Shown piece by piece: positions 1-64,000 of a stretch of DNA of 64,000 nucleotides. Positions within the stretch are counted from its first letter, which is position 1, and every line of letters begins with the position of its first letter. This stretch comes from Malus domestica (taxonomy: Eukaryota > Streptophyta > Magnoliopsida > Rosales > Rosaceae). Under the pieces are notes generated by a model, which was given only the letters and a program-made list of their open reading frames with translations, was not told the DNA's origin and ran no database searches. Location: positions 508,501-572,500 of the forward strand of contig NC_091675.1 of NCBI RefSeq assembly GCF_042453785.1, read 5' to 3'. Both the position numbers and the translations under genes were made by a program.

Positions 1-30
1 GGATTCGAGCTTTAAATATATAGGTCATAC

Positions 31-713
31 CCCGAGTTTTGCTGTCAATGGATCATAACCTGCAGCACCGTTAGCTATGACAACACCGGTAAGGAGGTCA
101 TTAGGCTGCAGGGTTGGATCCAAATATGCCGGCAACAGCTCCTTGATTCCGAATGCTTCCACTGGACATGAAAAAAAAATCGTAACATAGAGGAGGGTTA
201 ATTGAACATTTTATTGTATAAGAGAATATTTCGGAATATTTGGGACAAAATTAGAGATAAAAAGTATTATATTCTCGGATTTTTCACAAAAAAACTAGGA
301 GTTAGCGCACAGTTTTTTATCGGTTTTACGAAGTTCTACAAAAGCAAAGCCAGAATGGCTACTAGTTAGTAATCTTTTATTAGTGTTTAATGGTGGTGAT
401 GATGATGACGACGATGATTGTGATGATGATCGTGATGACAACCTATGAAGTCTGAGGGAACCTTTCCATTGGAATATCTGCCGGTTGGCATTCCTCCCTT
501 GAGGTCTTTTCCATAGGGTAAGAAATTGCAGCGTGCAAATGTCACGAAGTTTTTGTTGTTGTTGCCGGTATCAACAATTGAATCTCCGAATACAATAACA
601 GCCGGGATAGTCACATTCTCCGGTAGCTTGACTGTTGCGGCTGCCTCAGTAACGTTACTCATACTAATAATATTGCACAAGAAAATCACTAAAATTACAT
701 ATGACGATTGCAT
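31..713 (-). CDS. GDSL esterase/lipase, EXL type, exons 1-2 only (gene runs off the left edge)
   Basis: Exon 1 is 443-713 and exon 2 is 31-161; the remaining exons lie left of the window. I chose the ATG at 713 because a hydrophobic signal-peptide-like stretch (VILVIFLCNIIS) follows it; an upstream in-frame ATG at 779 adds 22 unlikely residues. Block I is [13 protein letters not shown], with the nucleophile Ser in GDS. Exon 2 ends in the GAAGYDPLTAKL region (block II Gly). The donor at 442 and the acceptor before 161 keep phase (ATAG|TG) and match the intact paralogs. The family comprises secreted SGNH hydrolases of ester substrates; the substrate is unknown here. This copy closely resembles the half gene at 24860-28376, including the intron, so the two are recent duplicates. 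I see no disabling change in the two visible exons. Confidence 0.85.
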
Positions 714-779
714 CTGCAGCCTGATCAGTTTAGGAATAAACAGACCTAGTTCTCCTGCATCTGCATGCATTCTGGACAA

Positions 780-2754
780 TTAAATCCCCAAGTTGTAGGT
801 ACACAAAAATAAATGATCGAAAAGATATGAGCATAAACTTGTGGGTCTTTAATTTCCGATTGTGAATTTATATTAGTTTTCGATTGTTTCTTGTGAATTT
901 AATCAATTTATATGTGATTGTTTATTGTGTTTGTTGTGAATTTATATTAGTTTCCGATTGTTTGTGGTTAATTTTATATGATTGGCTGTTGTGTTTGTTG
1001 TAAATTTATACACACAAAAAGTTCAGCTTGCCCGCATATCCCTCTTATAAACCATTTTATACACAAAGACAGTTGAGGTTGCCCGCATCCCTCTTATAAA
1101 CCCTTTTATACACAAAGAAAGTTTAGGTTGCCTACACAAAGAAAGTTGGGCTACATCCCTCTTATAAGTCTTTGCATGTTTGGTCTCACACATCGAGTCG
1201 TCATTAGGTTTCATACGTGAGCTAACATGCTCTGTTCCACCATTAAACTAATTGACGGTATGAGGAGTAGTTCAATCTCTTGTATGATTTAATCTCACAC
1301 CAATGTGAAATTTTTTCCTCACATCCTCACAATGTATACGTGTAGATCGAGTCATAGATTTTTCTCAAGCAAGCTTCCGTTGATGGCGTCCATTTATTAA
1401 CAACGCAAATAAATAGTTATTAGTTGTTTTAACTTTTTTCAACATGCAATAATTAATTTAGGTGGCTTAATAGGTTCTCCATACTGATAAAGAACTAATA
1501 AGATAAAAATTTTATTTTCTCCCCTTTAGATTTTCTACATTAGAAAACAATTTTAGTGAAAGTTTCGACAAATGTCTCATGCATAGTTCATGCATAATGT
1601 CATTTTATTTTATTTTAAAATATACGATTCTAATATAAATAAGAGAAAGCAGGCTTTAATTAGGCTATGTTTTGAGTGAAATACAAATGAGGAAGACATA
1701 AAGCTAAACTTCGTTGATGGAAATAACATATATAGCAAGTAACACGATAGGGGAACTCCATTTACAAAGAAAACATATGATAAAAATCATCTAAAATAAT
1801 AGTTGGTAGAAGTAGAAAGATCATGAATATAAGAAAACGTTGGACTGGATCACCAGTAATATGGATCGTGATCTGCACAAAAAGTTAGCTAAGGCATTGG
1901 CTACATAGTTGCCCTCGCAAAAAATATGAAAACAAAAACATGCATATGCCTAACCGGCCACAAGCAATTGCTCCAATCAACATGCAAATACCAAGGAGTA
2001 ATAGAACTAGAAGAGTTTACGTAGTGAATCACCATAGTTGAGTCTATCTCCAACCAAATGTGATTAACTTTCAAGTTCCAATGAAATTTAGGTCAAGTGA
2101 GAAAAAAAACTACTTTACAAAGTTGTAGCGCTTGTTTATAAGTGCTAATAAAGTGACTAAAAACGCTTTTAATAAAAATGTTGTTTAGACCAATTATGAG
2201 TAAAAATACAAGTGAAACCTTAAAAAGCAGTTGAAGTGCTTCTTACGTAATTTGGCTGTTGTGGTAGTGGAACAATAGAAACAGGTATATTGTGAAGCCA
2301 ATTCAGTTCGTTCGCATGTACAAATTTGTCTATATAATGTTTGTATTCACTTCACCCGATCGACAGAAAGAGCTGCCGGTGCAGGAAACGTTGCTTCGCA
2401 GATTCTTCAAAAATACTTCAAAATTATGGTTTCTTGATGCCGCCCTCTGTATCTCAGTGGTCTCCACGTGTCAAACTCTCTATTGGTCTAATTCATATCG
2501 ATAGCATCTAAACATGTTTTTGCTCCGAATATTTACCTGTGAATGATTTCAAGAAGCTATAGACAATTCTCGTTTCTCTTGTTAATATGTCTGATTTCTT
2601 TGTTTCATATAACAAAACCATGTCGACCTAAATCATAAAGAAACGCATAACTCTTTGATCAACCTAAGTCCAGAACAAATCAATTTTACAAATCGTTATT
2701 CCAAGCAGGGAATTTGAAGGGTTTTATTCATTTGTAAAGATATAATGAATTGTC
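780..2754. repeat. Intergenic, with imperfect minisatellites at about 838-1190
   Basis: From 838 to 1010 a unit of the form TTCCGATTGT...GTGAATTTATATTAG recurs with variation. From 1015 to 1180 a second unit (CACAAAGAAAGTT..GCCCGCATCCCTCTTATAAACC) recurs about three times. The rest is AT-rich with no gene that I recognise, apart from a very short stretch at 2251-2284 that reads like part of a GDSL exon 5 on the + strand (listed as a finding). Confidence 0.5.
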
Positions 2755-3884
2755 TCAGATGAAGTGGCTGGTATAATTGTCTAGAATCTGCTTCACAATG
2801 ATGTTGTACGCTCTTTCGGTTGGATGGTAGCTGTCCCAGAAAACATACTTAGAGTCATCTATGCAGACTCCTGCAGGTTGGAGCTGGTTGCATAGTTTTG
2901 TTACTTCAATGGTGCCAGTACCACAACACCCTTTATTCGCAACTTCAAACCCTGCCGGCATGGATCAACACAAACAAATAAATATTTACTAATTTATAAG
3001 AAATATAATGGAGCTAGCTAGGTAGAGTAAATGAAGCACCATACCGTATTTAGCGGGGTTTATGATTAGATCGAGTAGCGAATTGTAGATGTCAATGTAG
3101 ACCACTCTCAAGTTTAGCAGGTTTTTGTTAAGGTGGTCCATCTCCACAAAGAGCTTGGAATTGAACAACTGTGATGCTTGGTTTTGTTTTTCGTCACAAT
3201 CTCTTTGTATGCCTCCTTTTACCGTTCGTTGAGAAGGTACACATCCGATAGGTGGTGCACTTAGGGTGCGTTTGGTACGCAGACGGAACGGAATGGGACG
3301 GGACGGGACGGGACGGGACGGGACGGGACGGGACGGGACGGGACGGGACGGGACGGGACGTGACGGGACGGGACGGAACGAAGGTGTAATTTTTGAAAAA
3401 GACATGGGGTATATTTGTCTTAAAATGGTAAAACATTGTGTTCCACAGACATGGAACAAACCCGTTCCAAGGGGGGGAGGTGGGACGCAAAAACACCCAA
3501 AATCTGTTCCGTGGAACAGCTCGTTCCACCCATTTTTGGCGCACCAAACGCGGGACGGAACGCCTCGTCCCGTTCCGTCCCGTCCCATCCCACGTACCAA
3601 ACGCACCCTTAGTACACCTATTCTTCTTGCCCCCAATCCATACAAGTCCTACAAAATTCATAACTTTGCTAGCTACATCAATTAAATTGCAAGGAAATGT
3701 AGATTTTTCATTTTTAGCAATCTGAATCAAGAAAATAGACACCTTGATAAAATCAGAGGCATATTTGAGCATGAAGTCTGTGTAAGAAGGAACGTCATAC
3801 TCCAATTCCCTAACACCGCTAAGAAAATAGGTATTAGAAATATCGTTGCTGCCGGCTACCACAAGAATCAGACTGTTTTGTATG
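2755..3884 (-). pseudogene. 3' half of a GDSL esterase/lipase gene (part of exon 3, exons 4 and 5)
   Basis: Reading on the - strand, the tail of exon 3 is about 3884-3743 (VVAGSNDISNTYF, block III GSND present), exon 4 is 3648-3045 and exon 5 is 2951-2755 ([11 protein letters not shown], catalytic Asp and His present). Exon 4 is interrupted by a 345-bp MITE; without the MITE and its 3-bp target copy it is exactly 256 bp, the same as in the two intact paralogs. The reading frame stays open through the MITE. Exons 1 and 2 and the first part of exon 3 are missing upstream, where unrelated AT-rich sequence begins. The missing parts match the half gene at 24860-28376. No promoter or start remains, so this is a pseudogene fragment unless a rearrangement or misassembly hides its other half. 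Confidence 0.85.
3264..3608. mobile_element. Tourist/PIF-Harbinger-like MITE with (GGGAC)n tract
   Basis: The ends are GGGTGCGTTTGGTACG and its inverted copy, flanked by TTA on both sides (3261-3263 and 3609-3611), a typical PIF/Harbinger target duplication. The left part is a pure GGGAC pentamer array at about 3297-3375, and the right end carries a shorter complementary array, so the element folds into a long hairpin. It has no transposase. It lies inside exon 4 of the GDSL fragment. Confidence 0.85.
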
Positions 3885-3889
3885 TAACG

Positions 3890-5922
3890 AGTAAAAACTT
3901 TGATGTATAAGATACACATGAGTTTAAGAGAATTTCGGTAGGCTAACGTTCGAATGAGAGACTGGCTATTTTGCTTAAAAATTTAAGAGTTAAACATCAC
4001 ATCTTAACGAGTAAAACGCTTGTAACTCAAGTGATAAAAAGAGCTTATCTAGACGCTTAGAGATTCAGTGTTTAATAAATCCTCCTCCCCCAATGTCGGT
4101 CGATTAGAAAGAAACAAAACATGACAGCTTAGTTAATAGGATTTTATGGTTGGTAGGTAAAATGTCAATTTCATAGTTTTTTAGTTGGTGCAATCCTACT
4201 GCTTTATTTATAAGAGAAACTAATGAAAAATACTTGAAAACTTTGAGTTTTAACAATAAGGATAAAATAAAGAGTAAAGTGAATACACATGTTTGACTTT
4301 TTAATGTAAAAACGTGATTTTTAAAAATGAACCGTATCGCGAACTTTTCGTTGAAACTCCTTTATTTATATATTAATGGAATTCAAGATTTTGATCATAA
4401 AATATGGTGAACGTAGTAGGCTGTGTAGATAGAATGATGAACATATATAAAGTGAAGATGGGAGGAAGATAAATTATTATACTCGAAACGATTAATGAAT
4501 CGAACCAACAGCTGTTGCCTGCTTTGTGAACAGTTGAGCTATTAACACACTGCATTAATTTGGCGAGTGGTACGTGAAATGAGCACCACCTAAAAATACA
4601 GGCTACAGCTGGGAGCCCTTTAATTTCTCTCCTGTTTTAGTTACAGAAAAACTGAAGGAAATTGTTATTAGTATTTTAAAAATCTCGTTTTACACTTCAA
4701 ATTTTTTATATTGGGAAAGAAAAATACACTTGTGAGGAGTGGAGAATGAGATTTTTGAAGTGCTAATAACATTTCCCAAACTGAAAAGGGAAATAATTAA
4801 CTAATTAAATGGTTTTTTTTGCTTGCTTTCTTCGTCCTCTAATTTTACAATTTTGTGAAATTTTAATTAATAAATAATTATGATGTTATATTCTTGCACC
4901 ACCACCATGCATGCAATAGGACCTCAAGATCATACGTAGACTGAAAACTCTTTCAGTTAGTTCCCGAACCGTCGAACTTTACATATGTGGTTGATTCGGG
5001 GGATTTCCTTTTAAAGAAGGTAGCCAGCACCTGTCATCATGAGAGAGGGAGGAAAGCTCGGGAAGTTTGTTCTTTATTGCTTTGAGTGAGAAGAAAAAAC
5101 GCTAATTTTGGTGTAGTTTGACGTCCAAACTCTCAAGGATCTAGGTTCTTCGCATCTGCTTTGTGTGGTGCGGGAGGAGAGTAAAGCGACGTCTTGATGT
5201 GAAATTTGCTTCATCTAATCCTTTTACCATCTTCGATTTTTACGATCTTTGTACTTGCATTCTTCTCTTTTAATAAGATAATTCGCTTTAAAGAAAGAAA
5301 AAAAAAAAAAGCTACGACAGCTGCACAAATTAAACTTGTGCTCACTGCTTCTTCACCTATACTGCCTAAAATATTTATCTTTAATTAAAAGGTCAAGTTT
5401 ATGACACTGATAAGAAAGGTATACAAACATATTTTGATGAATCGATGAGTATATACGACTTTCCTTTTGCCAAGTAGGTATAAGCAAGTTTTAAATCTCA
5501 TCCTGCCATCCAACGCACATAAGTCATATGACCTACAAGCAAGAGGCCATGTGGCTGATGAAGAAATTATAAATAACATTTTAAAATGTTTTAGTTGAGA
5601 AATAATGACATTTATATGGCTAACGTGTAATTGGTCTTAATTAGTTACTTAAAGAGTAAAACCATTCCCTTTCCAATTTATTTGACATGCATTATTTTAA
5701 ATATGAAAGTTTGTAACACTTAATTAATGGTCGTAAACACATAGGGTGTGCATGAAGAAAAAATGAGTGGAAAAAGCACTTTCGAAATATAATTGGGTAA
5801 TGGTGGGTTGTCCTTGATTTTTCGTTTCTCTTTCTTATAAGTAGACAAAAATATCTCTAAATCGCAACACTAGTGAACCTCTAATCTATCTGTTAAATAA
5901 CTTTCATTTCCCATTAGGTTTA
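3890..5922. other. Intergenic, AT-rich, no gene seen
   Basis: No coding region is supportable. About 4205-4365 is a member of a dispersed family, in reverse orientation, also present near 20795-20950 and 43680-43850 (TTTAACGAAAAG..GTACTGTTCACTTTA..TTTTTACATTAAAAAGTCA). The left edge near 3885 is the inferred inversion breakpoint. The region 5030-5400 contains short pyrimidine and A-rich tracts only. Confidence 0.5.
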
Positions 5923-6762
5923 GGCCCAGTTTGGTATTGATTTTTTTTTTCACCAAAAATTGCTTCACTTTAAAGTTATGCAATAAAAAAATGTTTGGTA
6001 AAATAAAATATCCTATTTATTTTAAAAGTAATGGCCTTCAGATAGCAGCTTTTAAAAACAGTTTGTAGTTGCTTTTAAAAGCTACTTTAATAAAAAGCAG
6101 AGTTGTGCCCTCAATGAATATTTTTAATTCCTGCATCTCATTATTTTTTTTTAAATAACATTAATTATCCTCCAGACACATTTTACCCTTGTAGAAAAAG
6201 TGAACATCACTACCTACTGCTACAAATCCTAATCTCTTAAACCACCATTGTTGCCACCATAACCACACCACAATCACGCCGCCACCACCACCACTACCAC
6301 TACAACCACCATCACAACCATACCGGTCACCACTACCACCACAACCACAACTACCATCGTTGCCGCCACCGCCATTACTGCAACTGTAAATACAATTGTC
6401 ATCACTGCCACCACAACCATAACTGCCACCATCCCCATTGCCGTGCCCCTACCACTACTATTACCTTTGCAGCCCAACCACCACACCAACCACCACCGCC
6501 ATCGCCACCATCACAACCATTGCCCTTGCCACCATTGTCGTCACCACTGCCCGCATTATCATGTCCATTTTTATCATTATGTACACTTATGTCACCTTTA
6601 CACCGAAATTTACCAAACACTTTTACACTATTTTTCATACCACAACATTATTATAAATATGTTTTATTAAAGGCTCAAATATTTTATTTTGCAACTGATT
6701 ATTTTTAAAGCACAAAAAAAATAATTTTAAGAAAAAAAAACACAACAATCTCAAATTAGCCC
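5923..6762. mobile_element. Harbinger-like non-autonomous element with (CCA)n-rich core
   Basis: The left end is GGCCCAGTTTGGTATTG; the right end, inverted, is GGGCTAATTTGAGATTG. TTA flanks both sides (5920-5922 and 6763-6765). The terminal repeats are imperfect, so the element is old. The core at about 6240-6560 is a degenerate CCA/CAC trinucleotide expansion that gives open frames of His/Thr/Pro on + and Val/Gly/Met on -. These are composition artefacts, not genes. Confidence 0.6.
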
Positions 6763-7001
6763 TTAATGGCGAAGATAACGTCTTTTACATTACTTTCAAC
6801 TATTTGTTTCTTTGTATATATAGAAATGATGGCATCTTGCACTATAAATACGCAGTAAGACTTACATATATGCAAATTGTACATTGTGAATCCATTAGAG
6901 TGTAACAAATTCAACTGAAATGGCTGCAGTAAAAAACAAATCTTAGTTATTTATTGTCATTTTTTTCTCTGTGGTAAATTGGAGAAAACCTTGGATATAT
7001 T

Positions 7002-8332
7002 TGTTGGAGTTTTGAGACTCCTCTCCCACATCATCGGGGAACATAGTGGGAACATAGGATTTCAAAGGACCTTTATATATGTTTTGTCTTTTACAATATT
7101 AGTTAGGATTTGGACCATTTGGAAATGAATTGAAGGCTTGGGCCTTATGGTTGTGTGGTGTCACATCCCAGACCGGCTATGCCGTAGCACTATATTGTCT
7201 ACTTTGGGCTCACTATTCCTTCACGATTTTATTTTTGGGAACTCAAATGAGAACTTCACAGTAGGTCACCCATCCTTGAATTACTCTCGCCTGAACTTGC
7301 TTAACTTCGGAGTTCCTATGGAATCCAAACCAATGAGTTTCGAAAAGGCCTCGTGATATATGGAGGTGGGCATGTACATATAAGGCACATCACCCCATCC
7401 TCGTTGGTCGATGTGGGATGTTACAATCCACCCCCTTAGGGGCCTGACGTTCTCGTTGGCACACTCGCACCGAACGACATAATGGCTCTGATACCATTCT
7501 GTTACATCCCGGACCGATTTCGTCGTAGCACGATATTGTCCGCTTTGAGCTCACCATTCCCTCACGGTTTTGTTTTTGGAAACTCAGACGAGAACTTCCC
7601 AGTGGGTCACCCATCCTGGGATTGCTCTCGCCCGAACTCGCTTAACTTCGGAGTTCCGATGGAATCCGAAGCTAGTGAGTTCCCAAAAGGTCTCGTGCTA
7701 TATGGAGGTGGGCATGTACATATAAGACACATCACCCCCTCCCCGTTGGTCGATGTGGGATGTTACATGTGGATTAGGTTTGTAAAATATAGCCTAATAC
7801 AATTAATATTAATTAATCGGATTCATTAATTTTAAATTCGGATTAAGTTTTTAATTAATTTATTAATTAAAAAACGTTTTGATTAAGAGACATAGCTCTT
7901 AGAAAGAGTTGTGTATTTTCAAGTTCGCTGAACAGGTATTTGAAAATGTGTGAAACAACCTATATATTTGCAATCACAGTTTTCAAGTAGGATCATCTTT
8001 TCTTCCTCCTTATCTTCTGTACAAACTTTCCAGAGAGTAAACACACAAAGCAATTAGCTAGAATTCTATAATCCAGTGCGGGTTGTAGAATTAGGAAGTT
8101 GTATCCTATTCGAGCTGACGTTATAGAACCACAAGCACAAGAGTGAGACGGAAATACTGTTCGAATGACATAACTTTTGCGATAGCCTCTACCTGTTGTA
8201 ATCAAGTTAGTACCATTTTAATTCTTGTACTTATTTTTGTATTTCATTTTGTATAGCAAATATTTTTAGTTAATAAAGTATTAGAATTTCAAATTCTGTT
8301 ATTTTTATTTATTTCTGAATTTTTCTCCAACA
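7002..8332. mobile_element. Solo LTR (Ty1/copia-like) interrupted by a Cassandra TRIM
   Basis: This fossil begins TGTTGGAG and ends CTCCAACA, with the 5-bp direct repeat ATATT on each side (6997-7001 and 8333-8337). Removing the nested element leaves about 717 bp, the size of an LTR, with no internal region beside it; a single LTR is the usual product of recombination between two. Family assignment rests on the TGTTGGAG...CTCCAACA ends only. It ends 168 bp before the start codon of the GDSL gene at 8501. Confidence 0.65.
7159..7767 (-). mobile_element. Cassandra TRIM (LTR element with 5S rRNA-like sequence), structurally complete
   Basis: The two LTRs are 7500-7767 (5' LTR, element on - strand) and 7159-7425 (3' LTR). 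The primer-binding site (TGGTATCAGAGCC on -) is at about 7485-7497 and a purine tract lies beside 7430. The target duplication is TGTGG (7154-7158 and 7768-7772). Each LTR contains a 5S rRNA-like stretch, for example AACTCCGAAGTTAAGCG and AGGATGGGTGACC on the - strand, the hallmark of Cassandra. There is no coding capacity, as is normal for TRIMs. The LTRs differ visibly from each other, so the insertion is not recent. It lies inside the solo LTR. Confidence 0.9.
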
Positions 8333-8412
8333 ATATTTTATGAAGTCTCCTTTTAGAGCAGTCAATGACAAAAAAAAAAGGGGCAAAGTCACGATATTTT
8401 CACATCTTGTCT

Positions 8413-8419
8413 TATATAT
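8413..8419 (+). promoter_or_regulatory. Possible TATA box of the GDSL gene at 8501
   Basis: TATATAT lies 88 bases upstream of the ATG, just outside the solo LTR that ends at 8332. Called by position and sequence only. Confidence 0.35.
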
Positions 8420-8500
8420 TAAGGCACTAAAAAGCACCTGGAGGAGTATTAGGGTGAGACCAAACAGTCTTCCAAATTACTTGGATCAGGATTATTCGTC

Positions 8501-10677
8501 ATGGAGTCTTCTTCTTCTTGTTCTTCCCAGTTGCTGTCGTCCCGGTTGATATTATGCGTTTGTGTTGTAGTTTTTGGTGTTTTCCAGTACCCTACCGCCA
8601 CAGAGGGACTGGTGATGCTGCCATCAAACCAGACCTTTCCGGCGGTGATTGTGTTTGGCGATTCGATCATGGACACCGGCAACAACAACCATCTTAAGTC
8701 ACTTGTTAAGTGCAATTTCTCTCCTTATGGACGAGATTTCCAGCAGCACAAGCCTACTGGCAGGTTTGGCAATGGCAAGGTGCCCTCTGACATCATAGGT
8801 ATAACAATCCTCTCTCGCATACAAACATACATTTATCCATTTATCCATTTCGTCATGTTTTTCCCCTTCTGTTGAGTTGCTTTTCTTAACACTTGTATCT
8901 ACATTTTCAAAATTTATTCGAAAAGAATTGGACAAAAATCCATGCATGAGAATTGCAAATGAATAACAAAAATTCATATTTTATATGTCTACATTAATTT
9001 TGGTTATGATCAGCGTCACAATTGGGAATCCAAGAGTATTTGCCGGCATATTTGGATCCAAATCTACGACCGCAAGATCTCCCCGCGGGAGTTGTCTTTG
9101 CTTCAGGTGGCACCGGATATGATCCAATGACACCCCAGATAGTGGTACGTCGTTATAACACGCGCGCGCATACACATATGTATATATCAATGGAATAAAT
9201 TGTTGTGCTCAAAGATTATACTTTCTATAACCAATCCGTATTATTTTTCACAATGTTGATGATAAAATGCAGTCAGTTATATCAATGGATGATCAGTTGA
9301 AAATGTTCAAAGAGTATATCGTGAAGCTCAAAGGCGTTGTTGGAGAAGAGAGAACCCAGTTCATTCTATCCAACGCTCTAGTTCTAGTGGTTGCCGGCAG
9401 CGATGACATCGCCAACACTTATTTTACCATTCGCATAAGAAAAGCTCAATATAGTGTTCCTGCTTACACTGACCTCATGGTCAACTCTGCATCTAGTTTC
9501 GTCAAGGTAACATAAAACTTGAGAAATTTGCACAAAATATTAACTGAATTTTTTTACTTGGGAACCTTTTCAGTATTTTTAAGTCTATTCATGTCATTTG
9601 ATTCAACTAGGGTCCATGTTTGCTGATGAGTTTTAAAGAAAATTGAAGGAAAGTACAAAGACAAATGTCGTGCAACACCTATTTTGGCAATAATATAGTA
9701 CATGTTGATAGAATAATTAAACAATTTCAAGTACTCTAGCTAGTCGTGATCTATGGATTGAGAACCTGTCCAACACTAGAGCTCGCAACCGAGCAATTTA
9801 GAACTTTTAATTTAAATTATGCGATCCTTATTAGTTTATCTGACTGGCTTATCTCACACATAATCTCTCTTCAATATTCAATTTGAACGCTCCAAATTGT
9901 CTAATTCGTGGGCTTTGGAGCGTGAGATCTTGAAAGAATCTCAATCCGTGATACATGACGAGAATGTTTTTAAAAATAAGGCTGCCGTGTCATTTCGGTG
10001 CCAAGTTGCAAGACAACAGGGAGTTTGGGTGATTAATTGTAAATTTTTCTATTTCAATTTTCCCTTGATAATAATTGACCCACTGGATTAACAAGTTATA
10101 AACAATCCCTTATTTACTAATGATATGGTAATTAATTGGTAGGAATTGTATAAACTTGGGGCGAGAAGGATCGGCTTGTTCAGTGCACCGCCAATAGGAT
10201 GTGTGCCTTCACAAAGAACTTTGGGTGGAGGAATTCTGAGAATGTGTGCAGAAGAATACAACGATGCGGCAAAGTTATTCAACATCAAACTGTCCAGCTC
10301 ACTCAACTCCTTGAGCTCCGCCCTGCCCCACAGTAAAATCGTCTATGTGGATATTTACAATCCACTGCTCGATATAATTCTCAACCCTGCCAAAAGTGGT
10401 AATTATTCTAACTAAATAATATGCAGTTGAGATTAGTTTAATATTTTGAATTGGTTAATGATTTTTGGGTTAATGAATTTTAGGGTTTAAAGTTGTGGAG
10501 AAAGGTTGCTGTGGAACGGGGAACATAGAGGTAGCAGTGTTGTGCAACAAGTTCGATTCTACGTGTGAAAATCCATCCGATTATGTGTTTTGGGACAGTT
10601 ATCATCCTACAGAACGAACCTACAATGTACTCATTCCTCCACTTCTTCAGAGATACATTAAAGACTTCTTTTTTTAA
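8501..10677 (+). CDS. GDSL esterase/lipase, EXL type (intact, 370 aa)
   Basis: Exons are 8501-8798, 9014-9144, 9273-9506, 10143-10398 and 10484-10677. All junctions are GT-AG and phases agree, giving 370 residues, normal for the family. The N terminus ([12 protein letters not shown]..) is a signal-peptide-like segment, so the product is probably secreted to the wall or apoplast. Block I is [13 protein letters not shown], block II includes GGTGYDP, and block V is FWDSYHPTE with the catalytic Asp and His. In block III the usual GxND reads GSDD: the Asn that helps form the oxyanion hole is Asp here, which may weaken hydrolase activity. It is in tandem with the gene at 16751. A solo LTR ends 168 bp upstream and may affect expression. 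The true substrate cannot be read from sequence. Confidence 0.92.
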
Positions 10678-11716
10678 TTAATTAATATGCTTGTTAAAAT
10701 CAGCATATATGACATTATGAATTGATTGTTTATGCACGTCGCTAATCCTCAATTCTCAAGTCAAGTCATGTAATCAGCTTTCATATTTTTGGAAGAAAAA
10801 GTAATAATAAACATTATATTAATTTACTTCCCTCAGCTTTTTGTCTCTCTGAGTCTGTGTTGGTGCCCGCTCAAGAAAGTGCTCTCACTCTATAAAAGTA
10901 ATTAAATTCAAGTAGTATTTTTAAATATCCAGTTGATTCCAAGTTATCCTTAATTAAGGGATTAAGTATGGTTGTCTTTGATTTAGTGTTTAGCAAAAAA
11001 GTAGGTCATGGTTGAATTTAGAGTGCAAAATGGCTTCTGAAGAAAATGTACCACAACTCATTAATATTAAAATCTTGTTGTATCATGCAAGAAATCCAAA
11101 AATTTTGAATTGAATAGTTTAAATTGACAGTTGCACGAATGATAGTTCGTTATCACGAGCCCATGCTCGTTTTAAGAACAAATTCAACACGTTGCATGAG
11201 AAAACGACCTATATACACGATCGATGCCAAGTTTTACACAGAATTTTCAATGTGTTCGGAATACGGAGTAGTACACCACGTATCATTATATAAATAGTAA
11301 GATATGTATGTCAAAATGTTAATAATTTAAAAATAAAATTTTTCACCACTTATATAAAAATACATGATGTATCACCCATGTTCCGGTCATAACAAAATTT
11401 TCTCCTAAGTTTTAGATGACCACTTGGCAGGCAAGCTACCACGTTATAGATATGGATGTATATATATTATAATTTTGTAATAAATTTCTGGGTTGAGAAT
11501 TTACCCAGAGGGCCAGAGATGCAGTTGGGAGATTAGATGCATGCATTATTACGACATAGTTAAGTACGATGTGACTTGGAGGACGATCAATTATTTATTA
11601 ACAATCAAGTGACACAAAAAACAAATAGCTAGTAAAGATCGATGAATTACGCGTTCGCAAGTCGTTGCTCTTCACAACGAAGCTGGAGGAATGCATGCAC
11701 CATTAGATACTCTTAT
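10678..11716. other. Intergenic, nothing recognised
   Basis: AT-rich 3' flank of the GDSL gene. No open frame of interest, RNA gene or bounded repeat is visible. Confidence 0.5.
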
Positions 11717-12663
11717 TGTTGGAATTTAAGAATATTTTATTATCTATATATATGGTGTTTTGTAGCTTGTATAATAATAAAGTTATTCACAATATAGCCT
11801 TTTAGGGTTTTGTAGCCGTTTTGGCATTCTCGTTAGTTTAATAATATTTCTATTATTTTGTATTCTTGTTCATTGCGCACTGTGATATTCAACTTGGTAT
11901 CAGAGCAGGTTTGATCATTGGGAATTTAATCTGCTCTTGATTGGTGTCAATTTGTTTGTATCAGTTTGTATTAATTAGGGTTTTGCTGTTTGAAGAAGAA
12001 AAAAAAAGTTGAATTTGCCAAATCAGGTACCTCATCAAATTGATAGGTGTCACGGTATCCTTGATCACAGACCACGAAAATGCAATCAAAAGCCAATATT
12101 TGACAACCCCAGCAACATTCATAGTCAAAGCAGAGGTCTTTCCCACCTACAGAAGCACCGCCAGATTCAACGCAAACGCGCACAGTGAATTTGTCCCGAA
12201 AACCACGAAATCAAAGTGAAAACTCGAGGTCTGCCTCAACACCGGAGCTTGCTTGCTTGATTGCTCACCTGCTTGCCTTGTCATGTTCGTATAACAGAGC
12301 TTGTCTTGTCGTGTTAGCCTAACAGAGTTTGCTTTCTCATGTCCGCCTAACGGAGCTTGTATCCGCATCTACTTGTTAGCAAACCCATGACGTGTACCGC
12401 CATGAGTTTGACGGGGATGTTGGAATTTAGGATTATTTTATTGTTTGAATTTGGGCTTAGCCCATTAATATTAGGGTTTCGTTTTTTTGCTTATTAGGGT
12501 TAAATTAGTTCTCTATATATATGGTGCTTTGTAGCTCGTAGAATAATTAAGTCATTCACAATGTAGCATTTTAGGGTTTTGTAGCCGTTTCGGCATTCTC
12601 GTTAGTTTAATAATATTCGTATTATTTTGTAATCTTGTTTGTTGCACACTCTGATATTCAACT
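11717..12663 (+). mobile_element. Small non-autonomous LTR element (TRIM-like) carrying a host gene fragment
   Basis: The 5' LTR is 11717-11894 and the 3' LTR 12418-12663; both start TGTTGGAATTTA and end ATATTCAACT. The primer-binding site TGGTATCAGAGC follows the 5' LTR at 11895 and a purine-rich tract precedes the 3' LTR. The target duplication is CTTAT (11712-11716 and 12664-12668). The 5' LTR is about 70 bases shorter than the 3' LTR, so the element is not fresh. There are no gag or pol genes. The 523-bp interior instead contains a host-derived coding fragment in antisense (next entry). Confidence 0.8.
12035..12215 (-). pseudogene. Captured exon of a sugar-phosphate/phosphate translocator-like gene
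   Basis: On the - strand, inside the small LTR element, the translation contains [15 protein letters not shown] and [14 protein letters not shown] followed by [20 protein letters not shown]. From memory this matches the C-terminal membrane segments of plant nucleotide-sugar/triose-phosphate translocators of the At1g48230/At3g17430 type. Similarity stops abruptly on both sides, as expected for one exon copied out of a host gene. It is not a functional gene here. The family is clear; the exact member is uncertain. Confidence 0.7.
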
Positions 12664-13550
12664 CTTATTCTCCTGATACGGCCCCAATTCTATTTTATGA
12701 ATTCAATGGATATCGGAAAACCAACACAAGTATGTACAAGGAGATCTCACATCTCCCCAACTGCTTGCATTTATCCATAATTCTATATTCAAATTATTTC
12801 AACCAATTATTAGTTATTGCACATGACTATATATATAGATATTCTTGCACCATGTAGTACATGTTGAGGTGAAGGATTTGATGAAATTATTTGTGAAATT
12901 AATCGTTTCGAATGATATATACTCTAAATTCAAAATCTAGAATCCACCATGAGTTGAGAAAACGGTGAATCATGAGTCTTGCTCGTGACTCTAATTCGGC
13001 CAAAAATGCTCACATGTCAGCACACATCAATAAGTCATGCTCATGACACTATTCTCCTTGAAACGGTGGATCATGCTCCTAATTAATAGAGTCTAAATTT
13101 GCAATGTTAATAAAGTTGCTCTTTAGTTCTTTCAGCCATCTATTCTACGTCATGAGCTTCTTATGGTTAGATTAGGCACTCAAATAGAACATTAAAAACC
13201 TCTAACTCTGACCCCTGATTTGATGTCATGAAAGTTTCTTGTAGTTTTGCATGACTATAGTAACTGTGCTCTTTGAGCTAATTAGCCTCTCCTACCGCCC
13301 TTCTTGTTGGGATGTGATATCCACACATCCCATTTTACTTCTCACACATCTTTTTAATTTTCGGCCATCGGATTGAATGAATTGAAGAAGATCAACGGAC
13401 AGAAATTATCAAGGATGTGTAAGAAGTAAAATGAAATGTGTGGATAGCATACCCCTTCTTGTTTTATGTTTTGGGCAGAGACTCCAAAAACAGTACCGGT
13501 GAGATCTCATTGATTCATTTAGCCCCCGTGTCTTAAATATTGATGTTTGG
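12664..13550. other. Intergenic, nothing recognised
   Basis: AT-rich sequence without a supportable gene. Near 13312-13450 there is a short inverted arrangement (GGGATGTGATATCCACACATCC ends broken up by an AT-rich centre), perhaps an unrecognised small element. Confidence 0.3.
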
Positions 13551-13741
13551 TAGATGAGAAAATTTATATGCCATGTGCAACCTGTCATCGAATAAAAAAG
13601 ATTAACAATTAATTGACAAATAGAGAAAAAGGGATTCTCGTTCTTGTTCTAATTCATTCTATGATGTGCGGAAGCTTTGGCTTTGCAGGCTGGTTGTGAG
13701 TTGGGTCTCTATTTGAATCTGACTCATGTGGTGGTTGAATC

Positions 13742-14535
13742 CAAGGAAGAAAATATCGATAATATCGGCGATATATCGTTGATATTATCGGTTTTTCCCC
13801 AAACCGATATTTTAAGTGGTATCCAAGGGGTTTTCGTCAAAATTTCGCGATAATATCGATAATATCGCTATATTATCGATATTATCGCGAAATTTCGAAA
13901 CTGTGCAAGTCGGAGACGAACGTCGAAGCTTCTACAGCTCCGGTCGATTGTAAAACAACCCCCTAGACTCCAATCTAGGTATGAAAATGAAATAGAAGAC
14001 GAGATGAACGTTTTTATAACGTCTGTTTGCCGTGAAACGGCCGGAGGTGTTCGGAAAGTTCATCGACACCCACAGCCTCACCGGAGATATTCCCGAGTCG
14101 ATTTCATCCCAAAAACCTTGCAAAAAGACGAGATAGAACTTCAATTTCACATCTAAGCTTCGATCTAGAACATAAAAAGAAAAACCCGAAGCTTACCTAA
14201 CTGGAGAAATTGAAGGAACTCGCCAGAGGGTTCCTGTGTTCGCCGAGTTGTAGAGATGAGAAGGAGAGGGAGAAAGACGAGGGTTCCTGCGTTCGCATGA
14301 TCTGACGAATGATCAATCTCGAGTGGTACGACGACGAGGAGATAGAGGAGGGGGAAGAGGAAGAGGAAGGGGAAGGCGACGTCGTAAAGGCGGAGTCGTC
14401 GTCTTTGATTAGCTTCTCCGATTTGACGAAAATCGATGACGATAGCGTCTAGGGCTTCCCAGTTAATTGGCGTCGAGTCCATTTTTTGGAATTTTATGGG
14501 AAAATTTTGGACTGTTTGGTTGGAAGGAAAATGAC

Positions 14536-14570
<35 letters not shown>

Positions 14571-15448
14571 GGAGGCTCGGAGGGGAAAATATTATGTGAA
14601 ACGAAGGGAAGACACGAGGTCTTTCGTAAATTAGAGGGCAGAGAGGTGCGAGTAATGTTAGTGTCACCGTGTGGGTGATTTAGGGTTTTTACTGACTTGT
14701 ACGTGGACGTCTTGGGGTGTGCAAAATATCTAATCTGATATGATTTGATCTGCGCACATTTGACGTATACGGATCTGGAAAATATATATAACAAAATGGT
14801 AATTTTCTTATTTTTTTTTTATAAAAATTGAGTACATTATAAATAAGTTGTGATTACATATGTGTTTGTGATTACATATTCAGCCGGTAATATTTATATG
14901 GTCGTTAAGATGTCTGCAAGGCTTGCAAGCTAATATTTATTATCTAGGATAAATTTCTATATTTAAAAAAAACACCAAGGGGATTCGAACCCCTCCCATT
15001 TTACTCCTTCAACATAGTGAAAATTTTGAACCTCATAAGAATTCTATGTGGTACTAAGTCACTCATGTATCTTACCATACAATGTATAAAGTGTAAAATA
15101 TTGTACTAATTCATTATATATAAATGATTATGGTGTGTTTAAACTTCTTTCATTAATTACTACATATTTTCTACACTCACAATGTTTGCCAGCTCGCTAT
15201 ATAATCAACTTAAATCCGTTAAATCCATCATGCAATGCATTTCCTTCCAATTTTTTGTGATAAACTAATAGATAATTGACTAAATAAACATCCTGCAAAG
15301 TTTTAATAAAAATTTCCAAGTTTTTCTTACAATTTCCGTGGTTTCCATATAATTTTTATCGATATCGATATTATCTCGATATTTCCATCGATATTTCTAT
15401 GTTTTCAGACTACCGATATTTCCGATATTACCGATATTTTCTTCCTTG
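13742..15448. mobile_element. hAT-like non-autonomous element (ATATCG-rich ends), 1.7 kb
   Basis: The inverted ends are CAAGGAAGAAAATATCG and its complement, flanked by an 8-bp direct repeat GTTGAATC (13734-13741 and 15449-15456), the duplication size of hAT elements. Both subterminal zones are packed with ATATCG/CGATAT motifs, which could serve as transposase sites. The right 350 bp are shared with the elements at 25226-27846. The left interior (about 13900-14800) is unique to this copy and looks like captured host DNA (next entry). No transposase is seen. Confidence 0.75.
14370..14794 (-). pseudogene. Possible captured promoter and first exon of a host gene
   Basis: On the - strand, a GA/CT microsatellite (14537-14568), typical of a plant 5' leader, is followed by an ATG and MDSTPINWEALDAIVIDF. 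From memory this resembles the N terminus of plant CTLH/CRA-domain (LisH-RanBPM-like) proteins, which begin with a similar NWEALD..IDF motif. Similarity ends after about 20 residues. This looks like a first exon with its leader, carried inside the hAT-like element. Identity of the donor gene is uncertain. Confidence 0.4.
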
Positions 15449-15760
15449 GTTGAATCTGATTCTCAAGGAACTATTTCATGTATGCGGGGTTCAATCTTTG
15501 AGGGCAGATGGGAGGCTTATCATATTTTAGTGAAGTGTTTGAAGCTTGGGGAGGCCTTTCAAGACTGTTGCTGATCTTGGGTCCCAAGATCAGCCAATTT
15601 GGTGGAGGACTATTTGATGTCACACAGATGTGCAGAGATGTGTGATGTGTCTTGGGTCGACCGCCCCCCATTTTCGCTGGTGCATGTTTTGAACAAGGAT
15701 AGTTCACCTGCCTGCCTTAATTTTGTGTGGGAGGAGGTGCAAGGGGGGACACATTGAGCC

Positions 15761-15999
15761 TTCTTCTACCCCCTTGTTCTGTCTGTTTTTTGGCTGGTTT
15801 CCTGTGTTTTGGCTTTCGTTGTACTGTTGGGCTTCTCTTGCCTGGTTTTAATTATTATTTTAAAATTGTATTTAGTAGTTACGTACGCTACCACCTACTA
15901 TATGCATTATTGCATTTGCATTAAACAAGGCATGTCTTGTGTCTGATGATCGATCTAAATGACAGTACGGGCTGTCTGCAGCTCCCTTTATATGTATAA
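15761..15999. other. LINE 3' tail and spacer
   Basis: Pyrimidine-rich sequence follows the RNase H remnant; it may be the LINE 3' untranslated tail. Nothing else is seen. Confidence 0.3.
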
Positions 16000-16401
16000 G
16001 AGCAACTCCAGCGGATGCTGGTTGCTCGGGCGACAGGGGAGGAGAAAGGGCCTGAGGGCCGGTGGGAGCAGCTCCAGCGGGGAAGGGCCCGAGTGAGGGT
16101 GGGAGGCCGAGCGAATGGGGGGTGGGAAGTCGACGGGCCTGTGGCCCGATGGCTTTGTAATTGTTTTTTTTTTTTTGTGTCAGAGAGAGAGAGAGAGAGG
16201 GGGTTTTTTATTATTTAAACAAACAAAAAAAACTATTATTTTAATTGTTTATTGCCAAGGGGAGGGTTCCAAGGGTGGAGATGTAAATGACAATTACTGT
16301 TCATTAATGGTAGTTACTATTCATTTAAGGCAGTTACTGTTTAATAGGGTGGATTGAATAGTGGATTGCCAGGGGGAAGGGCTCCATGGGTGGAATTGCT
16401 C
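16000..16401. mobile_element. Tourist-like MITE (GAGCAACTCCA ends)
   Basis: The left end is GAGCAACTCCAGC and the right end TGGAATTGCTC, with TAA on both sides (15997-15999 and 16402-16404). It contains a poly-T run and a GA microsatellite near 16180-16200. A larger relative with the same ends is at 36787-37430. Confidence 0.65.
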
Positions 16402-16411
16402 TAATAAATAT

Positions 16412-16594
16412 GGATTTGGATCGTTTCCGAGTCAGCTAGTTGGGATCCTCTTGATCAGTGTTTGTAGACCGTTAGATATTACAAATAGAGTTCTTTAAAA
16501 GTTATAATAATTACAGCCGTTAAATAAAAATTCAACAGTCCAAAAACACTGGTAAGAGAACGTCGGCCAATTGCCTAAGAAAGGATCCAAATCC
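16412..16594. mobile_element. Mutator-like MITE
   Basis: The ends are GGATTTGGATCG and GGATCCAAATCC inverted, with the 9-bp direct repeat AATAAATAT (16403-16411 and 16595-16603). The 9-bp duplication is typical of Mutator-like elements. It abuts the Tourist-like MITE, and its target copy overlaps that element's TAA. The right copy of the target is part of an A/T box (TATAAATA at 16601) about 145 bases before the next gene. Confidence 0.7.
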
Positions 16595-16600
16595 AATAAA

Positions 16601-16608
16601 TATAAATA
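16601..16608 (+). promoter_or_regulatory. Possible TATA box of the GDSL gene at 16751
   Basis: TATAAATA lies 143 bases before the ATG, directly against the inserted Mutator-like MITE. It is the best candidate in this interval, but not a certain one. Confidence 0.35.
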
Positions 16609-16750
16609 TAAATGCACTCGCAACCAATCAGGGCCCATAAGTTGGCTCCCTCTCTTCATCCTTTTCCGTTGTTTGGTTTAGTTTAGTCAACTGGCTAGCC
16701 CGGCTACTTGGGGAAGAACCAAACAGAGAAATTTGCAGTCGTATTCAGTG

Positions 16751-19745
16751 ATGACCACATTATTATTGAGATTTTTTCTGTTTGTTTGTTGTGGTCTGGT
16801 GATTTTGGGAAACCAAGCGGTTGGAGGTGATGTCGTTAAGCTGCCACCCAATGCAACGATTCCCGCTGTGTTTATGTTTGGCGATTCCATCGTCGATACA
16901 GGGAACAATAACGTCAACCTGAAGACGCCAGCTCGGTGTAATTTCCCTCCCTACGGCAGGGAGTTCGAAGGAGGAATATCTACTGGGAGATATTCCAATG
17001 GAAAGGTTCCCTCTGACCTCATAGGTGGTGCTTCTGCTTCTGCTTTTGCTGTGTTTGACTCTCACTCTCACTCTCACTCTCACACGATACATGATACTAA
17101 TTAATACTACAATTCGGTTTTCTTAGTGAATAAATTAAGCACTTGATAATTTTTTTTTCTTTTTCCATAAAAGCACTTGATACGCAATACTAGTGTTTGA
17201 CTTATTTATTGCATATGTCGGTTGGTTCAACCGATCAAGAAAGCGTGTCCGCATTTAAATTCAATATTAATTAAAGTAGTTTCAATATTGTTTATAAAAT
17301 ATTTAAGTAAATGGAATTGCAAATCAATCAACATTATCGTATCTTTTATATGTAGATATTATTTAGAATGAATTCCACATCGGGAAATAAGAGATATTAT
17401 ATGTGTTTATAAGTGTTTGAGTTATTTTCTATATTGTCAATTGCTTTATGGTAGAATCTCAACCTCTTTTATGGTATCAAAGTATGTGGTCCCACATGTG
17501 AAGCTAAATGGACACATACGCTCCCTGTCGTCCGATTTGTGTTGTTCACGTGTTAAGCTTATAAATTCGTCACACGTAAGAAGTTGTGAGAATGAATCAC
17601 ATTGAGCAAATAAGGGATCTTTGCATAGAATCTTTGATTCTAGACCGCAGATTGCCTCGCCCTCCTAGTGTTTCTTTCTCTGACTACTTCAAAGTTTGTG
17701 ATTGTTTATGGAATGGTTAAGAGTGTTTTTTATATTATTGACAAAAAAAGTAAGACTGACAAAATTAAAAGTGATTATGGGTCATAAAAGCACTTGCTAG
17801 ACGTTTCTTCATATAGAGCTTACAAGTGGCTTTATATACGCCCAATGAAAGCCCTCATAAAACACAGCCCTTGTCCATGTAACCTTAGAAGTTAGAACTC
17901 GTATCTCGTATGACCGTCCAAGAGCAAATTCAAGTTGGTTAACTTAACGACAATGTGAAACCAATGATATGAAATTTACAAAATGGTCCTTTAGTTTTGT
18001 GAGTGTTGTGGCAACTGGCGGTACAGTTTCTTCAATCTTGATCGTAATGCAAGTTAATTAACTAAACTTTCATTTGATTTGGTTTTATGCGTTGTTTATT
18101 TCAGTGGAAAAGTTAGGTATTAAAGAGCTCCTGCCAGCCTATTTGGATCCAAACCTACAGCCCAATGATCTGCTTACAGGTGTCAGCTTTGCCGTTGGTG
18201 CCACCGGATATGATCCTATGACAGCCCAAATTGTGGTATCACGACTTGCATATTTCTTTTCATTAGTATGTGTACAATAATGTTATAGAGATTAAATTTG
18301 CAGATAAAATTTGAAAATTAATAGATATGAAAGTTGTTGATTGGTTTATTACTTAAGCGTTGATAAACGTGCTCATTCTTATTGGTGACACATCATTTAG
18401 TTTATAAATTTTGTCTTCAAATTTAGTCTCCATAGCATTACTCATCTGTTTATCAATGAAATTTTATGTGTGTTCATAACATTTGTGACGTGATATACTA
18501 TTACACTCGTTTAGTAACATACAAATATACGTGTTATAATTTTAGTAGAATCATGATATATGTGGCAGTATTTCGAGTACTTTAGAAAGTTTCTCATGCT
18601 TATCAAGCTTAACATCTAATTACGTTACTAATGATTCCTTGGTGAAATTTAAATAGGCAGTTACACCATTGTTCGATCAACTGCGGCAATTTGAAGAGTA
18701 CATAGGAAAGCTCAAAGGAATTGTGGGAGAAGAGAGAGCAAACTTCATCCTAGCCAACAGTCTATGTTTTGTGGTTGCAAGTAGCAACGATATTGCTAAT
18801 ACCTACTTTGTTGCCGGCGTTAGGAAGTTAGAGTATGATGTTCCTTCTTACACTGACCTCATGCTCAATCAAGCTTCCGATTTCTTTAAGGTAACTTTTA
18901 ATTAAGAAATAATTAGACATAAATCCGGTTTTATGAGCAATCATTAGTTTGGTCAACCTGCATAATCAATACAATGTTATACGTGAACTGATTATATTAC
19001 GTGTTTATCTTTCAATAATTTTGTTTCATTTTGTTATATGTGATCAAGTTTGTAAAGTGTTGTTTTGTAATTTGCATTTTGGATGTGTGATACCTTGTTC
19101 GTATTTGAAGGGATTGTATGCATTGGGGGCACGAAGAATTGGTGTTTTCAGTGCACCACCTATTGGGTGTCTGCCATCTCAGAGGACTTTAGGAGGAGGC
19201 GTGGAAAGAGATTGTGCAGACAAACCAAACCAAGCAGCCATGCTCTTTAACTCTAAGCTCTCTGCTGAGCTGGACGACCTCAAGAATAACCTACCTAACT
19301 CGATGCTGATTTACGTCGACATCTACAACCCACTTTTGGATATGATCATCAACCCTACTAATTACGGTAAAACCTCAACCCTATCTTTTAGGAAGCTCTT
19401 GGATTTGTATTCATAATTTCAGTGCATTTGTAATGAAAGTATTTCTAACAGAAAAATTTATGAGCATACATGTTTTTTACGAAAGCAATCTCAAACACGC
19501 CCTTTGACGACATCTCAAAGACTAACGAATTTTGTGTTGAATTTGCATTAGGGTTTGAAGTTTCGAACAAAGGGTGTTGCGGGAGTGGGAAGCTGGAGGT
19601 GTCCATTCTGTGCAATCGATTCGAGCCAGAGACGTGTACGGATGACTCTCATTATCTATTTTGGGACAGCTACCACCCGACTGAGGGCGCCTACAAAATC
19701 ATCGTCGACGAACTCATAACAAAATATCTCCCCCACTTGGTGTGA
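16751..19745 (+). CDS. GDSL esterase/lipase, EXL type (intact, 362 aa)
   Basis: Exons are 16751-17024, 18105-18235, 18657-18890, 19111-19366 and 19552-19745. Exons 2 to 5 have exactly the same lengths as in the gene at 8501 (131, 234, 256, 194), so gene structure is conserved. The start is the ATG opening [15 protein letters not shown], a clear signal peptide. Block I is [13 protein letters not shown], block II contains GATGYDP, block III is [10 protein letters not shown] (first Gly replaced by Ser, but the Asn kept), and block V is FWDSYHPTE. Predicted product is a secreted SGNH hydrolase. Intron 1 (1080 bp) is longer than in the paralog and starts near a (TCTCAC)n repeat at about 17060-17084. 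Of the copies in this window it is the best candidate for an active enzyme. Confidence 0.93.
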
Positions 19746-21051
19746 TCACACACAAACAAGTAATAATTAAATTAAGCAAATTGTACGGAATTATGAAACA
19801 TGATTATCCAGTATTTGAGCACTGATTAGACAAAATTATTGAAATTAGTTAAAGTTAATTAATTCATTTGTTTTCATTGAGTTTCACGTTCAAGCACACA
19901 TCGTTGTATCAAGAGTTGTTAGAAATAATGAGTTACAGAAGGTGGGTGGGCGTGGATGATGTTATGTACTGATTGCGTGTTTAGTAGATGACAGAGTAAT
20001 TGAAAGAAAATTCAGATTGGCTTGAAAAGGAAACATGAATGGACATGGACGGCTCCAATTAATCGATTTTCATTTCACGTATAGGATTTTGAGTTTCTGC
20101 ATTTGTTTTACATGGTGCGTTATTTAACTTTTAATTAATTTAAACAGGAGAAAATCAAACTCTATTATACATGTGATAACACGTTCACTTTAGCCAATGT
20201 GATCATATTCACGTTTTCAATATGAGAGGAGGTAATAGCTTAGAGAATCTACAATGAAACAACTCATTTTTTTTTAACAACCGATATTATCTACATTAAG
20301 AGGGGACAATGAAACAACTCATTTTAAACCTATATTATCATGTTTGAATTCAAAAATGGGTTTAAAGTTTTTAAATTTCACCTATGCAATGACTATATTC
20401 TTAGTTATATATATTTATATTTTGGATTTTAAGATTCAAGTTTTTGCATTGGATGAGAAAATATTAATTTAGGTATGTGCATTAGAGATGATTGGACTCA
20501 AATAAATAATATTTTTTTTAGTTGAATAACATTTTTACTTGTTGGCACGAGCTTCACCTTGAACTCAAATCTCATATATATATTTGAATTTCACTTTAGC
20601 CAAACACATATATGAACACAAATATAGAATTTGATCCCAAATCTCTTAGTTAATTGGGTTAGAATAAAATCACCCTTCAAAAAACAGGAAAGATAAAAAG
20701 AGTTTGCTTCTCCATCATAGCTCCCCAACGTCTAATTCAATAACATAACTTAAGCATTTTTTCGCATTTCGCTTCATCTCGACCATTATAATACGGAAAC
20801 TTTAACGAAAAGCACCCGGTACTGTTCACTTTAACGAAAAACCACATTTTTACATTAAAAAGTCAATCCTGGTACTATTCACTTTACCCTTTATTTTGTC
20901 CTTATCATTAAAACTCAAAGTTTTCAAGCCATTTTCATTAGTTTTCATTTATAATACATTAGTAATGTAAAACCCCTTTCCCAAATTTAGTTTATAATTT
21001 TACTAAGTTTTGGGTTTTTATTTAAAAAAATTATTTTTGGATCTTAATAAG
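19746..21051. other. Intergenic, AT-rich
   Basis: The 3' flank of the GDSL gene. At 20795-20950 there is a copy of the dispersed repeat also seen near 4205-4365 and 43680-43850. No gene is supportable. Confidence 0.45.
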
Positions 21052-23485
21052 TGAGCCCAGGGGACCCACCCCATGATTTTTGTCCCCCAAGCCTCTCATC
21101 TCTCATCTCTCTCAGTCTTCTCCTTCTCTCCTCACTTTCCCGTTCTCCCTCTCTATGTGCTCTCTCTTCCCCGAGCTCCCATACACATATACACTCATGC
21201 ACACTCACACAACATGACGACCTCACCCCTTCCCCATATCCTTTGCGAGTCCCACAAACCCAGGATCGATGGAGGAACCCCTCCCTCCCGTCACTGTGCA
21301 ACCTTCCCCGACATGTTCTGTCGTCTACGGCCAAGGGTAAGACTCTAAAACCTTGTGGGGTGTGTTTTAAGGTTAGTTAGGGTAGGTTTGATGTTTGTGT
21401 ACATTGGTTGGACGTAGAACAACTCGGGGAGGTGTTTTTCCAGTTTTACCGGTGAGTCCGGTGATTTCCAGCTAATTTCTGGCTAAACCACGGTGAGTTG
21501 GCCATCGTGCAAGGTATCAATATTTTTGTCTCGCTGAATACTACAACTTTCCTTTTGGTTTCACCCAATTTCGCTGAGTATTGAAGAAGTTATATTCATT
21601 TGAATCTTACCTAGTTTCCGGTGACCTCTGCGGATTTCGAGCTTTTTCCGACCAAACCACGGCGGGTTAGACGTCATGCAAGGTACCATTCTCTTCCTCT
21701 CGTCAAGAACTATGATTTTCATTTTTGAATCACTTGATTTCATTAAGTATTGACAAAGTTATGAACGTTTAAATTTTGTCTAATTTTCCAGCCGAAATAT
21801 GACCTTCTTGGAGTCCGACGACCCACAAGTTAAACGGGTCAAACCCGACTCAGAATCAGAAACCTAGCCTAAACCTTGGGCCCTTGTGACCCAAGCCCAA
21901 ACCCAAAACCTTTTTAAACCCAAACCTAAATCTGAATTTAGGCCCAACCCTTTTAGCCTAAACCCCTAACCCTTTGTCACTTAGGCCTTTGGGCCATTTA
22001 GAACTCGGGCCTTAGGCCCGTGACCCCCAAAGCCCAAACCCCTTTTATTTATTTATTTGTTTTATTTGTTTGAAACTAAACCTAAACTCTTAAAGTCCAA
22101 CCCTTTTAATATAGGACCTTCGGCCCACTAAACCCTTTAACCTTTCAAACCCTAAACCCTAACAGGCCAAAACCCTTGATGGGGAATATTTCATTAAGGA
22201 ATATTCTTTGGAATATTCATTGTGTTGACTTTTATGAAATTTACCTGGGACCATTCTTAGGGTAATTCGACATCCTAAATCCGTTTTCCCAAATTCAATT
22301 GTTATAATATAGTTTTATTAATTGGTCTCTTTATATGTTTAGGTGCATATATTGTGACGATTTCGTCTTCGCTAGTTTGTGTGGCTCTTTGACAACAAAG
22401 TATATGTGAGTGGGCCCCTTCTAAAATGCATGTTTTAATAGTAGAAATGCATACATGAAAAACATGATTTAATGATTACGTTTTATGAGAAATTTATTAT
22501 CATGCTATACTGAGCTTATTTTGGAATACCATATTTTCTATCGAACCCAGGTTCTTGTAGGATATCTGATGGATGACGATATACTATTTAGAACATGTTT
22601 TTATAACACTTCTTTATAGTATAGATGATGGATGACTTTATACTATGAAGATGTTTTTGTGTGAGAGAGAGAGTGAGAGAGAGAGATATATATACACACA
22701 CACACACACACATACACCTATGTTTGGAAAGACTATGTTCAATGGTCTTGTGCGTGTCTAGTGATCACTATATATATGTCTTCGGGTGAGTGTTGTAAGA
22801 GCCTTCAGGCGATTGATATTATATATGCCTTCAGGTGGGTGTTGTAGGAGCATTCGGGCCAATGATACTATATATGCCTTTGGGTGGGTGTTGTAGGAGC
22901 CTTCAGACGATTGATACTATATATGCCTTCAGGTGGGTGCTGTAGGAACCCACGAGCGATTGATACTTGTGAAGGAAGTGTTTTATGTTTTGCCTTTGGG
23001 CGATTATGATACCACTAGTTAGCACACTACATATGAAATATGTTTTATGAGATGTTTTATGGCATGCTAGAGTTTTCGGAAAATCTACCACTTATTATTC
23101 TATTAGTTTTCATAAAACTTTGTGAGTTAGTATGTTGATAACTGTTTCAATATTATATATATATATATATATCAACTTGGTCCACTCATATTTGTTTTGC
23201 GCCCCCTCATGACTTAGAATCGAGGCGTACAATCCCAGCATCAAGGCACTTATGCATTTGCATTTTCGAGTCATCTCGGTGTAGGACCCATTACTTTGTT
23301 CATTAAATTTTATATTATTTCTTTTAGTTTTCTAGTTAGTTATATATTCTAAACACGTTCCTAAATTTATAAGTCTTATTTATTCTTGTTATCAACATTT
23401 GCATTCAATAAATGACTTTCGTTACCCTCGGGTGTCGGCTAGCACATGCCTATCTTGATGTTCGGAGAATATTAGAATTGGAACG
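21052..23485 (+). mobile_element. LTR-retroelement remnant (probable solo LTR or non-coding part), bounds approximate
   Basis: A long non-coding block starts TGAGCCCAGG and ends near the GGTGTCGGCTAGCACA motif. It contains a CT-rich leader (21080-21180), a stretch of AAACCCTAA-like repeats (21840-22170), a GA/CA microsatellite (22663-22716) and a tandem array of about 57-bp units (22750-22990, GCCTTCAGGTGGGTGTTGTAGGAGC). This mix is typical of long plant Ty3-type LTRs, but I found no second LTR, primer site or coding region. It is an eroded fossil. About 300 bp (21470-21790) is shared with the interior of the hAT-like elements at 25226-27846. Confidence 0.4.
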
Positions 23486-23636
23486 TGTCAAATAATCTAA
23501 CCATCCTCATTTATAAGTCAACTTCCAACTGCATCATATTCACATGCAGAGCCACAACACAAAATTTACAAGCAGATGCCCTGCATGCCCCATAATTCGT
23601 GTATCCTTAAAGTAGAGTTTATAATTAAGAGAGGTG

Positions 23637-23809
23637 GATTGTCTGTCCTTCCATTTTCATACTTTTTCTATCTTCTCCTGTTTTGTGTGGTCACGATTAA
23701 GCCATGTTAACTTTTTATATTTCTATTACTTTATATTTTATTATTTTTATAAAAAAAATTAATATAAAAATTAATATGAAAAGTATAGAAATAGAAAGGC
23801 AGACAATTC
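23637..23809. mobile_element. Palindromic MITE (GGATTGTCTGYCC ends)
   Basis: The left end is GGATTGTCTGTCCTTCCATTT; the right end, inverted, is GAATTGTCTGCCTTTCTATTT. The centre is an AT-rich inverted repeat, so the whole element folds back on itself. Relatives lie at 35109-35298 and, in part, inside the tandem repeat at 35776-36776. Confidence 0.5.
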
Positions 23810-24716
23810 ACGTCGATAATTAAGAAATACGCGCAACATTGATTGATTTGATATTTATGAATTCTCCACTGTATATCAAGAGGGTACGAGCCCCCGCCAA
23901 ACAACTTCCACATCAAGCAATTAAAAGCGGCCGTGGTGGTTGTTAAGCATCGAGCTCCCTCTAGAATTGATTAGACGGCCATCAAAACGTAAAATAGCAT
24001 TAGTTTAATCACATATGCATAAATCATGCTTTATTTGAGAATTGTAATATTATTTTATATTTGGCTTAGTGGGTGGTAGGGCGCCGGGGGTATGGGGTGC
24101 TCTTATTATCTTGTCAGTTATATATCAGCCTGGAGAGCCTAATTAAGCCACCTAAATATTTACTGCATGTTGAAATTTAGTACAACCAAAGAAGGAGTGA
24201 CGTTACACACATACACATCTCAAATACTGGTAATGCACATTATTGTATATTGTTATTATTTAAGTTTTGAACAAACGATGGTATGTACATTAAGGGATGG
24301 GGAGTGAACTTAGTCTTACAATGAATTTGTCAAAATAATGTGGTTCAATTTTATATTTGGCGAAAATCAAACCCAATGAGTTTAAATTTTAAATTTATGT
24401 TTATCCACTACACAAATGTCAAAATTTAAACTCATTTAATGTTGATAAACATGATGGTGAACAAAAATATTCTCCATTTTTTATTTTACATCTGTATCAC
24501 TTCTTTAATTGCGGTAGAGCCCAACAACACATCTAAGTCCCATCATTATTAAAAGAGGTGGTACAAATATAGTGTAAAAAATGTGATAAGAGTAACATTA
24601 ATTTTTGATAGCTAAATATTTATTTGGGTTGTTAATAAATGAATACCATCTGACAGCTTCGCTTCAGAAAAATCTATGGCTCGAACTTTTTTTGGGTCCA
24701 GACTCGATCTTAACCA
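23810..24716. other. Intergenic, upstream of the GDSL 5' half gene
   Basis: AT-rich sequence in which no gene or bounded repeat was recognised. Confidence 0.4.
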
Positions 24717-24724
24717 TATATAAA
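24717..24724 (+). promoter_or_regulatory. TATA box of the GDSL 5' half gene
   Basis: TATATAAA lies 136 bases upstream of the ATG at 24860, so this half gene probably kept its promoter. Confidence 0.45.
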
Positions 24725-26195
24725 CTGTAGAACCACAAGATTATGCTCATTTCTTTTAGATCATTTATATTTGTGCACCTGCCACTTGGTGATATTGTCC
24801 AGATGCATGCAGTTGCAGGAGGACTAGGGCTATTTAGTCCTAAACTGCGCAGGCTGCAGATGCAGTCATATGTAATTTTCGTGATTTTCTTCTGCAATAT
24901 TATTAGTAAGAATACGTCATTGAGGCAGCTGCGACAGTCAAGCTGCCGAAGAATGTGACTGTCCCGGCTGTTATTGCATTCGGAGATTCGATTGTTGATA
25001 CCGGCAACAACAACGAAAACTTCAAGACATTTGCACGCTGCAATTTCCTTCCCTACGGAAAAGACCTCAAGGGAGGAATGCCAACTGGCAGATATTCCAA
25101 TGGAAAGGTTCCCACAGACTTCATAGGTTGTCATCACCATCACCATCATCATCATCCATCACCATCACCATTGAACACTAATAAAAGATTACTAACTGGT
25201 ATTATTATGATAATTGAGTTAGGAACAAGGAAGAAAATATCGGTAATATTGGAAATATCGGTAGTCCGAAAATACGGAAATATTGATGGAAATATCGGGA
25301 TAATATCGATATCGATAAAAATTACATGGAAACCACGGAAATTGTAAGAAAAACTTGGAAATTTTTAATGAAACTTTGCAGGATGTTTATTTAGTCAATT
25401 ATCTATTAGTTTATCACAAAAAATTGAAAGAAAATGCATTGCATGATGGATTTAACTGATTTAAGTTGATTATATAACGAGCTGGCAAACATTGTGAGTG
25501 TAGAAAATATGTAGTAATTAATGAAAGAAGTTTAAACACACCATAATCATTTATATATAACTAATTAGTACAATATTGGGAGGTTTTATTTAGGATATTA
25601 AAAAAAAAAAGGAATTGAATAAAATGATGAAGAATAATGTGCCGAATTTGACACTTTAAATTTCTTACACATAAGCATGCGTCTAGGCGTTGAAGTTCCA
25701 AATTATAGTATATCAATTAATAATTGAAAATCAATAGGTTGAATAAGACTAAACTTTAATTTGGATGCCGATTATGTTTTTTTCAAGTTTATATAAAGTA
25801 AAAGAATTGAATTTTGGAAGCCAAGAGTGTGTCAATTGTTTTATAATTCGTCCGGTCAAACCACGGCGAGTTGGCCGGCGTACAAGGTATCAATCTCTTC
25901 GTCTCGTCGAGTAGTACAACTTTCCTTTTTGTTTCACTCAATTTCGTTGAGTATTGAAAAAATTATACTCATTTGAATCTTACCCAGTTTCCGGCGACCG
26001 CAGTGACTTTCGAGGCATTTTCCGGCCAAACCACGACGAGTCAGACGTCGTGTGAGATACCATTCTCTTCGTCTCTTCGAGGGCTACAACTTTCGTTTTT
26101 GTCTTGTTTGATTTCGTTGAGTTTTGACAAAGTTATGGCCGTTTAAAGTGGGTGTAAATTTTCGGCCGAAATTCTGATTTTCTCTCCTTTGGGCG

Positions 26196-26301
26196 AGTCC
26201 CACATCGCCCATGCGAGGGCAGTGAGCAAGCAATTTGTCCTATAAAACCCACATTCCCCTGCTAAAAAAGGCATAGCTTGTTCGGCCTTTTGGGCTATGA
26301 T
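26196..26301 (+). ncRNA. U2 snRNA-like 5' end with snRNA promoter (outer element, degenerate)
   Basis: AGTCCCACATCG at 26196-26207 is a perfect plant snRNA upstream sequence element (consensus RTCCCACATCG). A TATA box (TATAAAA, 26241-26247) follows after about 33 bases, the spacing of Pol II snRNA genes. About 32 bases further on, ATAGCTTGTTCGGCC begins, then TTTTGGGCTATGATC, close to the U2 start (ATACCTTTCTCGGCC, TTTTGGCTAAGATC). The inner element splits it at 26301; it resumes at 27625 (ATCAAGTGAAGTATG, U2 has ATCAAGTGTAGTATC). After about 45 bases the match to U2 is lost, so no full U2 RNA can be made. The comparison with U2 is from memory. Confidence 0.6.
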
Positions 26302-27624
26302 CATGGAAGAAAAATCGATAATATCGGCGATATTTCGCCATATTATCGTTTTTTTGGAAGTTCGATATTTTTTTAACTATCCGAACGATTTTTGTTAAAA
26401 TATCGCGATATTATCGATAATATTGCAATATTTTTGAAATTATCAATAATATCGCGACTTAATACTAAAAAATACTTAAATATGTTGAGAAAACTCATAC
26501 TTCACTTGATCATAGCCCAAAGGCCGAACAAGCTATGCCTTTCTCAGCAGGGGAATGTGGATTTTATAGGACAAATTGCTTGCTCACTGCCCGGGGAATG
26601 TGGGTTTTATAGGACAAATTGCTTGCTCACTGCCCTCGCATGGGCGATGTGGGACTCACCCAAGGGAGAGAAAATCAGAATTTCGGCCGAAAATTTACAC
26701 CCCCTTTAAACGGCCATAACTTTGTCAAAACTCAACGAAATCAAGCAAGACAAAAACGAAAGTTGTAGCCCTCGAAGAGACGAAGAGAATGGTACCTCAC
26801 AAGATGTCTGACTCGTCGTGGTTTGGCCGGAAAATGCCTCGAAAGTCACTGCGGTCGCCGGAAACTGGGTAAGATTCAAATGAGTATAATTTTTTCAATA
26901 CTCAACGAAATTGAGTGAAACAAAAAGGAAAGTTGTACTACTCGACGAGACGAAGAGATTGATACCTTGTACGCCGGCCAACTCGCCGTGGTTTGACCGG
27001 ACGAATTATAAAACAATTGACACACTCTTGGCTTCCAAAATTCAATTCTTTTACTTTATATAAACTTGAAAAAACATAATTGGCATCCAAATTAAAGTTT
27101 AGTCTTATTCAACCTATTGATTTTCAATCGTTAATTGATATACTATAATTTGGAACTTCAACGCCTAGACGCATGCTTATGTGTAAGAAATTTAAAGTGT
27201 CAAATTCGGCACATTATTCTTCATCATTTTATTCAATTCCTTTTTTTTTTAATATCCTAAATAAAACCTCCCAATATTGTACTAATTAGTTATATATAAA
27301 TGATTATGGTGTGTTTAAACTTCTTTCATTAATTACTACATATTTTCTACATTCACAATGTTTGCCAGCTCGCTATATAATCAACTTAAATCAGTTAAAT
27401 CCATCATGCAATGCATTTCCTTTCAATTTTTTGTGATAAACTAATAGATAATTGACTAAATAAACATCCTGCAAAGTTTCATTAAAAATTTCCAAGTTTT
27501 TCTTACAATTTTCGTGGTTTCCATGTAATTTTTATCGATATCGATATTATCCCGATATTTCCATCAATATTTCCATGTTTTCGGACTACCGATATTTCCG
27601 ATATTACCGATATTTTCTTCCTTG
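26302..27624 (+). mobile_element. hAT-like non-autonomous element (inner copy, 1323 bp)
   Basis: It begins CATGGAAGAAAAATCG and ends CGATATTTTCTTCCTTG, flanked by the 8-bp repeat GCTATGAT (26294-26301 and 27625-27632). It is the same element as the outer copy in reverse orientation, inserted into the outer copy's U2-like segment. Together they make a near-perfect large palindrome. Its own U2-like module is on the - strand. Confidence 0.85.
26480..26656 (-). ncRNA. U2 snRNA-like 5' end with snRNA promoter (inner element, uninterrupted)
   Basis: On the - strand the USE is at 26656-26645, TATAAAA occurs at 26611-26605 and again at 26568-26562, and the U2-like part starts at about 26536 (ATAGCTTGTTCGGCC, then GGGCTATGATCAAGTGAAGT). 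A segment of about 43-45 bases containing the TATA box is duplicated in tandem compared with the outer copy. The U2 match covers roughly the first 45 nucleotides (the branch-site recognition region of U2 starts near its end) and then diverges. Confidence 0.55.
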
Positions 27625-28390
27625 GCTATGATCAAGTGAAGTATGTGTTGAGTTTTCTCAACATATTTAAGTATTTTTTAGTATTAAGTCGCGATATTAT
27701 CGATAATTTCGAAAATATCGCGATATTATCGATAATATCGCGATATTTTAACGAAAATCGTTCGGATAGTTAAAAAAATATCGAACTTCCAAAAAAACGA
27801 TAATATCGGCGAAATATCGCCGATATTATCGATTTTTTCTTCCATGGTTAGGAATAAACTTTGAATGTTAGCCTTTGCTTTTTGTACAACTTCGTAAAAC
27901 CGGTCAATTAACCCTAGTTTTTTTCTTAAAAATCTAAGAATTTAATTTTCATCTTTAATTTTGTCCCAGAAATTTTGAATAATTATTCACACATACGATA
28001 AAATGTTCAATAACCCTACTCTATGTTACGATTTTTTTTTTCATGTACAGTGGAAGCATTCGGAATCAAGGAGCTGTTGCCGGCATATTTGGATCCAACC
28101 CTGCAGCCTAATGACCTCCTTACCGGTGTTGTCATAGCTGCCGGTGGTGCAGGTTATGATCCATTGACAGCAAAACTTGCGGTACGACCTATATATTTAA
28201 GCTCTAATCCTTTGTTCTTTTGTTAATTTTATTTTTTTTCCTCCTCCATTAATTCTGGAATTCGATTGTGTAGGCAGTTGCATCGCTATCTGACCAATTG
28301 AAACAGTTCAAGGAGTACATAGAAAAGCTAAAAGGAATTGTTGGAGAGGAGAAACGACTAGAATTTCTGATGCCTTAAGCGTAATAGAAA

Positions 28391-29675
28391 ATCACCGTCA
28401 GCAAAATTATGGTCTGATCTAACTTGAAAGTAATGGATGCTTTTGTATGGTCACCATCAAAGTATTAATGCCAAATCCTTACCGGTGGACAAGATTGTTT
28501 ACGTGTTGGTTGATAAGCTAGGTAGCGAAGCCCTTGGATAGTACTATCAAATATCAACATACATATTTTTATTTCTCATACACCGTTATTAATTTTTAGC
28601 ATTCGAAGTAAATGAATTGAAGAAAATCAATGAATAAAAATTAACAAAAATAGGTGAAAGGTTAAAAAAAACAAAAGAAAGAATAACAATACCCCTTTTT
28701 GTTCAAAAAGTATATTTTAGGCCCACCATGTAGCAAGCGATAGCACACTTAGAACTAAATACATTATTCTTCAAGTTTTTTTTTTTTTTTTTATGGGAAA
28801 TACCAAGGAGAATTTCTCAATATTTTTCGAGTTTTATTTTTTTGGAGAAATGCTAAGGAAATTTTATCAAAACTCTTCATAGGATCCTTATTACTTCATA
28901 GTTTAACATCTACCGTGTAAAAAATCCATAAAAAATCTCATTTTTTAAAAAGTCTTTTAACGTTTCTATATTTTTATTTTCAAGGCATTCTTAATTTTCG
29001 TCTGTCACATTTCGGATTACACAACGCGACCAACTTTTCGTTTAAAGTGGACTCCTCGACATTTCTTCATCCATCTCTGCGTATCTTCTGTGAGTAATAG
29101 TCTCTACTAATTATGTAACTAAGAAATAAACAGCACGACAAAGTAACGACCACATCAAAATCTCAAATACATGACATAAACATCCAACGGCTGCCGGATT
29201 ACGGCAACACGAGAAAATCATTTTGTTAACAAAAGTTGTTCAAATGGAAATTGGCATTCAATTCATACATTTGTTAATACATCGAAATCACGAACCAAAT
29301 GACCGCAAACGCGACACATTCTCTCATGAAACAAGGTCACACCAGACTCGCAAACAAAGGTCAACACTGATGAACCATTACACATACACAAGTGGGGCAT
29401 CATGTGTTTGATGTACAGAAGTAAATTATATGAACATCAATTTCGCTAAAAAAGGCAAGACTCTGTTTGATGAGGCTTACAAGTAAAAATCTTAATTTAC
29501 AATCTAAACAGCAGAAAGCAGCAGCCAATCTGGTCAAACAACAATCCAGAAAAACACCGACACCCGCAAAAGCTCTTCCAAATTATTAGGAAACATAAGC
29601 AATCCAATAAAACAAATTGAACCGGGAAACTACATAAATAACAATTGAGTGCCGTCATGAGAATCTGTTTTCGAA
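28391..29675. other. Intergenic between the inferred inversion breakpoint and the FREE1 3' end
   Basis: No gene is seen. The part near 29200-29675 is likely the 3' untranslated region of FREE1 (read on the - strand). A poly-T run lies at about 28768-28793. Confidence 0.45.
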
Positions 29676-32600
29676 TCAATGAGCACTCACAAGAAATGGA
29701 TTCTGGCAAACCCCACACTCAATGGTCTCCGACCCCGAGCTGGGAACTTGAACCTGCAACAATTCCAGTAATTCCATCACCACATACACAAAAAAATATA
29801 AACATGCACACTACTACTTCACTTCAAAATCAGTTGAACTTCTATATAATATATTACCTGCAAGTGGACCGTGCATGTAGGACAGGCAACTTCTCTCATT
29901 CTCCTTCCAGATCCATCAGACTTTGAACCTGAGGAATGAACATGCAAACGGTAAACGTTCATATAGCTTCTAGCTCCTAAGCTAATATTTTGTTTTTATT
30001 TTATTTTATTGGCTCCTAAGTTAATATTTAAATGTTACAAGACTAACCCAACTGATTTAACTCAGACATTGAACATGCACAGGTTGTCCAAAAAATTTAA
30101 GACATAAAAATTTCCTTTCAATGGAGGGTCTACTCATATTTCCAACGTCTAATCTTAACAAGCAAAGAAATTACCTGAAGATTCCTTGCGATTCCTTTCC
30201 AACTCCTCCTATTCAAAATAAATAAAATGAATTTATGACAAAAAAAGGGAAGGGCAAACATGCACAACAGACATGTATAAAAAAATGCATGTACTGAGAC
30301 TTAAAATAAATTCAGCTTCTATTGTCAAAATAAATTCCACTTTCGTGGAAAACATAATGTCAATTAAGAGCAGATTGGTCTGGTAGAAGCAAAAGACGAA
30401 CAACACCGAAATCACCTGAAGCTTCTTGGCAAGATCCTCGTGACTATGAAGTCCTGCAGGTTTACTAGATGCTTCCTTAGCATTACTGAGCCTCTGAGTC
30501 ACTTCAGCCTACAAAGGATAATGACACCATATGAAATCTTTATTCCACCAGAATTATATGGCACATGAACATGATAACAGTAAAACAGAAACCAAACCAT
30601 TTTGTATTGTATAGTCCACAACAAAAGTACAAGGAAATTACATATACCGAAAATATAAAACGGAATCTTCAGTCCTCTCCACACCCCTCTACTGATTTAC
30701 TACTGATGTAGTTGGAATAATATGATCAACTGACAGTGATAAACCCTAAAGAAGCTTAGAGACGTACCATGCAACGGTCACAAACTCGAACCTGCGGAGC
30801 ATTCTCCTCAGCAGTTAAGGCAATTCTGCCATGGGTACACTTGTCGCAGAAAATGTCTCCACAGTTCCGGCAGTGATGCTAAAATGGGGGGAGAAATCCA
30901 TAAGTACAAATGAAGAGAACATGAACAAACAATGAAGAATGCCACATTAAATTTAGACATACCCTGCGGTTAAAAGCCCCAAAATCTGTCCCACACGCCG
31001 TGCATTTTGTAACTGCTTCATCAGGGACCTAAGAAACAGCAGTAATGAAATAAGTAAGTGTAGAGCAAGATTATATTATTACTTGCTAAAAGAGATGCTG
31101 TGTTGAAAGGTGGCACTACCACATTTGTATCATTCTACAAAGAAAACAAAAGGGGAAGGGAGGCAGGTTAATATTACCCAATGATCTTTCTCCTCATTTC
31201 CCGGTTTAATAATGTTCATCCAATCGGTTAATCCTTTCTTTCTCTCTATAGACTGTTCACTTGGCCTTGTGGATTCCGTTGGCTTGATTCTTCCACCCAT
31301 TTCCTTAAGCTGAGTTACCAGAGGTCAGAACAATACATCACTAAATGTAATCAACATTCAAAATCTCTAAGATAAGGTTAACCATAGTCTTGAGGACATA
31401 ATATGAACCATATTATGCATCATTCAGATCTTCAAAAAAGCATATAATTTTATAAAGACAGAACCTCCAATCATAGTATCAACATAGACACACAGTAAGC
31501 TCATATTTCCATTTTCAGTATAAGAAGGCCAAAAAGATGTTGATAACAAAATTCATTAAGTTCCAAACTAAATGATAGAGATTTCATTTTCCCAATTAGG
31601 AATGCTTGAAACCAACCAGTACATGGAATTGCAAATATGTCCAGTAGATATCATTAGAGACTAGCCATCGAAGGAACACATTTGATATAAATGCACTTAT
31701 GCACAGACAAATCAGCTGGCTTTACTTCAAAATGAAACGATACCCCTCATGTACGTAGACTGCTCATGCCTATTTGATCAATATGAATCTAAAAGTTCGG
31801 ACACATAAGTCAATCTATGTAGTTTACCACCCTACTCAAGACAAACACATATATAACTGAAACACGAAACGAAAAATCCCACCCACCTTCTGTAACTTTT
31901 ACATAGATCCAATGCATCACAAGCATCTAAATCAAGTATCAATGTTTATACTTCCTACATAACTTGTCAAATAACAGGTGCAGAAACAAGGAAAGCATCA
32001 CCTAGGCCCTAATCACACGTTGTCAATAAAGAAGGGGAACCATTATTCTTTCAGGGCAAGGGGAAAGGCAAAATTCCCTAGTTTCCAACCTGTACAGTTG
32101 CAGCAGTCACCGTATCCAAAAGGGTGTTGGTAGTGTAACTATTTGACTGCAATCTAATACGCCTTGGCTCAACATCCACAGAACTCTTTGACCAAAAGGC
32201 AAAGGTGGATGAGTCGGTTTTCTGCATGAGAAGGAAAATAAACATACAAATCACTTATACCTCAATCCATAAACTAACAGTTCCCTAACGAACTTGATGC
32301 TAAAATAAATTTAAACTTACATCACATCTTGTAACGGTCTCGAGGGGATATATTCTCAATGTCCGACTGGTAGCAGGATCAAGCATGCGGATACCATCCA
32401 AACCAATCTGAATAAGAATTTAGAATCGGCAAATCTTACTTAACAAATCAATAGGAAAGATTTGAAAGAAAGGAAGGGGATGGAACTAAACAAGAGCAAC
32501 GGGGTGGCCTTCAAAACACTACCCATACTTTGAACCAACATAAAGATGATCATCCTAAACCAACATAAAGATGATCATCCAGAACCAGAAAGAGCTTCAC

Positions 32601-33961
32601 GATAATATGCATTTCAAAAATAGAACAGTCCAAGGATCAGCATATAGAAACAACATCGAGCAGAGTTAATCTCAAACAATTTAACAATAGTGGGTAATCC
32701 ATTCCAAAATAGACCAAGAGGCCATAGTGCTCTAATTCTATCTAATTAGCATCTAATCCCCGCTTACCATTTTCTATAGAACAACAGTTATGTGAAAACA
32801 TGATTTCTAAGGCTCCAATTACAGTTGTAACCTATGCTATAATGTAAACTTATTGAAATCCATAGCATATTGAACGACTTAACGAAACTAATCCGTTCCC
32901 GCTCCAACACAATCACAAGTGAAAATTAACAGTGTGAAAATCCCATCACAGTAAACGCAAGGATAACTAAGTAATTAATGCTTCTATTAAAGTTTAAGCT
33001 TGGACTTAAATAGAACGCAGTATCTCCCTGTTCATACCTGGCAAAGGACATCCATGGTGCTCTGCCCTCCACTTTCAGCCAACAGCTTGACCCGAAACTT
33101 CTGCACACCACTCTTTGCATCCTCCTGAGTATCGGCCTTGGGTACTGCCCGGACGATCTTGGTCGAGCTCACCGGCGTATTTTTCCCAGATGGGACACTG
33201 ATCGACCTTCCGTAATCATCAAACAAAGTCGAGCTTGAAGACTTGGGTGCAGTGCCACGAGCTCCATACGGCTCCACCTTGTTACCTCCGTAAGCATAAA
33301 CACCGTCACCGTACCCCGCATCCAGACCTGCATCATACCGCTTCCCATATGGATCCGATCCCAAATCGGTTCGGGTTCGGTTATATCCTCCATACCTATC
33401 ATCTAAATAGGAGCCGCCGGAACCACCGCCGTGATCAAATTTCAGAGAATTCTCGTAAGAATTTTCATATACAGGCGGCACCGAAGGGGGAGGTTGAGAA
33501 AACGGGCTCTGGTAAACGGACGAAAACGGAGAGGAGGGATTGGAATTAGGGTTAGGGTTGGCGGGAATCGAGGGCGGCAAAGTGGCGTAACTGGGAGCCG
33601 ATTGGTTATATTCGTACGGTGGTTGATAAGGTTGCTGCTGTGGCGGCGGTTGATAGGGCGAATGGGTCTCGAACGGAGGGAAAGAAGAAGGCGGCTGTGG
33701 CGTGGGATTGAAGGTTTGCAAATTGGGATTGGAGAATGGAGGGGGAGGGTTGAAGGAAGGAGCGGTGGGAGGGGCAGGATCGGGATTCAGAGAATATGGG
33801 GGGTAAGATTGGGAATAAGGGGAGTAATCGGAGGAGGTGAAAGGCGGTGCGGAGGCGTAGGGGTTGTGGTGGTGATCGGCGGGGTTGGGGATAGGATTAG
33901 GGTTTTGATGTGGAGGGGGGTACTGGTAATACGGAGCCGACAAGTAATCCCCGTTTTGCAT
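29676..33961 (-). CDS. FREE1: FREE1/FYVE1: FYVE-domain ESCRT protein (575 aa)
   Basis: Ten exons on the - strand: 33961-33038, 32407-32321, 32221-32090, 31309-31178, 31028-30963, 30878-30768, 30508-30416, 30208-30175, 29928-29858, 29753-29676. All junctions are GT-AG and the frame holds, giving 575 residues (Arabidopsis FREE1 is about 600). Residues 1-170 are a Pro/Tyr/Asn-rich disordered region. The FYVE domain (about residues 397-460) shows HWVPDEA, CTACGTDFGAF, the PI3P-binding RRHHCRNCG and RVCDRC. A coiled region (LAKKLQEELERN) and a C-terminal cysteine-rich motif (CPTCTVHLQ, CGVCQNPF) follow. FREE1 is the plant ESCRT-I-associated protein needed for multivesicular body sorting, and it also acts in autophagy and ABA signalling (family knowledge). 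Confidence 0.93.
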
Positions 33962-35108
33962 CGCTGATAGCAGATCACGACGAGGTCGTTTCAGAGAGAG
34001 GAGGAAGAGGAGGAAGAGAAAGCGGAAGCGGAGGCGGAATAAAAAAATGCGGTTGCGCTGGGTGTTCCTCTGCGTTTGGCGACGAGGTGTAAACTAACAA
34101 ACGGTCTTCCGCGTAGTTATGAATAAGTTTAAGGGGACGTTTCGATGTAATCCGGAAACAATCAGAAAATACAAATGGGCTGATCTCACTTTTTTCGTAT
34201 TTCAAGTTTTTGAGTTCAAATGGGCCGATCTCAAATTTTCATTTACGAGCAGATTTAAAGTGAGCCCACTTGAGATTGGATTTTTTTTTTTTTACCAAAC
34301 TATATTATATACATTAAGAAAGAAAAGTGGGCTTAGCCTCACAATGGGCTAACTATTTTCGTTCTTAGTGAACTTAGACCTTGTATGCGTGTTCCCTAAT
34401 GTGGAAAGGGGTAGGGTCGCTTTGCATAACCAATTGGTTTTGAGTGGAATGTTTGTTTCCTTCACATCATCGGAGCAAATTCGCTTGTGTGTCAAATAAA
34501 AAAGGTGCATGTGTTTCATGTTTTTTTTTTTTTTTAGTATATCGATATTCTTACACTAAAGGACAGAGGAGTTCGACTAATCTACACAATGGGCAATCTA
34601 ATTCGGCATCGAATTCGTCATTCATAAGATTCGAATCTAAGACCCCTCACATCTAAGCGTAGAGAAATACCATCACACCGTAGTACTAAATGGCGTGTTT
34701 CATGTTACTTAGTTAAGTTAAAAAATATTGCATAGATTTATAATGAATTGTCTCATTCTCACCATATTAATTAGTTTTGAAAAATAATTTAATATCATAT
34801 ATTTCGTTCATTAACGATTAAATTAATAACATTATACGACGAAACGTTACTTTGTCCGAAAGTAGACAGCAGGGTCTTAAGCTGAACCAATAAAGTAAAT
34901 ATGCAGACCTTCTTGTTCAATGTTCCCTAAAACTAAAGGCTCCATGACGCACGACATTGGAACACGAAAAGCCTAGTAGGAATGGGATTTCATGGAATCA
35001 TGTTGCAGGGAGAAATGGAACACGGTTCTCAGCCAGATGAAATGAGGAAGGAAGATTCTTGGCCAGATCAGTCGCTGTCTGACCGTCTTCTTCTGTCGAT
35101 ATGGACCT
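33962..35108. other. FREE1 upstream region
   Basis: The purine-rich stretch at 33995-34045 (GA-rich on +, so CT-rich leader on -) is the probable 5' leader of FREE1. Beyond it the sequence is AT-rich with poly-T runs (34268, 34520) and no gene. Confidence 0.45.
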
Positions 35109-35298
35109 GGATTGTGTGCTCTCTTCATCCCATACCTTTCTTATTCCCTTCTATTCACGTTAATATTTTATATTTTTATTATTTTTTATCTTATTATTTT
35201 TATAAAAAAATTAATATAAAATATTAACGTGATTTAACCATAATTACATAAATAAATAAAAATTAAAAAGAAATGGGACGATGGAGGGCAGACAATCT
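35109..35298. mobile_element. Palindromic MITE (GGATTGTCTGCCCTC family)
   Basis: The centre has a strong inverted repeat (CACGTTAATATTTTATATT at about 35157 and its complement ending near 35231), and the outer ends GGATTGTGTGCTCTC and CAGACAATC pair. Same family as 23637-23809. Confidence 0.5.
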
Positions 35299-35775
35299 AG
35301 ATCCCGACTCTTATACTCTTTGAGATTAATTATTTTATTGAGGGAAAGAAAAACGTACAAAAAAATCAGCGTTGAGATTTGCCATGCACGACAAGAAGCA
35401 GAAGCAGAAGAAGCAGATCTCCCTTCTCGAAAAAAGTCCATTAATTTTCTCACACGACAGTTGATCATTGCATGCAAGTTCTTTTTATACAAAAAGTCAT
35501 AGTGAGAAAACAGTAAGGCCTCGTTTTGTTTGCAGTATCTGAAGCTGGGCTGCTGCATTTGCAAAGTTTGCTTCTTTCAACGACCGAATGGTCAAGCTTC
35601 ATTGAAAGCAGAGAAAAAAAAAATTATGATACCAAAAAGTGGCGGTGGTGACAGTTGCAGTCCTTGTAATCTTTTAAATACAAACACCAAAATTTTCATA
35701 TTTTCCTTTTGTCAGTTGTAGGTTTACAGCCGTACGCTCTCTGTTTACGCTATATAAACAGAGACAGAGACAGAG

Positions 35776-36776
35776 AGCTGGCTTTCTTGTGACATAATTA
35801 AAAAAAAAAATGAAAATTAATGAAAAATTTAAAAAAAATTCTTTTTAAATGGAATGTTCTTTTTAAAGGAATAATGAATAGTATCAAGAAATTTTATAAA
35901 TATGATTTTTCGTTAAAAATAAACAGTATCGAAAATATTTTATTAAAACTCTTATAAAAAAAGCATGCACGCTCCTCCCTGCATCATATCCTCTGAGATT
36001 CCAACCCAAATCAGGTAAATAATTATAAAGCCAAGAATCTCTCTTTTGGGAGAGACATCCCTAAACCATGCTTAGTTGGTCTATAAAATATAATATAGGA
36101 CAAGGATTGTCTGCCCTCTCACTTTCGATGCCCTTCCGTGCCCTTCTGTTTTGTGTGGTCACGATTAAGCCACATCAACATTTTATATTACTTTTTTTTA
36201 TAGAGATAATAAGACAAAGATTGAAAATTCTAACACATAAAACGTATAATATAAATTACTTTATTTAGGGAGCTGGCTTTCTTGTGACATAATTTTAAAA
36301 AAAATGAAAATTAATGAAAAGTTTAAAAAAAATCTTTTTAAATGAAATGTTCTTTTTAAAGGTATAATGAATAGTATCGAGAAATTTTATAAATATAATT
36401 TTTTGTTAAAAATGAACGGTATCGAAAATATTTTAATAAAACTCATAACAAAAGCATGCACGCTCCTCCTTGCATCATATCCTCTGAGATTCCAACCCAA
36501 ATCAGGTAAATAATTATAAAGCCAAGATTCTCTCTTTTGGGGGAGACATCCCTAAACCATGCTTAGTTGGTCTATAAAATATAACGATGGCATATTGAAT
36601 ATAGGACAAGAATTGTCTGCCCTCTCATTTTCGATGTTCTTCCGTACCCTCCTGTTTTGTATGGTCACGGTTAAACCACATCAACATTTTATATTACTTT
36701 TTTTATAAAGATAATAAGACAAAGATTGAAAATTCTAATACATAAAACGTATAATATACATTACTTTATTTAGGGA
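35776..36776 (+). repeat. Two-unit tandem duplication, 495-bp period
   Basis: Both units start AGCTGGCTTTCTTGTGACAT (35776 and 36271) and run to TTTATTTAGGG. They differ by scattered changes, for example in the T runs, so the duplication is not brand new. Each unit contains a piece of the GGATTGTCTGCCCTC MITE family and an AT-rich piece (TTTTCGTTAAAAATRAACRGTATCG) related to the dispersed repeat near 20795. No coding region. Confidence 0.75.
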
Positions 36777-36786
36777 TGTATCCTAA

Positions 36787-37430
36787 GAGCAAATCCACCC
36801 CTAAGGACTTTGTGCCAGCACCTAGCGCATTTATCCACTCAAGTGAACAATAATAGACTCCATTGAACAGTAATAGGCCAAAGCATCTCCACCCCTAACA
36901 AAAAATAGCCTAGTCCATTTTATTAAAATATTATTTTTTTAATTATAAAATAATAATTTTATTTTTAATTTCTGAATTTATAAAAAATAAAATAATAATA
37001 ATAATAATAATATCTAAAATTTATTAAAAAGTTTATGTATTTTTTAAAAGTGAATTCTTAATTCATTGGGGGGAAAACGTGGGTCGTTGATCTGTGATCG
37101 GACGGTCCAGTTTAAAAGTGAAATTCATTTTTTTTTTACCGTTGAAAATCCAACGGTCTAGAATAACTAGCTGTTGGAAATCCAACGACTGCAAGTGGGC
37201 CACGTCGCCGAGCCCCGGTTGTCTCCTACTTGCGCCCACGCGAGCGTGAAGGCCACGCGCCAGTGCAAAAAAACAAACAGGCCAGTCCCTTGGTCAGTCA
37301 AAAATGGGCTGGGCTAGAGACTGGCATGGGCTGGGTGCCAGTCAATTGGGTCAGCTGGAGCAAATTCACTGGGTTCTGGCCTATTTTTTCGGCTGGATGC
37401 TGGGCAAAAAGTCCTCCAGTGGACTTGCTC
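36787..37430. mobile_element. Tourist-like MITE (GAGCAAATCCACC ends), 644 bp
   Basis: The left end is GAGCAAATCCACC and the right end GGACTTGCTC, with TAA on both sides (36784-36786 and 37431-37433). Same group as 16000-16401. The interior has a GC-rich portion (37195-37430) with no gene. Confidence 0.6.
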
Positions 37431-37879
37431 TAAAGGTGATCATGAAATTCAATACTTGAAATCCCAAATACGCTGTACACTAGCAACATAAATATATAAA
37501 CATTAATGGCGTAAATTAACGATCGGATATAGGTTGAAAAATATTATAAAATTCAACGGATGATTCTAAAATTCCTCTTAAAAAGCAGATTTCCGAAGAT
37601 TTTGTAATCATGTTCGTTCATCGTACATCATGCAGTCAATTTTTGTTAGGTAATATTTATATTTAATTTTAAATTTTAAAATTAAAATAATTTACGATAA
37701 ACGAACACGATTACAAGATGATCAAGATCTCCAGATCATTTTTCCAGAATTGCTATAGACTTATCTATATTGAAAGGACTACCCCAAATGGAGAATAGCA
37801 AAAGGCATCATGATTCACAAGAGTACAACTAAATAGTGATGCTATTTTGGAAGCACGTTTTGCTTGGCACTTTTTCGTG
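37431..37879. other. Spacer and 3' flank of the RING gene
   Basis: AT-rich. It includes the likely 3' untranslated region of the RING E3 gene on the - strand. Confidence 0.4.
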
Positions 37880-39018
37880 CTAGACAAAAAAGACCTCCAT
37901 GCTTGCCTCCTTGGTGGAATCACAAACGGGGCAGAATCCAAGAAACCCTTCACAGAACTTGCACGAACAGAGATGCCTGCACGGCAGAAAAAGCACGCAC
38001 GAGCTCCGCGCGTGGCAGCTTTTGCAAACCAACTTTCTCCTTTTCTCTTCGGCCAATTGATCTTCCTCCATAATTGCTACTCTGTTTTCACAGCAGGACT
38101 CTGCGTCGTCGGCTTCGCTGCTGACCAGAACCAGTCGCTCTCTGGCCTCCACGAGCGCGTTGTTTAGGCCCATCACCATTGTTTCGTTCGCTTTCGCCAC
38201 CCGCTGCCACGTGTCGCTTTCCATCTCCGCTTTTCTCAGGCAGTCCTGGAGCTCCATCGTTTTCTTGGTTGCCTGTCTTAACTGGTCTTCTTTCTGCCTA
38301 ATTAAATTTAACGTTCTGGATTCTAGGTTGCTCAATAGAGCTGCTAGCTGTTGCTTCCTCTGCTCTTGCAATGCAAACTTCAGCTTTTCACTCTGTTTTC
38401 CAAGAAAATAAATAAATAAGAAAAAAAAGTATCCGTTATTTACAAACGTTTCCACTTAAAAAAAAAAAATTACAAAGAGAACGCTTTTTTTCTTTAAGTC
38501 TAATGATATTAAGTAATTGTTAGAGAAAAACGAACAAAAATTTGAATCCTTGTTCTTGTTTTATTTTAAATTCCGAGAGTGATGCAATAATAAAATTAAC
38601 CCAACAATCACCGTGAAAAATAAAGGAAACCTATGAAGGAAATTTAAAGAAAATTAACACCAATAATAATCACCTGCAATTGAATAATGCAGTCAAGCTC
38701 GTGCCTTTGCAAGTCCATCTGCGCCCCTAAGTTTTCCGAGAACTGCGTTGGGAGAAAGCTATTGAAAGTGGAAGGCGAAACCGAAGATCCTAACTGGTTG
38801 CAGAAATCAAAGCCCGTCGTATTTAAATTCTCACTCTGATTCTGAGCCGCTGGAAGACGGAGGTGAAAGTGATGATGAGGAGGAGGAACAGCCGGGGGCT
38901 GAGGGCTCGGAATGCCGGAAAAAATGTCGTCAAGGCCCGAAACAGGGTGGAGCTGCGCCGCCGCTGCCGCCGACGACCAATCTTCAGAAAAGTACAAACT
39001 TTGTGCCTGAACTGCCAT
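37880..39018 (-). CDS. BOI-like RING E3 ubiquitin ligase (285 aa)
   Basis: Two exons on the - strand, 39018-38674 and 38392-37880, join in phase 0 to give 285 residues. Residues 1-100 are low-complexity (PPAVPPPHHH and similar). Residues about 105-215 form a long coiled coil (RHELDCIIQLQSEKLKFALQ, ...QLRQATKKTMELQDCLRK). The C-terminal RING reads CKSCHARSSCVLFLPCRHL followed by CSCKFCEGFLGFCPVC. This coiled coil plus C-terminal RING layout is that of BOI/BRG (BOTRYTIS SUSCEPTIBLE1 INTERACTOR) and S-ribonuclease-binding-protein-type ligases, which regulate stress responses, cell death and gibberellin signalling (family knowledge). The start codon follows a CT microsatellite leader. Confidence 0.88.
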
Positions 39019-39157
39019 ATTTTTTCCTCTCGGACAACCTTAATCTTTTGCCTTCACATATTTCATGGGACTTTTTAATACGAAACAAAATGGGGCAGGT
39101 TTGGAAAAGCTGGAGGGTTTAATGTTCTTGTTATATCAGAAAAGATGCATGACCCCT

Positions 39158-39160
<3 letters not shown>

Positions 39161-39188
<28 letters not shown>
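39161..39188. repeat. CT microsatellite in the RING gene leader/promoter
   Basis: An uninterrupted CT run about 145-170 bases upstream of the ATG. Such runs are common in plant 5' leaders. Confidence 0.8.
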
Positions 39189-39983
39189 ATTGGCAGAACC
39201 TTTGCCTTCCTTGTTGCTTTGAGTTTCTGGTCTAACTGAATGAGTGGTTTATATATATAGGGAGGAAACGGACAAATCTTTCTTAATGTGATTAATTAAT
39301 GCTCATTAAGGAACTAAAAAAAGGTTAATAATAAAGAAAGTTAAGAGCTTTGGGAGTCTTTTTCTCTGTTGCCCAAAATCCCAAACGGCTTGAAAACCAA
39401 TGGGAGCATTTAATGGCATAGGGAAGTGGGGGTGGCGGGAAACTACGACGTACACATGCAGATTTGGTGACAGAAGGGTCGCAGAATGATCGGGTCAGAG
39501 ATTTCATAAAGAAAGTGAGAGAGAAAGAGAGGGAGGGGGGAGAGAGAGAGAGAGATTCACTCTCGATTGAGAGACGGGAAAGGGTCAGAAGTTATGAAGA
39601 GGGGGAGGGGATTGAGAGAATCAGAGAGATTGGAGAAATTGTCAGTTTGGTCATTGGGAAAGGCTGAAGAATAGCATTTCTATCTTTTTCCTATTCCTAT
39701 TTTTATAAATTTCTGCCAATTCAATTCACACTTCTTTTACATGTTGCATTAATATTTGTTTATTGTTATAATTTGTAAAATATAATTAATAACTTACGAA
39801 CATGTCATAATTTATTTTTGAGTGCCGTTATTCGTATTTATTTTACTTTTTACATATTTTTTCAATTTTGAATTGTCAGATTGAATGAATTGAAATAAAA
39901 CAAATAACAAAAATTAATAGTGTGTAAAGCAAAAAAAAGTGTAGATAACATCATCATATGATTTATAAAAAACGAAGAAATTA
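39189..39983. other. Spacer, promoter side of the RING gene
   Basis: Contains GA-rich sequence at 39505-39640 with (GA)n runs. A frame is open across it, but only because of the repeat. No gene. Confidence 0.4.
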
Positions 39984-40876
39984 GGACCCGTTTACTAATC
40001 CGTAATCAAAATAAATGGAATTTGATTGAGGGGGAATCGAATTAAGGAGGAATTGAATTGAGGAGAATTGAAATCCATATTTCCATTAAAGCTGTTTACT
40101 ATAGTTTTCTGAAATCAGGGTATAAATGGTCTTGTTTGAATATAAGTTGTTTACTAATTCACTTGAATCGGATTGAAAACTTGTATGATTACTAGAATGC
40201 CCTTTATTATAAATAAATATTTTATAAGAACTTATAGGAAATCAAGTCAATTGATATAAAATTAAAAATAAAAGACTAACCAACCAAACCCCACCCGTTC
40301 TCTCTATCTCTGCCTCAATCATCTTTCAACAATTTGAAATTCACGGTGGGTTTGAGGGCGTTGTGGTGATGTAATTTCTTTGAAGTTTAGTTTACAGGGT
40401 ATATCATGTTGATTTGAATGTGAGGAGTTTGGTTTTTAGCATTGTGTTAAAAAGAAATAACTAAAATGGGTTCTTCTTCAGTTTTCGCTTGATTTTGTTT
40501 TCTGGTTGTCGTTATTGTCTAGGAAGATGATGGTGGGTATGTGGCCCTTGGAAGACAGGAAGGGGGCGGTAGTGAGGGAGAAGCAGACAGCCTAGCGTTG
40601 GGCACGGGAGCTGGTTTTATCATTGGAATTTCAGCAATTATGTGAGGGCATTATGGGTATGAAAAATAGATTCCCCATTCCCTCATTCTTCCAGAACTCA
40701 AATATCACCCACTATAAAGGGATCCAATTCCTCCAAAGTGAGGAATTGAATTCCAAACTTTGTGTGGGTCCCACCATAGTTTTGATTCCTTAAAATTTAG
40801 TAAACACAGGAAGAGTGGTCCGTAATCGGAGTACAATTCCATGTTTTGATTCCCATTACGTATACGTAAGCGAGGA
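39984..40876. mobile_element. Harbinger-like non-autonomous element, eroded
   Basis: The left end GGACCCGTTTACTAATCCG pairs imperfectly with the right end (..ATACGTAAGCGAGGA), with TTA on both sides (39981-39983 and 40877-40879). Just inside, AATCAAAATAAATGGAATTTG on the left pairs with the inverted AATCAAAACATGGAATTG on the right. No transposase. Confidence 0.45.
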
Positions 40877-40879
40877 TTA

Positions 40880-41565
40880 ATGTTAATGCGTGGACATAGT
40901 CCTGCATGCACTAAAAGGAGACACGTGTTGAATGGCCGTGAGCAGGGCTGGCCACGCAGCTACTACAATCTTCGTGCGAGAACTATGCTTAAGCTGCTCA
41001 CGGTTTTGCATAATAAACCTACATCAAGTGCCAAACCAAGTCTCTCACGATAGAATAATCTCTGCCCAGGCCGCTTGATCATGTGTTTTATAAGATTATT
41101 CAAGATCGACAAGTATATTGCATTCAACTACTCAATATCAACCAACATATTAACACATTATTGATCATCAACATCATTTTTATATTGATATTATTGACAC
41201 TTTAATTACATGATTGTTGAGTCGAGATGCTTTTCAATAGAGCTCTTGGTGGAAAGTAAATGAAGATGTAGCAACGTTCCATCATGTGAAATATAATCCG
41301 ACGAAAATGATCTTGACAACAATTATAAGGGTCGACAACGCCGAAGAAATAATTTGACAGATTTTCTTTTTATTTGTACATATTAATAACAAGATCAACC
41401 ATAACAACTCATATCCTTAAAAAATTAAAAATTTAAAAATTTAAAAATTTTTTTTTGATGCGGAAGTCTGAATATCTCATGATGCATATTACCAGTAACA
41501 TACTAGGCAAAGTTCAAAGGATGTCATTTGTTTGTGATATCTGAAGCAACAAATCAGTTCCACCT
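40880..41565. other. Spacer and 3' flank of the PGES2-like pseudogene
   Basis: AT-rich. No gene or clear element seen. Confidence 0.4.
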
Positions 41566-43451
41566 TTAGGCTCCGACTCTGGCAGGCTCTCCCACAGCAC
41601 TTTCCATTCGAGTATACCATTCACCGATCCGCGTGTTCTCCACCATATCTTTGCCAGATTTAAGGTGCCGAATAGGCCTCAAAACACCAAATACAGCAAG
41701 ATCGGCCAAATTAGGATTTGATCCACTTGTTCAAAAGACAAGATCATCCGGTAAATTCACAGTTTCGATCATAAAATAAGTCTTGCTTAATAGTATACAA
41801 TATTTAAGATGAAACATTACCAAGAAATTGTCTGCCTTTAAGAGCATCCACCCAAGTTTCTGCAGCTCCATACAAGGCTGCACGTTCATCAGTAATGTTG
41901 TGTCTCTTCTTTAGTTTCTTTGACACAAAATACGTAGCAGCAGCTCCAGCGTACTTTGCTACCATCCTTTCATATGAACTGAAATTTCCTGCATGTCCGA
42001 GATTTTAAAAGAATTAATGCTAGCATAAATCCAGGACTTCTAGGGGAAGGAGCCTGTATTTCCTAAAATTAGAATGGTGAGCGGGGTTTAATTAAGAACA
42101 TCCAAAGCCTCTGCAACCGCAAGGGAGCACAGGTGCAAAATTGTTTTGAGAATGAAGGCAATGCAAACTGAAACAGATTTTTATGGTTGGAACTTAACTA
42201 TGTCCTAGTGATAGTTTAGGAGTATCTAGGTGTAAGACAACTCTAGTTACTCACATACGAGAAGAAATTGAGCTTCCACATACACATACATATATATACA
42301 TTGGGAGCATTCTCTATAATTGACGATATGGGACGTTAATAAAGAGAAATAATTCAGTAACGATGTAGTACGATACCATACCATGACTGGTGATGTAGTC
42401 AAATGACTCGAGAGCCTCTGAAACAGTTCGATATAAGTTTAGTGATAAAACATGTACTAAACGTTTATCCACCCACCTACATCACAGTTAACCAGTTATT
42501 ATCGTGCCAAAAGTCCCGTGATCACAACACCTAATAAATACAAGTATTAAAATGGTAATCTAGTCACTGCAAGAGATATCTCTTGTAGTATCGAACATTC
42601 GTTCTATGCAAAAAAAAGGTTTACAAAATAGTGGAAGCAAAAACTTACCCACGCCATTTCTTTTCTTCTTCGCTATTCAAGGTGTTTTCAGGATTGATCC
42701 TTCGGTGTAGCTTATCAATTATATCTGTGAATACAAAACATAACAAATTAACAAAAAATACAAAATCAACTTGAAATTAGACACATTATAGGGAAGTGAC
42801 AAAATGTCCAAAGACCTGAAGAATCAACCATCTGTTCGCCGTCGACTTTCAAGGTCGGCACCATCTTGTAATCAGACCATTCAATCTCTTTCTTGTTGAT
42901 GGGGTTAACCTCCATAACTTTGTACGGAATGTTATAGTAATCCAAGAAGGCTGTGATACAGAAGAAATTCATCGGCTAAAGCAATCAAAGAGCATAAAAT
43001 CGAAAGCGAAAGTAGACTCCTAAGATCGAAATCTTGTATAAAGACTGGGAGTAACCAAATTAGGAAGGAAAGTTGGATAATTTCATCTTCAGATATGAAT
43101 TCGAGATAGTTTACCTCTAACCTTATTGCAGAAAGGGCAAGCTTCTTACTGGTAGAGCACGACGTCTTTGGGGAGGGACTTCACGTGAGGGTGCACCTCC
43201 TGAGCCACAGACGCGGCGGCGTTTGCAGAGAAGCACATGTGCCCTCCCGATCAGCGAGGCACAGAGGAGGGTTTCGATAGGCCGAAGCGATCGCCGAGCC
43301 CCTGTGTGAACCACAACGGATTCGAATTCGAGCACGTGCTCAACATCGCTGCTTGGACCAGGCGGTGTTGAGTTGCGGAGGTGGCTGTGGTGGCGCCGCC
43401 CATAGAGATGGCTGCTCTGGTGAGTAAAGCGATTCCGTTAACCCTTCTCAT
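41566..43451 (-). pseudogene. Prostaglandin E synthase 2-like gene, decayed
   Basis: Six exons are recognisable on the - strand: 43451-43115, 42950-42816, 42724-42649, 42476-42382, 41988-41821 and about 41726-41566. They encode the plant mPGES2-like protein (glutaredoxin-like N part, GST-like C part): MRRVNGIALL.., VVLYQ.EACPFCNKV, AFLDYYNIPYKVMEVNP, VPTLKVDGEQMVDSS, LESFDYITSHG, YFVSKKLKKRHNITDERA, NPNLADLAVFGVLRPIRH. Lesions: in the CPFC active-site region TAC (Tyr) has become TAA and one T is missing two codons later; the middle of exon 1 appears frame-shifted; and the last intron ends AA, not AG, before the expected GTGGATC. Exons 2 to 5 look clean, so decay is recent or the gene has a nearby intact twin. 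Confidence 0.75.
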
Positions 43452-44092
43452 GGCGTACGAATCTCGGATCACTGCAGTCGCTCTCTCGTTCCTCGCGAAG
43501 TCGCAAGTCTCGAACTTTTGGGTTTCGTTGAAATGGAAAAGCTCTGTTTGGGTTTAATCAGGGTTTTGGTGTCGGCAAGTACATGCAACTCCGAAAAAAT
43601 CGTTTTTTGTTTTAGGGCATTATCGGTATTAAACCTGTAAACCCAAAGGAGGAGCAGTCTTATTAAAAATGGAACTTTATTGAAAAACTATCAGCATTGT
43701 TTATTTTAAGAAAAAATCAACTTTGATATTGTTCATTTTAAGGAAAAATCATATTAAAAAATTAATTTTTAGTACTATTTACTTTACCATTTATTTTATC
43801 TTATTAATTAAAATTCAAAATTTTCAAATTATTTACATTAATTTTTCTTATTAAAAAAGCCCAAATAAAACAAGTAAAACCCAAAAGAGACGGAACCAAA
43901 ATAAAACTAGGTCAAGTTTGAGGGCATTATCGGTATTAAACCTGTGCAGACTCAGAGTCGGTTATTCGGAAGTCTATATAAACCAACGCTATTAGCCGTT
44001 TATTGCATCTGCAAGTAAAACCATAGCCGTCAAAAAACCTCTCTGAGCGCTAGGGTTTTTTAGTATCGATTTCTTGTGTAATTGAAAGAAAG
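43452..44092. promoter_or_regulatory. Shared upstream region between divergent genes
   Basis: This 640-bp interval separates the PGES2-like pseudogene (-) from the gene at 44093 (+). A TATATAAA box at 43975-43982 serves the + gene, and a telo-box-like CTAGGGTTTTTT lies in its leader (about 44050). The middle (43639-43920) is AT-rich, holds the dispersed repeat seen at 4205 and 20795, and is flanked by two copies of a 25-bp sequence (43614-43638 and 43921-43945). Confidence 0.5.
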
Positions 44093-46004
44093 ATGATGAG
44101 TTGGGGGTTGAACTACGTGGGCTTGGACTATTCGAGGAAGGCAGTTGGTAGGGAGGACTTGTTTGAACCGGTTAAGGTTGGTTTTTGAGCAATTTGGTTC
44201 TGATTTTTCTGGGCCTCTCCCTAATCTCTCTCCAGCATGTAAATCTTTGTGATATGATGTCTGCGATTGTGTTCTTGTATTGTATCTGTCGGATTTGATT
44301 GGATGGGTGGTTTAATAGGTTTTCTGTAGAAACTAATTGATGAATCTTGATGGATCTTGGGGGGTTTTTTTTTTTGGTGAAAAAATTGGTTAATTTGGGT
44401 AAAATATAAGTGTTCTTGGGAAAATTTGACAAATTTTGAATGGTATCTTGAAAATTGAGATTAATCTTGAAACTTTTTGGGTAATTAAGATAAAATTGTG
44501 AGTTTTCTTATTGGGTAATAAAGATAGATCTTGCGTTTTCTTGGGTAAATTAATTAAATCATGAACTTTTGTTATTAAATTTTAAGTAAGTTTTTTGCTT
44601 TGTAAATTGAGATCAATCGTGAAAACGGATTTGGATCTGAACCCATAGTTGTTACATGCTTTCGAGTTGAGTGTTGTTTGGGAGTGTTTGGAATCCTAAC
44701 CCTCCCAATTATTTTGGGAGGTTCAAGCCTTATATAAGTTTGCTTTGGGCTTGTGGTTTGCTGAGATTTTGATTTAATGGGAATGTTTATAGTTGTAAAC
44801 ATTGATTGGTTGTTAAATTTGTTGGGTGTTCGAAACTTGATAAATTTGATGTTAAAACTTTGAGCATAGAGTTAGGCAAGTCAAGTTTTAGAGAATTGTG
44901 TATGGAAATTGGATGTAGGCTAATGAAATTGAGTTGCTTCCTCCAACCATGTCGAATTTTGCCTGAAACCACTAATTGCCTCAAGTATCTCACTACGGCA
45001 CAGTACAATTGTCGTAAGCTATAACATTGTAATGATTTATAGTGTTGATTGTTTCTTGATCCTCTGTATCGTACCAACCCTTGTAAAAAAATGAGATTTA
45101 ATTCTGATTACCATCGGCGGTTTCTGTACATCTGTGTTTTAGTCATGTTTCGCTGGTCTTCCCTACCAATCTTATTAAATTTATTCCGGTGCCTTAAAAG
45201 CCCCAGAGAAAGACGGAGAAGAAGGCCAAGAATCATAGGAACAAAGACAAGAGGGGGACAATGGGACAAGGCCGTAAGGCGAAGGAGAATGTTGTACCCA
45301 ATTGTGTTACTGTCCCCAGCTCGAAAAACCTTGTTAACAAGAAGTGCTTCCAGCAAGAGAAGGGAAAAGTGGAAGCAAATGGATGTTTTATTAAAAATGT
45401 TGAAGATGAAGGTAGTAAGCTGGAGAAAAGTGACATTACCGAAGAGCATGAGCTGCCAAGCTGTGCTGAAAACAATTGCTACTTGTCTGATGGCAACCAA
45501 GGTGGCAATAAGAGGAAGAGGCCTTTGATCATTCGCTTTAAATTGCGAAAGCCCAGTGAACCAGATGCCTCACTTGCGCCCTCTTCTTCTGGAATGACAG
45601 ATTTCCTCCCTCCGGAAAGGTCAGAAGTTGTTCCTGCACCCAATCAACCTCATAGTTCGGAGGCAACTGTTGGAGTTGCGGAACTCGCATCCAAATGTGA
45701 CCAAGAGTCGTCTTGTCCAACAACAGAGGGGATCGAAATGACCGGTGAAAAGAGAATTGGGAGAGAAGATTTAGAGTGTGCAAATGTGATGGAGAATTGG
45801 ATTCCACCGCCGTTCCAATTTGCCCTCCATGATGCCGATGACGAAGAATGGCTCTTTGGGACAGCGTCACAAAACAGACGCGGGTCTAAAAGATCTAAAG
45901 CTGATAGTGAGGTCTCATGTCGTACAAGCAGCACGCAGTGGCCGAAAGCACAATTGTTGCATGAGGCCGGCATATATGCATTGTCCTACACGGTTCCGTT
46001 CTAG
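44093..46004 (+). CDS. Plant protein of unknown function, charged, probably nuclear (295 aa)
   Basis: Exon 1 is 44093-44176 (MMSWGLNYVGLDYSRKAVG..) and exon 2 is 45201-46004, joined in phase 0 across a 1024-bp intron. After the junction comes a Lys/Arg-rich stretch (KPQRKTEKKAKNHRNKDKRG), then RKRPLIIRFKLRKPSEP, an acidic middle, and a C-terminal block NWIPPPFQFALHDADDEEWL. Proteins with a basic KKE/KRK region and a terminal NWxPP...DD.EWLF block are found across plants without assigned function, to my recollection. No enzyme motif is visible. The basic clusters suggest nuclear targeting (inference). Confidence 0.75.
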
Positions 46005-46210
46005 TTTTTCTTCCTTTTTTTTCTGGAAGCACTAGCGGCTTTTAACTGTACAGTGTAATGAGCATTGATGTATTTGTTAATCAATTGAATTTTAAGACCA
46101 ATTCATACGAAAAACACCGGTCTCCTTTTTGTTCTTTTTCTGTAATTAAATTGTTCGATGCTGAGCTCAAAATTTCAGCAGAGTTCTCTGCATATATATG
46201 TATGTACATA

Positions 46211-48195
46211 TTACATGTTTATCGGAGAAATTTCACGCAAAGAATACCGGTCAGGGATAAGCAAGTAGTCCTTCAACTTGTACCGGTGTGGTTTCTCTGC
46301 ACTAGATGCAGTATCAGTTGAACTTGATCTGCTGATGCTCCCATCATTTGTATCAGACATAGCGGAAACCGAAAGATGCCCGATTTCCAGGAATTGGTTG
46401 TCATCTTCATCTTGATAGCACGCGTCGCTCGATTTCACCGCATGAAGATCGACGCACTCTTTTGCGTCCGTCTCTCCCGTTAGTAGCTTCAGTACTTGTC
46501 TCGCTTCCGGTCGACGACGAGGCGACTGGTTTATGCAAAGCCCTGCTGCCATTACCATTCTACGCATTTGGGCCGCATCGTAGTCTCCGTTTAACTTTGG
46601 ATCCAGCAATGCCTTAAGATCCATAATATCTAACGAATGTCTTGCCTGAACGAAGAACTTTGTTTAGCAATGCGGAAAATGCATAAAATCTAAATGTAGA
46701 AGCTCGGGATATATATAAAAATGCTTACCCACTTGACCAAACTCTCTTGTCCTTTCAGAGCCTCGGCATCGACCGGCTTTCGACCAGATAATAGTTCGAG
46801 GAGAACCACGCCGAAGGCATAAACATCAATCTTGTCACTCACCACCCCATGCATGAAATATTCCGGAGCAATGTATCCAAAAGTTCCCACCACATCACTA
46901 CTTATCACGCAACCAGAATCCATCGGTCCCCATGTAGCAAGCCCGAAATCAGATAACTGCAAACAAAAATTAAACTCGAGATTGAACCCAAAAATGTAAA
47001 ATTTGGCAGGAAAGTGAAATATGAAGGTACTGCAGGCAGATCATATATGTATATACCTGCGGCTGAAGGTCGTCGGAGAGAAGAATGTTTGAGGATTTAA
47101 CGTCTCGGTGAATGATCGGCTGAGGGCACTCATTGTGCAGGTAAGTTAGAGCCTCTGCAACTGCAACCGCCACATTGAATCTCACGCTCCATGGAAGTAT
47201 AAGTCCATCACTGCAACCTGCACTAAGATGAAACGAAATAGAATTCAGAATTTCAGACACACTAAAAATCGAGTTATTAGTCTCGTTTGATGACTAATTC
47301 GTTCTAATTTCTCACCGTGCAAGTTTCCTTCCAAGCTCCCTCTGGGAAAGAGGTCATAGACCAAAATAAGGTTGCCATCTTCCATGCATACACCAATTGG
47401 ACAAGTGATGTGTTTGTGCTGAATTGAAGAAACAAACTTGGCTTCCAAGAAAAAGTCATTCCAAGCTTCCTTGTACGATTTTAGAACCTTGACCGCCACT
47501 GATTCTCCGCCTCCAAGGCACCCTTTGTACACGCTGCTGCACCCTCCCTCGCCGATAAGATTTTCTGTTAACAAATCAATTGTTTAAATTCTAGCGAGCA
47601 GGAACGTGTTTTTAATAAAAGCACTTATGAGCAAAAGTTTCTTTTACAAAAACAGTCCCAAACGAGCACTTAATTTACCTGTCGAGAAGTGACAAGTTGC
47701 GCTACTAAGTTCCGCGTAGCTGAAAACCTTGCAACCTTCTGAGTTTTCTGCGGTGAGAAACTCCAATTCATCAGAAAGCTGTGTTGGTGCTACTGTCGAG
47801 CAAATTTCATCACCTTCCTGCGGCTGTGAATTTACCGAAAGAAATCGACGCCTAGGCAGGTCCATCATCACCCACTGTACCACGGACATGTTTTCTCTGG
47901 ATTTGAATTCTCTCATAGGAGTGGTACTCATAGTTTCCGCTGAGGCAGCTGCTATCCGCAAGAGAGGCCAACCCGGCCTCGACAACGGTGATTCATCATC
48001 CTCTCTCTCGGAAAACATGTCGAAGCTATCCGATTTTCGGCGAGCTTCCTGGCTCAGCCTCAGAGGACTAACAGTTAGTCTCTGAAGAGGCCATCCAAGA
48101 GCTGGTTCTGGCATCTCTGTTTTGAATGGACAAGTGGAGCTCAAAAGCGCTTCATCACAACTGTCTCGGTAATTAGAATCTAATGAATCGTGCAT
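46211..48195 (-). CDS. Receptor-like cytoplasmic Ser/Thr kinase, At5g57670-like (529 aa)
   Basis: Five exons on the - strand: 48195-47679, 47564-47316, 47217-47057, 46956-46729, 46645-46211. They total 529 codons, all GT-AG and in phase. Residues 1-155 are a Ser-rich N region without the USP domain seen in some relatives. The kinase domain shows the glycine loop [11 protein letters not shown], the VAVKVL lysine, the catalytic [19 protein letters not shown], the [11 protein letters not shown] activation-segment end and [18 protein letters not shown]. These are all active-kinase residues. The RD motif (HRD) fits the RLCK class. No transmembrane segment or signal peptide is present, so it acts in the cytosol or at membranes through partners. 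The C-terminal tail is Ser/Thr-rich. Confidence 0.9.
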
Positions 48196-49177
48196 CGATA
48201 AACTTGAGTTTTCGGAAGATTAATGAAGATGATAAAGTGAATAGTTAGCCCCTCGTTGATCATCAGTCAACCTTTCAAACTTCAAAGTCCCGGTCTCCTT
48301 TAAATGTATGCTGATGCTCCCTAGAAAATATTTTATACATACAGAATTCTTTATCATACCTAACTGAGAAGTTAACGTTTAGCATGTTAAAAATTTGACA
48401 ATTTTATGAATTAATTAAACAAATATTTACCAAAATCCAAAGGAAAATACAGGGTGAGCTAATAAATTCATGAGTTGCAATTATGTTAATAAAGAACAAA
48501 ACACAAGAGGATAGAATGAAAGACTGGTAAAGTTGACCCGGAACTTTTTGTTTTGAATATTTGACGGCTAAGTCGTTTTCTTCGTGCAAAAATCTTACGC
48601 ACCTAATCATAAAACTATTTTTTAAGGCTTTTTAACAAAAATGCTCTCTTATATTAAGCATAACTTCTTATCTTGTCTGTGAGATATTTGCTGCTATCAT
48701 TTTGATCGTTTCATGAATTTTTTTTTGTAAAATTGAGGGTATTTCTATCAAATCAACCTCTTCACTTGATAGGTGGGTTTTTCAATTTTACGGAAATTTT
48801 TTTTTAAAGAACCAAATAATTAACAGTGTACAATTTTAAGTACTATTTTTATTAATTTTAAATTACAAGGATCAAAATAAAGGGTTATAATAATCTTATG
48901 TACCATTTGGGCTGAAAACCTGAATTGCAGCCAAATAAAGGATTGGTACACCTAATGTGACTGGTCTTGGGTAAGTCAGAGCTACTGCCATTCGATTTTG
49001 ACCAGGCTACAGTGCTGCCTCTCCACGTCACCACCCAAATGCAATTATTCTAAATTCTCGAAAAGTCTACCATGCTTCAATATATGATATGTGATTCGAT
49101 AATAAAATTCTCAATCTCAATGAAAAGTCAATAATTTAATAAAAACTACTAAAACGTTTAGAAAGCTCACAAAACCA
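48196..49177. other. Intergenic, upstream of the kinase gene
   Basis: AT-rich. No gene seen. Confidence 0.4.
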
Positions 49178-49387
49178 GAATTTGATCCTCTCCTGAGCTA
49201 AGCTCAGGAGCCTCTGACCAACACATAAAGGTCGTTGGATTTTGATCCAACGGTTATAATTATTATAACTTTTAGAAGGCTATCTGTTTGTAGTCGTTAA
49301 ATTTGTAATCATTTGATCAAAATTCAACGACTCTTGTGTATTGGTCAGGAGACTCCTGAACCTAAACTCAGGAGAGGATCCAGTTCC
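49178..49387. mobile_element. Mutator-like MITE
   Basis: Ends GAATTTGATCCTCTCCTGAG and, inverted, GGGAACTGGATCCTCTCC form long terminal repeats of about 55 bp. The flanks are a 10-bp direct repeat CACAAAACCA (49168-49177 and 49388-49397). Related in its ends (GGATTTGGATC) to 16412-16594. Confidence 0.65.
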
Positions 49388-49397
49388 CACAAAACCA

Positions 49398-50013
49398 AGG
49401 TACTCAATAAGCATTAACGATAAAGAAGGGTTAGTTATAGTAAAAGAGGCGAACAACCCAAGATTGCAGAAAATGAAACAACAATACGGAGTTGATAAGA
49501 AAAGGAAACAACCCAAGATTGAGGGTATTTCTTTGATTAAAAGAAGCCTTTTATACTTCTAGATTCATCTATAACACATAAATTAAAATGTTAGAGAAAA
49601 AGTAAAACTTTTAATAAATTATTCAATAAAATTTAACGATAATGAAAATCAAATCTAACGGCTAAGACAAATATAACACGATTATTACGTAACATTGAAG
49701 CCACGTTCGATTTCTAATCAAACCTAATAATGATTCGGATGTCGAATTTCAGATTTGATTAGAGTTTTTTAAAGTTCAATGTTATCGAAATAAAAAATTC
49801 CAATCCAATTTGCCTACACTGTCATGGTCAAGATTAAGTGGGGTCCCATCCCATCCCAGTTATGCATGAGCAACCCAACATTCAACTGCAACAACCAAAA
49901 AAACCAACATTCAACGTTCCCAAATAACCAAAACGGAATAAAAGAACAAAAATTCAGCGTTCCTCCGACGAATTGGTTGCCGCGTTTCGGCGAGAAGAGG
50001 AGGGAGGGAGAAA
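49398..50013. promoter_or_regulatory. VPS35 upstream region and 5' leader
   Basis: Between the MITE and the VPS35 start codon. The last 120 bases (GAGAAGAGGAGGGAGGGAG near 49991) are the purine-rich leader. No TATA box stands out. Confidence 0.4.
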
Positions 50014-53000
50014 ATGAGATCGGACGTAATCGGAGACGAAGAGAAATGGCTGGCGGAAGGCATCGCCGGCATTCAACACCATGCCTTCTACATGCATCGC
50101 GCTCTGGTACTATTTCTCACCCAATCACATTTTCCTCTCCCAAAACCCTAATTCTCCGCCATCTTGTCCGATTTCACATTTCAATTTTCGCAGGACGCCA
50201 ACAATCTCAGAGACGCCCTCAAATTCTCGGCCCTGATGCTGTCGGAGCTCAGAACCTCTCGGCTTTCGCCTCACAAATACTACGATCTCTGTAAGCTCTC
50301 ACGTTCTTCGCCCGATTCCTAACCTTTGACCTGATCCGAGTTTTGATTTGGATTCTTGATTCTAATAGATATGCGAGCTTTCGATGAGCTGAGGAGGCTG
50401 GAGATGTTCTTCAAGGACGAGAGCAGACACGGCGTTTCGATCATCGATCTCTACGAACTTGTTCAGCATGCCGGCAACATTTTACCAAGATTGTAAGTCA
50501 TACATTGTTGAAAGCATCAAATTCTTGCTGGGAAATGTTGTCGTTTCTCGAAAGTAAATAGCTTTTAGTGCAGTGAGTGTTTTATTCTTGTTGTTTCAGC
50601 TCGGTCAGTGTATGTGAATTTCATGTTGCTTATTTAACAGGTATCTGCTATGTACGGTAGGATCCGTGTACATTAAATCTAAGGAAGCGCCAGCCAAGGA
50701 CGTACTTAAAGATCTTGTCGAAATGTGTCGCGGCGTTCAGCATCCAATTCGAGGGCTCTTTTTAAGAAGCTATCTTTCTCAAGTCAGCAGAGACAAGTTG
50801 CCTGATATTGGTTCTGAGTATGAAGGGTAAGATTGTTTTAGTGGTTAGATTTGTTTCTTCATACATTGATAAAATGGAGAACGATTTGATGACCAGAAAT
50901 AAATCAGAATCCGTTTTATGCTGGAGCAAAATTCTATTGTCGAAAATGCAAAAAATTTCTTTGATGGGGGTGGTTTTGGCTAGCAGTAAGCTTTGAGTTT
51001 AATAACATTGGCTTTTTATGGAATCCATGGATATCATGTTGCTTGATTTGAGTCATATTTTAATCTCCTTGCATTGCAGGGATGCTGACACTGTCATGGA
51101 TGCTGTAGATTTTGTGCTACAGAATTTTACAGAAATGAATAAGCTTTGGGTTCGAATGCAGTATCAGGTTTGTTTGACATCTATGAAATTTATCTGCTTT
51201 AATGTCTGAATATGCATGGCACCAGAGTACTTGCATGCCATAGAGGTAAAAATGAACCATGAGGGCATGATTTTTGGCCATGCAGGTCTTATGGTGCTTG
51301 TGAATCATTCATACTCTTTGGCGATCCTGAGTTGAAGCCTTCTGTTGGGCTTTCTGGTCTGCAGGGACCTGGTCATGTGAGAGAGAAGCGCGAAAAGGAA
51401 AGAAGCGAACTTCGTGATCTTGTAATATCAAAAATCTGAACCTATCAGCAGATGAATCATTGCATAACACATTGTAATAGAGAAATTACACCTTTCTGAA
51501 TTGTCTTGGTAGGTTGGGAAGAATCTCCATGTTCTCAGTCAGATAGAGGGTGTGGAACTTGAAATGTACAAAGCCACTGTTCTTCCTAGAGTATTAGAAC
51601 AGGTTCTTTAATCTGCTCCCCTTCTTAATAAGATTGTCTTTTTGTCAACTCTTGAATACTTTCAATGTTCCTTTTCTAATATTTCAAACTTTTATCCAAA
51701 TTGGTGTGCGCAGGTTATCAACTGTAAAGATGAGCTGGCCCAATATTATTTGATGGATTGCATAATCCAGGTCTTTCCAGATGAGTACCACTTGCAGACG
51801 CTGGAGACATTGTTGGCTGCCTTCCCCCAGCTTCAGGTGCGTAGCAGTGTCATTTTTCTCTCATTTTTTTTACTTTCACATGATTATGCATGGTTATTTA
51901 TTTATTTGAGTACATATGTAATGATAAATGCATATGTTAATCAATGGTTGCTTGGTCGAATGTATAGTTGAAATAACAGCTCAAACCACAGAGTCCAAAT
52001 TGGCCACTTGCTTCGATTTCTTGTGGGTCATAGCAGCCTTATATTGTCATTTATTCATATCGAGATATTATACCCAATAAAGCAACCTTTTAACTCATTT
52101 ACCCTCTGCGTTATATATTTTCAAATGCAGCCAACAGTTGATATCAAGACTGTGTTATCTCAATTAATGGAGAGGTTATCAAACTATGCTGCGTCAAGTA
52201 CAGATGTGAGTTATCTAAAAGTTATCTTTTGAGTCGCGCTTCCGCAATTTTTTATTCTGTTTTTCATTCTTGTTATGGCCTTTCTCTCTTTCTGGGTGTT
52301 GTAATTTTGATGATTGTGGATTTTCGTTCAAGGTATTACCTGAATTTCTTCAAGTGGAAGCCTTCGCTAAATTAAGCAGTGCCATTGGGTGGGTAAGTTC
52401 CTTAGTTCGTTGAAGTAAATGTTTACATTGATGGCTACTCTCTCAACTACACTTCGATCCAGCAAGTAATAATTGGCAATTCAGTGCACTTTCTGCAGTA
52501 TTTATTTTAAATTTTGTTGTAGAAAAAGTCCAAAGTGAACGTTTTGAATTTCTAAAAGGATGTAGTATGCCAAGGGAAAACAATGAATGGACAAAGCGAT
52601 AATTTTTTTGCTAAAAGGATGTAGTAATGGAGGCAGAGTACAATATGGAGAGATGTTTTTGGGGGTGACTTCTTATTTATTGAAAATTGCACACTACCTA
52701 ATTTGTTGTCCAACCAACAGCCTCTTTATTAGATAGGATCCATTTGTTGTTTCGTGTTAAGCATGAAACATACGTATCTTTGATGTCTAGAAGTGTGTGC
52801 TAATTTAATATATCACCTATATTTAAATTTCAGGTGATAGAAGCACAAACGGACATGCCTATTGTTGGAGCCATATCTTTGTATGTCTCTCTTCTTACAT
52901 TTACCCTCCGTGTTCATCCTGATCGCCTTGATTATGTGGATCAAGTACTGGTAAGGTCTTCAAAAAAATATGTTTAGTTACTATAAATTTTCCCAAACTA

Positions 53001-55786
53001 CATGCCTTTTGATGGGGTATACCAGCCTGTCAACATAGCCATGCAACATGGATGCAATCTTCTTTTGAATTTCATTTCAAGATGGATTATGTGGGCCATG
53101 TTTTGTAACAACAAAGGTAACTGGTGATAATTAAAATCTTAATTTTTTTTTTTCAGGGAGCATGTGTTAAGAAGCTATCCGGAGAAACCAAACTTGAAGA
53201 CCATAGAGCAACAAAACAGGTTGTTGCACTGTTAAGTGCTCCCTTGGAGAAATACGACGACATTGTCACAGCCCTCACACTTTCTAATTATCCTCGAGTT
53301 ATGGATTATCTTGATAATGGAACAAATAAAGTCATGGCAATGGTCATTATCCAAAGCATTATGAAGAACAACTCTTGTATCTCCACAGCTGATAAGGTAC
53401 AAATGCATCTTCTGTTTCTTCTATTTTATCAATATTTTCTTCTTAAGAATGTGATATATTGCTTCTTGTAGGTGGAGGTGTTGTTTGAATTAATTAAAGG
53501 GCTCATCAAGGACTTGGATTCTACTTCTGCAGATGAGGTGCAATTCAAAATTTAACTTACTAGATCCACATGAGTTTTTTTGTATTTTAATGTAAACTTA
53601 GTTTCTTTTGAAACACTTGCTGATTTTATTTTTGTTTATTTTTTGGCCGCCCGTGGTTTATTCTTTTGGTGCTATTGTCTACTTTTAGCTTGATGAAGAG
53701 GATTTTGCGGATGAACAAAATTCTGTTGCTCGCCTTATACACATGCTTTATAATGATGATCCAGAAGAAATGTTTAAGGTAAGTTGTTGATCTGTTGTAT
53801 GTTTTATAGTTTCTTGTGATGCTAATGTTACTTGAAGCTTCTGCTTCCATCTACAAAAATCATTGGTTGTGAATTGTGATTCAACTTTCAGAGAAATCTT
53901 AGTTTTATGATTACTGATCTTCAGATCTTATGTACGGTCAAGAAGCATATAATGGGTGGAGGACCAAAGCGCCTACCTTTTACTGTACCTCCTCTTATAT
54001 TATCTGCACTCAAGGTATCCTATGCTATGCCACTTTGTCATATATCACATGTTTGTTGTTTCATTTTGTCTATTTATGCACTTTTCACTACGAAGTAGTG
54101 GAATGTATTAAAATGTCCTCATTTTGAAGAATTGTTCAAAACTTTGGCTGTGGCTTGTAGTTGGTTAGGCGGCTGCAAGGTCAGGATGGAGAGGTTGTGG
54201 GAGAAGAAATGCCTGCCACACCGAAGAAAATTTTTCAGACTTTAAATCAGGTATTTAGATGAATGCACTTGGTTGCTTCGTAGTGTTTGTTTGTTAGGCA
54301 ATAATCCTTGGGGAAGACCTTTTGTTATGTGGTCGTTATGTACGTGTCTTCATCTTGGTGCGTATAATCAATAATGGTGCTGCCTATCTTATTTCAGATC
54401 ATTGAATCTCTTTCCTCAGTTCCGTCTCCCGAACTGGCATTAAGATTGTACTTGGAATGTGCTGAGGTACGCCACTCTATGGTTGGTTAAAGCATGGTTT
54501 GCAGGCTTGTTTTAATCCAACATATCTTGCATGTTTTTGTACCACGGAGAAAGAATAGAGTTTTAAATTTGACGTTGTAGCTGCAGACTTACTTTTGGTT
54601 TCAACCTCTTTTTTTTTATTCATGCATAATCAGGCTTCTAATGACTGTGATCTGGAACCTGTTGCTTATGAATTCTTCACTCAGGCATTTATATTATACG
54701 AAGAAGAAGTTGCGGTAATTTATCTATCAATATCTTGTCATTTGTTTTTTCTTTCCGGTTGAGAGTATCTTGTGGTTTATTAAATAGATTTGAAGGAAGT
54801 TTCTTCTAGTGTTCTAGCATTTCTGTAAAAGACTGCAGTGTGACATTTAGCCGTTTAATTTAACAACATAATGTACACCTCAATTTTAGGATTCCAAAGC
54901 CCAGGTGACTGCAATACATCTCATTATTGGGACTCTTCAGAGGATGAATGTATTTGGCGTTGAGAATCGGGATACTTTAACACACAAGGCTACTGGAGTA
55001 ATAATTCTCTCCTATCGTCTGATCCTTAGTGTTTTCAATCTGTTTCTGTAAAACCCCATAATGTATGTTTTTCCTTTCTCAGTATTCAGCAAAGCTTTTG
55101 AAGAAACCTGATCAGTGCCGAGCGGTGTATGCATGTTCACATCTTTTTTGGGTAGATGATCAGGATGGTGTTAAAGATGGAGAAAGGTAAGCGTATCCAA
55201 ACTCAGTGTTGGACTTAAATATTCCCATGGATTTATGCATGCCGATGCATTTCATTTGCAGCTGCACAAATATCCCGGCATGTTGGTTTATCTTTATCAT
55301 GGAAGCAACTTTATGGTGATTAAAGAAACCTTTAGTTACATGACAAGCAGTGGTTTTTGTTACAGGGTCTTGCTTTGTTTGAAACGCGCATTGAGAATTG
55401 CAAATGCTGCTCAACAGATGGCCAGCGCAACGCGGGGTAGCAGCGGGCCAGTCCCAGTCACACTCTTTGTTGAGATACTGAACAAGTCGGTAGTCTTTGA
55501 CTGCAAATTTGAAGATAGTCATTCTAAATTGCGTGTGTTGTATAATTTGGGGCTGACTTGTGAGTTATGCAACAGGTACCTCTACTATTTTGAGAAAGGA
55601 AACCCCCAGATTACAAGTGCTGCAATCCAGGGATTAGTGGATTTAATTAAAAATGAGATGCAAGGTGACTCTGCAAACGCGAATCCAGCCCCAGATGCAT
55701 TTTTCGCCAGCACATTGCGGTACATACAGTTCCAAAAACAGAAAGGTGGGGTGATGGGCGAGAAATATGCCTCTATCAAGGTCTGA
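50014..55786 (+). CDS. VPS35: VPS35, retromer core subunit
   Basis: I trace 22 exons: 50014-50106, 50194-50290, 50369-50492, 50641-50828, 51080-51167, 51365-51421, 51513-51602, 51714-51836, 52131-52205, 52333-52392, 52834-52950, 53157-53396, 53472-53537, 53689-53778, 53925-54014, 54161-54250, 54398-54465, 54634-54714, 54890-54997, 55083-55186, 55366-55485, 55576-55786. The product, close to 790 residues, starts [20 protein letters not shown]. The PRLYLLCTVG signature near residue 100, needed for VPS26 binding in this family, is present. The rest is the usual alpha-solenoid, ending [17 protein letters not shown]. It recycles vacuolar sorting receptors and PIN proteins from endosomes (family knowledge). 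The last intron is 90 bp and stop-free in frame. Confidence 0.93.
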
Positions 55787-56530
55787 CTCGTCTGCACGGA
55801 TTCTAAAATTTGAGGCCAAGAGAGTTTGGGGTTGAGAGGAAGAACGATGTGAAGAGGCGGCGAGCGAGCATAACCTACGGAAAATGCCCCTGGATCCTAC
55901 GTTAGGAACTATCTGCAGTTTCGAATTCGTTTCCTCTCTCCCTCAAGGCGGTTGCTTTGTTTATAGGAGAAACAACTTCTAGCGTGCTAAAATTCCACAT
56001 CGAGTTTGGATTTGCCGTTGGTTTTCTCATTTTCTGGGGCAAATCAGTATCATTGGACTGAAGGTTTGCCATTGTTTGTCCTGGGAGGAGGCTTGTTATT
56101 TATTATTTAGTTTTTTTTTTATATAGTAAAAATAAGTGTTAATTTTATTGGGAATGATATTGGTAAATTCAAAGTCAATTAGTCCATTTCTTTTACACGA
56201 ACAATATTATGCTTTAAACAATGATGTGTAAAAAGTAAAAATGAATGTGAATAAGATTATCCTTAAATATTTTGAAACTACTCAAACTCGCTAGTTATGA
56301 TTAAATGAATATATTTTTCGTCAAAATAATGGATAATCGCCTAAGCAACATCTTCTAAAGCAAGTTTTTACTGAAAGATAAGCAATTGAAATTTTGATTT
56401 AACCCAAAAAGGAATTATTTTTTTTTAAAACAATGAGTTTTTTCAAAAAGAAAAAATTGAACCAAAAAGGGAAAAAGCAAAGGGGAAAAAGATAAGCAGA
56501 TAAGGGAGGTGTGCCAGCTGGCAAAAGCTT
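55787..56530. other. VPS35 3' region and spacer
   Basis: The first 300 bases or so are the likely 3' untranslated region. The rest is AT-rich, with A runs at 56400-56480. Confidence 0.4.
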
Positions 56531-58898
<2,368 letters not shown>

Positions 58899-59340
58899 AG
58901 TAACGAGTAGATTTATGAGATGATTTGCTGACTGCCGACCTTTCTTCACCGCTACCTCCTTTGTACTCGAAGTCCTTTGCTGAAGCAGCAAACCGTGGTG
59001 TATGTATAGTATGTACTGACATTTTAGGGATTCATGTGATAGCTTTAGTTGGTTTGTTTAAGATTTGTGTTCATGTATTTAAGTGACAGTTAGCTTTGCT
59101 AACACGTACTTCTCCGTCTTTCTCATATATTGCATCAACTCTTTCCGGATAATGCCTGTATAACACAGTTTGGTCGCAAAAGTGAAAAGCATACAATAGC
59201 GGTCTTTATTAATACATCCTTTGAAAACTACATATGCTTGTCTACGTCTTCGATACAAAACTATGCACAGTTTGTGATCGAAAATATTCTTACGCGTTAC
59301 CTTTTATGTCATAAGAAGTTTAGCATATAACGCCTTTGAA
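58899..59340. other. Convergent 3' regions of ROP (+) and ABCB (-)
   Basis: The two genes end 442 bases apart, tail to tail. Only untranslated sequence is seen. Confidence 0.5.
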
Positions 59341-62300
59341 TCAATCGATCGCGTCTGTCTTTTGTTGCTGTAGACTAACTAATTGTTTGTAGAGACTACC
59401 GGGTCTTCCAATCAGCTGCTCGTGGCTTCCCATTTCGACCACCCTACCATTTTGTAGCAGGGCGATCCGATTTGCATCACGAATGGTTGACAACCGGTGT
59501 GCTACCATAATCGTTGTTCTACCCTCCATTAGCTTGTCAAGAGCCTCTTGGACCAGCTTCTCAGACTCTGTGTCCAATGCACTCGTTGCTTCGTCCAGAA
59601 GAAGAATTGATGGATCTTTCAGTATTGCTCTGGCAATTGCTACCCTCTGCTTCTGCCCTCCGGATAACTGCACTCCTTTCTCTCCCACTTGAGTTTTGTA
59701 CCCTTCAGGCATTCGACTAATGAAACCGTGTGCATTCGCTGCTTTCGCCGCTGTCACTACCTCTACTTCCGATGCTTCCTCGTACCCGTACTTTATGTTC
59801 TCATAAATTGTTGTGGAGAACAATGCCGGCTCCTGCTGAACTAGACTCATTCTCTTCCTCAATGATTTCAAGTTCAAGCTTTTGATATCGTATCCATCAA
59901 TTAGAACTCTACCAGAAACGGGGTCATAAAATCTCATTACCAGTGCAATCACTGTACTCTTCCCCGAACCACTTGGCCCGACTACAGCAAGGCTCTTTCC
60001 TGCTGAAACCCGTAAATTCAAATAGTCGAAAATGGTGATATCCGGCCTTGCAGGGTACCAGAAACTCACATTCTTGAACTCTATATCTCCCTTGACATTG
60101 GCAACAACATTTGATCTGGGATCATCACGATGTATGGCTGTTTCTCGCTTTAGGATACTGAAAATTGGGCTGAGCGCTTGCGATCCCTTCATAATTTCTG
60201 GTGTGAGAGCTAGGGTTTCTGCTATACACAGTGAAGTGACTATTAAGACCATAAAGGACTTCATGATATCTCCAAAATTCGAGTCTTTATCCTTGATTAG
60301 TACTGATGCATACCAAAGGCCAAGGGCATAAGAACAGAATGCGAAAAACTGCGATAAACCGTAGCAGAAGCCTGATATGTGGCCTCTTAGAACTGCTTGT
60401 TTGTTTGGCTTGTTTAGTTCCAAGGAAAACTGGAGTGATATCCGTTCTTCGCAACCAAATGAAGCTACAGTACGTATGTTGGCAATCGCTTCGCGTGCAA
60501 CGGAAGTTGCTCTTGAGTAGGCACGGTTGTAGTCCCCTCCGAATCCCTTCAGAAACAGTTGCTGTGGATACAAATCAAGAAAACCGAACATATGTTGGAT
60601 TGAAGATAACAACAATTAAAAATAAACAATGTGCAGCTTGTTGCGAGTTATATATTAGTTAAAGTGTAAATATTAGTTTATTGTCCCACATTAATTAAGT
60701 ACATATGTAATACCAATTGTAACTCCTATATATACTCAACTTTGGAGATTAATGAATATATAAGAAATTTTCAAATATTGTCATATATATTTTTGGTATT
60801 TACCATATTTAGTTTAATATTGGCATTTACCATATTTAGTTTAATATTGGTATTTACCATATTTATTTTAATATGGCATCAGAGCAGTTCGCTCTTGGTG
60901 ACCTGTGTGCTTTAATTTTGTGTCCATATTTTTCGTGATTTCCTTCGTGGAAAAAAAAAAGTGAATAGTGTCGCGCTACAGTACAATGCGTGAACAGTAG
61001 TCTGCTTTGGGAACATTGGTCCTCTACAGTGCCGTAAACAGTGATTGCTACAATGGATAATTGATACTAGGGTTACTGATTATGTGATTAGTGACCCTAG
61101 AATGTTTGATGAGTTATATGACTATGTTCATGATCCGTATATTACTAGTACAAATGGAGCACATTCCCTGTGAAAGGTGAATGCACTATCTCTCTGACTC
61201 CAACCTTATCACTGGTCCGTGCTTTACTTGTTCCTGATGTTAAATGCAATCTTTTGTCGATAGGAAAACTTCTTGATACCTTATATTGTTCTGCTCACTT
61301 CTACCATACGTATTGTTATTTTCAAAATATTCAAACTCAGAAGATAATTAGTCATGGTAAAAGAATAGGGGATTTGTACATCTTGATTATGGAGGATACT
61401 GTTGTTTCTAGTCCAAATAATCATCAAGTTTTAAGTGCTAAAGTGGATGACAAAACATGTGGAGATTATAATGAAGTTTTAAGTGCAACATGATCGAACA
61501 AAACATGTGGAGATTGATCGACATTTCATTAAGGAAAAATTAGATGCTGGAATTATTATGTTTCCGTTTGTGAGATCTGAAAATCAACTTGCTGATGCTC
61601 TTACTAAGGCTGTGTCTAATAGTGTGTTTTCCGACTCGCTTGACAAGTTGGGCATGCGTGAAATCTTTGCACCAACTTGAGGGGGAGTGTTGCGAGTTAT
61701 ATATTAGTTAAAGTGTAAATAGTAGTTTATTGTCTCACGTTGATGAAATACATATGTAATATAAATTGTAACTCTTATATATACTCCACTTTGGAGATTA
61801 ATGAATATATAAGAAATTCTCAAATATTGTCATATATATTTTTAGTATTTATCATGTTTAGTTTAATATTGGTATTTACCATGTTTAGTTTAATACAGCT
61901 TTTAACAGAAGGGTGGTATTTTTTATTCTGACCTCAGTTATGGAAGCTCCAATAAGTAGGGGAAGGGAGGCACTCACGACAGCTGCCATACGCCAACTAA
62001 ACGTGAAGGCAATAACAAAAGCAGTCACCGTGAGGGAGAGATTCTGCACGATTGTTGACAGACGGTCAGCTAGAGCGCTTCGCACCAACGTTGCATTTGC
62101 TGCTAAAGTTGATGTCAGTGATCCGGTGTTATTCTCTTCCAAATCGAACCAACCAACTTCATTCGAAAGGATGGCTGCAGTCAAAAACAAGAACGCCGTT
62201 CTCAGTTTTGATGGATTTCGTAATGTGCATTATATGAGAAATAAAAATATGGTTCAATCTTTGAGGTCGAGAAGAACCTTTGAACATTAATAAACGAACG

Positions 62301-63988
62301 CGAGTTGTGAGCCGCTCCCCCATCAATGTATAAAAGTAGTGCTGCAGGAGATATATTGGGACAGTGACAGCAGCCAAGCCAACAAATATGAGAGCTATCC
62401 TATCAACAACATGTTTGATTTGAGAGCCGCCAGGAGCGTAAAACACTGTCAATATATGAGTTATCCCGAGCGAGAAAAGAGGAGCTTCCATGCCAGCGAG
62501 AACTGCACCGACTGACCCCAGTATTGCGTAAGGCCACTCGGGCGCATTTAGTTTCACTAATTCCCATACTGGTGCAGCAGCAGAGCTGGTCTGATCGCTT
62601 GGCTTCTGCTGTTTTGTACTGATTGCCTTGTCCTCCTGCGGATAGTTATTTGTGGTTCCACGAAAGCTGGATTCTCTCGAAGAATGTCCAGATACTAAGC
62701 CAGAATCTTTACCCCGTTCCAGTACCTGCATGCTCACCAGATTTGCATACTCCCCTTTCTTGGACATCAGGTCCGAATGGTTACCACTCTCAGCAACCTG
62801 ACCGTTCTTCAAGACAACGATTGTGTCCACATCTTGGATAGTGGACAATCGATGAGCAACGATTACTGTAGTTCGATGCAACATGATTTTCTCTAGTGCC
62901 TGCTGAACAACTAGTTCTGATTCTGCATCAAGAGCGCTTGTGGCCTCATCTAAGAGTAGTATTTTCGGGTTTCGCAGCACTGCTCTTGCAATGGCTATTC
63001 GTTGCTTTTGCCCTCCGGAAAGCTGAGTTCCTCCCTCTCCTGCCTGAGTGTTGTAGCCATCAGGCAATCCTTCAATGAAAGAATGTGCATTTGCAGCTTT
63101 AGCAGCTTCCATGATCTGATCCAGGTCTGCGTCTTCTTTACCGAACAAAATATTGCTGGCTATAGTAGTCGCGAACAATGCCGGTTCTTGACTTACCAAT
63201 CCCATCTGTTCTCGCAACCATTTCAGTTGGAGAGTTCCAAGTTCATGTCCATCCAACAGTATTTTACCTTGCAAAAATTGGTTCATGATTTAGACCTCAA
63301 AACAAGAAACGAAATGGTTATTAGACAGGACCAGAATACCTGAAACGGGGTGGTAGAATCGCTGAATCATGGATATAACGGTGCTCTTTCCTGAACCACT
63401 AGGGCCAACAACTGCAAAAGTCTTTCCAGCTCCAATCGAAAAGCTCAAGTTATCGAACACCATATTTGATCGTGATGGATAGGTGAAACCAACCTCACAG
63501 AAGTCAATCTGCCCAGACACTTTCGGCAACACTATTCCGTTGTCCGTGACCTTACAGGATTTGGAATCCGAATCGATCATCGTCATGATATTAGCAGCAG
63601 CAGCTCTCCCTTTTGCAATTGCACCAAGGTTTGGAGCAGCTTGGCCAAGAGCACTAAATAAGAAAAAGGTCTGCTTTAATCACGAAACTGGAAATAGTAA
63701 ATGCACACATAATTTGGAGTGGACTTACAATCCGCTGAAGATGACGTTGATGATTGTTGTGAATGCTTTCCCCCCGTTCGTGTCATGATGCCTTACAAGT
63801 ATGCTGGCATACCAGAGAAGCAATGCCCAAGCGCAGAACAACAGCCCGTATGTAAACCCTACACCAACTCCTTTCGCAACACCGGTCTTCTTTCCCAGCT
63901 TGAGGGCCTTGTTCAGTGAGGTTGAGTATGCTTCAATGGCTCTGTCCTCTCCCCCGAATGAGTACACTGTACGAATCTGCGAAATAAC
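59341..63988 (-). CDS. ABCB transporter, ABCB13/14-like (partial, 5' end outside window)
   Basis: Exons on the - strand: 63988-63729, 63653-63340, 63267-62278, 62174-61933 and 60561-59341, giving 1008 residues; about 240 N-terminal residues lie beyond the window. NBD1 has Walker [11 protein letters not shown]-loop VSQEPAL, signature LSGGQKQR and Walker B ILLLDEAT. The linker is Ser/Gln-rich, TMD2 follows ([19 protein letters not shown]), and NBD2 repeats [34 protein letters not shown] and the AHRLSTI H-loop. It is a full-size ABCB (MDR/PGP) plasma membrane transporter; Arabidopsis relatives move auxin or malate, but the substrate cannot be read here. The intron at 60562-61932 is about 109 bp plus a small retroelement. 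No coding lesion seen. Confidence 0.92.
60639..61895 (+). mobile_element. Ty1/copia element, broken and internally deleted, in an ABCB intron
   Basis: The 5' LTR is 60639-60873 and the 3' LTR 61688-61895 (TGTTGCGAGTTATATA...TTTAATA). The primer-binding site (TGGCATCAGAGC) follows the 5' LTR and a purine tract (GAGGGGGAG) precedes the 3' LTR. The target duplication is CAGCT (60634-60638 and 61896-61900). Inside are only short remnants: a protease/pre-integrase-like piece and the end of the RNase H region. Most of gag-pol is lost in at least two large deletions, so it is a fossil. The LTRs differ modestly, and the 5' LTR has an extra tandem repeat of a TTTACCATATTTAGTTTAA unit. It lies antisense to the transporter gene. 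Confidence 0.88.
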
Positions 63989-64000
63989 CTGGTGTATGCA

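Follow-up and report, generated by a model that had tools for sequence, protein, structure and literature searches.

SINEs with snRNA-derived heads exist, in which an snRNA 5′ head rides on a mobile element. The genes for U2 snRNA in plants, together with their promoter, were reportedly described by Vankan and Filipowicz in 1989. In plant Pol II snRNA promoters the USE and the TATA box are separated by four helical turns, according to PMC9845283. Dada DNA transposons insert into U6, U1 or tRNA genes with 6–7-bp TSDs, as described in PMC3706591. For Pack-TYPE elements, including Pack-hATs, a capture route via clustered insertions and re-mobilization has been proposed (Gisby and Catoni 2022, PMC8903248); the main text of that paper mentions no snRNA, promoter, apple or Malus. 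In Cuscuta, the hairpin-forming DNA of many interface-induced MIRNA loci is preceded by the plant snRNA USE (PMC10226582). Among the matches listed in a literature search of titles and abstract openings, with subscription journals thinly covered, none dealt with an snRNA gene or its promoter as part of a DNA transposon.

Here we describe a nested pair of elements in a 64,000-nucleotide stretch of Malus domestica DNA (the window) that shares features with each of these systems. As in the Pack-hATs of the PMC8903248 main text, non-autonomous hAT ends and an 8-bp TSD surround captured host DNA, but the cargo is the 5′ end of an snRNA gene with its promoter. The arrangement within that cargo follows plant U2 genes, with a USE, a TATA box ~33 bp on and a U2 start ~30 bp past the TATA box; unlike the genes, the elements retain only about nt 1–40 (type I) to 1–95 (type II) of U2, and this part is unconstrained. 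As with Dada, a DNA transposon is tied to snRNA genes, and two nested insertions occur here at one U2-head site; unlike Dada, the hAT family has U2 sequence of its own, and its insertion sites vary. The hAT elements also differ from the Cuscuta loci, which are Pol III-like miRNA loci (PMC10226582), and, being DNA elements with terminal inverted repeats, from the snRNA-headed SINEs, which are retrotransposons.

The nested pair and its U2-like heads

The nest lies on contig C15, 3′ of a coding stretch (24955–25125) that resembles a GDSL lipase with a Pfam E value of 0.0054 and 17.3 bits, where the cut-off is 23.6; the nest probably sits in an intron. As originally predicted, two hAT-like copies are nested; each is bounded by its own 8-bp TSD, GTTAGGAA for the outer and GCTATGAT for the inner copy. 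The nest is thus real, with two corrections to the prediction: 27846 is the last position of the element, and a break follows the first 29 nt of the outer U2 head. Each copy, read in the sense of U2, consists of a ~350-bp head, a repeat-bearing stretch, the USE, 33 bp, TATAAAA, the U2-like start and an ATATCG-rich tail. The USE, the TATA box 33 bp on and the U2-like starts at 26273 (+) and 26536 (−) were all located where they had been placed, and the ATATCG-rich terminal sequence said to follow the U2 head is present in both copies.

Table 1 Features of the nested elements (positions in the window)
Feature	Position	Strand	Remarks
TSD, outer element, left copy	25218–25225	+	GTTAGGAA
Outer hAT-type element, split by inner copy	25226–27846	+	Terminal repeats and TSD
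Conserved head, ~350 bp	25226–25577	+	Common to U2-free sister elements
Two diverged ~170-bp tandem repeats	25851–26147	+	Between head and promoter
USE, outer copy	26198–26207	+	TCCCACATCG
TATA box, outer copy	26241–26247	+	TATAAAA, 33 bp past USE
U2-like head, outer copy, first 29 nt	26273–26301	+	Severed by inner insertion; family alignment
TSD, inner element, first copy	26294–26301	+	GCTATGAT, within U2 head
Inner complete copy, inverted	26302–27624	−	1323 bp
ATATCG-rich palindromic tail, inner copy	26302–26495	−	Up to 3′ end
U2 snRNA-like head, inner copy	26496–26536	−	30.7 bits, E = 0.0011
Second TATA box, inner copy	26562–26568	−	43 bp later; product of 43-bp tandem duplication
TATA box, inner copy	26605–26611	−	TATAAAA, 33 bp past its USE
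USE, inner copy	26645–26654	−	TCCCACATCG
TSD, inner element, second copy	27625–27632	+	GCTATGAT
Remainder of U2-like head and tail, outer copy	27633–27846	+	
TSD, outer element, right copy	27847–27854	+	GTTAGGAA

We scanned the window with the Rfam U2 model using cmscan. The score of the inner copy (Table 1) covers 26536–26405 (−); a stretch across the resumed outer copy scored 27.3 bits (E = 0.0067), and the outer copy from 26273 only 17.7 bits (E = 1.4), as the inner element interrupts its U2 head. The scores of 30.7 and 27.3 bits are both below the Rfam cut-off of 46 bits, and no U2 match was returned when the gathering cut-offs were applied to the window. The claim that ~45 bases resemble the start of U2 is borne out by related copies and by alignment with host U2 genes, but not by the window copies alone, whose U2 origin is settled because their relatives elsewhere in the genome show U2 descent. 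Of the 22 related loci scanned, six exceeded the cut-off: five that the U2 model had itself recruited (L024, 76.2; L025, 72.6; L029, 62.1; L032, 53.3; L036, 49.3 bits) and one that the head had recruited (L079, 46.6 bits). None of this amounts to an entire U2 RNA including the Sm site and the 3′ domain, as U2 homology ends by nt ~40–95. A chance match was rejected on the basis of the cmscan scores and of the USE–TATA pattern, which matched 396 times genome-wide and twice in the control.

The inner copy was inserted into the U2 head of the outer one at GCTATGAT. At another locus, L082, an inverted element occupies the same U2-head site, and both cases have TSDs; in L005, a tail adjoins this site. 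Exact-pattern insertions at GCTAWGAT were found at five places, two of which represent one nested locus (L082) and one the window; the other two (C7:16115861 and C15:3436563) are not in U2 sequence, so that general targeting of U2 genes was rejected, and this exact-pattern search yielded no further insertion in a U2 context. Because the two non-U2 insertions share TSDs or flanks of the same form, insertion at the U2-head site reflects at most a local sequence preference. Across the family, TSDs and flanks vary widely, which is not the pattern of a transposon targeting snRNA genes. In the cluster of U2 genes on C13, one gene copy has a type I element (L013, C13:11503565; TSD CTCTTAAC) immediately upstream of its USE.

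The family, its cargo and the capture of U2

The genome searched comprised 651 Mb in 19 contigs. The first look with two head queries listed 2240 and 2045 candidates, of which 40 were scored in each case. The top 30 matches to the tail and the top 20 to the head were fetched, representing 43 distinct places. The USE–TATA–U2 module was present at 40 of the 43, so it is not absent from the rest of the family. It occurred at all 28 tail-recruited and 12 of 15 head-recruited distinct loci; the latter is the fairer figure, as the tail query itself includes ~35 nt of the U2 head. An 8-bp TSD, as expected for hAT elements, was found for 33 elements (29 exact and 4 with one mismatch; consensus GTTNNAAC), a number that is not a rate, as the scan admitted up to one mismatch, and that includes L005, a composite with an extra tail. 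The termini form short inverted repeats, CA(A/T)GGAAGAAAA ... TTTTCTTCC(A/T)TG, and this pattern had 860 exact matches genome-wide against 3 in the control, counting ends rather than copies.

Three sister elements (L092, L093 and L094) have the family head and tail and exact TSDs but different cargo. By eye, this cargo resembles 5′ ends of protein genes, with a CT-rich leader and an ATG or a 5′ splice site, running from head to tail as U2 does; no USE–TATA pair was found in them, and their similarity to the family is confined to head and tail. As judged from sequence, the family is a Pack-hAT, non-autonomous and with the U2 5′ end as one cargo among others, because these sister elements, whose cargo was assessed by eye only, hold other host DNA between the same constant ends, namely the ~350-bp head and a ~115–145-bp ATATCG-rich tail. 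When the open reading frames of three module-free loci were inspected by eye for an autonomous partner, no recognizable hAT transposase was seen. At L072, a MULE-like fragment was noticed by eye outside the element.

The U2 heads in the fetched loci were sorted by us into four types. Type I, to which the window belongs, keeps a worn ~40 nt of U2, whereas ~95 nt are kept in type II (L024–L027 and L036), nt 1 to ~62 in type III (L029, L031–L034 and L038) and nt 1 to ~44 in type IV (L073, L076, L086 and L087). Of two further relatives of type II, L089 has an unchanged USE and TATA box but just the first part of U2, and L090 has mutations in both motifs. Alignment with true U2 genes gave the expected match: type II is 77% identical to the host U2 gene at C13:11643124 across 265 columns, from ~160 bp upstream to U2 nt ~94–95. 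The alignment breaks at the common CGATATTA, the start of the element tail, and type II stops short of the host gene's Sm-like T-run. In a small tree, a single clade (99%) united types I, III and IV, and type II fell together (72%) with 10 of the 11 U2 sequences from the host. Because type II falls with the host sequences and the other types form a clade of their own, the U2 5′ end was probably captured twice. In types III and IV the USE–TATA unit is often tandem (L029, L032, L073, L076, L086 and L087), and about seven such units match at C10:18614089–18614777 (C10:18.61 Mb).

Promoter motifs, spacers and the RNA part

Most copies have spacing of the Pol II plant snRNA type. Of 40 copies recruited by head or tail, 36 have 33 bp between the end of the USE and the start of the TATA box, the rest being 32, 32, 4 and the duplicated window row. 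In a wider set of 53 rows, which included promoter-recruited copies and from which eight stray pattern matches and the host U2 loci had been removed, this distance of 33 bp recurred in 49 of 51 heads across the four types, two rows having no USE that could be found. Among the 65 listed of the 396 USE–TATA matches, 29 belong to this family by their spacer, with a spacing of 33 bp in 26 and 32 bp in 3. The original proposal of a hAT-type element with a U2 5′ end at the correct Pol II-type snRNA spacing is backed by the TSDs, the related copies and the host U2 alignment.

We then counted changes in 39 copies, that is, the 40 head- or tail-recruited copies (duplicates removed by genome place) minus the inner window row, which the 43-bp duplication misplaces so that it inflates the USE changes. 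The USE (10 sites) had 6 singleton and 0 shared changes and the TATA box (7 sites) 0 and 2, whereas the spacers (55 sites) had 19 and 72; U2 nt 1–44 had 14 and 46. The singleton/shared ratio differed between motifs and spacers (Fisher P = 0.003), as did the number of sites at which any change was shared (1 of 17 versus 33 of 55, P = 6e-5), these P values and those below being rough because the copies are best matches from one genome with common descent. With types II and III added to an earlier row set (47 rows), the counts were 4 and 4 in motifs versus 18 and 126 in spacers (P = 0.016), and 2 of 17 versus 48 of 55 sites had a shared change. One subclade (L042, L047, L048, L052, L062, L063 and L065) has ~20 bp of the spacer flipped with the 33-bp distance kept, and it can bias the spacer counts because a single inversion event is scored many times. 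Masking the inverted spacer gave P = 0.004 for the singleton/shared test and 0.0014 for the site test; dropping the subclade gave P = 0.12 for the former, with the latter still at 0.0014.

Pairwise comparisons separated the elements from the host genes. Type III L029 and type I L003 differ at 0 of 17 motif, 18 of 55 spacer and 15 of 53 U2 positions, and L029 and L064 at 0, 12 and 16, respectively. By contrast, three pairs of host U2 genes differ at 1/53, 3/53 and 8/54 positions of the U2 part, at 0, 2 and 0 of 10 USE positions and at 1 of 7 TATA positions each. From these pairs, the host genes keep the RNA best, whereas the element keeps the promoter motifs and its RNA part drifts like the spacers. 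In most copies compared, the promoter is intact and the RNA part decayed.

A proposed role for the promoter, rival readings and other USE-bearing elements

The reading that we favor, at a probability of roughly 0.55, is that a Pack-hAT family captured a Pol II snRNA promoter and kept it since promoter-bearing copies amplify better. The USE/TATA promoter would be active in the sources. Either transcription or factors bound to the promoter might leave the 3′ end accessible to transposase, so that copies with a working promoter would multiply more. In the complete copies examined, the promoter points toward the tail, and in the inner window copy the U2 start is 235 bp from the 3′ end; for these reasons, the predicted transcription would exit through the 3′ terminal repeat. 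After insertion, each offspring copy would decay neutrally and at random. Such selection in the sources would fit the counts because the USE shows zero shared but ordinary singleton changes. We put forward more tentatively, and with rather less confidence, a stronger version in which the lineage is under transposon-level selection for the stolen promoter: sources would need it to amplify and offspring would shed it through neutral decay, and the advantage given by the promoter itself would be the reason why one hAT system captured the same U2 5′ end at least twice. If the model holds, transcription or an open promoter aids the movement of such elements, and outward-facing snRNA promoters would be scattered across a plant genome. 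Since the promoter consists of just two short motifs, the idea could be tested by altering two sites.

Several points weigh against the model. There is no evident reason for a non-autonomous DNA transposon to need a promoter; to our knowledge, such elements require their ends only. The singleton/shared contrast loses significance without the inverted-spacer clade. Moreover, L047, L055, L062 and L063, in which the USE is mutated, carry TSDs; L051 has lost the spacing, and in L090, a type II relative, both USE and TATA are mutated. The loss of significance and the broken motifs agree with a rival that we consider somewhat unlikely, namely that the U2 5′ end is captured filler traveling as a neutral passenger, USE and TATA seeming conserved since the copies are young and few sources were sampled. 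The main text of PMC8903248 describes assorted host DNA in Pack-TYPE elements, the sister elements here carry other cargo, and the RNA part is unconstrained, all in keeping with a passenger. Yet the USE and TATA block pair ranked lowest in change among the positions compared in two samples without L047 (1 of 160 and 1 of 155) and third of 151 in a sample that contained L047 and still included the misplaced inner window row. Base-matched draws attained the motif mean in only 11 of 20,000 cases, and the spacers that separate type III from type I at 12–18 of 55 sites flank motifs without a difference.

Constraint on short DNA motifs rather than on RNA could also arise if the USE were a binding site for a transposase or a host factor aiding transposition and not a promoter. 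We regard this as very unlikely, given that the TATA box and the 33-bp spacing are conserved as well and that L092–L094, in which no USE–TATA pair was found, have TSDs. Least probable of all, by a small step, is that the RNA matters, a U2-headed hairpin serving as a small-RNA precursor or an snRNA decoy, by analogy with the USE-driven Cuscuta hairpins. For 250 nt of type IV sequence beginning near nt 8 of U2, the predicted folding energy is −72.2 kcal/mol (z = −5.1 versus shuffles), and Cuscuta miRNA loci possess the USE (PMC10226582). That fold may be due to the ATATCG palindromes alone, however; the U2 head drifts as fast as the spacers, type II ends ahead of the Sm-like T-run of the host gene, and the element has Pol II-type spacing, in contrast to the Cuscuta loci, for which the description is Pol III-like.

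The USE also occurs outside this family. A second dispersed class, USE–32 bp–TATAAAA, accounts for 19 of the 65 matches listed (of 396). That these are U1 genes was rejected, as the pattern places that coincide with U1 genes are three different ones and none of the 30 listed is at the 19 places. By eye, a relative of this class at ~2469 on the minus strand of L081 precedes a primer-binding-site-like TTTGGCGTCATCTGTGGGAA, and for this reason the class may be an LTR retrotransposon promoter. Within the window, a TRIM at 7159–7767 (−), which we take to be Cassandra-like, has two repeats 341 bp apart, each starting with TGTAACATCCCACATCG and containing a 5S rRNA-like stretch, one of the two reaching the Rfam cut-off (47.6 bits); its LTR also starts with the USE decamer.
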